Positions 1 through 64,000 of a stretch of DNA of 64,000 nucleotides are shown here, piece after piece. The DNA is from Cyathus striatus (lineage: Eukaryota; Basidiomycota; Agaricomycetes; Agaricales; Nidulariaceae). The stretch lies in assembly GCA_025738555.1 (NCBI GenBank), contig JAOVFP010000004.1:1674001-1738000 (forward strand), in the 5' to 3' direction. Numbering within the stretch: position 1 is the first letter of the stretch; each line of letters begins with the position of its first letter. Under the pieces are notes generated by a model that was not told the origin of the DNA, did not search any database, and saw only the letters and a program-made list of their open reading frames with translations. Position numbers and translations under genes: made by a program.

Positions 1-640
1 TTTCTGGTGTAGCAGTAACTATATGTTACTTTAATTTATAGAAGGGGTTCGATTCCTCTTGAACAAGCATTCACGAACTACTGGCAGCTTTACACCCTTT
101 TTTTTATTTCGGACAAGTTTGAGGCTGTCCCCTACGGAATGCTTAGATTAACAACGAACAGTAGGTGATCATACGAGGATCGAGATTGACTTAATGGTAT
201 TCATAGCAAGCCTTACTGGTGTAATGGGAGCCTTTCTCGAAGGTCACTACCATGAAGAGGGTTCAATTCCTTCTGAAAGTATCATATTTTCATTTGGATG
301 TGTTTTTTATGTCAATACCATAAACATTAATTTTATAAGCACTGGTAACGGTGTTTTTTCAGCCTCAGTTTCTTCTCTAGTGTAATATAATTATGAGCAT
401 TTCTGGTGTAGTGGTGACAACACATTGCATCGATTTATAGAGGGTGTTCGGTTCCTTCTAAATGCACATGCATACATTCTGGTACCACAAGCTATTTTAC
501 TACCTCAGACAAGTATGAGAGGATTTTACCAAAGCCTTACTGGTGTAATGGTAGCCTTCCTCGACTACCATGGGTTCGATTCCCAATAGGGTTTAACTCC
601 GGAGCCATCTTTATCTTATTCAGAGATGGTAAGTATATAA
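1..640 (+). repeat. Tandem array of four decayed tRNA-like (Pol III type) units
   Basis: Four segments carry an A-box-like TGGTGTARYRG motif (starting near 5, 217, 404 and 541), each followed 30-45 nt later by a B-box-like GGTTCGATTCC or near variant (46-56, 260-270, 445-455, 573-583). Units 1 and 3 resemble each other through their 3' flanks, and so do units 2 and 4, so a two-unit block was duplicated. A T8 run at 98-105 follows unit 1, as a Pol III terminator would. I could not fold a complete cloverleaf with a clear anticodon, so these are better read as tRNA pseudogenes or a tRNA-derived SINE than as working tRNAs. Confidence 0.5.
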
Positions 641-1675
641 CTGCTTGACATAAGATTCACAAATATTGACTACTGATTCTGAATAAATACAGACAATACG
701 ATTAATAGTAAGTGGTAGCAATGTAGTAGTATGCGCGCTGTCTGCCATCACCTAAGAGTCACGACTGCTACTCTTACAGATTACTACTTGTAGTATCTCT
801 CTTTTCATTGTATGTAAATCCAAAAATCATGTTACTTAATTGTTCTGTCTTTCAACAGAGTTCCATATCCAATTTCTTACAGTAGCGACTTACACTCAAC
901 GAAACTGTTACTCGAGAGATCAGAAACAATAACAATGCTGTAGAGACCTACAGTGATCATTTGATATGATGATGCTATCGATTTTCGATCCGGAAGCTTG
1001 AAAAAGCTTACTGTTATCTCATCGACTAATTCGACTCAAAAGCTGCGCCCTTGAGGTTCTGACGAAAAATAACAACTAGCAAACTAGCATAATATACAGC
1101 TATGCTAGTTGCTATTGTTTATCGGGTTAAATGGATATTGTCCTGATATCAACGAACTAAGGTAAGTACCTCATCTTAATCTTCCACCATCCAGGCCTGT
1201 GGCCAACTGATTCCTGAGGCAGTGGAACTGCGGAAGCGAGACCATTATGTCTTGGAATGTCAAATTTAGACTCTTCTCCCTTCTCATGGCTATATTGAGC
1301 GAAGCTTGTAGAGTGGAAGAACGTTTGTAGTGCGGGAATGAGCTCAGCATGATGATCGTGTACGGACCATATCCGACTCCCACTGCTTCACGAATCACAG
1401 GGCGCTGTTTGGGATATCGGGATGATATCATTGTTATCGTACACCACCAATTAAAATCAAATTTCCTTTATTCATTTTAAATTTTAAATTAGTAAAAGAT
1501 GAGGATTCATTCCCTGATGTATTCACTATTTAATTTACAATTGCAACACAAACATACATGGTCTGAACAAACTGCAACTCACATGAAACAAATACTTAGG
1601 ACCATATGAAATGAATTAAAATATTCTATTGGACCATAGCAAAGAATAAGGAAACTCACAATGCCATCGTAATCC
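641..1675. other. Intergenic, nothing recognised
   Basis: Only short reading frames without motifs or splice-consistent continuation are present. The right end borders the 3' end of the NTF2-like gene. Confidence 0.5.
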
Positions 1676-2610
1676 TCAGTGTTGCTCGACATCCTCTGGT
1701 CTAACTGTCTTCACCTCAGTACTAGCTCCAGCACCAGTGGGATGGGCAAAATGGATTGGTGCAGCATAATCTACCAATGTGATGAAGATTTCTGTAACTC
1801 TTCGTCTGTCACCAAGAGTACTGGGAATAGAGGTATCCGATTCGATTCTACATAATGCATTAGAATAGGGACTGCAATAAGTGAGCAAGTGAGGGAGAAA
1901 GGAAGAAGAGAATGGTAGATATCCAACGAGCGAGTGCTCAAAAAATTAAAAGACGAGAAGATGAGAATGACGTACTTCGCACTGAATGAATTAAAGCTTG
2001 ACCTCCTAGCGGGTCCAGCCCGAATCCTAAACTTCAGGTCCCTCGTAACGACAAAAAATCCTGCTACCAGACCTTCCTACATACGCAGTTAATATGCAGT
2101 CTAGCAAACAAATCAAGGGGACAAACATACCTTATCTCCTTCCCCCTCTTTTACGATCTCGATCACATCCCTAAAATCCACGTCTGCTCTCTTCATCGCA
2201 AACTTTCCCGCCCCTATATGTTCTCGAAGCGCATTGAGGGTGGTATCTTCGTGATTAACCACTACTTTCGCTGATTGCGCAAACGTCTCCAGGAATGAAG
2301 CTTCGAAATTGGAGTCATCCTGCTCTGTGGGTAGAGTCGTGTACAGATTAGTAATGCGCGGTAGGAGCCATGGAGCGAGGATATTGGTGGGTGGATTGGT
2401 TGTGTTGGAATTGGACATTGCTCTAGCTTTAGTAGTAGAATATACTGCGCTTGTGATTGAGTTGATTGAGGGGATTGTAGAACTTGTAGTAACGTTTGTG
2501 ACTGAACGTATAATCGATGGAACTGGTACGGACGATGAGAAATATCGGTGAATGAGTACTGCAGCCAGGGCGAGAAGGAGAGCTGGTGGGAGGAGGACGA
2601 GACGTCGCAT
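1676..2610 (-). CDS. Membrane-anchored NTF2/SnoaL-like hypothetical protein
   Basis: The model has three exons in transcript order: 2610-2131, 2076-1976 and 1871-1676 (777 nt, 258 aa). Introns have GTATGT and GTACGT donors and TAG and CAG acceptors. Residues 4-25 form a hydrophobic anchor (LVLLPPALLLALAAVLIHRY), followed by a Ser/Thr-rich linker to about residue 75. The remainder begins with APWLLPRITNLYTTLP and ends with FITLVDYAAPIHFAHPTG. This reads like the cone-shaped NTF2/SnoaL-like fold found in many agaricomycete hypothetical proteins, with a helix and a SnoaL-type DVDFRDV stretch. No catalytic residues can be assigned, so an enzyme activity is not claimed. The ATG is the first in frame and directly precedes the anchor. 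Topology is probably type II, with the C-terminal domain in the lumen or outside the cell. Confidence 0.72.
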
Positions 2611-3494
2611 GGTGATAGGGCGATGACGTCATCATCATCTTCCGTTCTGAATGAGCTCGAGGCCCGTGCGTAGTCTGGACTATGCAAAGCTTTACGTAAG
2701 GAGGCTGGTCTATCACCGAGTCGGCAAGATGATCTTCATGATCGGAAGATGGCAGGCTTGCGTAGACTGTAACTATTCTGAATTCAGTATACTATAGCCC
2801 CTCGAATTTCGTATTTAGTGTGAACTTAATTCAGTATCCATACCCGTAAAGTTTGATATTGAAACTTGGAATGTATCGGAATTTTCAGTCCTTTCGTGAA
2901 TTCGGCCTCGGAAAATACATATCGAACTACGACCCATGCATTCCATACACCTATCCAAAGCGTGTTTCTTATCCCTTCAAAGCGTCGAGAGAAACCTACT
3001 ATAAAGTTGAGGATATCCGCTGAAGAGCTTTTAGAATAGAAAATACACTGAAGGCGGGTATACGTACCTGTTTAGACGAGATATGCCCTTGAGACGTGGA
3101 ACTGGGTACTGAGTAGCTCTGTGTGTGATTTTCATTCAAATTTGTTGATATCGGAAAACACGGACTCGTATGATACTTCATCGTCATTGCATTGAGCACG
3201 GTGAGCTTGTGAAGGTCTATATTATACGACTGACTAATACATCTGACTATTTCATAATGTCAACTGTATTTAGCATCAATATCGAATCCTACAGTAACGA
3301 CAACAAAGACGAAGAGACGCTGCACCTCGGACACCCCATGCATATCTCTGTGATACGACCCATCAATATCGGAAAGAGGTATTTAATAGTCTCAAGGTCT
3401 ACTGAATAGTAGGTTTTTAATTCAGTTGTATGGTATTTAAACATTGCCTTGTTGTATTGTTCTGTTAACTACTTTCCGGTTTCTTACCACTGCT
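2611..3494. other. Intergenic between divergent genes
   Basis: This is the shared upstream region of the NTF2-like gene (-) and the DUF1996 gene (+). No conserved feature was recognised. Two small frames near 3000-3400 overlap on opposite strands and show no protein motif. Confidence 0.5.
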
Positions 3495-5222
3495 ATGCCC
3501 AACTTTTGCATACCTAGATTTTTTCTAAATTTACTCTTTTTACTCTCTCTCATCTCATCTGTCCTGTTCACATTCTCCTGGAATGCTGGTATGTAACTTT
3601 GTTGCACTGTTCTTCCACTACCATGCTGACTACTACTTTAGGTGTCCTCATGGTCAGGAGACTTGACCCCATTATTAGTCCCGGAGAAGCAGCACCCCAT
3701 GTGCATGCAGGTGATTTAACTAATTATAATACTCCATGATATTCATCTAATGAGCTCTTACAGTTATAGGAGGAAATAACTTTTGGAGCATGGTCTCAAC
3801 CAAAAAACTTTGCACAAGCAAATGCACCACCAACAAGGTCAAGGAAGATAACAGTAACTACTGGATTCCTGTGAGTTCTCTCTCATGTACTGCAGCACTT
3901 ATTATGATCACCCTAGTTTTATAGCAACTTTACTTCCACTGGAAGAATGGATCATTTACCAGTGTCATAGCAGAGCCCTCTATGTAAGTGGTAACATGGT
4001 TCATTTAGTCTGTCATGTCATAACAATTTTATTTTTCTGCAGGTGTAAGTAGTTATTCACTTGAAATTTAGTAAATCTAACATGTAGAAGATTACATATA
4101 TGCTCCTAGAAAAGCTACTGCCTTCCCTGACGATGTAAGTTCCTGGCATTAATAATTTCTTGTTACTCATGTTGTTATACTGTGCAGTTCCGGATGATAT
4201 CTGGTGATATGACTCTTAGGCATTACAATTCCTTAAACCATGCACAGCAAGCTATCAACTTTCGCTGTATAACAAATGCAGGTGATCCTCCATTAAATGT
4301 AGAACATGAGTTGCCTCACCATCCCTGCCCCATGTATCTTCGCTCAGAAATTGTATGTCATCATTTTATTCTATTAGCACCAACTCTAACATTATGTTTT
4401 AATATAGAATTTCCCAAGCTGCTGGGATGGAAAGGTTAGTATCATTAACATATACTTTTCAGCCTGTTTAATGAATACATCTCAACAGAACTTTGACTCA
4501 GCTGACCACAAGTCTCATGTGGCCTTCCCACCTCTTGGTGTAGACATTGGTGAATGCACTGATCCCAACTATTCAGTGACTCTGCCTAGGATCTTCATGG
4601 AGGTCAGTAGTACTTTGTATGCTCTGTGTTGCAGTAAATTAATATATAATACAGGTAACTTGGAGGACCAAAGAGTACAATGATATTTGGTATCTTGCTA
4701 TGGATCCAAGCCAGCCTTTTGTGTCTGTTCTTTTAATCTTCTGTAGTTGAGTCTATCTGATTTTGCTTCAGTTTTGCTCAAGGTGATCCAACAGGTTATG
4801 GGTATCATGCTGGTATGTTTATAAGTTACTTATATACAAACATACAACTAATTTATCTACAAGACTTCTACAATGGATGGAAAGAGGGTATTCTTCAGCC
4901 AATTTTGGACCAGTGTGATTGCCCAATATTTGGATCAATACCTGTGTGTTGTGCCGATAAAGGTCTACTGACTTACAGTGAAGATGTGTACTGTGACATT
5001 CCTAACAACAGTAAGTACCCTTGCTTTATGTGCTGGAATTGTTTATAACATTGTATTGTAGATCCAGTTGTACCCCCAAACCCTGTTCCAGGAGAACCCC
5101 CAAATGAAGCCAGTAAGTACTTACCTATCTACTTTATGACCTGGAACTATTTATAACATATTATTGTAGCAGAAGGAACGATCCCAACTCTTCCGGGCAA
5201 CAATCCAATCACCTACTCTTAA
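3495..5222 (+). CDS. Secreted DUF1996 domain protein
   Basis: Exons: 3495-3588, 3642-3710, 3764-3870, 3925-3983, 4043-4044, 4091-4134, 4188-4352, 4408-4434, 4489-4602, 4655-4722, 4772-4812, 4864-5010, 5062-5112, 5170-5222 (1041 nt, 346 aa). A signal peptide of about 26 residues (LNLLFLLSLISSVLFTF) leads into FTWNAG. Hallmarks of DUF1996 follow: RLDPIISPGEAAPHVH, AFPDDFRMISGD, FPSCWDGKNFDSADHKSH, GDPTGYGYHADFYNGW, CCADKG and the terminal LPGNNPITYS. The family is secreted, very common in fungi and of unknown biochemical role; conserved Cys, His and Asp suggest a metal-dependent or disulfide-stabilised fold. The model needs a 2-nt exon at 4043-4044 to keep the frame (giving SMYYIYAPRK), and one intron (4723) has a weak GTCTGT donor. 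Alternative splicing at those two points is possible. Confidence 0.85.
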
Positions 5223-6121
5223 CTTACGATACTCGAAACGCACTATGGAGATCATGAAACTATTCTTGGACATAGTACTATAGATTGACCTACTATTTAT
5301 AATGAGATTACAATGAAAATATTGTATTTTTTACAGCGATATGATTTTCAGATTTCTCATTGAATAAAACAAAGTCCGAGGTATTATTTCTTCTTTCTCT
5401 CGCTCATTAAATTGGCTATTTATACATCTGCACAAACGTGCCATGTGGTATCACTTCCGCTGAGGAAAAGGCACGCTGTGTGCCTCCGAGTCCAATTTAG
5501 AACGCATTAATGGAACTTCACGTGGAAGATATGTTCCGTCCCACTGGGTACCTTCAAGTGCCTTCCCGCTCTTTAAAGTCCCGTAGCAACGTTAGGTATG
5601 TAAATGTCTTTCCGTCAGTACATGTCACTGCCGTCTCGTCTACAGCTGCTAGACTACATTACAACTTCTCAATAAAACAGCTAGCACATTTTTGATCATG
5701 ATGAGACTTCAGTAGATATTTGTACAGGAGTGGGATGGCCACATGCTTGATTGCGAAGTTCGTGATCAGGATCTTTCACTTGCCATCTCTTCGGACCAAG
5801 CTATCTATGCCGCCTGAATGTTTTTCCCTGATGTTAAAAGTGATATTTTGGTAGTTACTAGTTGAAGAGAGCCAGTTATCCCACCAACGAAGGAAATTTT
5901 ACTTACCAAACACTTTTGAGTGCTAGTCCGCTTTTACGGACATAATATTAGAACGGAACCTCGTCGGTTTTATAAGTATATCATCTCACAGTGCCAAAGT
6001 TAGTATCATAAAGATTCCAGAACCCACGACCCAACCTAACTGCGCTCGTCAGGCGGTTCTCTTCATCCGAAAATGCTACGGAATGCATGCCAATTTCCCA
6101 CTGCCTAGATACTGAGCATGG
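5223..6121. other. Intergenic upstream of O-methyltransferase
   Basis: One open frame (5510-5695) lacks recognisable motifs and is unlikely to be a gene. The right end contains the O-methyltransferase promoter. Confidence 0.5.
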
Positions 6122-6128
6122 TATAAAT
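6122..6128 (+). promoter_or_regulatory. TATA box of the O-methyltransferase
   Basis: TATAAAT lies 38 nt upstream of the chosen ATG at 6166. The in-frame ATG at 6139 is only 11 nt downstream of the TATA box, inside the expected initiation gap, so it is probably not transcribed. This decides the start. Confidence 0.6.
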
Positions 6129-6165
6129 CCGCCCTCCCATGATTCAAGATATTGCAACTTTCACA

Positions 6166-7987
6166 ATGACTACGGAACGTAGCAATCTTGCCCAGCTCGT
6201 CGACATAATTGCTACCAAAGTCAAAGACATTGAGAAGCTTGCGACAGATCGTGGAGTCAGTTATCCAACCATCGACACTCTGTACGATGCGCGCGGTCCA
6301 TCGGAGCAATTTATCTTTGATCCCGAAGTACGGGATGCAGCAGTTATTGCCATATCTGCTGCATCGCAGCTAATAGCTACACTGAAACTTCCAGTCCCCT
6401 CTCTTTTCGAGAGAGCAACTGGCGTAAGTAATTAGTTTATGATCTATTCAACTTTTAACCTGGTTATTGCAGTTTCATTTATCTACTGCCATTCGTATCG
6501 TATCCGAGACTTGCGTTATAGAATTGTTAAGGGAGGCGGGGCCTAAAGGAATGCACGTTCGAGATATCGCAGCAAAAACAAACGCCGATGCATCTATGAT
6601 TGGTAACACATAATAACATAATCGTTGTTCATACGACTCACTTAGTGACCAGGTCGTTCGCTTCGTATCTTGGCCACGCATTATGTGTTCAAGGAGGTAT
6701 GTCTTCTTTCTTATCCCCACTCTCGAGTCTCTGATCTGGATAGGTTGAACCGGACGTTTTCGCTAATAATCGACTTTCGTCTTTGATGGATACCGGAAAA
6801 GACAGCGATCTCCTTGTTGCGTTAGCAAGGTATGGGTATCACATGTAGAAGTTTTAGAAACTTACATCGGTCCAGGGACACAATAGACAGCCCAACAGGG
6901 GAGCTTGGAGTTACCAAGGTACAAAGCTTAAAGTACGAGAATACTAATGGTATTCGAGCTCTATTAGACGTTTCGTGAGCAGGCATCCGTACTGCCATTC
7001 ATGAACAGCCATCTGACTGTCCCACAGCACGGACTACTTGTATAAAGCAGCGTCCTTTGTCCCTGACGTTTTCCTATCGAAAGACAATCAGACAATACCT
7101 TTCCAGGCAGCTTTGCAGCGCGACGATACGCTATGGGACTTCTTTGAATCCCATCCAGGCCATTTGAGACGTTTCCAGACGTCGATGGAAGCCTGGACTC
7201 TTATGAGTCCGGAGAACATTCAGTCAAGTTCAAATGGTATGCATAAGCGTTTTCTGTTAAACTATATCTTACCGAAACATGTAATAAGGATTCGATTGGA
7301 CAACACTCCCGAACGATTCGCTGGTAGTGGACGTTGGAGGAGGAAACGGATCTGTTTCATTCGACATCGCTAAACGAGCTCCCCACATCACAGTATTAGT
7401 TCAAGATAGAGATCAAACCATAGATAATGTAACGATACCGGTGAGCCAAAAACTTGCGTTATATATTTAATGCGTGAACTCAATCGGATTAGACCTGGCA
7501 AGCTGATCCAGAGAAGAAGACGCTTCTTGACTCTGGAAGAGTGAGATTAGAAGGGCAAAGCTTCTTCGATGAACAGCCTGCTAATCTGCGCGGAGTCGTG
7601 TCTATGTTCTTCATGAGATACATTCTCCACGATTGGTCATCAGAAGAATGCCTAAAGATCCTTCATCGGCTACATGAGGCTGCATCCGAAAGTACGAAGC
7701 TTCTCATTGTTGACCAAGTAGTCCCGTACGCTTGCCCCACGCAAGAAGAAGCTGGGTTATTCATAGGCTCAAACCTTCCTCCAGTCCCAGAGCCGCTCCT
7801 TGCCAATCTTGGTGAAGCAACGTCACCAACTTATAGGCTGGATATGGCAATGGAAGCGTTGTTCCATGGCCAGGAAAGGACCCTGGGAGAATTTAGAGAG
7901 TTGACTCAGGAGACCGGTTGGAGAATCGAGAGGATCTACCAAACGAGGGGTTCTGCTATCAGTCAAATCTTATGTTCTAGAGTTTAA
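6166..7987 (+). CDS. SAM-dependent O-methyltransferase (COMT-like, family 2)
   Basis: Exons: 6166-6423, 6473-6602, 6653-6696, 6744-6829, 6876-6974, 7028-7236, 7289-7440, 7493-7987 (1473 nt, 490 aa). It transfers a methyl group from SAM to a hydroxyl of a small phenolic or secondary-metabolite acceptor, probably in the cytosol. The N-terminal half is a helical dimerisation and winged-helix region (LREAGPKGMHVRDIAAKTN). The C-terminal Rossmann half has the SAM motif LVVDVGGGNGSVSF, and the catalytic His sits in RYILHDWSSEECLKIL. Length and order fit fungal O-methyltransferases, including the GFDW motif just before the SAM site. It is divergent from nothing known nearby, and no polyketide synthase or NRPS is present, so the substrate stays open. 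Methylation of lignin-derived phenols is plausible beside the laccase and LPMO, but this is inference. Confidence 0.88.
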
Positions 7988-8113
7988 AGTGTATCTGGTT
8001 TATTTTCAAATATATGCCTGAGAACATCCGCGCTGATCGAGACGAAATCACAAGAGAAAAACATAAAAAATCCACGGATCTCGGATTCATCGTTCAACAT
8101 GACATTGTACTGG

Positions 8114-9354
8114 TTAGTTCCCAGTCCAGCTGTGCGAAAGAAATTAGAAACCCAGTATTAATCAGATAGAATTGCAACATACACTGCTGGACCGGGAATT
8201 GGGTAGCTCTGAGGAAATGTAACGTTAGAAAAGCTACGCTGGTAGAGAATGCGAACCTACGCTGGTATCTGGTAAGCGAGAGATATCAGCAACTAATCAT
8301 TCCAAACATGTCGGGAATGTACTTACTAGTGTAGACGTCATAAACTATCCCAGGGGTGCTCGCGGTGTACGCTCCCGGAAAAGACACGAATGAGGTCGGG
8401 AATGCAGTGCCGCTTCCTGTAACTTGAACTTGAATGCAGCCTGGGTAAAACTGTGCTCCGGGGTATGTGTAAGCTTGTTAATGACTGTCAGTCGATATAC
8501 CAAATATGACGTAAGAACACACATACCGGCATGTAAAGCAATGCTATCAGAACATTAGTCAATGCCGATATATTCTATAAAAGGCACTACGTACATTTCA
8601 TGGCGAATGATGTATTGGCCAGGCTTCAGTTTCGCCGGAATGGTGAAGGTATAAATGCTGTTGCTAGCAGTAAGCAAGTCTGTAGCAGCCCATTTACCAT
8701 CAGACGTCTTTCCAGACTCTGCTACTTTGAACCAAACGGCACTTAAAACCTTGTTAGGAAAGCCATTAGAAAAGACATGAGGGAGACTGACGATGTTCCG
8801 GGACTCCACTTAGTGATATCCGAAGGAGCAAGGGCCATATAGGTAATCATCGGTCCTACGTGACTATCGGGCCATGTAGTCCAGTTAAGCTTGACCTGAG
8901 ATCCGGCTGCTACAGTTCCGTAGATTGGAGCGGGAGCAGTGGTGAATCCTCCGTCGGTGTACCCATTACATTGGATGCTAGAGTATAAAAACTATTAGAG
9001 ATTATATCGTAGTTTAAGACGTTACCACATACTCAATAAGTGTCAGATCTTGGACTGGCCCTGATGATGTTGAAGAGCCCGTTAGAATCGAAGCACTTCA
9101 TACGTCGGTAACGTCTTACTGACCGTTTCCAGGTATCTTACGAACAATCCTATCTGGTACTGGGTTGTAGTACCTGTGTTTCGTCGAGGTAAGTGTGGGT
9201 AACTAAGAAAACAAAAGACGCACGGATCGGAATAAGGAAGATATCCTGAATACTCCGTTGAGGCCAAAGTAATTTCCTGCACGTAGCCGTGTCCTTGAGC
9301 AGGAACTATCAAGGATAGAAGAGAAGTCGCCAGAGCGATAGTGAACTTAAACAT
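8114..9354 (-). CDS. AA9 lytic polysaccharide monooxygenase (secreted)
   Basis: Exons in transcript order: 9354-9224, 9173-9124, 9060-9033, 8977-8792, 8741-8595, 8543-8527, 8473-8327, 8268-8261, 8208-8183, 8129-8114 (756 nt, 251 aa). Exons as small as 8, 16 and 17 nt are required. A signal peptide of 21 residues is cut before HGYVQ, giving the N-terminal copper-ligand His. The second ligand is His109 in SHVGPMITYMA. The conserved buried His and Tyr occur in RHEIIALHA and QFYPGCIQVQV. The protein ends at IPGPAVWTGN without a CBM1. Such enzymes cleave cellulose or xyloglucan oxidatively outside the cell, using H2O2 or O2 and an electron donor. It is transcribed in the same direction as laccase 1, whose start lies 3.2 kb away. 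Confidence 0.93.
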
Positions 9355-9402
9355 TGCGATCTTGGTGCCGTCGGGGTTGGTGAAAGCGAGAAATATCGAC
9401 CA

Positions 9403-9409
9403 TTAAATA
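9403..9409 (-). promoter_or_regulatory. TATA-like box of the AA9 gene
   Basis: TATTTAA on the minus strand lies 49 nt upstream of the AA9 ATG. The same TATTTAA motif is found upstream of laccase 1. Confidence 0.45.
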
Positions 9410-10316
9410 CCCTCTGGACGTTGAGAAAATCCAGGATTGGACTTCAATCTCGCCCGGTCCGGTTCCTTGTGAGACTGGAGTATCCGAGCCGCGTTAGATA
9501 CGGTCAGCGGATCCAGAAATTGTCATAGCGATGTCATACTAATAAGCAAAAAATCAGCGTAATGACCTCGTGGTAGGACAGTCGTTTCCGCAAAAATCCC
9601 GTCACTGAAGAAGTCGCTGCTAATTGGCCACCAGATAGTAGAATTAGAGAAGGAAGTGTCATATGAAACAGGAACAGAGTCAATTATCCGCAGGAACTAA
9701 CAGTTAACTTCGGATCAACCGTGGTTAATAAATGTGGTGTAAGCATCCTACGGGTCCGAAAGTGCCAGACGGAAGACGAATATACCACAGATGCACTGAG
9801 CATTTCGACTTCTTTACACGAGTCATATGGTAGATTAATGCCAAGCTATTTCAATGTATGGATATTGGGCATATATGGGTGATTCCAGGAAGACTGCTGA
9901 CGAACTGAGCAACTTCCTGCGTAAGCATCCAGGAACTTCGCTGAACAGGACAGGAAACGCAAGGTAGTATGCTTCGTAGATGAGATATTTCGACCTGGTT
10001 AAAGATTAATTAAGATGATGAGACGTTTGCATAGTACCTGCATTGAATGCAAGGAAGAGAGTTGCTCAAGATATCGGCGTCAACTCGAGAGCCACGACTT
10101 CTTGAAAAACTTTTCGTGTGACAAATATGTACATACAACTTTCAAACACCGCCATCTTATGTAAGCAATACCACTTTTAAAAACAACTTAAAGATTGCTT
10201 ATTCGTCGTAAGTGGCGAGGTACAAACAGATCTACAGATGTTTTTAAAGTAAATTCTGAAATTATTCACCAATAGTTAGGTATCTTGTAGGTATCAGAGA
10301 ATAAGTAGGTATAAGA
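9410..10316. other. Intergenic between laccase 1 and the AA9 gene
   Basis: The stretch holds the AA9 upstream region and the laccase 1 3' flank. No further gene was recognised. Confidence 0.5.
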
Positions 10317-12568
10317 TTATACGATAGATGGCGGAAGAGAAGATTCAATCGGACACAGTTGATCCCATTGGACTGCAAGCCGTCAATGTATAGCCGAAGC
10401 AAAATGATTAAACACTTACCAGTAGGAGTGCTAGCGGTGGGGATATCTTGTGTGTCTTCTGCAAAAATAACAGCTAAACCGCTGAGTAGAAGTTGTAAGT
10501 TAAAAGTAGTCCTTATGGCGTGACCAAGAAAATGGACTTACCCGGCCAAGTGCCAATCAATGTGACTGATAAGAACATGTCAAGCACTTTGAATGTAACA
10601 CTAGTCATAGTACTTACCAGTGGAATATCCATGGGCCAGGATTGTTGGTATTGAAACGTACAGTTGTTTCACTTCCCAGGAATCCTATTTGTGTAGTATC
10701 CCTTCGAACTGGATCTTTATAATTTGTCGTGTTACTCCCTGCGCTTCGAATGACACTGAATGAATGCTATCAATAGAAAATTAGCTGACTAGTAAAGAAT
10801 TCTAGAATAACTAGCTTACTCCGTGAAGGTGCATTGGATGCTAAAAGAAGTTGGTTTCAATAGGGGTGGATTTGACTTTAATAATATGAACTCACAGGTG
10901 AATCCGGACTTGAACCTCCTCCTGGAATAACTAATTCAATTACTTTATTTCTTGGCAAGTAGTAAATAGATCCTTTGGGAAGGAGTTCCTCCGGTTTTTT
11001 GGCATGACTGAGCATTTGAAGGAGGACAGGAACAGAGGGAGCGAAGTACGTTTGGTTGTTCACAGTCCATAGTGATCCGTTGCGGCCAATCTGCAAGTTG
11101 ATCTTGACATCAGCTTCTCCGTTCGCATTAGCAGGAGCTGCGGGATTGACAAGGGCATGAAGCTCTGTTTCATTAAATATTTTGGGTGACTTTACTACGA
11201 TATCACCGTTCGTTGGTTCTGCATTGCGGGCGCCTTTGTATCGAAAGACAGCAGAATTGACGCCGTTAGCTGTAGTGCTCGATAATCCGCCCAACCCTGA
11301 GTTGGGGATTGCGCGGATCCAATAATTGTCGACGGGCTGGTTGGCTTCCACAACAATAGAATAGCGTTGACCTTTTTCAGGTTAGACAAATACTGTAGTG
11401 GATAATATGACCCATGTCTTACCAGCGAATATCTGCAACTTGTCAACAGTGTAAGGCTGGGCACTTTCGCCGTCAGCTTCAATTATTGTCAACTTGTGCC
11501 CCGAGATCGAAAATAGGTGATTAGGGTCGCAGGAAATAGACAACAAGCGGAATCGGTATCTCTTTCCCCTTTCGACATTGATGACAGCTAGATCAACCGA
11601 CGGTCCACCGATGTATCGTCCTAGTCCGTTAATAAGCGTTGATGACGCCTTTCCAACACCAGTTCCTGGAGTCCGACTCGATGTATGATACCTAAAGTCT
11701 ATTTTAAGAATAGACTGGACATTAGATTGATTTCCTACGCACCATTCCCCTAAAGTGATAACAGTTGACGCTACAAAAAATGATCAGATGAGAATGTCAA
11801 ACAGCAGCACAGGTTCACAAACCATCGTCCACTGACATAAATTATATCAGTATTAGAATGTATTAATAATTAAACTGTGACATACCATCGTAGAGATTCT
11901 TGTTAGGATCATTGGGATCGTAGATGACTACCGGGCCACGAAGGCCGTCGCAGTATTGAGTGCCTTGAGTGAAGGTGGTTGTAACAGAAATATCGATATT
12001 ACAAATCAGTACATACCATAGTGCGAGTGATACCAGAAAGTTCCTGCCTGACTCAAGGCTTTGAAGTCATACAAAAAGGAGTGACCTGGAGCAATAGGAC
12101 ATTGGCTGACGCCGGCTACTCCGTCATCCCAAAATGATCCTTGTTGAAACATCCCATGCCAATGCTATGACAGTACTTTAAAAAGAGGAAAGTGGGGAAG
12201 TGGAGCAAACACGCACAACTGTTGTCAAACGAAACATGTTGGGATCAGTCAAATTATTGACCACATTCACCATGAATCGGTCTCCCTGTGACACCTGTGA
12301 ACATCAATTGCGACGGGTATGATTAATTTGAATTCACAATGTTTCCTGTTAACAAAGGTCCTGGATGAGATCCGGAAACCACTGTTGCTCTTTAGAAATG
12401 TGTAAGTCAAAGCTTATACGTAACACATGTTGTTAGAACTTACGATCTCTTGAATCCATCAGGCTGCACAACCTGACTGGAGATTTCGAGAGTGCGCCGC
12501 ACAGTAGCTGCCTCCGTTGAGGCTACTGCGAACCCAACTATGACTGCTGAAATTAATGGGAAGCGCAT
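10317..12568 (-). CDS. Laccase 1 (multicopper oxidase AA1_1)
   Basis: Fourteen exons in transcript order: 12568-12444, 12389-12338, 12294-12217, 12164-12017, 11963-11886, 11831-11823, 11770-11743, 11691-11423, 11371-10896, 10840-10820, 10766-10618, 10565-10542, 10481-10420, 10372-10317 (1575 nt, 524 aa). The signal peptide is about 20 residues. All four laccase copper signatures are present: [29 protein letters not shown] and HCHIDWHL. The axial position ten residues after the T1 Cys is Leu, as in medium-potential laccases. The terminus [16 protein letters not shown] is typical. The secreted enzyme oxidises phenols and reduces O2 to water in lignin or humus turnover. Exon sizes of 52, 148, 78, 9, 28, 476, 21, 24 and 62 nt recur in laccase 2, so the two are paralogues with conserved intron positions. 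Confidence 0.95.
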
Positions 12569-12626
12569 TGCTAAATCAAGTTGGGCTACGATGAAGTTGG
12601 GAGATCATTAGAGAAGAAGCTGATCG

Positions 12627-12633
12627 TTAAATA
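12627..12633 (-). promoter_or_regulatory. TATA-like box of laccase 1
   Basis: TATTTAA on the minus strand, 59 nt upstream of the laccase 1 ATG. Confidence 0.4.
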
Positions 12634-15289
12634 CCTAAACCGCATGATCGCGTATTGGTGCTGGTAATTCGTACTCGGAGAAATATCACTGTCAGTCAAT
12701 GAGCAATCCCGTTAAAGTTAGTTAGTTCGGTGTTTCAATTCTGGACCTCGAGGGATAGATGCAAGCGACAGCACCCTTTGGGCGGCATCGGAGGACACCA
12801 GATATCCTCGGATAGTCGAGATTAGGACGAATAGACGCACTCAGTCCAAATATGTCATATCCCACAACTAGCCTACAACGGGAGACCCCGGTATTTAGAA
12901 ACATACCAATAAGCTGCATATCAGGGACGTAGATCAGGGGGATTTACAAGATTACAAGATGAAGGTAATCATCCAATCACGGAATCAGTAGTGGGCCAAA
13001 ACTCGAAATAACCATCATCTATATTTAGTTGTAGTGGCTTAGAAAAGAAGGTAGAACCTACCATACACAAGAAGGCTTCTGCTTCTGGGACGTTCTGCAC
13101 GCGTTCTCTTTCGTCGTGAACCCTCTACCATATCGTGAAGCTCAAATTACCGAGTAGCGGTCCTAAGAATTGAAACCCTCGGGATAAGAAAAGCTCGTAT
13201 GAGATAAAATACACATACGTCTGTAATCGCTGGCGTAACTTGGAATAGATTTAACGCTTGTCATTGTTTTAAATTTTCCGCGGGATACTAGGTCCGAGAG
13301 CCGGAAACATACGAAAGGACGTACCATAGCGAGAATGATGTCAGAATTAGATACGCTATTTTCTCATTGTGCCAGTTCTCGCATTCCTACCAGAAGCCTA
13401 TCTAAATCCTATCATTCTATGATGAGTCGATATTATACTAGAAACCCAGGTAAACTTAAAGGGATTCCTACATACGCTTTTAACGTTGTTCAGGCCTCGA
13501 TGTTAAAGCAAGGAAAAGGATCAAACCAAAGCATAGTCCCCGGTAATGTGCTGTGTAGTGTCTTTGATGAACAGTCAGTGTAACGTTGGAAGTCGTAGGC
13601 AACGGCGGTCAAAGTCTTGACAAATGACAGTTATATCACCTGACCGCTATGACAAGAAAATAATGTAAATAAACCAGATTTCAAATCATGCTATGATTAC
13701 TGACAGACGGATGTCATCCCTGTGCGGAACATTCCAAGCGTACTCGGGTATACATGCAGGAATACGTGGTTGTTGCAAAATCTGGACGCGACAGATAGTT
13801 ATCCATTTCGCTGAAAACCATGTTAAGCGGATGAGGAAATCGGCGAATAGCAGTCTGCTTTCGATCATATGTTGCCTAATTAGCATCGTACCCCGGCCAA
13901 GAGACGCGTTAGAGTAAGAATGGAGTACAAGGAGCGGACTAGACCGAGGAGGGGCGATCGTCATCCCGACGACTCACTGAAGAGTAGAATTGTTCTCAGA
14001 GGTCGGCAAGCACAAGAACAAGAGTTTGAAAAAATGTGTAGCCACATGCTACACCCGTTCTACAAGCGCAGGAACGAGTCATTGCTTATTAACCGTGACG
14101 GAAAATTGCTCACTGCGCAAACGACTCTGTGTCGAGGAAGTTGTATCCCTGTTTAGAAGTCCTTCTCCTCATTCAACAGTCTTAATGTGACCTGAGTCTC
14201 ATACTTCCTGTGAATATTTACATGGGAAGTCGGACCGAGGTTTTTCTTGGTCGGGTGGATGGCAAGTCCCAGCTGGAAATGCACTACCAGTGCGCTGGCG
14301 TCGAGAAGGTGGCGGCAAAGGGAGGTCGTACCATCCTTGTCCAACTACCAATAACGAGTTGTTCTGCGTAATACTTTTCTATATTCTTTTTCGATACAAT
14401 TATGTAAACACCAAGAATAAGTCGGTAACCGAGTCAACGACGCGCCTATATGCATTTAGAACTTCGCAAAACGTGAACAGCCGGTGATCTACAACGGGAC
14501 ATCCGAGAATATTTCGAGTATGTATGTCATGATTTCTACGGGAGGTGGGCCAGTTGTGGTTGCACAAATAATTGCCTTGCTTAGGTCTCAGATACAGACA
14601 TTCGCAAGACATTCCAGTGAGAGAGCACATACTTCCATCATGGAGTAAATCCCGACCTGTAGGCTCCTGTATACCGAAATAGGCTATACAAACAGTAGCG
14701 ATGATGTCATATCGTCCCTGAAACCAAGGCGTAAGTACGGACATTCATATATGGCGGGAAACTCGTGTTTCTGCCGCTGTCGCCGTATACAGCCTTAGCT
14801 CTTCTCTGAAAAGCGTGCTGAATGCGTGAACAACTAATTAACGAAGATACAACTGCGCGAAGAATACTTCGTTCTTAGATCGTCCGAGAACATCATTCAA
14901 GTTTTGAAATACCGCCCAAAATAGTTTCCAGCCTCAGGCTTGTGTGGCACCAATGAGGTCCACCTGGGCGTGTTAGCCCCAAGAGCAAAGGGTAGAGTGA
15001 ACTCAGTGAAAACAACGCTCCGGATTCGTTTCTGCGATGTTCATTTTAGCATTCCGGCAATAGGAAACTGCGAGAAATGCGCATGGAAGCTTCTTCATAT
15101 CGATATCCCGGTCTTCACGGCAAAGTCCTCGCAGTTTATACGACGATCAGCTTACAGATGGGCAACAGTATTCGGTAATTCGTAATCAGCTGTACCCCAA
15201 TATGCTTAAGTCCTGTGAGGACTCAAGACGGCGTCTGACGCCTATTGGTTAAACTAAGGGCATATAATGTTAGAAAGTGTCCAGAAAAC
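12634..15289. other. Gene-poor stretch
   Basis: Several open frames up to about 110 codons occur on both strands and overlap each other. None shows a signal peptide, domain motif or splice-consistent extension, so no gene is called. Confidence 0.5.
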
Positions 15290-15860
15290 AAAAACTGATG
15301 AACGGGACCCATCGTACCTTCCAAAAAATAACTTGCTAGTGGGCAATGATAGTCAAGCTATTCAGTGACTAAAGGCATGACCTTCGAAGTAGTAGCGGTA
15401 CTGGGGGACGCGCCGTAAGCGTAACGGCTACACGCGGCTTCGAAGCTCCACAGCCATGTGTATAAGAGGGCGCGGAATGCTGTAGAACATACAGATAGCA
15501 AAAGCTTATAAACTGGACCCATCGTGCCTTCGAAGAAATAACTTGCTTTGTGGGCGATGATGGGTAGTAATCTGTCCGTTGATTACACCCGTTGATCTTC
15601 GGAGCGACGAGGTGGCTCTGTGGGGACGGTGCAAGCCGTAAGCCGTACCGTAAGAGCTCGTTGGCCTCCACCCCGGCGCCCCCGCGTCCTTCTTAGTTTC
15701 ACCATAATGCGTGGTGAGTGATGGCGTGGAAGGTTGAAGAATATACAGATAACGGCGACGAGAGCTAGTGAGAAACTGGACCTATCGTGCCTTCGAAAAA
15801 ATAGCTCGCTTAGCGCGCAATGATATTCAGTTTGGCCAGCGATCAAAGGCCTGACCTCGT
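15290..15860. repeat. Diverged tandem repeat, three copies
   Basis: A core resembling GGACCCATCGTGCCTTCGAA followed by AAATAACTTGC and GGCAATGAT occurs near 15299, 15512 and 15775, spaced about 212 and 262 nt apart. The copies also share the flanking AACATACAGATA motif. Repeat copies differ by small indels. Confidence 0.6.
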
Positions 15861-18085
15861 TAGAGTGGGATGATGGTGGTAGCGTGGCCTTACACCCACA
15901 TACGACCTGCTCAACTCCGAATCGTATGAGAAACAAAGCTTCTTGGCAGAGGTCCGCGTATAGAAGGTAGGTATGCAGTCCATCGTCTCGGGGCTGCATC
16001 CCACAGAGGGTGAGAGTAGGTAACATGGTAAACAAGCGTATGGCAAACGTCGAGTATGAACAAAGTCCGTAATCGCCAAGGAGGAAATACTTATGTGAGA
16101 AGTGAATGGAAAGGAGTCTGACTCTCAAGCGTCGGGCCGAGGGATGAGGTTACGAATAAATGATTTCGTCATTGACTAGTCAGATCATGTGATTAAACGG
16201 TGGAGGACGGATTCAATTATCTACCATTGCAACGGATGAGACGAGTCTCTTGGGTAAGTATGCCGAAGTTAACAAGTGTCGTGCTAAGTGCTTTCATTGT
16301 TGTATTCCAATCTGCCTTCATCTAGGAGTAAGGAAAAGGAGCGGGAGATTCCAATCTTCTGGTATGTATTCCTGGAGCATAATTTTAAAACTTGAGTTTG
16401 TCAATAACGCTATGGTGTGCTGGGCAGGTAGGTCAAAGATGTTAGTACGACCTGGAGACCTGTCTAGAACAAAGCCTGACCTGGCAGCGGCTACGCTACC
16501 GCTGCAGCCAGAAGCTAACAAATTCTAACTCGCCAATGAACATCAAGTGGTTCTTCAGCAATCTAGAAAAACTGTCGAAGAATGGGAGACAGTTGGAATA
16601 AGGATAGATATCGTTGCATGACTGGCCCCATAGCGAGCGAGCTAAAGTTAAGTACGGGGCGCTTCTAGCTCCCTCTATCGCTAGACCTGTGCTAAACTGA
16701 AAGAGGACTAGAAGAGGGGCGAACGTCAAACTAGCACTCCGCAGTTCCAAGAATAACATCTTCACTTCTGCAACTAAACTCTAAAAGGGCCGTCCAGAGT
16801 TTATTTGTGGTTTAGCGCGTAGCTCAGGCTAGCTGCGGTTCAGTGAATAGTAGGTAGCGGTACACGTTTAAGGATGATCATGAAGGGGTACGTCCGGTAG
16901 GAATGATGAGCGGAAGCTTCAGACGGAGAGCAGCCTAGGATGGTCCAACCAGATGACTTGCTTCGTGCGCGAAGTGAAGTCTGGCAGCAACGAGTGTCTG
17001 TGAGCGAGTTGAAATATAGGGAAGGTCAATGTGAATACTTACTATCAATAGCTCATTCCTCTCACAGATTGTACACAAATGTGTTAATGCATTCGCAGAA
17101 TCAGGGTAAGTGAAATACGTCGTCACTATATCCAAATCTAAGCCATTCGAAGCTGCATGTCTCTAGATGTCTCTCAGACAGCCTGACGAGTCCCAGTTAG
17201 AAAGCCTCGAGTTTGACGTGACCGACGTTCAGCGCTTCGCTGGTGGTAATGTTCGTTGTCTCTGTCATCGCCAGCGGAAGAGATATTAACCATATGTCAT
17301 AATTGAATACCTGGCACGGTTACAGTAATAAGTATGTGGCTGAAACGAATATGAGACTGTCAATATGATGCACGCACGCTTGTGCTCCTAAATAATTTCG
17401 ATCTCTGTTCATCGTTATGGAGTGTTTGGAGTAGCTCGTTATGATGTATATCAAGCAGAAATGAATCATTTGTTCACTAAGATGCAATAATGTAGTTTCA
17501 TAGAGCTCCTTATTGTCGCAGAGGCTGGGGAGGCATTCGCTGGCAGCTGCTGCGGGTTGTAGCAGGTTGGTTGGTTGGCAGTTCGTACTCCGGAGTTCTG
17601 GGACCGGAACCGATTTAATCACGAGATTGAATGTACGAGTATTTGAGTCTAAAGAACACAACAAATATAACACAACAAGTGCATATTTATCATTTCTTAT
17701 CTAATCTTATCGTTACTTTTGCTTTTCTTTTCCTACTGTTCAAATTTGGGATTTCAATTTGTCAATAAACCCATATGATACGTATAGATAGTGAGATAAA
17801 TTTCAAAAGTGAAACAACGACTCCGTGTGCCTTTCAGTCAGAGCATCAGTGATTCTAGTGTAAGAATTATCTCTTTAACTATGCATCCCGTGAAGTCGGA
17901 ATAAAACCACATCTATCATGTGTCATTATAACTGCCCGAATTTTATCCACTTTACTTTGGACTTTTATGCATTGTTCAACCGAGTATTTTCCCATTTAGA
18001 TTTAAGTGTGAAATCACAAGCTCCGTTCGCGCGCAGCACCCTTGTCACTGCTGTATGATATATCCATCATTCGTTCATAGCTGTC
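15861..18085. other. Gene-poor stretch
   Basis: No gene could be supported. The 181-codon minus-strand frame covering 15583-16128 lies partly in the tandem repeat and has no motif. Confidence 0.5.
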
Positions 18086-18649
18086 ATGATTTTCGGCTAT
18101 CCAATTTTGTTACCATTGCTTTATTTCGGCATATATTGCTCAGTTGTAAGTATAGCTCATTTCGACGTCGAAGTGGTGTACTGACAAAATCCCTTGAGCA
18201 CACGACTCCCATTACAACAGCACCATCAGGCACCATCACTAATCCTTCATCCACTTCAGCTGGTTCATGCTGGACTACAACGACAGTTCTTCCTCCAGTA
18301 AAAGGCGGAGTTCCACTTGTAAGTTGCATCATGTTAATAGAAGTGTTAACTCTAACGGTATCATTAACAGTGGTCTCAATGCGGAGGTACTATATAGCCC
18401 ATATAAACATTCAGCTTTTAGTACATTACTCACGATCTCTTCAAACCCAGGAGTCGGATGGGCGTCTCCGATCACTTGTGGTACTGGGGGCAAGTGTGTT
18501 TTTATTAATGAGGTGGGCCGTATAATATCAAACTCAACGACTTAAACATCCCAACTAAAAATTTCCACTACTTATAATAGTATAACTTATAGTACTACTC
18601 GGAATGCGAACTGGTGGACGTTACTCAGACGCTTACGATATGTTCCTAA
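18086..18649 (+). CDS. Small secreted protein with C-terminal CBM1
   Basis: Exons: 18086-18145, 18199-18318, 18371-18386, 18451-18512, 18593-18649 (315 nt, 104 aa). The order is a hydrophobic signal peptide (YPILLPLLYFGIYCSV), a Thr/Ser/Pro-rich linker of about 35 residues, then a family 1 carbohydrate-binding module. The module runs from VPLWSQCGGVGW through SPITCGTGGKC to NEYYSEC and contains the four expected Cys and the three aromatics of the flat cellulose-binding face. No catalytic domain exists between signal peptide and module. It would bind cellulose or chitin outside the cell, either as a free binding module or a wall-surface protein. The last acceptor is chosen because it restores the YYSxC ending; another TAG 12 nt upstream gives a much shorter end. 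The residues after the module (about 14) are less certain. Confidence 0.7.
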
Positions 18650-20556
18650 ATTTAAACTGCAATCCCACAATGCTATAAAATGAGGATGGGAGGAGATATG
18701 AATCAAAATTCTTATCAATCATATCGGGCTTGTCAGTTATGATTGTTGTACTATGTAGTAGTTAAAAATGATTGAATGTAATCTCTGGGTCGTAATGCTA
18801 GCTGTCTACCTATACTTCATAGAATATGCTCTATCTTGTCCCTAGATATCATTGGATATGTGGGCGAAGACTACAAATACTTGAAAACAATGAAATGCAC
18901 GGTGCCACTGGACGGGACAATGATTGAGAACAAAAAAAGCTCAACGCTCGGCGATAAGTAGCTAGACTTACAACATCCATAATTAGAAATTCCCTTGCTC
19001 CAGCGGTTTTTGTGACCATCAGATTCCAGGAAGCGCGCCTATGTAGTACTAGTACTTATGTACTTGGATTGAACACTGGGTGACTTTCCGTAACCTCTGG
19101 AAAGCCTTTCAGATTCAGATTTTGCTTTCAGACGCGTTTGCCGACGTTAGCCGACATTTCCCTGATGATTAAGCAAGACCCCGGAAAATATTTCACTCTC
19201 CGAAGCCTCTCAGATGCAGTCTGAAAGCAAAGTCTGGAAGGAGGGTAACTACCCCTCTTCTAGTTCCAGACACTACTTTTGAACACATTTTTGCGATCAA
19301 TCACCATATATGGTATTCCGCATCACTCGCTAAGTGTCGGAGTACTTAGATATGAAAGTCCGTCTCGCTAATGGTGTCCCAAAGTCTCCAGAAGTTCGAT
19401 GAATCTGTAATCATAGCTGAGGTAAGCTATAGGGTTCCAACTCCGACTGGCACCCTTCTGAAATCTGAAAACGTTCCAGACGTTACGATAAGTCACCCAC
19501 TGGTTCTCAACTTCTGACAGGTTCTAACAGTATTCCAGTAACTTGTCAATATTAGTACTCGTCCGAGTCTCCTTACAGTAATTGTTTCCGGAAATCGCCG
19601 AGCAAATGAATTGGAGATTGTGCAGCTGAGGACTGATTGATGATTCCAGAATGACTCAATGAAAGTTCATGAGAAACTTGCACATGGTCATGCACGTAAC
19701 TCTCACTGTCTGATTTGTGATTGACGCCCTCGCGCTTAGTATACTGAGTAGATGCAGAATGTGAGGCATCGTCGACGCACGTTGGCTGTCCTTCAAAGCT
19801 TCATTAAAAGCTTCACAAATAGATATTAGTATATATACAAGGGGAATACCATGACAAATTGGGATGGCATACACTGAGATGATCCCTCAGTGCGCCAAAA
19901 GAGAAAATCAGATAGGTTTCTCTATTTGAGGTTTCTCTTCATACTTGGCAAAGTATTGTTCAAGGGAGAACCGAATGTTTAAGTCAAGCTCAAGTACATA
20001 CCACTGCTCACTTAAACGCTCGGTTCGGGCTGGGCGGGATACTTCTGGGATATATCTGACATTTGTCTGACATAATATGATAATCTACTCGAACCCTGAA
20101 CGGAGCTACAGCCGCCCGCGCGTCAGCGACTCAGCCCAGCCTTTGTCCACTACACGCAGTGTTGGAAGGGAAAGTACTAGCTCCAAATGTACCAACACGG
20201 TGTTGCTCAAGCCAAGTCCACGCGTTAAGTTCAACCGAAAAGCCTTGCGGTTGATCAAACCTTACTCGAATGTTCGATGGTTGGCACATCAATTAACGCT
20301 CGTTTCCTAGCTTAGTAATATTATTTGGCCTTTTAGGGTCAATGACAACGTTGGATTACACGTACTGGACATCCCTGATTACCGCCGGGGGCTTATCAAA
20401 CACGCTCTCATTGTCAACATGTCACTAGTGGAGTGTTAAAGCCTCACCAATTCGACGTGTATCCCTTTCCTCCCTCTGGGAGAAACGCCCTTCCACTTAG
20501 GTCATCGCACTACACTTCACACTATTACTTGCCAGAACCAAAGAAGCTCGGGCATC
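18650..20556. other. Intergenic, no gene recognised
   Basis: An imperfect inverted repeat of TTTGCTTTCAGAC occurs near 19120-19140 and 19215-19235. No protein motif was seen. The segment just upstream of 20557 aligns with the signal-peptide exon of the paralogue at 30.8 kb (see that finding). Confidence 0.5.
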
Positions 20557-21880
20557 ATGGATAACTTGTTCCAGTGGAAGTTTGCTACCGACGTGAGTTG
20601 TGCATTCGAATTAGACTCAGACCCATCAACATCAACATTGACTTACAGCATGATGACTTCCGCAGACGTTTTCGCTATCGATTGCAACTTGTGTTTCTCT
20701 ACCAATAGAAGTTCAACCTTTCAACGCAACCAATACGACCGGCTCTTACGGTGTTCCGCCGTATTATATGCACGCATTCGCCATTGACGGAACGCCGACG
20801 ACAACGTTAGTAGGAACTGACAACAAAACGTTGAATTGGACGCCCAATCACCCTCCGGGTAACTACTCTCTGCCTATTATCGTCTTTGATCTATACTGAA
20901 CTAAGTATAGGAACTCAACTATTACTTACATTGGTGGATTCAGCTGGGACTTCTGGCGGGGTTAGTCCAAGTTTATACACAGTAATTGGTGCGTCAATCT
21001 CGCATCGCTCATGAAAAGTTACTAAACAGCTAGTGATTACAGCTGGACAGAGCACACAATGTGTAATCACAGATGACACGAACGATTTCACGACCTCTGC
21101 TAATAACACAGACGAGCTTACCACCTGCCAACCATGGAGTCTGAAGATAAAAGGAGGTGTTCCTCCTTACAATATTATCTTAGCAGCGCTCGATTCACCT
21201 TTTGTAACCAATGTCACCGTTCCATTCGGAGAAGATCTCTTCGTCTACATCAATCGTGCAGATCCTGGAACACAACTTGCAGGTTCGTAAATGACTTTCA
21301 ACTGCATCGACCGGAAATCTAATTGATTACTCTATAAATCAACAGCTGGAATAAGTGATAGGTTCGTGACTTATGTGTTTAAACTGTTGTTATTCTAAGG
21401 TAAATACAGCACGGGGAGATGGGCGAAAGGTACACCTCTGGTGAAGACGAAAGGTACGTTCTGGACACTGTTCATCAAATTTACATGTTAAATACTCGTT
21501 TACCTGCAGGTTCTGCCGACGTTTCATGTACTGGGCTTAACAGCTTCAGCGCCAACTCCACAGCCCTAGCCGCACAGCAACAGGGATCAAATTCAAGGTC
21601 TAACAATAAAATAGCAATCATAGCCGTGCCTATCGTCGTTCTTATTATCGCTGGGGTTGTATATTTCCAGTGGCACAGACGCCGTCGAGAACGTCAGTAT
21701 CAGCTCGTAGAAGAACTTCGACCTCGACGGTTTGAAGATGTCAAATACGATGAGCCAATATTGTCACCAGGAATTCGCCAGGTGCCTAATGATAGTGATA
21801 ACGTAAATGATGGGGTCGTGGTACGGCATCGCGATGGGGGGTCTATTCGTACGTTGCCGCCGCCTTATGCAGAACCTTGA
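20557..21880 (+). CDS. Single-pass membrane protein with PPPY tail, copy 1
   Basis: Exons: 20557-20592, 20666-20858, 20911-20988, 21043-21282, 21346-21361, 21410-21453, 21510-21880 (978 nt, 325 aa). The extracellular part has conserved FQWKF, NTTGSYGVPPYYM, TDNKTLNW, STQC, TTCQPW and NRADPGTQL, with many N-glycosylation sequons. It is followed by a Ser/Asn-rich stalk, a transmembrane helix (IAIIAVPIVVLIIAGVVYFQW), a basic HRRRRERQ stop-transfer and a short cytosolic tail ending HRDGGSIRTLPPPYAEP. PPPY is a WW-domain or Rsp5 ligase ligand. Exons 2-6 have exactly the same lengths as in the copy at 30.8 kb (193, 78, 240, 16, 44). The start is doubtful: the first ATG gives no signal peptide, although the paralogue has one. 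Function is unknown. Confidence 0.75.
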
Positions 21881-22101
21881 ATATCTGTATCTACAACTTT
21901 ACCAATTTCTTTGTAAATATGCTCACTCGTATAGTTCAAATCATATCGGTATTGTCGAATCGACTCTTGAATGTTCAACGAAAGTTCGACTTGCATAAAT
22001 ATCAGGCACCCAAGTACAATAGAAAACCCCTTTATAATTAGTAAGTGCTGCCAATCATGAAGATATGGTCCGTCGATAAATGTATGCTACACATCAATCT
22101 C

Positions 22102-24139
22102 CTAGTCTCCATAAGGCTTCGGATAATGACCAATGTTGCTCTCTTCCACCTTGTTCCTAACAGGAACGTAGTGAGGGTTGAGAGTCCTGGCTTCGGATGA
22201 GGTTCCCCGGCGTATACACTGCAAAATACCGAGTGCGATGAGAATTAAGCCTATGACAACATTAGCTGCTAGCAGCCCAATAATTGCTGGTCCGTAACTG
22301 GCTACTAGATTGGAGTCTGAGCTAGAGGATTCTGCGAGCCTTGTCTCGTCCTTGTTATCAACACTGACATCGCTGGCGCTGTCACCAGAATCGCTATCCG
22401 TTAGTATTAACTTCACCAATTGCAGCGGGGAAAGTTCGGGGTCCGTATAATTCTTCAACGCGTTTTGTCGACTAGAAGCATAGTCAGAGGTAGCCTTCGA
22501 CATATCTGTTTTTGCAAGGAGCTGTATGTATGCGTCCCCAATGCTTCCATCCGGCAATGTATCGCCGAAGTCGTATCTATATATATGTGTAAGAGAGTGA
22601 TATAACCACGTAGAATATTTCATATAACTCACAGGCTGTAAACATTCCGTAAGAATGTATCTCCGAGTGCGATATCAAACTCGCTCGTAGCGATAGTACC
22701 ATCCGTCACAAAAGAAGAGGTACAATATGTGTAATCTTTCCCATTTACTGTGATCACGTTTATATCTGTCAAGTCCAATGGATGGATTGGAATCGTTTGG
22801 CCCCTTAAAAATCATTCATGTAAGGCTTTACTTAAAACGATACATTATCCAACCTTACCCAAAGTTAAATGTTAGCTTGGGAAGTGAGTCTGAGGTGCAA
22901 GGCACGACCCATTTCCCCAGTGCTTGATATTTCGCTGCATCTTTAATGCCTGAATAGATGGCATCGAGTATATCGTCCGGAACACTCCCGGAAGGATTTC
23001 CGGTATCCAACAAAGCGACACCTTTTCCCTTTGGTACGCCTTTCACGCCAGAAGACACATGAATCGATTTGCCGTCGACTTCTATATCATCGAATATCGT
23101 GGACCAACGGTATCCAACTGGTGGCGGAGGATATTTTGGTAACTTGGGAGTCTGCTCAACTGCGGTATAATCTGGATCGTACTCTCCGATGGTGAAAGAC
23201 CCATCCCCGCTGCTCTCGAGGTCATCGGATCGAGAAAGGTCGAAAGCGACAAAGTTGGGCTGATGAGGGTTTTGTGTAAATATATTATTTAACACTGAAG
23301 CACCCCATGTAGCAGATGGATTTGATTGCTGGGTAGCATTGATTATAGGAGACCCAATTGCCTGATCGAACCCTAGGCCTAACAGTCCGTTGAGCCCTAA
23401 CTCCTCTATTCCACTTATAGTGACCTGTAGAAATTGTTTTAGTTCTAGACAAGCCCAGTGCCCTTCTATCTTGAATTAAACTCACGTTTGAAGCGTTCAA
23501 GAATGCTATATGTCACGTTTACAGCTGATAGTAGTACTAAGAATTTTAACGGTTAACATACCTTGAGCACCAATTTTATATGGTCCGATTTCTACGGGTG
23601 CTACCCCTATCGTTCCGTTAACTCCGTAAGATCCATCACCGTAAAGTAAACTAAGTGGTATCTTCGAGTCGTTGAATTTGCCAATTCCGTCGGGTGCCTG
23701 AACCCTTTGTAATGCATTATAACTCTACGTATAGTGAAGAGGGAAATTTCAAACGAACCATAAATCTGTACTTCCTGTATCAAGGGCAACGTAAAGCTCT
23801 TTATCGAGAATGTGTTAATGATTGATGGACTATATTGATAGTAGATAAAATACGCACCAACCCCGTTTACAGTGATATTAGTAGCGTACTGCCAAATGAG
23901 AGATAGATGTAAATAGTTGTCATCGAGCTAGGAACCGAATGTAAGACACTCACTCTGATGTTCTGAATGTCTAGAAGATCTCCCTTCGTACTACCCGCCG
24001 AGTTAGCATTAAGCTGAGCAACTTTAAGCTTTTTCACGGGACTCCTTGCCGCATGAAGGTTGATGGCAGTTGCACTAGACACCGTAGAGGAGGCGATGAT
24101 CCCAAGACACAATGTAAATGGATATAGAACCATCTTCAT
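22102..24139 (-). pseudogene. Membrane-anchored A1 aspartic protease, copy A, frame interrupted
   Basis: Exons in transcript order: 24139-23954, 23888-23858, 23798-23562, 23505-23486, 23424-22859, 22803-22633, 22576-22102 (1686 nt, 562 codons). The N-terminal signal peptide, first catalytic motif VALDTGSTDLWF, flap LLYGDGSYGVNG and second motif ALLDTGNPSGS are present. A Ser/Asp-rich stalk, one transmembrane helix (IIGLLAANVVIGLILIALGI) and a short tail follow. Directly after DLWF two in-frame stops, TGA at 23749-23751 and TAG at 23725-23727, lie inside a 30-nt stretch that starts with GT and ends with AG. Either the gene is dead or this is an extraordinarily short intron; its absence leaves the frame open (DLWF-SYNALQRVQ). 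Copy B has coding sequence at that place. An intact version would be a cell-surface peptidase resembling fungal yapsin-type enzymes in topology. Confidence 0.8.
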
Positions 24140-24253
24140 CGACAGTTATTTAACCCAGAAAAAAGTGAAGGCAGGACGTAATGGGGAAGAGAAAAGATAG
24201 AAGAAAAAGGGGAGCGGAGACGTTGTCACAAAGGTGAGCACCCAGTGAGCACC

Positions 24254-24261
24254 TTAATATA
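24254..24261 (-). promoter_or_regulatory. TATA box of protease copy A
   Basis: TATATTAA on the minus strand, 115 nt upstream of the ATG. The identical octamer, preceded by GG, is kept upstream of copy B, which supports a duplicated promoter. Confidence 0.45.
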
Positions 24262-24932
24262 CCTGCAGTATGGGTCCCATGAACGAAAGCTGCGTCCCGA
24301 CGAACTTTGATGCTCAGCAAATGAAACTTACGGATGGGGAATCCAGGGCGCCCAGTTATAATTTTAGCTACTAGTAAGTCATTTTGTTTCCATCAACATA
24401 TTTTCCGAGGAGTATGTAGATATAACGTTTATTATTTGCCTTCCCATTGGAACTTATAGACGATCCTTGTAGTATTCAACTGTCTGGAAAGTTCAATGAC
24501 ACGAAGCGTCCATTTCTAGCGTGTAACATTATGTATTACTGCTATGCATGAAACGCAACGCCGACAGCGCTCGTATCAAACGAGGGTTCGCAACCCGTCT
24601 AAAAATACCTCAGTACACACTAGGTACACAGGTTATAACGTTCACCGCCAGCACGGCCTCAGCGCTTGAACCTCGAGTCTCCACGATGCCCGCCCCATCT
24701 GTCTACCAATGGCCACATCCCTGTATTGTCTCTTGCGTATACACAAGATATGTACAGTCTTGAACATCTTACAGAAATATTCAAACGAGAAAACGTGAGC
24801 AGACAAAACAGTTAGGCATATTTACTCCATCCTCCATTAATATGTAGCAAGCTTGGCATCAAACACGAGTACCGACTATCGATTGACTATTAAGGTACCA
24901 TTCATTGAAGACATGAGCCAAATAACGCTCTC
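24262..24932. other. Intergenic between the two protease copies
   Basis: The stretch holds the copy A promoter and the copy B 3' flank. A small frame at 24548-24763 shows no motif. Confidence 0.5.
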
Positions 24933-26975
24933 CTACTCTCCGTAAGGCTTTTGATAGTGTTCATAGCTTCCCGCCTCGCCTGTGCTATTACTTACGGCGG
25001 TATACTTAGGAGGTCTAATAGTCCTAGCTTCGGATGAACCTCCGCGACGCGAAAGTTGTACGACTCGGACAGTAAGCAAGATGATTACTACGCTGAGGAT
25101 AGCAATCACAATTATCAACCTAATAACTGTGGCTCGACAAGATTCCGACTTCCTCGAAGAGTTTATCACCCGGATACTTGCGTCGTCACTGTCTTCTGCA
25201 CTGGAATCACTGGAAGTATCATCGGTGTCACTGGCTGATATAAATTTCAATAATTTCAGCGGAGCGGTTTCAGGATCTGTATAATCCTTCAGCGTTTTTT
25301 TTCGACTTGAAGAGAAGTCAGCGGTAGCTTTCGATATATCTGTTTTTGCAAGCAATTGTATGTATAAATTTCCAATGCTGCCATCCGGTAATGTGTCACC
25401 AGAGTCATATCTAGGAATATTTGTAAGACATCAGTACGTCCGTAGAGCAGGATAGTAACTTCTTACAAGCTGTAAACATTACGCAAGAATGTGTCTCCAA
25501 GGACAATATCATATTGACCGGCATTGGCGTTTAGAGAACCATCCGCTAAAAATGTGGAAGTGCAAACGGTGTAATTTCTCCCATTAGCTGTGGCAACAGA
25601 TATGTCCGTCAAGCCCAGAGGATGGATTGGAATTATATTCCCCCTGTAACCCATTCCAGTAAGTCATTTACATAAAATGGATCGCACATCAAGACATCAT
25701 TCTTACCCGAAGTTAAATGTCAGCTTGGGAAGTGAGTTTGGCGTGCACGATACAATCCACGACCCCTCATCGTCTCCAGATTTCACCGCTCCTTTAATAC
25801 CAGAATATATAGCATCGAGGATTTTGCTCGGGAGACTTCCAGTCGGATTTCCGGTGTCCAATAAAGCAACAATTTTTCCCTTTGGCGCACCCTTCACGGC
25901 AGAAGACACACTGACTGACTTGCCATCAATCTGAATATCGTCTACTAACGTAGACCAACGGAATCCAGCTGGTGGAGGAGGAAATCTAGGTAACTTGGGG
26001 GACTTCTCTATAGCAATATAATCTGGGTCATATTCTCCAATTGTGAAAGGCCGATCCCCACTGCTTTCGAGATCTTCGGAACGAGAAAGATCAAATGCGA
26101 TAAAATTAGGTTGATGAGGGTTTTGGGTAAAAGTATTATTGAGCACCGATACACCCCATCCAGCCGATGGACCATATACGTTCTGGATACTATTGATTAT
26201 GACAGAGTCTTGTGTCAGGTCGAACCCTTAACAATCCATAAAGCCCTAATTCTTCTATTCCTCCAATTGTAACCTGTTAGAAATTATTTTTAGATACGTC
26301 ACAGGTCAGCCCATGATTTTATTTCAACTTACACTCGTAGTGTTTAGAAATGCTGTATGGTTTTATGACTATGAAGTATAGCTGATTTTCGTAAGGATTT
26401 CTTTTATGCACGTACCTCGTTCGATTGTACACGATCCGATTTGCATGGGAGCTATGCCAATTGTCCCATTAACGCCAACTGAGCCATCTGCATAAAGTAT
26501 GCCCGTCTTTATCTTGGTGTCGTTGAAATTGCCAATTCCACCAGGAGGTTGAACCCTCTTAAAAGCATTAATGCGAATCCTCGAAGGAGCGAGGCAATTA
26601 TCAACAAACCATAGATCTGTACTTCCCGTATCAAGGGCAACCGGGATATCTAACAAAGGGTTGTTCGTAGGTATTTCACCGTATAATTTGCCAATGTATA
26701 ACTACTCACCCACTCCGTTTACTTTTATATTGATAGCATACCAAACGAGTAAAGAAGTTAGCCACACATGCGCCGTGAAAAGAAAGAACAATACTCGCTC
26801 TTATGTTCTTGATATTTGAAAGATCGCCTTCACCACTTAACTTAGTGTTGAGTTGGGTGGCTTTCAGCTTGTTCACATTGTTTTTTCTGGGCAAAACGTC
26901 GTCAGCAGCCGACAACGTTGATGAGGCGAGGAGACTAAGGCATAAAAGAAGCTGGGAACAATTAGATGACTTCAT
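24933..26975 (-). pseudogene. Membrane-anchored A1 aspartic protease, copy B, multiply disrupted
   Basis: Homologous exons in transcript order: 26975-26799, 26740-26710, 26649-26416, 26352-26333, 26273-25707, 25643-25467, 25410-24933. Catalytic motifs VALDTGSTDLWFV and ALLDTGNPTGS and the flap ILYADGSVGVNG survive, as does the C-terminal helix (IRLIIVIAILSVVIILLTVRV). Lesions seen by comparison with copy A are three. The intron 1 donor is GCGAGT instead of GTGAGT. The intron 1 acceptor AG is missing before TATGCT. A 5-nt deletion in exon 5 near 26229, where A has TTAGGCCTAGGG and B has TTAAGGG, shifts the frame into a stop within about 12 codons. The rest of the exons stays open, so inactivation looks recent. 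It lies head-to-tail with copy A, consistent with tandem duplication. Confidence 0.8.
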
Positions 26976-27060
26976 AGACGACGTGAGTGATCAGATAAAA
27001 GAGAAATAAAGGGGTGGAATGAAGAATAAAGAAAGTGAATTTTTCCAAGCAGCGAACTAC

Positions 27061-27068
27061 TTAATATA
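27061..27068 (-). promoter_or_regulatory. TATA box of protease copy B
   Basis: TATATTAA on the minus strand, 86 nt upstream of the copy B ATG, matching copy A. Confidence 0.45.
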
Positions 27069-28739
27069 CCTGTCGGTATGATAGGAAAGTACATTACCAA
27101 CGAATTTCGACACTAAGCACGAAACGATCGGGTCCGGCCTTCAGGGTACCACTTACATGATCCGCGTTGCTTATAGCAAAGTCTCCGGTAGCTGCGTTAG
27201 AACGTTTACCTACGTTTACTCCCCTTGTAAAGATAACTTTCACTGTTGAAAATCTGTAGTACATACGAGGAATTTGTAAACTATATAATGTAGCATTCGT
27301 ACTCTCAAGAGTGCCAGTTTCGGAATCACAATGTTCACCCAGGCTCACCGGCCGCACTGCACACAAATGACACCCGGGCACACCTACATTCGCTGTCCCT
27401 TACCGCGTTTACGATTCGAACGAGATAAGTTACTTAATTCTGCACAGGTTCGTAGTCACATTTTGTCAACTTATGCTCACCGCCCACTCACTAGCACGAC
27501 GCCACTCACGCCCACATTTGCCTGTCCTTTAAAGTTACAGCGTTGGCGAGATTCGAACGAGAGTCGAACATGCGTCACGTACTTACTAGACACTATGTAA
27601 TTCGGAAACTTAAACATTAAACATCCGAGTCGGGTGATAAGGGTGTGATAAATCAACTTCAGGCTTCATAATCGGATGGTCCAGGTTCCTAAGTACCGCT
27701 GAATATCTTTTTCGCCATGACTGATACCATAAAACGATAAGCAGCCCACACCAACTTGGCCGCAAGGAGCCGCGACATGCTGCAGCTGCAATGTCTTTGA
27801 CATTCATGCTACTCGAGTTTCGGCTTCCACAGCCCACCCGTCTGAATAGCCTCCTATAGCCTCCCGAGTCCCGAATGATGGGCGGGCCGCCCGTTCAGCA
27901 ATTCGTGTGGGCTCTCGTTTTTCTTCACCACGCTCTTCAGTTCGTCTATTTCTTGCAAAGATGGCATATGCATGGGGGACTACATAGTAGTGCTATAGTA
28001 GCACTCTCTATATAAATCCACCAATTAAAGCAATGTCTCATGATCCGTAACCATAAATTCTTTACCACGCTGCTTGACTTCGATGTATGAGTGATGATGT
28101 CGATTTCAGGGGCTTAACACTGGCTTAACCATTCTTCGGCTTTTCCATGCATCCATAGTGCAACGATTGCTCAGCGCAAGAGAATACTCCACTATTTATG
28201 TCTTAGCATCACACAATGGCGATGCAAGCGCTCAAGCGCTCAACGCTTAAGTCCGAGAATAGGAAATACTTGGGAAATACCTAGCGGTACCGCCGACTCC
28301 TGCGCATGGACGCAAGTTGCGGTGATCTGGTGATGCGTCTGTCCAACTCTCTTTCGAGTCTTGACCTGTCTTGACAACCTTTTGATATGCGTAGCAAGGC
28401 ACTCCAATGTACACATTGCTATGCATTTGTGCGTGCTCCAGCTAAAAATAGTACTAGCGTCATGATCGAATATGTCCCACTAACAGTTGAAGCACTGAAA
28501 CCCGATGAACAGTTCTTTGCTATGGTCTATTTCAATATTTCGAAAAGAATCAAATTGAATCGGCTCAAATCGCCGGTAATACATATAGATCATACAACCA
28601 CTGTTGGAGTAATATATTTCTGGTCTTTAAATCTACTTCCTCGTCTTCTGGCCGTTGTGAGGGTCAATACCGAGAATGCCTGGCGCTCAATGGTGCTATA
28701 GTATCAGGACGCTAACGCTCATCTACGTATGCTACCATA
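27069..28739. other. Intergenic, with a faint direct repeat
   Basis: Around 27340-27430 and 27475-27565 two similar segments share CTCACCG, CATTCGCTGTCC-like and GATTCGAACGAGA motifs. The last resembles the complement of a tRNA B box. No gene was recognised. Confidence 0.4.
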
Positions 28740-29640
28740 CGTTGCTAGGTAATAGGTATGTATATGTCACCAGCTAATTATATTTCACATCAAGCAAATA
28801 TGTCTCACAGCTCAAGTGTCAGTACTCCGTGAATAGTTCTTTTCTGTTAGATATTTTACTATATAGAAAAAAATAGGATTAATCAAATCAAATACTTTGG
28901 CTGTTAGATCAACAATTCACTGGTAATCCATAGAATCATCCCACTGTGGGAACAATATAGAGCCTCCCATCTTTCAATACGCTCCCGTATTTTCTTTTGA
29001 GTAGAGCAGTTAGTTTCGAGAATACCTGCTTGTAATATTATGCTAATGCTCGACTTCCTTTTGATCTAGTACGCAATGAGTCTATGTATGTCACTGCAGG
29101 TTGCCATGTATATAATATGCCATCAACTAAAGATACTATCCAGAATATTATCACATCAAGTGAGAGTGCCACATTAACAGCCTTTGATGAACACTAATTA
29201 GATGCTTCAAGTTATTAGCTATTATGCAATTGGCTCTAGCGGATCTTTGCTGTTGTCTATTTTGAGATATTGCAATAAATCAAATCAAATCATGGTGCAG
29301 TAAGATCAACAAATCGCTAGTGATCCATGTGGAACATACAATCATTTGACCAGCGTATTTCTGATCATTCCTTTATCTACAAGAGCGAATTATGAAAAAT
29401 CGTGAAGCTCAGTGCTGTGGGGATATTGCTCAACTCCTATTTGATCCACGTTATGAGTCTACGTGTGTCACTAGTTTACTACAGGTCGCTACGTACAGTA
29501 TATGTCACCAACTAAATATATCTTGGAATATTATCACATCAAATCAATACGCCTCATTATTAATAGCTGATGAACACTTCAAGTTATTAGCTATTATCCA
29601 ATTAGCGTTTGCTATTACCTTGCCTGTATACTGTTCTATT
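28740..29640. repeat. AT-rich tandem repeat, about 2.5-3 copies
   Basis: Units beginning near 28740, 29098 and 29483 share GTATATGTCACCAACTAA-type, TATTATCACATCAA, TTCAAGTTATTAGCTATTAT and AATCAAATCAAAT motifs at the same relative positions. Periods are about 358 and 385 nt. The copies are diverged and lack open reading frames of note. Confidence 0.65.
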
Positions 29641-30755
29641 TCAAGGGATAGTTGCAGATCAGTGCTTTCGAAGATTTTAACCAGTCTTTAATGCATACAG
29701 GATAGAGGTTATCCGAGTCACTTTGAAGTATCACCTATCTTTATGTGAAGTCACGTGAAAATGAAAGTAATTTCACGAGGAGTTCAATCTGCGCTCCGTC
29801 GGAATTACGTGCAATTGATTATGTACACACGTAAATTAATTGCAAGGACCGTTTATTGGCTGTTTACGTCGCAGGGCTTTTCGTGGTGTCCCACCGCCTT
29901 CGACCATCCTCCAGTCGGTAATCCTCCGGGGGGGTATGTTTTGCAATGATATTTGCGGAGAGTACGGCTTTTAACATCTGCATGACGACTTGCGTATCTT
30001 GGAGATCTATCAGGACTTGAATTGATTATCACAGCGCCGCCTGGGCAACGATTGCCGGATCTCGGCGTGTGCTCGCATATCAACCCAGCAGGGTGCACAA
30101 AGTAAGCACTAAGTACGTGCGAGGATAGTAAAGTATGCTCTTGCTCAACAGCTGAAGTGTTTTGGAACTGACCTGGGTAGTTTATAGATAGCTGATAGGT
30201 ATCTGCCTGCACTGTACGCAAGAGCCCCATTACGACAAGCTTCCGTTCCGGTCTCTTAGGATTCTGTTACTGTATAGATCACAGCAGCACTTCTTTCCTT
30301 GACATGATCACCTTCCACAAGGAGCTACTTACGCCTCTCATTCAGGTGTGAGAGCTGTAGTGCATTTCTAGCCGGTTCTTGCAACTGTTCGTCGAACTTC
30401 TCGTCATCTATTGATCCCTCATTCAGTTCAACAGCGACGGTGGGATTCTACTTTCTCCCAACTTTCTCCTCCTCTTTCCCAACTACTCTCGCCTTACTCT
30501 ACATATACCTTACTTCTTCCTTCCGTTTCACGAAGTCTGGCACTTCAAGCGACAGCCCTGATATTTGTGGAGGTGGCGACGCTTATCAACATTCATTAAT
30601 CGGGGTTAGTTCATTGGCGCTGCCCGAAGATTTCGGTTCTAGGTGTAAAATCTTAGCCGCGCTCGCCGCATCCATTCCATCCCTCGTGTTTCGCTCATTC
30701 ATTTAAACCTCAACCAGTGTGCTGGTCTTCGGTTTCTTTTCCCCTCTGCGCGAAA
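29641..30755. other. Intergenic upstream of PPPY protein copy 2
   Basis: Pyrimidine-rich tracts lie at 30450-30560 and 30735-30745, the latter just ahead of the ATG, as in fungal core promoters. No separate gene was recognised. Confidence 0.45.
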
Positions 30756-32405
30756 ATGCCAGAGAGAGCTCTGTTTGTCTCATGCCTTCACTCTGCAGTT
30801 GCATTCCTGCTCCTTGCGGCCCCTACCTTCGCACAAACTCACAGCATCTTCCAGTGGAAGTTTTCAAGCGACGTGAGTGGTTGCATTTGCGTTCCCTCTT
30901 TGCTTGGCTTACAAGCTTTTTTCGTAGACACTTTCGAATTCGCTGGCAACCTGTGTTTTTCTCCCCATAACAGTTCAACCATTCAATGTTACGAACACGA
31001 CAGGCTCTAGTGGGGTGCCTCCGTACTATATGATGGCGTTTGCGATAGGAGGAACACCAATAACGACTTTGATTGGAACGGATAACAAAACGCTGAACTG
31101 GCAACCTACTCATGCACCAGGTACGTTAATCAATTTTCTCAAGCCCCCAGCCTGTATCAATCAAGACACCAGGGACGAATTTGTTGTTGAGTGTGGTTGA
31201 TTCTACGATGAGTGCTGGTGGGATACCTCCAAGGTTGTACACGGTGATTGGTACGTCCCTTTCAATTTACCTCTTGAGTGACATTTCACATTATCACAGC
31301 CGGCCAAAGCACGCAATGCGTAGTAAACGACGACACGAACGATTTCACAGTTTCTTCGAATGTCACAGGTGACATTACTACATGTCAGCCTTGGGGCTTA
31401 CGCATCAAGGGCGGATCCCCGCCCTATAACGTCACTTTCGCTGCAATCAACTCTCCGATTGTTACCAACGTTACCATGCCCTTCGGAGACGATGCGTTCA
31501 CGTATATAGATCGAGCGGATCCTGGCACACAATTGATAGGTTTGTTAATTACCTTTTCGTGGGGTGGTGCTTGTAAACTGACAACTTTTTGTTGCTATGA
31601 ATAGCTGGTATCAGCGACTTGTAAGCATCTCCTGCATTTTCCGCATTTTGCGAGTTGCTAATCTGAAACATATAGGACAGGACGCTGGGCGAAAGGGACA
31701 CCACTCGTGAACACCAAAGGTACGTAACTCTGAGCGCTGGGTGTAAGCGAAATGACTTATGGGTCCGCAGGGTCCGCAAACGTCGACTGTATAGGCCTGG
31801 TCAGTTCCAGCGGCAACGCAACTGACTTGGACAGGCAGAGCAGCAGTTCTGGCACAAACAAAACAGCGATCATAGCTGGGGTCGTAGTGCCAGTCGTGGT
31901 CCTGCTTATACTTGGAGCGGCGTTTGCCTGGTGGCTCCGCCGCCGGCGAGAACGCCAGCGCTTACTTATCGAACCTGATGTTCTTCCACGGCAATTTGAA
32001 GAAACTGGCGGACAGGTGTTGTCGATTACAAATTTCTCTAACTCTTCCCCTCCGCCGAGCAGCAAGGCTCTGGTGTTCAACGATACGCCATACGCTAGCA
32101 ATGGGCCTGTGCGATCTGCTTCCGCGTCCTCTGCAGCTGTGAGCTCGACTTATTATTCCTCCACTGCGTCACCACCAGATGAACGTGGTCTGGAACCTAA
32201 TCGGCGCCCTAACTCAGCCGGTCGTCCAGGATTTGCAGCATTCCCGTCTGCACCTGTTCGTCGGACCGGAAAAGCGGTCGAGGCTGGATCAGCTGATGCG
32301 GATGAGGAAGTTGTGATACAGCATCGTGACGGGGGCGCTGCACCTGTACGTGAACTGCCACCTCCATATGCCGACCGCAATGCATCCGGACCAAGTACAT
32401 CTTGA
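30756..32405 (+). CDS. Single-pass membrane protein with PPPY tail, copy 2
   Basis: Exons: 30756-30872, 30928-31120, 31173-31250, 31300-31539, 31605-31620, 31676-31719, 31771-32405 (1323 nt, 440 aa). A clear signal peptide (VAFLLLAAPTFAQ) precedes FQWKF. The ectodomain repeats the motifs of copy 1, including GVPPYYM, TDNKTLNW, GQSTQC, TTCQPW and DRADPGTQL, and has many Asn-X-Ser/Thr sites. The helix (IIAGVVVPVVVLLILGAAFAW) is followed by WLRRRRERQR and a cytosolic tail of about 165 residues, much longer than in copy 1 and rich in Ser, Pro and Ala. The tail ends in HRDGG...LPPPYADR, so the HRDGG and PPPY motifs are conserved while the middle is not. It is probably a plasma-membrane or wall-sensing glycoprotein regulated by WW-domain proteins; this is inference. 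Confidence 0.85.
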
Positions 32406-35400
32406 TCTAGGACACTATCTTTTTTGCCTTTCGCTGTTTGTTTTCGATACCATTACGGTAGTTTCACTTCACATTGTTCTTTTTTCTTCGAAATTTGCTA
32501 TATAGGTTATTTTTCTTCGGAATACTTTACACTACCCCTGAAAACCATCCCGAAGGATTACGTTTATGGATTTTGTTTGTCGATTGCCCTGACTTTCATT
32601 GCTTCGACCACTTTATCCCAATCCCTGATTGCTCTTAATGTCCGTTAATACATACCGTGTGTATTTACGTTGTACTATGTAACTTATAGAATCAGCCATC
32701 CCTTGGCACATACCGTTGATGTGGATGTGAATTTTAGGTCATGTCACTATCCTGTAACACAAAACAATGATATAGCTGTCAGCTGCTAGTGGCTCGTATT
32801 CATACGCTCATCATTAAAATGTCAATTTCCAGAAAAAGTACGTGGAGCAACAGATCAACAAGTCAGTGTTGGCCCTGGCAACTTAAGGCAGTAACAATAC
32901 CGTGTGTTGGAATATGAAATAATCAGGCAAACGCAAAGGACCGTTCCTGTCAATGCTGAGAATCCCAGCCACAGCAATGGTTTTAAGTACCTAATGGACC
33001 ACCACCCCTTTACCCAATCTTAGTCCTTTAGCGAATGGCTGTAGGTCCGGCGTACACGACTGTTTTTGGGTTTAATCCTCCACCCGTCGGACGTCGCGTC
33101 GGGACAACTTCTGGACTCTGGAAAAGATCGATAGAATAACATGATCAGAACTATCGTCGGAATCAGAACATACGGGCCTTACTACTATCATATCACTGAT
33201 GTGAGAAAAGCCCACTGAACCCAGTCCCATCTTTCGAATGCGATGATATAGGGGGAATGAGGACATCCAAGATATTGTTGACCTCGTACCGCCTGCGAGA
33301 TGCACCACCCGGATGACAAGAAGTACTGAGCATATGAAGTAGAAGAGACCTGGAAATAGCTTCATCCCATACAGCGAGACGACGAGAGTTGTAAGGGACA
33401 CCTCAGCGGGTATATGCTGGCCTTATAGCTCTTCTAACGAGCGGTATACCGTAGGATCATTCCTAATTATATGGTATCGGGTAAGTATCGCTGGCAACGT
33501 CTTATATACGTGGATGAACGTCAGAGACCGCTCTATTATCACGTGGATGCTCTAGATGCCAACTTTGGCTTAACGTTTACCACTTGCAGGAAGATAATCT
33601 CACACACCCGCTGTGCACCTTCGATCAGGTGTATGTAGAGTGCAAGTACGTTGGAATGTGAACTAATACCGTTACCAGCCCGGTGTGCTGCCGCTGCTGC
33701 GAGAATCCGAGATGTTTAAGGACTTGGATTGCACCTTGCCATTAGAAAGAAGCAAAGAAGTTGCCTAGAGGGAATATTTGTCGTGCACGGGTATTCTTTT
33801 TTGAAGGGGTCATCAATGAGGTTCGTCTTTAAATATCGGCTTGCTTCTACTGACATGGTGAATGTTTAACGACCTTCTAGAGGTACTTGAAAGCTTTTAG
33901 CTAAATGAGCTTGGCTGCAGAAGCATATGTACACCGTCTAGAAGCACTAGCGCAGTACTAGATGCGGTTCAGCTCCCAAACAGGCGCCATAGCATTGAAT
34001 TATGGTGCTAGGGTAAGTAAGTTGGTAGAGGTGAAGAAATTGGAATCCTGGAAGTTAGAAGTTGGAACTTAACAATGAATACAATGCACAACTGAAATTC
34101 ACGTGATGTTTACGCAGCGCGCACGGACCACCAAAAGTGGACACTTTTCGCCAACAGTCGCCTGCTAAGCCCTGCTGAAGTTCGTTCGCTATGTGAACGA
34201 AAGATTACATGCCTCGTAATTATCAGTTGTTTCATCCTGCTGATATATCTCTTTAATTTCCAGGTTTTTCTAGGCATACAGCTTAATAGATAACGTATTC
34301 ACAAAGGCATTTGTGACTTCAAATTCTTTGAATCGCGTTTATCATCGACAACAACTTATTATAAGGCACCAAAAGGAGCAAGGACGCTTGTTAGTTAATG
34401 TGAGTAAATTACCATTCAAGTTCGCGCGCAAACTGCTCAAGGCTTAGCTCCAAGGACAAGGCTTAGGTTAAAGGATAGATATGCCTGAGTATCACAGTCT
34501 GGTCGATATATTCTTTAGCCTACGCTATTAACATCCTCCTCAGCTCATATTCCGAGGACCTCCCACCTACTATGGCCTTGACTTGATCTCCCATTATAAA
34601 TCTATGTCCTCTGGTCATCACACCACATGCAGTGTACGCTCTCTCTCATCTATCCTTTCAGCCCTTTCGGCCGATAGTATGCAACTGAGGTTAGTTATTA
34701 GGCCAGTTAGAACGTGGATATATAGGCATAGCTGATCCTTTCGTTTCCGCTGATGTTGCGGCTCCCATACCGCGAGTCGCATCCTATCTCCAGCGGATCT
34801 TGTACTGCCGTATTGAAAGCCCTATCAGGCCGCCTCTCCACCCACCTAGAGCAGCGGGTACAATGCGTATATTTTTTGTCCAGCAGCCTAGGTCTCGGGC
34901 CCTCGCCACAGCATGTGATCCCAGAGGAGCCTTTTGACGGATCCGTCAAAGAGGGAGGATTCTCGTAACGACATGTGCTGACTTGAGAGACGTAGGAATT
35001 GATACATTGCTGACCAAGGGAGGGTATTACCTTGATTGATACTATCGAAGAGTTTGTTCCTTTGAAAGAACTAAAGACTTTTTCTAATTACTTTCATCAC
35101 AGCGTAGTATTCACATTAAGGCACTCCTTAAATGGTCTGTTCTGGGATACAATTTACTCTGTGATTCATATCTGCCTCCGGTTCTTTCCTATCTACTGCA
35201 AACCAGATTCCTACGCTAAACCTCTCACTTCGCACACTAATTATTGCTGCTATATTGCGTCACTACAATCCGCGGATTGTCAAGCTTGGAGCTTGTGACA
35301 ATAACTTGACCCGGATCTCAATTCACGTAACATGATGCTTTTATTGGAGCATGATCATTCGACCTAATCTACATATGTCTTGCCGTAAATGTCGACCTAT

Positions 35401-36337
35401 ACTTAATCGTTCCTGAGAAAGCTATTTGGAGAAGACGCTCTGGTCATGACATTCCTGTACGTTTTGTCTTTCGTTTTTCTTGGTGAATGCATTTAATGTT
35501 GATTTATATTACGTGTTCTTGAGTCTTTCGGAATTACCTAGCTGGAATGAAGTTAGTGATATATGTTCACTTACCACCGAACTTCTCGACGGAAGCACTG
35601 GCAGTCCCGATGAAAACCAAGCTCTGGAGCTTAGGAGACGAATGAATCCCTCTTTTATTTTTATTTCTAATTATCTAGAAATTTTCTAAAGCTAAGTTAC
35701 AGGATATGATGATGCATCTCGGGTTTATGTTGCGAGCTCTACGGAAACCCAGATCACGAATAAAGATTCCGATCAATGCTGTAAGACATGAACGTTTGAA
35801 CGACAATGTGAAGTGTCTTGTGAAAGTCCTCTAAATGAAGGCCTGGTATGGCTTCTCAATTCCATGAGCTAAGTTCTGAACTTCGCATCTCGTCGTTCAC
35901 TCTTCTACGAAATAGATTATTTATATCGGGTATTCTTGGTAAGTAGAAGTTACTATCAGGTTGTGCAAACGTCCCGGTGATTTAATAAGCAATGGACCGC
36001 CTAGTGTTACGGGGAGATAGGTCAGTTTGGTGACGGAAGTGTATGGATCCGCCTCCGACGGAAGGCATGATAAGATTTACTTATCTATCTCGGGGATCTG
36101 ATATCCTTACAATCGTAGTGATTTCGGTTCATGGTTCAGCGCAATATGGTCTTTTACCTTCCTTCCAGGCACTTACAGCGGATCTGAATACAGTTTATAG
36201 CAAGCAAATTCAATACAAAGAGTGGATTTTGAAACACGTGTATTCATCTCCAAATATAGCATTCGCCTCCAAATCGAACTTGTGTTCCAGTCGATATGGT
36301 TCTGTCAATAGTCACATTCACGGGGCCACTCCAAAGA
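32406..36337. other. Gene-poor stretch of 3.9 kb
   Basis: No gene could be supported. The segment near 32840-32875 (CAACAGATCAACAAGTCAGT) faintly resembles the AT-rich repeat at 29 kb. The 99-codon frame at 36043-36342 has no motif. Confidence 0.45.
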
Positions 36338-36346
36338 TATAAAAAG
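36338..36346 (+). promoter_or_regulatory. TATA box of the repeat-peptide gene
   Basis: TATAAAAAG lies 55 nt upstream of the first ATG at 36393. That spacing allows a short 5' leader and fits a gene that can be strongly transcribed. Confidence 0.6.
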
Positions 36347-36392
36347 CCAAGTGTACGGAGGTCTCCTTCGTCATCCTATCCACTGCTATCTC

Positions 36393-36868
36393 ATGCTAAC
36401 CATGCGTTACACCGGGTTTCTTGTACTCTTCACAATAGTCACCTCATGCAAATCGTTTCCACTTGTAAGTTCTCCATACACATACAGACGACTCCCAACT
36501 CACATATTTTATGCAGCCAGAAATCAATAGAAGGGAAATTTCCTCAATTGAGGTGAGTGAACAAAGAGAGGGAGCCAGAAACGATAACGTTTTAAGCATT
36601 TTTTATGTAGGCTGATCGCGTCCTGTTGGATCGTGAAGACAGTTCTTTAGCTGCACCACCATGGAAAAGAGATCATGACGCTTCGGCTGCTCCACCATGG
36701 AAAAGATATGTCGGGGATTGGAAGAGAGACACAGAGGCTACGGCCGCTCCGCCTTGGAAAAGGGATACCGACTCTTTGGCAGCCCCACCATGGAAGAGGG
36801 ATACAGATGCTTCGGCAGCCCCACCTTGGAGAAGAGATACAAAGACATCAGCTGCTCCGCCATGGTAG
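36393..36868 (+). CDS. Kex2-processed repeat-peptide precursor (AAPPW repeats)
   Basis: Exons: 36393-36464, 36517-36552, 36611-36868 (366 nt, 121 aa). Exon 1 is a signal peptide (YTGFLVLFTIVTSC; ATG at 36402 is an alternative start). Exon 2 carries one RR site (residues 29-30). Exon 3 holds six AAPPW units ending at residues 54, 66, 85, 97, 109 and 121. The first five are followed by KR or RR, and the sixth by the stop codon. Between units lie acidic spacers such as DTDAS, DTEAT and DHDAS, and one extra unit YVGDW-KR (69-75). This is the layout of fungal Kex2-processed repeat proteins: Kex2 would cut after KR, Kex1 would trim the basic residues, and about 10-residue peptides ending in APPW would be secreted. 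The natural end at Trp121 supports that product. Function (signal, pheromone-like, RiPP core) is unknown. Confidence 0.85.
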
Positions 36869-37508
36869 TTACAACATAGTTAGGCACTACTAAACCGTCG
36901 GTAAGTTCACACATGTCTGAAGTAATATTGTACAGTAACATCATTATATTCAGGCTTTCGTCCAACACCAACAATACCTATAAAAGTGTATCGGAAGCGT
37001 ACTTGGAAGGGAATAGTACCGGATATCTATGTTTATGTCGAATTTATGTTTCGTGTGTACCGACACGTGTGTTCAGCGGCGTTAAAATATAAGAACATAT
37101 CGCTAGAAGCAGTATCTGCGGATGGAGAAGATGGCGGAACGATACGAGGACTGCTTCAACTGACCGCCACAGGATGAGATCGCAGCGATCTCAGAGAAAG
37201 CCAATCTATTAAGAGGAATGCGTTGATTAACGGGCTCTGATCATCCCCTCTGAACTATCAATTATCAGCGAAGTATTCTGATATTCTGAAAGTTTTTGTA
37301 AGTAGATCACGAATTCAGTGCATGCGAAGTGCATGCACATCATTATGACGACTGGCTGTGGCCGTTCCGCGTTGTTAATCCAGGCTAAAGAACAATGATA
37401 TTTAATACAGCTTATAAAAGGAAGGAAGAGAATGTTCTGATCTAATTGTTAGCGTCTACAAGTACCCGGCGGGTTATGTATCGAAGAAGTCTGCTTCGCC
37501 AGGCGAAG
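36869..37508. other. 3' region between convergent genes
   Basis: The stretch separates the repeat-peptide gene (+) from the MFS gene (-). A small hairpin CTTCGCC-A-GGCGAAG sits near 37493-37507, next to the MFS stop. No tailoring enzyme was seen here. Confidence 0.45.
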
Positions 37509-39726
37509 TTACGTAGTAAACACATAAGTAACGCTGCGATTTCCATTCTTCTCTCTATTCACAAGTTCTTCCACCTTCTCTTCCTCATTTAAAGAGCTGA
37601 AACGGGTCTTATTTTGCCTATTTTTGAACCTGTAGAATAGCTTTTGGGAAAACCACAGTAAGAAGGCGACTGCAGCGAATATGATGTTTATTGTATTGCC
37701 ACGGCGGAAATCTGACAAGAAATCGTAAGGCTAGTAACAAAGACAGCTAGTTCGAACATACCTGGGGAATCATCGGCCCTATATATCTAGGGTTTATTTT
37801 CAGATTGGATATCATATCGCTCACAAAAACAATTATATAGTACATACTTGAGATCCCCACACTCCATATATGTTTGCTATGACATGTCAGAAGTTAGACA
37901 ATATTACGGTGACACCATAAATTTAGAATGTTGAAAGATATACTCACCAAATCCAATAATAAGTCCCGACGAAACTGTCCGTTTTCCGACGCTCCTAATA
38001 CTTGTAATTAGAGAAGCAGCATGATAAGACTTTGAATTGCATTTTGTTACCCTGTGTTCTCAGACATCCATGCAATGTTCAGAGGATGGGTATACGGCCA
38101 TGATGCGACCACAATTGCAGCAAAATATTTAACCCCTTTTGCTGTTCCCATTGGAAGTGCTCTTAATAGAATCCATCCCACTAGTTGCCAACAAGCTTTT
38201 AAAAATTTTGAGCCTTATTCATTGATCGCAAAATGAGAGACGGACCACCAAATGCACCATGTAAACCTCTCTCCTTAGTCCTATCCGAATGGTGTATCAC
38301 CAGGACCGTTACAATGCATTGTAAAACATATGGCGGCGCAGTTAACGCGTTGGATACAAATACATTGAAGTTGAATGATTTAATAACCGTAGGAAGATCT
38401 GGAGAAATCGTCAGTTATAGTGATGGTGTAATGCAAACGGAAATCTAACATGTGCCCAAAGGCGTCGTTGGAGTGAGCCCGATGGTAGTCAGTATAAGGT
38501 GGCCCCAAATTCCGACATCTTTAAGTGTTTCCTTGATATCATTCCATGTTACACGTTGTCTGTAAGATCAGACAAGTGCTATCTCCGAAAACAATACAGA
38601 AACTTACTCGTAAATGCGTTTTGAAATGTCATCGCGAACGACCCTGGTTACAGCGATGCATACCTGTTTATCATTGAACCAAGGCTTCAACCCTCTGATG
38701 CCTCCACTTGTGCTCGTGAGGTTTAAGGGCAAGTAGAACCTGAAATCTAATTAGTTACCATTTTTTGATGACTCTAACTGATATATTATACCAAGTTGCG
38801 ATAGCAACTACTAAAGTAATAATTCCATCAACAATAAAAAGCCATTTCCATCCTTCTAGGCCCGCTACACCTTTGAGTTGTAGCAGGCCACTTGCCATGA
38901 GGCCACTGACAGCACTTGCAATAGTTTGTACACCCCAGAACCATGCGAGACGTGTAGCTAGCTCGGTACCTTTATAGAACCCTCCAAGATAAACGAGGGT
39001 AGCCGGTATGACTCCTTTTGGGAAGTTAGTGATCCAACAGTACTCTTTTCATCTTTATACACTCACCTCCTTCCGTTATTGCAATAACTCGATGAGTTTC
39101 AGTCTACCATGAAGAGAGATAATATCACTTGGGCACTTACAACATCTAACTGTTGATAAGCAACGTGAGATCATCGTCCACTTTCAATTTCCAAGCGTAA
39201 GCACTAACCTGTAAGATATCCCGCCTTGTTCTTTATCAAAGCGTGCGCCATTGTCACTAATCCCCATGAAAACATCAAAGTTGGAATCCCTTTGGGTGCA
39301 ACGAGCTAAGCACAATAAATAATGATTACAACTTGATTAGAACGTACAACGCGAAGGACCCGCAATCTTTGCTATAATGGCCCCAGAAAGGCAGAATATA
39401 GAGAAAAGGAGCGAGTATATTGCTGTCGCAGTGTTGACCACATTTATATTGAAGCCCAGATCCTCTGGAAGGTTGTCCGATATAGCGTTGGATATGTTGG
39501 TTCGGTCCATGTTAAGGACGAACGTCGTCAACAAGATCCATGTAAATAACCTCTTGTCAAGAATCCTGATCACTTGCGACTCCTCTACATCCGTGTATTC
39601 AAGGTCTTCAACAAAATATGGGTTGTCTGTGTCTGGATGATACGAATCCTCTAGTTCCTCTCTAGGCTCAAAACCAGAAACTGTGGCTACTTGCGAGTTG
39701 GAATCTTTCTCGGTGTTGGAAAGCAT
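37509..39726 (-). CDS. MFS transporter, anion:cation symporter (Dal5/allantoate permease-like)
   Basis: Thirteen exons in transcript order: 39726-39348, 39289-39209, 39149-39141, 39087-39067, 39014-38792, 38739-38608, 38559-38450, 38398-38267, 38195-38051, 38000-37948, 37876-37848, 37786-37762, 37711-37509 (1542 nt, 513 aa). The cytosolic N terminus (about 65 residues) precedes TM1 (LFTWILLTTFVLNMDRTNISNA), the ACS-family hallmark. Other family motifs include GFYKGTELATRLAWFWGVQT, IAVTRVVRDD, GTYLPTVIKSF, IYRADDSPDFRRGN and a final NGNRSVTYVF tail. Twelve helices are expected at the plasma membrane, importing small organic anions, amides, vitamins or peptides. The gene is intact and converges on the repeat-peptide gene. 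Export or reuptake of that peptide is possible but not shown. Confidence 0.9.
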
Positions 39727-40130
39727 TGTTAGGTCTGCATGCGGTGAGCGCTCCTATCGCAGAGAAGTATGTATGTATAAAATAACCCAAGGAACGCTCT
39801 CCGCACTGCGGAAATGGTGCACAAAGAATTCCTAATGGCGCCATACACATGTCATAGTCATAAGCGTCCGTGGGGAGGAGTAGCCTAGCAGGTGCATTGG
39901 AAGCTATATTTAGCTGCGTCAGTGCTGATAAGAACGCTTATTATTCACACATAAAGAAATTCCGAGCAACCATTAAAGTGATAAACTCGAAGGCCATGTG
40001 GCCTCGTTCTTCAAGTTGTCGAAGCCTGAAGACAACAGATCGGTTAATATATTATGAAAACCAGAAAGAATATTAATAGCTATAACTAAAGTACGAAAAT
40101 GTCCATGGTGTATTTAGAGCCGTAGGGAAT
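39727..40130. other. Intergenic, MFS promoter side
   Basis: TTTATACATACATACTTC-like sequence on the minus strand lies 30-50 nt upstream of the MFS ATG. Nothing else was recognised. Confidence 0.4.
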
Positions 40131-40313
40131 AGATAAAGTCCATCGTTAGATCATGCAGAGGTAGCGTCGTTAATGTGGCATGTGTAGACTTCGTAACAAA
40201 CTTTGATATGGATGAGGAAAAGATAAAGTCCCAATGTTAGATCATGCAGAGGTAACAGAAGGCGTTGTTAATGTGGCACGTGTAGACGTCACTGCGGACT
40301 TCAATATAGTTGG
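40131..40313. repeat. Tandem duplication at the laccase 2 stop codon
   Basis: Segments 40131-40214 and 40221-40313 are near-identical for long runs, for example AGATAAAGTC, TTAGATCATGCAGAGGTA, GTTAATGTGGCA and GTGTAGAC. The period is 90 nt and the proximal copy has a 6-nt insertion. The proximal copy contains the laccase 2 C-terminal codons and TGA; the distal copy lies in the 3' flank. Confidence 0.8.
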
Positions 40314-42650
40314 GGCAGATGATGTCGAGGGCGAGTTTGCACTCGACGATACCGGGCTTGAAGTGACAGGGGAATCCGATGGTAGGTTCAGTGCATCGTA
40401 AATTGGGCATAGCTGCTTCCAAGAGTCTGACGAAGTATTATTAACAATGATTCGGAATCATGTAAAAACAACGTACCTGGAACTGGATTGGCTTGCTTAA
40501 CGTGTGGTTCATCGGCAACAAAAACAATTCCAAGTCCCCTAAGTATATTGGTTAGTAACCCGTGATACGGCTAAGTAAAGCATTTTCTCACCCTTGCAGA
40601 TGGAAGTCAATGTGGCTAGAAAACCATAAAAATTTAATCGTGAAGTGTAAAAGAGAAAGCAAGGTGACACACCAGTGGAATATCCAAGGCCCCGGGTTAT
40701 CCGTTGTGAAACGAATAGTAACTTCACTCCCACTCTTAACTTCGCCAATACTGACAACGTCCCTCCTAACTGGATTGTGGAAGTTGTACGGCGTGTTATT
40801 TCCGGCACTTCGCACAACGCTAAAATAATTCTAGTCACAAGTCAGAACCTGCAAGGAGATATATCGTGGGAAATATCTACCCCATGCAAGTGGAACGGAT
40901 GCTACAACAAAAACAGAAGTTAGAAAATATGTCGCTTATCTAAGAGAATTTGCTTACAGGACCTCCAACAACACCAGCCTCTGGAATCGTGACTTCAATA
41001 ACCTTATTCCGTGGGAGAGTAATGACTGATCCATGAGGTAGCAGGTCTCGCGCATCTTGAGCTCCACTCAGGATCTGCAAAAGTACCGGCACAGACGGAG
41101 ACTCGAACGTTGTCCCGTTCACCGAAAATTTAAAAGAAGTGGCGTTAAATGCTAGCGCAAGATTTATGTTAACATCCGCATGTCCTGGTTTTGGTACTCC
41201 AGGTGCAGCGGGATTCGTAAGCGGGTGAAGATCGGTCTCCTCGAGTAGCTTTCCGGCTTTTATCTTGCTCACGGGGGGTTCACTCTTTGGCGCACCTTTG
41301 TACCGCAGAATCGCCGAGTTGATTCCATGGTCGAACCCATCTGTTAGGTTGTTTTTGCCTGAATTGGGGAGTGACCTTATCCAGTAATTCCCTACAGGTT
41401 GGTTGGCGTTAAGCACGAACGAATAACGTTGTCCTGCAGGCATGGATCACAGAGGAAGTCAGCCACAGATACGGGAGCGAAAAAAAATCTGCAATCTCAC
41501 CCGTGAAGATTTGGATTTGATCTACCGTTACAGGCTCCACATTCTCTCCATCCGCCTCAATAATTGTCAACTGATGTCCATCAATCGAAAACATGTAGTT
41601 TGGATCACAAGCGATTGAAATCAGCCTCATTCGATAACGCTTCCCGCGGATAACGTTGACCACGGCTAGGTCTATTTTTGGTCCACCAGGATATCGGCCT
41701 ATTCCGTTAATGAGGGTAGCATCGTTGGAGGGGATGCCAGAAATTGCGGGCGCAGGTTCATGGAACCTTTAGGACAATGTTAGTATACTCGACTATTAAT
41801 TATAGAGCTACCAGTACCAATCAGCTAACGTGATAATAGTCGCCTCTACCAAAGAACCACGGTTTAATCCATGAGGACCATGTTGGAGCAAGGGAACTCA
41901 CCATCATCAACTATAAATTTCATTAGCTAAGCTTCAGAACACGTTTTATTCATAACTTACCATCATACATATGTTTATAGGGATCATTTGGGTCATAAAT
42001 CACCATGGGGCCTCTCAGTCCATCACAGTATTGCGTTCCTATACGAAGAAGTCAAACACTCCGAAAAGTTCATGAAGTTGAGTGAACATACCAAAATGCG
42101 AATGATACCAAAATGTCCCAGATTGAGCCTGAGGCTTGAAATCATACACGAACGAATGACCGGGTGCGATAGGACATTGCGTTATCCCTGCGGCACCGTC
42201 GGCCCAATTCGAGCCACGTTGGAGAATCCCGTGCCAATGCTACCCGTCCATTAAGTAAGCTAGAAAAGATTGATTTGAAAATACGACATACGATGCTTGT
42301 ACCACGAAGCATGGTGGGATCATCTAGCTGATTGACCACGTTCACTCTGAATCGATCCCCCTGTTTCTCTGTGTTAATCTTTGTCGCTCTTTATGTCAAA
42401 AAGGAAGGGATCTACCTTGTTCGCCTTCATTAGCGGTGCGGGAAATGATCCCTGTGCAACTATTGCTCTACCAAACGAAGTTAGTATTTCGAATTGTAAT
42501 AGAGTTGAAAAGAGCGTACGATCGCTGAAACCCGTCTGGAGCAACGACATCATTCGAGATCACTAAAGAAGAACTAGGGCTAATGCTAGCGCCCCAAGAA
42601 AGCGAGGCGGAAGCGAACAATGCAAGAAACGTGAATGGTGAGGGAAACAT
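40242..42650 (-). CDS. Laccase 2 with Ser/Thr-rich C-terminal extension
   Basis: Fourteen exons in transcript order: 42650-42520, 42467-42416, 42360-42292, 42239-42092, 42038-41961, 41910-41902, 41845-41818, 41766-41501, 41433-40958, 40901-40881, 40830-40673, 40615-40592, 40538-40477, 40426-40242 (1707 nt, 568 aa). A signal peptide ([15 protein letters not shown]) leads. Copper motifs are HWHGIL, WYHSHFGTQYCDG, HPFHLHG and HCHIDFHL. The residue after HLHG is Asn ([14 protein letters not shown]) where laccases nearly always have His; that position is conserved but is not a copper ligand. The axial residue is Leu. After [12 protein letters not shown] the protein continues about 45 residues rich in Ser, Thr and Pro, absent from laccase 1, perhaps a glycosylated or wall-binding tail. 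Activity on phenols is expected from the intact ligands. Confidence 0.92.
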
Positions 42651-42715
42651 TCTGCCCGTCAGTAAGGGATCGAGCAGAGGAGAGGACCTGGGGGACGAGG
42701 AAACATCTGGCTGCA

Positions 42716-42723
42716 TATTTATA
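42716..42723 (-). promoter_or_regulatory. TATA box of laccase 2
   Basis: TATAAATA on the minus strand, 66 nt upstream of the ATG. Confidence 0.55.
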
Positions 42724-45700
42724 CTTACTGACGCACCATGAAACAACGTTCCGAAAAAGAATATTAATCTCCAACTTTACCTGCTTCAGTTCGCAAATCT
42801 GGCCAACGTCCCAGGTACAGAACGCCGATTGTAAACGTTGAATGTAAATCGCCCCGTTAGGGCTGGAGAGAAAGCTGGGGGCATCGCCACATGTCTTCGG
42901 GCGCGCCACAATTGTTAACAAGTCACACAGAGTAGTTATGAGATACCGGAGACATTGTTTCAGCTATCAAGAATGTCTGCAATGAGAGCGTTAAGTTAAT
43001 GGATTGGTATCATAAATGATCAATAATATGACAGACCTTGTATACATCAATAGCATCTTCATGCTCCTTACAAAACACAACGTCGGTCCATATCCGTCGG
43101 GCCTCCAGACCGTGTTTTCGGGATAATCAACATTTCTCACTGCCGGTGATACACAATCGGGAAAATGGGAACATAATCTAGAGCGGGGAATGCGCGCCGT
43201 ACAACATACGCACGATGGGATTTTCAACACAGCAGCACTGCCGTTTGTTCTGCTCAATGGTAAACGGAGGGGTAAGGCCTTGAGGCATCGGAGATGTACT
43301 ATCAGTATCAAAACCCTGAAGGCCTGACTTCTTAGCGCGACAAATCAAGTCCGTCTGACCGGGATCCGATTAGATATATGAGTTTTACTGAAGTCCATTG
43401 TAATAAGATAGCGCATGGTGGTCGAGGCGGGCACAGGTCCCAAACATCGCTACCGATTCTATGGGGAAATCGGATGTCTTATCAGCTTTGTGGGGGTGGC
43501 TGTTTGACTTTTACTCAACATGCATATCTAAAGGACTGATGGATGCATATCATAGAGACAGATATTGTGTTCCACAGCCTGCGGTAAAAACGATGTCATT
43601 TGGAATTGTTACATTCGAGGGGTACACTGTGTTGTTACAGCGTATGCAGTCCTCCTATTTACACTGCAAAAACATTCAATGAGCGCTATTACAGCCAGGA
43701 GTTCACAGGAGCAAACAACTAGGGGCACACCTCCTGTTACTTAGTCCCGCTTCTTCACGAGCCCGCACTGTCTATAATAAACACGTTGGAACAATCTGCC
43801 GTTCAGCTGCCATCGCTTCTAAACCGCCATGCATATAATTCTTCGGGTTATAGATATAGACATATGACAGCGACAGACGCTGTAAATATCATGGATATGG
43901 AAGTCGAAAGGGGAACGTGGTGGTAGGGAGTCAAGGGCAACAAGGCAGCCCCGGTCCCCCCCGCACGCGGCGGATATGATTGATCTTGTTTGGCAATAAT
44001 TTAAAACCCCGATTTAACAAGCGCTCTACTCCCGAGTCCGGCGCAATGTATCGATCCTCGGAGGAGATGAACGCGACAGTTTCGCATCTTATCTCTCTCG
44101 GGCTCTACGACTCTTGTACCGGTATAAGGACAAAGCTTTATTTCAAAAAGAACGAGCTATGTATCATTGGTACTTTTGGCTCTGCGGTATGGGCTTCCCG
44201 CCGAAGCGATTTGAACGGGAACCAGCCCTCAGACCTCGTATGCGATCGAACAATCGGATGTGCACGAATCAACTCGAGCATCTTCCCTGAATACCATCAC
44301 CTACTCTTCTCCGGAAGCTTCACATTATGTCCACTGTTCGTTCATAAACAATCAGGCGCGTATACAAATTTGATTACTGAAGCCTGATAAGTACCGTTGG
44401 AGCTGACATGCAATATCTTCTTATACGATATCTATATCACCCATCAACTTCCGTCATCACTCTTTCACCGATACCTTTCAAGTAGGGTCAGTAATGTAAC
44501 CAATTCGGACCTTCGAGACTCTATTTTAGACATAAAACATACGCTCTATCAAATGCTCATCGCTCAGACGTGCAGGTACACCGCCCTCGTACGGAAACTC
44601 CGTACCTCACGGTTCCAGATATCATTAAGCTCTCCGTGCTTATATCCGATAGATTTAGACATTCGTGTGCCAAGCTCTGCGACACACTTTCAGAGTAGTG
44701 CTTAATGGAATTCTTCATTTAACAGTCAAGGTACCATAATAAAACATCTCTTGCCACTCGCCTGTTCCTGGAGCATCAACGTACATAGGTTCGATCCATA
44801 CCACCTACATGGTAATGGCGATCACCACGTGCCATTGTTATACATCTTGCATCTCGAACCTATGTTCAACAGGAAGCATCGCAAGCTTAAAATTTTATCG
44901 AAAGAATTGAAGATAAATATAATGAATACCAAAGAACATCAGTCGGTTGTTCATGAAAACCCGGTATACAGCTGACCTATAGTTACACCGACAATCATGA
45001 TGGTGATAGAGGGGAGGACTACCAACAATTCAAGAGGAAACTTGACCTCGCTCAATCGAGTCCCAAACGGTCCTGAATCTGAATAAAGGATTATCTGGTA
45101 AACCTTGGCAGGAAGTTCATGTACGAAGTGTTAATGTCTCCGAAGACTAGATTCCTGTTCCTGAAAGTTTCATTTCAACTCGGTCTATCTGGTAGACATC
45201 TTGCTTATATACGAAACGAAAGTTAACAAAGGCCTGTTTCGGCGCTGGATATTTATGACATTTCTGAAGTATCTATGTAAGATGCTTTGAAATACTAGCA
45301 TAACGGACGAATGCTCTCCGATCAGACAGGCTCCATACCCTCTACTCAGACGAATTTGGTGAAAGGCGCTTACACCGTAGATATCAGTGATTTACTTTCC
45401 CTCAACTGATCTATCATGTTAATTCAAAGTTAGTACTAAGCAGTGCATGAGGGATGGAACTCCTATATAATAAGCACCTAGATCGATATCTTCAGTTGCC
45501 ATTAATTCAACAGCTATAACTGCACAGCACTGTAGTGTAGAGCAGGCATATTTCCTGCACTACGTAGTACGAAATTCGTTGGAAATGAATCGAATTATTC
45601 GATAACGCAAGACGATGAATATCAGGGAATACTTATTCTGTCTTCTTTCTAATTTACAACAGATCACAGATCTGCAGTTACGATCAAGTTATTATTCCCA

Positions 45701-47514
45701 CTACCTTTAGGTAGTAGGGTCTTGGGGGACGAAATAAAATGGAAATGGCAGGAAATTTCATAAGAATGACCTAACGTCATATTGTATCCTGATTGGGATT
45801 AAATATTTCGGCTTTTCCCCTTGTACGCTCCCTTTTTCTCTTTTGTTGGATTTCTCACGCCATCTCACTCTCTTACCACCCCTTTTTGGTTTTGAAGATG
45901 CCTGATATTGTGTGCGAGTTTAAGACTCCCGCGGTCGTAGAAGGGCTCTTGAACGGTGAGTTCTTTTTGTGCGTAGATGAAGTATATGTAACAAATGTTT
46001 GTTAATATAAAACTTGCTGCGCTTCTGTGAGCTGAGGCTTGTCTTATCCTTTCGCTCTCCTTCGGTATCTCTTGCCTACGCTCATTTTTATTGATTCGTA
46101 ATATCCACCTTTTATGGCAGTCTTCACTGTTCATTGTATGTTTTCGCGTGTAGTCGGTGGTCTTACGGAGTCGGGTCGACTACCGGGAGAGTACTTTAAT
46201 ACTTATACTCAAAGCGGGGGTGAGTATCCTTTTGGTTCAAATAAATAAGGCTGCGTATACTCTCCGAGGTAACCATCCAACCACGATCTTGCATTATGCT
46301 AAGCTAAACACGTATGATGGGATAAGGAGTGCCAAATTCTTGTTCTTTCTCATAAGTTATTACAATTTCAAATAGACCTATCGGCTTCTTCAAAGTATAT
46401 CCCCGCTTATCACCGACATCGGTATCTTATTAGCACGTGACTGTATTGCCACAAACACAAAATTTCCTTGTCGAAAATTCTGGCATCTCATTTCAACTTG
46501 ATCTCAAGTTGCTTTCCTTCCCCTGTTGGGCGATTTTCATGTTAATACATCTCGAGAATACTCATTAACATGAGCATGAAAGCCACCTGTTGCGATTGAT
46601 AACTTGCTTTAAACAAACGATAATCGTGCTGCGTTGTTGGGTTTTTGAGGGCCGATTCTAGTCGGAGAACTTGGAACTGTCCATGGGTGCCAGAGGTTAG
46701 TTATACATCGTCATTATTTTTCTGCCTACCCTGCTCATATGTAACTTAGAAAAGTTTCTGAAACATGTAGGTTTGAGTTGTTGGTATACTGTTGGGCCTT
46801 ACTGATTTCCAGCCCCTTTCAATGCACAACGAGTCAGCAGACACTAGACGGTCACTGCAAGCCGATAAGCACTTCGAGTGCAAGGCTGAAGCCTTTAAAT
46901 TCTGTATTGACGTTATGATAAGACCTCAAACCTTGCTCAAACCCATACTTTGTTCATGAATACACATTCTCGCTGGGTCGTTCCGACTTTCCGAGTGCAG
47001 TACAGTACTAATATTTTCCCGAGAAACCAGTTGCGAGTTGTACTTATCTCGGTACATATCGGGTGTACGTGCCTCTATTTTCTCTAATGCATGACTGACA
47101 TTCGAAACCTAAGACTATCTTACATACTAAGTATTTCCAAAGCTGTTGGGACCCGGGGATGGGTGAAATCGTGTGGAATGACCCCATTTCCCCATCTTGA
47201 TTTTAATTTGGTTTTAATACTTGGCGGTGTTGTATTATCACCTTTTGCGAAATAGTGTCGGTCTAAATAGGTCTAAATCATAGTTCTGTGGTTCCATGGT
47301 CTTGCTGCTTGCTTGCTGTGATCTACAAGCTCAGTATTTGGGTCCGAAGTACAAGCGAACGGACTAGACCGCATGCTCGACAACATTCTCCTGTATGTCC
47401 TTTCCCCCCTATACCACTTTGCTGCCACAGACCATTGAATACTCGAAATTCGGACGAACGGTGCACTAACGCAATATTCCCACTCCAGGTGGAAGTCCTT
47501 GAAGTCTCAGTTGG
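42724..47514. other. Gene-poor stretch of 4.8 kb
   Basis: Overlapping small frames occur on both strands. The longest (43980-44387, 135 codons) has no signal peptide, domain or splice-consistent extension. I see no supportable gene. Confidence 0.45.
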
Positions 47515-47790
47515 TCATCGTTCAATTATCGTTCGCTTGGACTTTTGAATCTGGTCCAGGAGACATGGGAATTGGTACGTGAACTTCCATTACACTTTGC
47601 ATTGATTCTCATAGGTACCGCTATGTATTGCGGATGATCACTATGTCATTGCTGTTTTGTAAATGACTATCGACTTATCGTTCGGGTGGACCCTTGAATC
47701 CGGGGGCATGGTTATTGGTACGTCACTAATATCCGTTATACTTTGCATTAGCTCACATGCTTACGTTTGGTATTGCAGATAATTTCTATA
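47515..47790 (+). repeat. Duplicated exon-like unit
   Basis: Two segments (about 47527-47640 and 47678-47785) share TATCGTTCG, GGAC, TTGAATC, ATTGGTACGT and TACACTTTGCATT-like motifs. Each looks like the end of an exon (WTFESG and WTLESG in the same frame) followed by an intron-like GTACGT...AG. No complete gene could be built around them. Confidence 0.45.
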
Positions 47791-48003
47791 CTACCGTACA
47801 AGCACATTGATTATTCTGGATGTGGCCAATCACATGTGATCATTGCTCCAAATGTGCGGGTTAAAATGCCCACTTGCTCGCACCTACTTCCCCTCTGAGA
47901 ATGATTATAATTCTCCAGCTATAGCGTAAAATTTGGAACCCTATTCTTTAAATATCGATAAAATAGCATAAGGAGCCGAGATGGTATTTGATTCAACCAT
48001 CTA

Positions 48004-48440
48004 TCATCTTTCGTACGGCGGAGGACTCTGCGTATATAATATGTGAATCGATTCACGTAAACATTTTAAGTCCGCTTGGATCTTAAGGACGTTTCCCATT
48101 TGTTCGCATGAATGGGAATTGGGATTTCCATCGAGGTATTCAAGAAGGGGTTCTACTCGATCCCATATCCTGATCAAATCACTCATTAGAATTGTCACCC
48201 TTGGATGGATGCCTCTTATGCAACATACCCGAAAAGTGTTTTCACTGCTGGAATTTTGTCCTCCAGAGGCATTTCGCCTTCCTGAATTACCTCTTGGGTA
48301 GATTTATAGTCCTTCAACATGACTGCAATGTATTGACCGAAAGGAATATATGTTTCATTTCGAGAATTTAGTTTGTCGTGGCTGGACGTGCAAGTAAGCG
48401 CACGTTTGAGGGAGTTAAATAGATTTAAAGAGTAAAACAT
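48004..48440 (-). CDS. Small predicted helical protein of unknown function, PPPY C terminus
   Basis: Two exons in transcript order, 48440-48229 and 48169-48004 (378 nt, 125 aa), are joined by a 59-nt intron with a GTATGT donor, a CTAAT branch-like site and CAG acceptor. The start is the first ATG (MFYSLNLFNS). The sequence is amphipathic and looks all-helical (YIAVMLKDYKSTQEVI, DRVEPLLEYLDG, LKIQADLKCLRESIHILY), and ends in PPPYER. There is no signal peptide or membrane segment. I do not recognise the family. The layout recalls the helical N-terminal regions of fungal NLR-like proteins, but no NACHT domain follows, so it could be a solo domain or a remnant. Confidence 0.5.
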
Positions 48441-49390
48441 CGAAATGGTATACGACAAGTGGAGGCTTGTCAGAGCGTTTTTATGCAGTGAAATGATTTC
48501 AGAGAGGCTTATATGAAGACTGTAATTGCGGTGGTCAATGCAAGGGCTGTACTACAGCTTTTGGAGCTCCGCTTAGGATGGATGTCTGCTATGAAGAGTA
48601 GACTTTACTCCTCCTGGGGCGACATTTCATGATCGCGCGCATACCATAGAGTAGGACGTGTAGTCATCAACACTGTTCCGTGTCATCGAAATAACACAGC
48701 ACGACGGCTTAGCTGAAATGGCTGATGACATTTAGAAGCAAAGCTTAGACTATGCTACCTGAAGAAATAAAGGCAATATAGGCTTGGTATGGGCTTATGT
48801 CAGTCTGCTATGATTGAAAGGTCGAGTGAATTCCTGTAAAAAAGGAGTAGCTGAAGTTCAATCTAAATATGCACCAGTAGGCAGGAGTAACAGGGATGGA
48901 AGCTATTCAGCGGTTCCGCCGTATACGTCGGGACGTAAGCGCTCGACTCGGGAGACGCTTATTCATAGACGCTTGGATACGCGCCCATTACGTCAGGTAT
49001 TTTTCCCCTGTCAGACTCAGAGCTATTAGTACAAGCCTACAAGGCTGAACAGGAAAGTATATATAGGTGGCTTATAAGAGCTGAAGCAACTTACGATGAG
49101 AAGTTCGTGGTTTCTAGTCTGTACACCAGGCCTAAACGGAAAAACATTCTTATATCGATTATATTAATCATACAATACTCTGCTGATACAAGAAGCGTGG
49201 GCGTCCAGGCTGTACATAATACAGGTAAATACTTTTCAGTTTCAGAGCTACGAAGACCAAAGGTGTGGTGCTGTCAAGAGAATGAAATGTTCTTGAGAAG
49301 ACTATAAACGGCACATACATATATACCAACGAGGCGCCATATCCACTTATTTGCGTGTGCGTATTGGGAAAGGCGAATATTCCGGTCCCG
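48441..49390. other. Intergenic, left flank of the inverted-repeat element
   Basis: No gene was recognised. Small frames at 48814-49029 and 49107-49307 lack motifs. Confidence 0.45.
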
Positions 49391-49543
49391 TATGGAAAGT
49401 CTAACGACCATGCTCAAACGCATCAATTAGTTTTGAGTTCCGGTGTCCGGCACCGCGGCTTCCCGGTTAGATTTTACAATCCCGGTTTCAGGATTTCACT
49501 TAAGCGAGAATGAGCGCTTACTGACTGAAGTGTGGTCGTCCTA
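49391..49543 (+). repeat. Left terminal inverted repeat
   Basis: It pairs with 51703-51855. Long perfect blocks include CTCAAACGCATCAATTA, CCGGTGTCCGGCACC, TTAGATTTTACAAT and the block GGTTTCAGGATTTCACTTAA. The arm contains the palindromic AGCGCT. Confidence 0.85.
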
Positions 49544-51702
49544 TAACTAAGGTAAGTATGTACGTACAGAACCATGTTCATCACGTGGTATGTGACCTTT
49601 GTGACTTACAGGTTCCCATGCACTCTTAAACTGTCGGATTCAAGTCGGATTGATGAAAAGTCATGATAAAAAATAGGTATCTACAAGTTAGTAGCATATT
49701 TACATAGCTGTATAATAGAGAAACAAGCTACCGTGATAAATGCACGTTAATATTCTATGTATTTAATATAGTGAATGTTGCAATTGGATGAAGGATTTAG
49801 AAAACTTTCAAAAGCCCCATCCCGAATCAAGGTGTGGCCACTGGCAAGTGCACAAAGCTCTTTGTAATTGGGGCCTGTTTCACGAAGACTAAATGTGGCT
49901 ATGGTTAGCTGAGTTTGCAGTACAGATCCAAATGAAGGAAATATTACCTGAGTGGTTCAAGCTCAGGCTCTTAATATGTATCTAAGCAATCATTTATTGC
50001 TGTAGTTGGATCTGTACTAGACTCCTGATCAACAGCATAATGAGCAATATCTACAAGAGTTATTAGACAATATGTCATGAAGACATATAGTAGCACAGTG
50101 CACACTGCATTGTCATCATTCTCAGTTTATTTCTTCTCTTTTTGACCCTAGCATAACACCCTGTATTCTTAATAGGACCCTTCTTTCGTTTATACATGCA
50201 ATAATATAGGAGTTATGTATGTGTGATGACTCAAGAGCATGATATGCGAGTTTGTTGTGAGGCGGCTGCAATGTGACGCGGCCGTGCTTGGCGCGCTTTC
50301 CATATTTGCACTTCTAAAGTTAGGGGCTATGAATTTTAAAAAGTTAATGGCACTCTGTACAGAAAAAATAAAACAAATCTGTTTGCACAATGTTACAGAT
50401 ATTGTAAATATAAAAAACACTCTGCAAATTAAATTTGAGATATGTGTGATGTACAGATGTGATTAGTTTTTTGGTAGAATCCCCCGCCAAATCTTGTTGA
50501 AATGTCACGCTATAGTCATGTGATCGATTTGGTTCTGTACCGTACATACCTTACTTTTGTGTGCTCAATCAATTATTTAGTTTGTTAAAATAGAATAATA
50601 TACCTATATGAGCTTGCCTGACCCAATGCAGCCTATCTTATATCGATTTATATAATCATCCACCATGGCGCCATTCCCTTCTCAGCCTGCCTGCCAAGTG
50701 ACAAGAATTCAATATGAGATATCATGAGTTTTCTATCGTTTGTCAAAACAAATGGAACGTTTTTCGCTGATTGGCGAGGCTTTCTTGCAAGCATAATTAT
50801 TGGGAGCCCTCCAAAATTCACAGTGAGGCGGCCCCTAGTAACACTATCCATCATATTAGCTAAAAGAAGCCTGCAAGATGAGCGAGCATGCAAACGCTTT
50901 CATGCAACCGATTCGACTACAAATTCACATTAGTAATCCACAGTTGACAGACATACACGATTATAATTATTTTGTACATACTATGTCTATCTTACTTTAC
51001 TACTACATGTATAGCATTTATACAAAGTGCTATAAGCTGCACTGCCTACTGACCTGCTACTACTTATCATTTACTACTCCAATCTGGCTCTGGAAGTAGC
51101 AGACTCTCAGACTCATGATGTACAGTACTTATATAATAGTTGTACCATAGTCTGTACAACTCAGCCATTTTTCCACATTTTCGTAAGTATAATTAAATAT
51201 CTTGTACTTTGATTACCTACTGGGTTTTTTACCGTAGTACCGGACAACTTCGACAATCTCTTAAGTTATCAGTCTCGAGCAATCGAAAAGCGTGACATTG
51301 TCACTCTGTGCTTATACAAATACAACTTTTTTTTTTTTTGAAAAATCAGTACTGCAGTTTGTAATGCAAAGAAGCCCTACGCATGGAATAAGTTATTAAT
51401 AATAAGGTAGGATATAGATACCTCGCTTACAAGTCCCGAGTTCAATCCCCATCATAGCTCGACTTCGAATTCCTACTGTTTACATTATGATTGCTTGTAT
51501 ATTGTTCGTCTTCTGTTTTGTTGTTAGGATTTTCAGTAAGGCTCCTACCTCGCTGCCATAAACTCTTATAACTCGACATGAGTCGAAGGACATTTATAGC
51601 AAGTAATCGACAAATATTTGATTCGCTTCTCATATAGCCTATAGATACATCTCTATTTTATTGTAATGAACTAAATAATTGATTAAGTACACATAAGTAG
51701 TA

Positions 51703-51855
51703 CCGGACGACCATGCTTCAGTTAGTAAGCGCTCATTCTCGCTTAAGTGAAATCCTGAAACCGAGATTGTAAAATCTAACTGGGAAGCCGTGGTGCCGGA
51801 CACCGGAGCTCAGTTATAATTGATGCGTTTGAGCGTGGTCGTTAGGCTTTCCGTA
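51703..51855 (-). repeat. Right terminal inverted repeat
   Basis: Reverse complement of the left arm with about 15 differences, mostly transitions. Sequence similarity stops abruptly outside both arms. Confidence 0.85.
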
Positions 51856-51889
51856 GTCCCAGCTGTGTACTGGCGATACTGAGTAATTC

Positions 51890-52160
51890 TACATTGAAAA
51901 TCATGTTTTTCTTCGGTGTGTGTTGACGAAATCAATTGAATGACTCTGCTCGTAGACACTGTACCTTTTATTGGCGTCACGGGTAAGATGAAACTAAGTT
52001 TTCCAGGCCAAATGACCACCGCATTGTCCGACCTTGCTTTCTCTGGCTCATCAGCTGGAATGTCATACTTTGACCCAGGATACGGAGTAAATGTACGAGA
52101 CTCGCTGTGAGTGATTGGGAAGAGACCAGTGCCCCTGGTGTGTTGCACCGTATTAGAGTT
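51890..52160 (-). pseudogene. Relic of a class I methyltransferase 5' exon
   Basis: An open frame on the minus strand without an ATG contains SESRTFTPYPGSKYDIPADE and EKAR, then GKLSFILPVT. It aligns with the N terminus of the methyltransferase at 53.3 kb (RARTSYPGASYILPSD, EKQR, GKLVLAPVT). No SAM-binding GxGTG motif follows; the sequence ends just before the inverted-repeat element. It is probably a truncated paralogue, possibly cut when the element arrived. Confidence 0.5.
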
Positions 52161-52499
52161 TCCGTTGCACTTTTTATGCTTAATCGTCCTTTATGTTAAC
52201 ACAATATGGATGTGGCCCGTGGAAATAACGTCTTAAAATATGCACGTGTATAAATATAACTAAGCGGAATAAACGAACAAACTACCAGCAAGAAGGCATG
52301 GATCATGCGTATATTAACATATATTTGTATGCAAAGGTTTTTGCGCGCAGATAACAAACCATCTAACAAATGAATCTGGTGTTTCATCAAGCTCATCGCA
52401 GAAATTTGCAAGTAAAAGATCAAATTCTTCCTCAGAGTCCACCACGCCGAACCCACCAGCGTCTAGAATTGGAGTTTTTAATGCCCGAAAGAGGAAAAC

Positions 52500-53336
52500 T
52501 TAGTTATCTCTAACCCCTTCTCCTTGCTGGCCAGCCCACTTCCCTATTGGTGGCCTGCGCTCCTCTATCACGATATTAATAAATCCAGCTTCTTCTAAAA
52601 GCATTGGCAAACGTTTCCAAATATCTACAACAATCTCTTTTGAGGCATACAGAGAATTGATCATTTGCGTGACTCGTTCTGTCACCTCCCCGGCATGTCG
52701 TGGTCCTGGTTCACAAAGCTGGACCCAACCCCCGGGTACTAACATCTTGTATAGTTCTCCCAACTCGAATGCCCATTGTCGCTCCTTCATGGCTGCAATG
52801 AATAGTCTCTGATGTATGAATTTATAGGTATTTTTCCATTCATCTGGAAGGGCGAGGACTGAGTGGATGCAAAAGCTAAGATTTGGGTAGTGTATATCCC
52901 GAGGGAATAGTCTGTTCTCAATGTCTATACCCTGTAGAATGACATTGTTTGATACAGTTTCTGCCATTTGTAGAAGCCAAATTCCTATCAAGATCATGTT
53001 ATAAAAGAAAGTTCAGTCATAAGCTGGATATGTACCCGTTCCCGCACCGCAATCGAGTATTCTATCTCCAGCTTCGAAAGTTACGGGGGCTAGAACAAGT
53101 TTTCCGTCAAAGGCGACTTTATACAGACAATGTTGAAGATCCAATCTAAATTCAAGTTCTGTCAGCTCTTCCGCAGATGTCACTATTGAAAGTGAAGCCC
53201 ACCTCTGTTTCTCGGAGATGTCGGAAGGGAGGATGTATGAAGCACCTGGATAAGACGTGCGTGCGCGCCTTGTACTATGCTCAATGGCATATTTGTGAGG
53301 AGGAATGTTTGGGTCATTGATTTCAACAGTCGCCAT
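52500..53336 (-). CDS. SAM-dependent methyltransferase 1, C-terminally truncated by a stop
   Basis: Exons in transcript order 53336-53036 and 52984-52500 (786 nt, 261 aa). It is a class I (LaeA/TAM-like) methyltransferase. Motif I is ILDCGAGTGIWLLQMAE, later come ENRLFPRD, LPDEWKNTYKFIHQRL and ELYKMLVPGGWVQLCEPGP, typical of secondary-metabolism or regulatory methyltransferases. The reading frame meets TAA after GEGVRDN. The paralogue at 63.5 kb has TAT (Tyr) there and continues 57 codons. In gene 1 the homologous downstream sequence (52499-52314) remains open and similar (TPILDAGGFG, DELDETP, CAQKP), so the stop looks like a recent nonsense change. Whether the shortened enzyme works is unknown, since the lost part closes the fold. 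Confidence 0.8.
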
Positions 53337-54249
53337 AGCGGACGAGTGTATGCACTAAGGATAAAGCAATACAATGGGGTTTATACATCTGCTTATCGCA
53401 CAATGCACACCAAATATTAAGAAACAAACATTTTCGATGTAGTGTATTTGTATGTCTTGATGTTAGCTTCTCCGGCGTAAATTTTGCAGCGAAGTGTGAG
53501 ATGAATACAATAAGCATGCATTAGGGGGGAGCTGCACCCAATTTCTCTGACCAACAGGGAGGCCCGGGACCCACAAGATTGGTCAGCTATGGATCATTAA
53601 ACCTCCATTGGGAAGTCGTCAAACTGGGCTTCCAGACCCTACTTGTGGGTGTTTATTTGCGATTCCGAACGTTCCCACATGTTGGCCAGATTTTGAGTTT
53701 GAACGATCGGGCTGTAAGTCCACTGTTATCTCGACCATTGCATTGCCGTTATTCTAACCGGGGTAAGTATAAGTAGCGGATACAGTTTTCATGGGGATTA
53801 TTGGAATGGCTGAAATCGGCGAATGAGTATACATGAGATGGTAGGCTCATTAAATCCCCTCCCACGATTTCACGTGGTCTATTCTGGATATAGACCGCGG
53901 ACGTTTTTGGATCGAGACTACATGAAATGGAGCTTCGAGCTGTGTACGTACTCTTTTCGCATAAGGATCGTGCGATTTTTGTGGACTACATTTGGACCAT
54001 ATGTGTGGGGTACTGCGATACGTCGTGCCTGGTGTCAGGTATCAGAAGGTTGATGGATAGTTCTATGTCTAGTTTTCCCGAATGATTCCTATACTGTAGG
54101 AGGATAGCACAAGCCTCAGGAACGCTTTTGTCACCGCATTCGGTCGGCCTTCGTTCTATACTTAGCACAGTGTTGACTCTATAATAAATTACGGGCTGCT
54201 TAAGTGAAATATATGTGGCTTGAAGTGACGTTTGTGTCTTTCATTCACC
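53337..54249. other. Divergent intergenic region
   Basis: The stretch lies between methyltransferase 1 (-) and the DHA1 transporter (+). No gene was recognised in it. Confidence 0.5.
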
Positions 54250-56483
54250 ATGGCTCCATCTGAAGAATCCACTACTCAAAATTTTGTCAAGTATGATAGT
54301 GTTGGTTTACCTTTGGTCCCACAACCAACCAGTTCACTTCTGGACCCACTGAATTACCCTATGGTTAGATTTATGTTTCTTTGTCTATTTTCATATGCCT
54401 TACCAGTTACTTTTAGTGGTTGAAGCTTGTCACGCTCGCACAAATTGGGCTAATAACATTTATCGCAACATTAAATGTAACAATCATCAATCCAGCTGTA
54501 GTTCCTCTTGCTAAGGAGTTCCATATTGAACCAGTGGTAGCCACTTACCAGACAACGATTGCCATCGGTGTTAGTGCTCTTGGACCGCTAGTATTCACCC
54601 CATTTGCGGATGTTTATGGGAGGAGGCCAGCGTATTTGATATGTCTCCTAATCGGAACTATATCTTGCGTAGGGTCTGCAAAAGCGAAGTCTTATGGGAC
54701 CTTGATTCTTGCTCGCGCGATAAATGGATTTGGTACCTCCTCTGCCTTAGGGCTGGGAGCTGGAACTGTGGTAGACCTCTTCTATGTTCATCAACGCGGA
54801 AAAGCGATGGGATTTTTTACTTTGATGCTTACGAATGGAGCACATATATCACCTATTGTAAGTTGTTACTTTCGATTTCTTGAGTGGATACTTAAGATCG
54901 TTCAGATTGGGGGCTATGTGACAAAATCAATGGGTTGGAGATGGTGTTTCTGGGTGGGAGCTTTTCTTAACGGTATGTATCATCGAGCTCAATGAAACAA
55001 CATGCCCCAAGGTTGAACTTCTCAAAAGGAATTATGTTTCTCGTTTGTATAGCCTTTCTTCCCGAAACGTTATTCGAGAGGGAGAAGGATGTTCAGATTT
55101 GCGAAAGCGACACTACCGAATGTGAAAAGGGAAGTGAGGACGATTCTAGCCTTCCCAGAATACCTTATGTCCCGCCAACAATGAAGTTCGCAACTTATTT
55201 GCAGCGACTACGTTTTTGGACTCGGCTATCAAGTTCTCGCAGAATGGCAGCCAGGGATTTCGTTATAAAGCCCCTTTCGATGTTTCGATACCCTACGGTT
55301 GCATTTCCAGCCATATACTAGTGCGTCACGTTGCTTCATTAGTGATTTAACATAATTTCTTCGTGCAGCGGAATAACTTACGGATACGCATCTATCGAGG
55401 CTGCTCTGACGGTCGCAACATTGTTCACAAGAATTTATAAATTCGACACTGTTCGTGACGGGTAAATATCAGTTTGTGCCTAGGAAATCCGTTAACCTGT
55501 CCGTTTACATCAAATTTATAGTCTGGCTAATGGAGTTAGTCTCCTTATCGGCGCGTTAGTGGAAGCTCCTCTTGCCATCCTCTCTCTGGTAACTAAAATA
55601 TAATTCCAGAACATTAGGTGAGATGTGCGCTGGACCCGTAACGGATCTTATGATGCAACGCGCGAGGAAGAAAGCCCTTATAACGGACACGGTAGCTCCA
55701 CCTGAGATTCGCTTACATGGAATCTATCCTGGTGCATTTGCCGTTCCTGCTGGTCTCCTTATGTTCGTCGCTCTTTCATGTTCAGACTATTACGTGCTAA
55801 ATTGTGGAACACATAGCTGTAAGTGTGTTGGCAGATGTTGGTATTGACTGACAACCGGTTGCTCCAGATGGGTTTACGATCCAGTATGCCGTTAATTTCA
55901 TTGCCCCTTGCATTGGAATGGGTAAGCAACCGGTTCTATAATTATAAAAAACATTGGCTAATATCCATCAGCTGTCGCTTGCTTTGGAAGTGCGTTTCCA
56001 TAAAACAAATCACCTCTTGGTAGTATTTCTAACTCCTACGCTAGTTCAAATTGTCTCCTCCGTGACATACACATATAGCTGTAGTGACTGTCATCAATCT
56101 CGAAGTAACGACGTTAGCTTATGCTTTCAGTATGGTTGTAACCTACTGATTATTTAGTTACTAATGCGCACATCTTTCAGTGTTGTTAGGCAGCTTTTCG
56201 GACTGCCACTAGGGTTCTACTCGTAAGTTTCGCTCTCTCGTACTATTACTTTTGCAGGATATAACTATCCTACATAATAGGATTCCTTTAGGTGATAAGA
56301 TAGGCTTCCAGTGGTCGTTTACAATTTACGCAATCGTCTGGTATGTCATAAACTCGCAGAATTATCAGTTACTTATGCTGTTCTTGAAGCGTTATTTGTT
56401 TTTTGCCAATTGCTGCGCTGATACTCCAAGGGAAGATGTGGAAAAAGAACACCAACAAAATACCCAGGGAAATAAGCAGCTGA
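54250..56483 (+). CDS. MFS transporter, DHA1-like drug:proton antiporter
   Basis: Thirteen exons: 54250-54363, 54417-54857, 54906-54972, 55029-55320, 55369-55461, 55522-55554, 55610-55818, 55868-55921, 55972-55989, 56045-56129, 56181-56222, 56281-56340, 56390-56483 (1602 nt, 533 aa). The N terminus has DPLNYPM-WLKLVTLAQ, then TM1 with NVTIINPAVVPL. The MFS signature is PFADVYGRRPAYL, and INGFGTSSALGLG and RGKAMGFFTLML follow. A charged central loop (ESDTTECEKGSEDDS) separates the two halves. Later motifs include GEMCAGPVTDL and FGLPLGFYSIPLGDKIGF. The tail KKNTNKIPREISS is basic. It probably exports small toxic or secondary compounds at the plasma membrane. All junctions keep frame; intron 6 uses GTTAGT inside GGC-GC. 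Confidence 0.88.
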
Positions 56484-59400
56484 ACATAATCAGTTTAACT
56501 ATCATAGTAAGTAGACAGGTGGGACTGTCGTGTTGAAATGTGAGAATAATCGTAGAATTATAGGAGCCACTCTGTTAGTTGTCGTTCGTTGTAAAACAAG
56601 TTCTATTTTCTCATTATCTTTACGATCTCCGAATTTCCATGAGTTGCATCGTTTCCGATATGATGTACGCCCACTAATTTTTATTAATATGTAAGTACTT
56701 ACATATGGAGACCTAAAATCGTGTATTCGTCTTGAAGGGGATATACAAGACTCCTAAATATTTTTAGAAATAGGACGAGAATTCCCAACCGACGCCGGAT
56801 CGGCACTTAACGAAAGGCCAACGGTTGCAGTTACAACCTGTTACAACGTGCAACTTCGTGATTCAAGTCACAAAGTGATATTGATATATTATTATATCTT
56901 ATGAGAACGTTAAGGGTCTCTTAGGGCCAAGCTAATACCACTTCTTTTTGCCCTTCGTCATGTGCTCCATCAGAAATCTCGTTTGCGGTAGAATTTCCGT
57001 TGTCGATTCCACGTACTATGCTCGCCAAAGCAATGCTGGTGATTATTTCATTTGGAGTTGAAATTTGTTCTCTTAGTGCTTCGCGTGTTATCAGCCTTGA
57101 ATATGCAACGTTAGCATTTATGTTGGGGAAATAAACCGGAAAGTGAGTGTGAATGCTTACATGCTTACGACGGATATGACATAGACTAAGCCAGTTATAG
57201 CAGTGGATCGGTCAATATGTGGTCAAAGGTGGTTTAATTCTGGAAGACACTAACGTTGACCACTTGGTAGGAGTGGCACCATACTGGATGGAGTGGGTCA
57301 GATTAGTCTTATGGTTATATATCCGAGGAAACGTACAAGATGAACGACTTCGGAAGCGCGACGAACTTCAAATTGAGGGATAAGTGCTTGCTTAACTTGT
57401 CTTCCTTTATGTCCACTTACAAAGATTAGGTTCAGGAGTGCGCAGAAACTACACTATGTTAGAACGTATCGGAATTTGACAGTGACAATAGCTTAATACC
57501 TCGTTGCTGCACCGCGATTTATGGCATATTTAATCATTTTATCGATGACGGTGTCTGTTCTGATGTGTTTCCACTGCGAGTAAGTATTTGTAACTCTCGT
57601 GAATCGTACCACTACTTACTTCCGTATACCCGACCTTGCATCGTGTAGCAGATAACACAATATAGCAGTAATAGCAACGTCACAAGCTGCAGCAGCGGCA
57701 CTTTGGATTGAGTGGACTTTCTAATGAAACATGTTAGCTACTGTATGAAGAGGATATAACATCACACCCTTCCATACCGCTGTATTATGGCGAAGCACGG
57801 CAAATTTAGGATCAACGATACTATTTATAAATATTAGCATTGTTCGAGTATCTAGGTTAAAGCTGACAAGCCCTACTCCAGCATTGCTTGTACTATTTTT
57901 TCGATTCCGCATAACGACGTAAGCTTTTTTCATTCAACGTTTTGTAGTCACTTGGCAAACCTACCAAGTCCGGATACTGTCGTAAAATTGTGAATCAGCA
58001 TTATATATTGTATAGGATAGTGGGAAGTTACCGATTTGCAGAAATCCAAGCACAACCTGCGTGAATGGCGCATAAAAACTTGTTTCATTTCCTGACATAA
58101 TAACTTACTATAGGGGTGGTATAGAGAATACTACGATTCGAGACTTGAAAGATTTACTTAGGCTTGTATACGTAATCTTGTGTTTACATTACTTACTTAA
58201 CCACACTCGAGTTGCATAAAACCTTGAAAAGTCATGTTCACGTATTCAGGGGATAGGAATAAAACCTCACATTTGAGCGGTGAAAGCGATTAAACACTAA
58301 TGGTGAGGTCAGACAGCTTACGATATGTGATTTAGAACTCACTATTGCTAAAAGCATTGCCTGTCAAAATTTGCATGCTTTAGTCGTGGTCAGCTGCATG
58401 CGTAAGATGGATATTATACCGAAGCAGAACTAAGTCGATATCGGCATTATATGTTTGTAACCATCTAGTAATAGCAAATAGCACTCACAAAGGAATAGTA
58501 GCAAGTGCTTCATTATTTCCGAAATTTGTTACGAAGTCGAAAAAGATTTGGTGGCTTAGAAAAGCAATCTGTACTGTTGCCAATATCCTTAAAACGTGTC
58601 ATTTTATGTAACTTATATAGTGGTGGGTGCACGCTACCCAAGGACGACTACCTTAAAGGAACGAATATAACCTTGATCAGTGCCTAGGCAACTTGCGCTC
58701 ATAAATACGACTTGAACTTACTGTGCATATCGTATATGTCGAGTCCCGACCCATACCTTTCGACAAGAGGTATTGTCCTATTAAAATCTGGAGTAAATAT
58801 GTATATTAGTTGCCGTGTAACAAGATGATACATATTACAGGAGGGCCAGTACCATTCCTGCACCGTATAAACTGTCTTAATATGTCAGCAAACTCGTCTG
58901 ATTGGGTTACTCATACTTAACTGACATCGCATCGAACAAATATGCTAGCATCAAGCATCCCCACGTAGCAAAAAACGAGGACGCATCAGACGCCATGGTC
59001 AAGTTGGTTGTTTGTCAGAAGAAATATTGGCATTGGTGGGTTCATATAGTGGTAAGTATTTGATATCGGGTGGACCAACAAGAGCGTCGAACTGCGTTAA
59101 CTACCAGAGAAAGAAGGCGCTATGCGACACCCACTAGAGTCCACCAACCTGAGAAAACATCAGTCTCGGAGATATCTTCAACTTCGAGCTCCGCGACCAC
59201 AGTCTAAGAGCCAATTAGTCTGGTGGATGGCCAATACCATGGCAGTTCAAGCTTGGAGTTCTTAAAGAGGAACTATAGATCATTTGCAAAATATTGCATT
59301 TAACGCAGCGAGGAAGATTATGAGCACATTTTTTGCAAGGCTGTAATCGCTGAATTGGACCGATAAGTCAGATGCAAGTACACAAGGTCGGGGATTATCC

Positions 59401-60679
59401 TGAGCAGAAAGCATAATTCCATCCGACAAGTTTTCACTTTCCTAATTGAGGGGGTGGGGCTATAAGATGTGTTAGTTGTTATGTGGGTGCTATAACCGCG
59501 GGGATCTTTAAGATGTCTTAGAAGTCAGAAGCACCAGACCATGTGGACTGTTCGTAGTCCACAACAGCGCCCACAATACCAAACTTTTTAGACTGGCAAT
59601 ATTCCTCCGATAACGGGTGTAGGCATTGATGGGAAATGTGAACGAACAACAGCATCACGTTGGGAAGATGCAACTCCGCTTTGGATAGCGCAGGCGAAGA
59701 GAGAACTGAGCTTGCGTAAGCCATACGAGTTGCAGGACTTGCTTGTAAATTACATCATTAGTCTGGAGACGTAAAGAACGACAAGCAGGAGTGGCTGTAG
59801 CAAGGATTGCGGAAATAATTCCATTGAGCACTAAGATGAAAGACGTGTTGTAAAAAAACATACCCCAGAACATCCTGTGCCATTCGCCCAATCAACACCC
59901 TGGGTCTGATCAGTGCACCATTCTCTGTTCGCTTTAACGTCGAGGAGTGGGTGTCCGATATGGACTCCCAGGTGCCTGTCCCTCCTCCAATGGAGAGCTG
60001 AAGGGTATCAATATACCTATCGCAGGAGTGTGTACCTGGTGGATACTGGGAGATCATTGATCATCACGCGGGTCTCAAATTCGGTAGACCACTTACTAGT
60101 ACGTTTGGATAATCTTCCCCATCAAGCAATTCGAAGGGCTAGGGAGCACCTGCATTTATAGGACACACGAGAATATTCACGCGCGCATACAATGTGCATA
60201 ATGTGTGCTTGATGTGTGCGTCCACAAATTTTACGGAAAAGTTCAATTCAATTCTCAGATGACACACCCACAAGTACACGTAAGAAACATAGCACTGACA
60301 CGCCCTTTTCGCGTATATGAAAGCCAAAAGCGTAATCTTCGCAGAAGATAGAAACAAGGCTTCGTATCTCCCTGAGCCGCGCGTATGACTGTATTCAAAA
60401 TAGCACGTACAGGGCCTGAATAATATTTGCTGTGTACTGGTAGGGCCAAGCGCTCGTCCACCTGGGCCGCGCGATGACGTGGAAAATAGATCGTTAGGGT
60501 CCTAAGCCACCCTCTAGCCTTGAGTGACCACTACTGTTCGAACGGAAAAGTGTAGTGAGCGCCTAAACAATGCATTAGAGCCGTCAGTCTATGAGAAAAG
60601 TAGATTGGATGTGCGTAAGTATCGTACCGAGTCAATTATAGAGTCAAGGTTAAGAACTCCGCTTCGAAACCTACGGTGC
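56484..60679. other. Gene-poor stretch of 4.2 kb
   Basis: No gene could be supported. Three overlapping minus-strand frames at 59518-60057 look mutually exclusive and carry no family motif. Confidence 0.45.
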
Positions 60680-61760
60680 TTCGAGTACGTGATATCGAGG
60701 AGTTGCTGAAGTATGTCCAAAACCGAAATGTAAGCGAGGGTACGCGTACTCGAATAGGACGTGGATGGTGTCGGTGGAACACGCCACATTCTTCAGTAAC
60801 GGTACTTTGTGCGACAGGCGTATCCCAAGCGAAGAGTCGTGTACACCTGGTCAAAGAACCATTTCATCGTGCATCCGGTTGAGCAGCACGACGACCAGAA
60901 GCACGAGTTGCAACGTATCAACATATGGATAATGCGACGCTGCGGTACCGTAGAGCCACCCGGAGCACGCGATGACATAGCTTGAATAGCCGTCCAGAGC
61001 TTCTCTCAAGACTATCAGCAACGACGTAAGCTGATATCGAGGTTGCTGAAATAAATTCAGAACTTAGACAAAGGTGCGTATGCTCCAATGGTAGGTGGAA
61101 CACGCCATGTTCTTCAGTGACACTACTTCGTAGCATATTAAAGTGCATCTGAAGTCCAGTGTCGTGTTCGCGTGGCAGTAAGAGGACAAGGAGGCTTTTC
61201 GTTGTACATACAGGGTGGAGGTAGTAGCACGACGACCAGAGGCGTGAGTTAAGACATGTGAATGATATAACGGTGCAGCACGGCAGAGCAAACCACAGCC
61301 ACCGGGAGCATGCGATGAGTGTGGCCCGAGTATCGTTCAGAGTTTCTCTCCAGGCTATCAGCACCGATGTTCAGATAGGAAAGAGCATGCTGATATAGAG
61401 GTTGTTGGAATATGGCCAGAGCTCGGGCGAGTATTGGCTAGTGGTACGCGCTATGTTATTCAGTGACACTACTTTGTAGAGCACTAAACGGCAGGTGTAT
61501 CCCAAGTGAAGTGTCGTTTCGCGTGGGTGTAAGAGGGCAGGGAGGTTTATCATCTGACATAAAGGGTGGAAGAGGTAAGGTTCAGTAGTTTGACGACCAA
61601 CGGCATGAGTTGAGACATACGAGTGATACGACGGTGCAGCACTGTAGAGCGAACTAGAACCACATGGAGCACGGAATGACGTGGCCTGAGGCCTGAGTAT
61701 CGTCATTCAGAGCCTCTCTCCAGGCTATCAGAAACGAAGTTCTGACTGGTAAGAGCGATA
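60680..61760. repeat. Tandem repeat, three copies of about 340-360 bp
   Basis: A GATATCGAGGTTGCTGAA-type block occurs at about 60693, 61033 and 61392. In the same order each copy has CAGTGACACTACTT, AAGTGAAGTGTCGTGTTC-like, GGTGGAGGTAGTA, ACGACGACCAGAGGC and GAGCAYGCGATGA motifs. Periods are about 340 and 359 nt. A partial copy upstream begins near 60466 with GCGCGATGACGTGG. The overlapping minus-strand frames here are by-products of the repeat. Confidence 0.7.
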
Positions 61761-63454
61761 CTGTGTGCAGCGAATGTCTACTGACGCATCAGAGCCATCA
61801 GTTGAGATACGTTGGAGACACGTACAGATCGTATACAATGCCAATCATTCCAAGAATGAAAACAGATACAGCGTCCTTTCTGTAGCCTAACATCCTTTGA
61901 GCGGTGGTCTTGCATGAAAGTAGCCAGCTGAGAGCGGAGGGTGCGTGTTGAGGAAGGGTTGGGGAAGGGAATGGTTACGGGTAAGTGGTGTTTGAGCTAC
62001 GTGAACGCGCACCGGGAGTCGGGGCTGCGAGACTAAGTGCACATGATCGTGTAAAATAGTCATGAGACAGTCTGATCATAATTAACTCCGGTTAACGCCT
62101 TTTGAGCCTTCGGCCCAACTTCGATCTTGTACCCAAACAGATTCATTCTGTGTCACATACTTCTGCATAAACGCTCGCTCTTTCCATACAGAAAGAGGCC
62201 TTTGGACACTGAGTACTGATTCGTCATTGCATGACCCCTAAGCAATGTTCACTTCTAACGTTCCTCGCGTTCAACTTCTAGCCGCCAATGTGAATCATGC
62301 TGATGCCAACTGAATAAGCAGAAGACTCGAGATGTCGTCCCTATTTGCTTCGCTAACGCAGGCGTGTATACTTTGTTAGGGTATCTTGCAGTGATATCTG
62401 AAGGGGTGAAGTGCGTTTTGCGATGTGCTTACGTTGAGCTCTGGAGGGAGGACGTGTTCGGAAGTTTGGTGGCGGTTCGTTCTGCTACGACTCTTGCTTT
62501 AGCCATGTTCTAACGTTTCGTCTAGGCATATGTGGTCTCTTGAAAAGCAGCTCTCCTGAGCCTCTCTGCACCACGTCTTCATATGCTCCAGCCGTCACTG
62601 GAACGTACTACGTTTTCGTTATGCAGCAGGCACTGGACGCTCTTGTTCTGCCGTTCGTGGCTGAAGCCTGGGCCTGGATCACGTTAAAATCTCCCGCCGC
62701 CCACTCTGATGCCTCACAGTCTCGGAAGGTCAACGCCCTAACAATCAATGCTCTGATTACATGTCGGAGCGATTGTCATGAGCAACTGCAGGGAGCAGAA
62801 TACGTATTCCGTTGTCAATTTTGCGTCGATGGTTCTACCGTAAACTTTGGACACATCGAACTCATGCGTATCACCGTACCTTCCTGGACCTCCATCCCTC
62901 GTACCAAGGAGGAGGTTAAAGGTACTGCTCTACTGGTCACGTCTTCACGTGCCCCATGCTCACTAGGCGTGAACCTTCATCTTGTACAGTTCTATGCTGT
63001 TCACTACCATACGAAAGGATGTCGTATTCGTCCTGTTGCTCAAGATGTCGTTCACCGACGCTTGTTAATTGCGCAGCTGGCCCAAAGACTTCATTGATTC
63101 GGATGTTGTGGGAGTGATACCAGGGAACCAAGGCTTTGATTGGGGTGCGCGTGGTGACCATGTATAATCGATGGTATGACTCGCGTATAAGGCATGATCT
63201 TGCTCGTTCCTAGCATTGTGACAAGGGAGGCTCGCTCGGTAGGCGTATCAATGTGAAGCCCGAGTTATGTTTCACTGGTGTACTTCCTGGAATATGCAAT
63301 ATCCTATGTCAAAATTTGCTTTTGTATCTACCCGGCAAATACCAGCAAGGGCTTGACTCATCGTATGATCTCTCCTTGTCCAACTCGCAGTACTGGCCCC
63401 TCAACGTGATAAATGAAAGTTTCACTGTGTATGTGTATAATACAACTGGCCCTA
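61761..63454. other. Gene-poor stretch
   Basis: A 185-codon plus-strand frame (62540-63097) has no recognisable motif or intron structure; it is not called as a gene. Confidence 0.45.
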
Positions 63455-64000
63455 CTAAGGCTTTTGTGCATAAAAAACACACCATGTAACATATGCACCC
63501 GGCGTCTCATCAAGCTCATCATGAAACATTGTCATCAAATGATCAAACTCGCTCTCCGAGTTTACTAAACCAAATCCACCAGCATCCAAAATCGGAGACT
63601 TCAGAGCAGTATAAACTGAGACATAATTATCTCGAACTGCTTCTCCTTGCTTGCCTGCCCACTTTCCCATTGGCACCTGTCGTTCTTCCGTTACAATATT
63701 GATGAACCCCGTTTCATTTAGGAGTCTTGGCATGTGCTGCCATATATCGACGAAAATGCGTCTCAAGGCATACAGAGCATCGATCATTTGCAAGACATGT
63801 TTCATCACCTCGCCACTAGCATGTCGGGGACCTGGTTCGGAGAGCTGTACCCAGCCCCCAGGTACTAACATTTTGTAGAGCTGTTGCAGTTCGAATGCCC
63901 ATTGTTCTTCCTTTAAGGCTCCGACCAGTAATCTCTGGTGAATGAATTTGTAGGTTTCTTTCCATTCGTCGGGAGGGGCGAGGGTTGAGTGGACACTAAA
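63455..64000 (-). CDS. SAM-dependent methyltransferase 2, 3' part (continues beyond window)
   Basis: The last exon of a paralogue of methyltransferase 1 is open from the window edge to TAG (182 codons including the stop). It begins in the region matching FCIHSVLALPDEWK of copy 1 (here FSVHSTLAPPDEWK) and includes YKMLVPGGWVQLSEPGPRH, GFINIVTEERQVPMGKWAG and the complete C terminus with DELDETPGAYVTWCVFYAQKP. The SAM-binding motif I lies outside the window. No disruption is seen, so this copy may be the functional one. It lies 10 kb from copy 1 on the same strand. Confidence 0.85.
   Translation of the reverse strand, partial: FSVHSTLAPPDEWKETYKFIHQRLLVGALKEEQWAFELQQLYKMLVPGGWVQLSEPGPRHASGEVMKHVLQMIDALYALRRIFVDIWQHMPRLLNETGFINIVTEERQVPMGKWAGKQGEAVRDNYVSVYTALKSPILDAGGFGLVNSESEFDHLMTMFHDELDETPGAYVTWCVFYAQKP

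Follow-up and report, generated by a model that had tools for sequence, protein, structure and literature searches.

Ascomycete alpha-factor precursors carry repeated cores between Kex2 sites, and the X-Ala or X-Pro dipeptides that follow their dibasic residues are removed by STE13. Dikaritin precursors, such as those of ustiloxin and phomopsin, are also secreted and composed of Kex2-cleaved repeats, and a tyrosine in the core is a feature of the ustiloxin type. Kex2-processed repeat proteins, or KEPs, form an established class (PMC6339444), with 7878 KEPs counted in 1345 of 1461 strains (PMC7329392). Basidiomycete KEPs with a C-terminal tryptophan on their cores were pointed out in 2022, and mass spectrometry detected some of their peptides (Vogt et al. 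2022, PMC9769878). In that study, the peptides QYKAPSW and QMRPPSW were released from the Coprinopsis cinerea KEP 490115 expressed in Pichia, C. cinerea supernatant is likewise cited as evidence for the experimental processing of similar precursors, and SGVAADW is given for oyster mushrooms and SGTGEASAADW for shiitake. GPPAPSW and DDDPEGPPAPSW illustrate that a peptide can occur in a short and a long form side by side, and KEP 490115 and its homologues carry an STE13 motif (X-Ala or X-Pro after the dibasic). No phenotype was detected in six C. cinerea kep knockouts, the synthetic KEP peptides tested had no antibacterial activity, and the authors prefer a role for the peptides in the biotic environment (PMC9769878). 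Basidiomycete mating uses lipopeptides (PMC9769878). Further away stands Qsp1 of Cryptococcus, a secreted basidiomycete 11-mer that also ends in Pro-Trp and whose maturation, by the protease Pqp1, is extracellular (PMC5959073, PMC7537855, PMC6571750).

Here we describe a gene of Cyathus striatus, the AAPPW gene, found in a window of 64,000 nucleotides (the whole stretch of DNA analysed, to which the positions below refer). It is, judging by its sequence, an additional member of the established class of agaricomycete KEPs with Trp-ending cores, and what is particular to it, on the same reading, is its AAPPW core together with the absence of the STE13 motif. We consider it very probable that it encodes a secreted Kex2-processed repeat protein that would release linear peptides ending in tryptophan, likely as an extracellular signal. 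The gene model has three exons on the plus strand of contig C4, starting at 36402 or 36393 and ending at 36868, and the protein of 121 residues (ATG 36393) or 118 residues (ATG 36402) runs from a hydrophobic N-terminus through a short pro-region into the repeat array. The features of the locus, with the exons, introns and units as predicted, are as follows.

36338 to 36343, plus strand: candidate TATA box TATAAA, 64 bases 5′ of ATG 36402, a consensus match only
36393 to 36464, plus strand: exon 1, predicted signal peptide, with the upstream ATG at 36393 and the preferred ATG at 36402 (MRYTGFLVLFTIVTSC...)
36465 to 36516, plus strand: intron 1, GTAAGT...TTTTATGCAG, phase 0, matched by a phase-0 intron at the corresponding place of the C3 paralogue model
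36517 to 36552, plus strand: exon 2, pro-region PEINRREISSIE, containing RR at 36529-36534
36553 to 36610, plus strand: intron 2, GTGAGT...TTTTATGTAG, phase 0, again matched by a phase-0 intron at the corresponding place of the C3 paralogue model
36611 to 36868, plus strand: exon 3, repeat array and TAG stop, from the translation
36650 to 36670, plus strand: unit 1, AAPPW and KR, with no dibasic directly before its spacer
36671 to 36706, plus strand: unit 2, DHDAS-AAPPW and KR, from the translation
36707 to 36727, plus strand: odd unit, YVGDW and KR, likewise Trp-ending, from the translation
36728 to 36763, plus strand: unit 3, DTEAT-AAPPW and KR, from the translation
36764 to 36799, plus strand: unit 4, DTDSL-AAPPW and KR, from the translation
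36800 to 36835, plus strand: unit 5, DTDAS-AAPPW and RR, from the translation
36836 to 36868, plus strand: unit 6, DTKTS-AAPPW and then TAG, whose carboxyl end would require no Kex1 trimming

Splicing was modelled from 92 GT-AG combinations over the two possible starts, selected for an open array frame. Strong donors occur in 4 of the combinations from ATG 36393, and the model chosen among them has the best acceptors by eye. The original prediction had proposed two introns and a signal peptide, and both agree with what we find: the GT-AG pair at 36465-36516 and 36553-36610 joins the hydrophobic N-terminus to the array, and the predicted signal peptide has, by hydropathy, the core GFLVLFTIV (mean Kyte-Doolittle 2.78) and the MR start common to 9 of the 12 database relatives described below. 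This shows that the sequence holds a good splice model, perhaps one of several, that joins the N-terminus to the array. The downstream ATG at 36402, with A at −3 and a protein that starts MR, is likelier than ATG 36393 as the start, because the paralogue described below and those 9 of the 12 relatives also start with MR.

The array reads ...EDSSL-AAPPW-KR-DHDAS-AAPPW-KR-YVGDW-KR-DTEAT-AAPPW-KR-DTDSL-AAPPW-KR-DTDAS-AAPPW-RR-DTKTS-AAPPW-stop, with the six AAPPW copies beginning at 36650, 36686, 36743, 36779, 36815 and 36851. Units 1 to 5 are followed by KR, KR, KR, KR and RR and the sixth by the TAG at 36866-36868, so the sequence is as first described, with dibasics after five AAPPW units, a sixth at the stop and acidic spacers; the seventh Trp-ending piece, YVGDW-KR, was absent from that description. 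A tandem repeat with a period of 36 spans 36719-36841. A degenerate 20-base pattern for AAPPWKR, run over the host genome (107.45 Mb in 24 contigs), had 4 matches, all inside the AAPPW gene, and its reversed control had 0 matches in the whole genome. When the last-exon translation was shuffled by residue 20,000 times, counting PW ends that precede a dibasic or close the chain, none of the shuffles had the 6 observed, and the maximum was 2.

All differences among the six AAPPW copies fall on four third-codon positions. Compared pairwise between copies within the one gene, so that the comparisons are not independent, the core has 38 synonymous differences in 60 synonymous site comparisons (pS 0.63) and 0 in 165 non-synonymous (pN 0), as against 29 of 50 synonymous and 70 of 175 non-synonymous (pN 0.40) in the spacer, taken as the five residues that precede each copy. 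At the DNA level the copies have diverged while the peptide end is unchanged, and this contrast of an invariant core with variable spacers suggests that selection maintains the peptide end rather than the DNA repeat, which would in turn argue for its recognition by something.

One reading that would dispense with released peptides is that of an intact secreted Pro/Trp-rich protein, or one with a wall or matrix role, in which the dibasics are incidental. The Kex2-derived peptides of Ustilago maydis Rep1 do affect the hyphal wall (PMC6339444). However, tryptophan stands directly before 6 of the 7 dibasics of the AAPPW protein and the seventh Trp is its last residue, and the same residue precedes all 12 dibasics of the paralogue and 60 of the 71 found in the relatives (a share inflated by the way the relatives were retrieved), so we hold the intact protein to be very improbable. 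The reading as a KEP that was proposed at the outset finds its repeats, its dibasics and its hydrophobic N-terminus all present.

In the processing that we favour, signal peptidase would act first, a Kex2-type protease would then cut after each KR or RR, and a Kex1-type carboxypeptidase would strip the basic residues. The expected products would be DHDASAAPPW, DTEATAAPPW, DTDSLAAPPW, DTDASAAPPW and DTKTSAAPPW, together with a form of unit 1 and YVGDW; the part recognised would be Pro-Pro-Trp with its free carboxyl end (in most relatives Pro-x-Trp), with the acidic stretch as a spacer. P_proprotein, a domain of Kex2-type proteases, is found at two loci of the genome (C2:1944613 and C5:3948112). 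Four loci, on contigs C11, C17, C4 and C5, match DPPIV_N, a domain that STE13-type peptidases have. None of the six units carries the STE13 motif. Since D-T or D-H, and not X-Ala or X-Pro, follows the dibasic, STE13-type trimming would be blocked or slow, and the decapeptides would therefore dominate, with APPW as the end point should trimming begin.

A variant within this explanation takes the tetrapeptide APPW, and not the decapeptide, as the working product, a tolerant dipeptidyl peptidase removing DT, then DA, then SA, and stopping before Pro-Pro. In each of units 2 to 6, all decapeptides, Ala occupies place 6 and Pro place 8, and AAPPW is the sole constant part. The dipeptide register of these units (x-T/H, x-A/S/T, x-A, A-P, P-W) resembles a ladder with an altered first rung. 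Against this variant, all five units start with DT or DH and may continue with DS or KT, and DT, DH, DS and KT are poor substrates for enzymes specific for X-Ala or X-Pro. Short and long forms do coexist in the published case of GPPAPSW (PMC9769878), and we regard the tetrapeptide as possible, if doubtful.

A search of the genome with the last exon gave one further array, at C3:5130083-5130520, with a best E of 1e-4. It belongs to a three-exon gene, the APNW paralogue, modelled at C3:5130080-5130707 on the minus strand with splice sites placed by eye and encoding MRISAVIIVAATFVGAACAAPA... The paralogue has 13 APNW units, the last one at the stop, and two phase-0 introns at corresponding places, one after the signal peptide and one before the array. 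The reverse search, with the paralogue array against the genome, recovered the AAPPW gene at E 2.8e-9, and a search with the Termitomyces relative described below recovered the AAPPW gene and the paralogue only (E up to 1). Both genes are repetitive and E-values alone are therefore insufficient to settle whether they descend from one ancestor, which the intron plan they have in common favours. In the paralogue, too, the core has pN 0 and pS 0.57 and the spacer pN 0.18. In contrast to the AAPPW gene, X-Ala or X-Pro follows 12 of its 12 dibasics.

A genome-wide pattern of three W-[KR]R units, which requires A-starting K/R codons after the Trp and misses CGN, had 31 forward and 35 reverse matches, as against 6 and 14 in the control. 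Read by eye, the AAPPW locus and the C3 paralogue alone resemble repeat precursors, the remaining matches being mostly simple repeats or other frames. A match at C9:666127, from the paralogue search, lies on the opposite strand of a long Ser/Thr-rich frame and was set aside as no such precursor. The same search also met a separate repeat gene in two near-identical copies (C10:4273844-4274488 and C3:5960006-5960230), with units such as RGNFGREAEVQ and RGNFGRDVEVQ, single arginines between the units and the signal-peptide-like MMFKNIPLAVATLLLLPLIAIVSAAPAP upstream. Each copy lies about 3.3 kb from UstYa matches, and together they make, on their sequence, a secreted-looking and apparently duplicated dikaritin-like cluster. 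Four UstYa matches within 4.4 kb at C3:2564951-2569288 may mark another peptide cluster.

Three protein searches gave 12 distinct database proteins with the same grammar, the 6 named ones all from mushrooms. With the AAPPW protein alone as query, P0001 was found at E 4.5e-9, and P0002 (Volvariella volvacea) at E 0.097, which is not significant. The paralogue as query brought in P0003 (Termitomyces sp. Mi166, 4.6e-22), P0004 (Lyophyllum shimeji, 1.1e-8) and P0005-P0007, and an eight-sequence profile added P0008 (Arthromyces matolae), P0009 (Amanita thiersii), P0010, P0011 (Candolleomyces efflorescens, partial) and P0012 (E 0.013); in the paralogue and profile searches, the sequences scored were the roughly 8,000 candidates with the most words in common. 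A taxonomy check placed three of the six named species in Agaricales, to which the other three also belong. Ten of the relatives were retrieved through the paralogue or the profile, and common descent is therefore less sure than common grammar.

Pro-x-Trp occurs at 65 of the 86 Trp residues that precede KR, RR or the terminus in the 14 proteins, and at 46 of 66 in the 12 relatives, shares that retrieval by words such as APPWK inflates; P0005 and P0010, with the cores FGNNW and YGSNW, lack such an end altogether. Trp is the C-terminal residue in half of the relatives (P0002, P0003, P0004, P0006, P0008 and P0012); the other six end otherwise, and some of these may be partial or mis-annotated. 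The STE13 motif is present in 40 of 60 units of the relatives and in 0 of 5 in P0010. P0003, P0004, P0008 and the paralogue share with the AAPPW protein the MR... N-terminus, the Trp-dibasic units and the terminal unit ending in Trp, but they differ from it in cores such as GAPNW, GPPGW, GAPGW and SPPGW and in many EA/EP-type unit starts (12 of 12 in the paralogue, 8 of 8 in P0003, 3 of 5 in P0004 and 1 of 5 in P0008). No Pfam family passed its curated cut-off on nine of the precursors (the AAPPW protein, the paralogue and P0001-P0007), nor did any NCBIfam model on the AAPPW protein, P0003 and P0004. PF23348 on the paralogue (E 5.5e-6), at 27.1 of the 35 bits of its cut-off, was taken as composition.

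The precursor architecture is identical in kind to that of the dikaritins, and one could suppose a dikaritin-type RiPP in which UstYa-family oxidases cyclise the units ahead of their secretion. UstYa genes exist in the genome (32 exon-level matches to PF11807, DUF3328), and there is a tyrosine in YVGDW. Among the matches listed (E up to 0.001), however, there is no UstYa match in the window or within 1.3 Mb on the contig, nor any within 0.8 Mb of the APNW paralogue, whereas two other repeat genes of the same genome do lie about 3.3 kb from UstYa matches. HxxHC has seven single matches in the six frames of the window and no close pair in one frame, and AAPPW and the spacers have no Tyr, the only one being that in YVGDW. 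The distance to the nearest UstYa match therefore makes a dikaritin extremely improbable, and we reject a UstYa/dikaritin cluster for this gene on the lack of a neighbour among the listed matches and of a close HxxHC pair in the window.

No partner gene is evident beside the AAPPW gene among the 20 of the 109 window ORFs of at least 90 residues that were tested against Pfam. The nearest recognisable ORF is a major-facilitator transporter at 38758-39753 on the opposite strand, in two pieces that are both below the curated cut-off. Other ORF pieces in the window match a multicopper oxidase, an aspartyl protease, an O-methyltransferase and a transporter. The multicopper-oxidase pieces (laccase-like, Cu-oxidase) are at 10881-11381 and 41412-41768, both on the minus strand, and the frames 11385-11783 and 40943-41446 look by eye like more of the same sequence. 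Two similar aspartyl-protease (Asp) pieces on the minus strand, at 22858-23475 and 25706-26227, are probably a tandem pair. The similar plus-strand frames 21015-21287 and 31278-31601 (ITAGQSTQCV..DDTNDFT...TTCQPW) look duplicated, and 31278-31601 had no Pfam match over the cut-off.

The precursor plan also resembles that of alpha-factor, and an alpha-factor-like mating pheromone with a Ste2-type receptor has to be weighed. The paralogue, with X-Ala or X-Pro after every dibasic, speaks for it, and basidiomycete KEPs with that signature are recorded (PMC6339444). The AAPPW gene itself, unlike the ascomycete precursors, has the STE13 motif in none of its units, and the genome has 31 exon-level STE3 matches, as expected with lipopeptide mating pheromones; a search for STE2 (PF02116) gave 0 matches, in the control genomes likewise. 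The alpha-factor-like pheromone is most unlikely, and of the two class comparisons first drawn, the likeness to alpha-pheromone precursors stands for architecture only, while that to dikaritin precursors finds no support, no UstYa match being listed nearby. The further statement that this is not a normal mating factor of the CAAX type holds, as the protein ends in APPW and has no CAAX box, which sets aside a basidiomycete a-type mating pheromone.

The closest described system is that of C. cinerea KEP 490115 and the other Trp-ending KEPs, which share the signal peptide and the short cores separated by dibasics, and whose linear peptides with Pro-x-Trp ends are like the predicted AAPPW products (PMC9769878). 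The AAPPW core, and acidic spacers that do not start with X-Ala or X-Pro, distinguish the present gene in a comparison made by description. PMC9769878 couples the STE13 motif with the Trp end, and the gene therefore agrees with KEPs in the wider sense and with the Trp end but departs from the motif. The exact AAPPW core had no match in the main texts of the papers searched, the string search for AAPPW-type cores matched GAPNW only, in two papers unrelated by title, and a literature search for later work on Trp-ending peptides listed no further paper. The novelty originally claimed thus holds for the core in the main texts searched and not for the class, which was published in 2022 with detected peptides (PMC9769878), and the find is less novel than first thought.

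Expression, processing, secretion and signalling of the AAPPW gene are what we infer for it, and the favoured role of the peptides, a secreted signal to the fungus's own species or to its neighbours, is the most likely one because the free peptide end is so constant. The likeness to Qsp1, which differs in its extracellular maturation, comes down to two end residues and is kept as a lead only. A wider and improbable idea, which we offer as speculation, is that Pro-x-Trp ends form a mushroom-wide signalling alphabet: a receptor or oligopeptide importer common to mushrooms would read the invariant P-x-W, while x and the spacer, STE13-trimmed or not, would make the word of each species or paralogue. 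The quorum-sensing peptide of Cryptococcus, which ends in Pro-Trp, would be a distant functional cousin. If that were true, AAPPW and GAPNW would be two words, on two separate channels, in one genome. Mushrooms have many Kex2-processed peptides without an assigned job, and C. striatus offers two clean test cases in a single genome, AAPPW without the STE13 motif and APNW with it.
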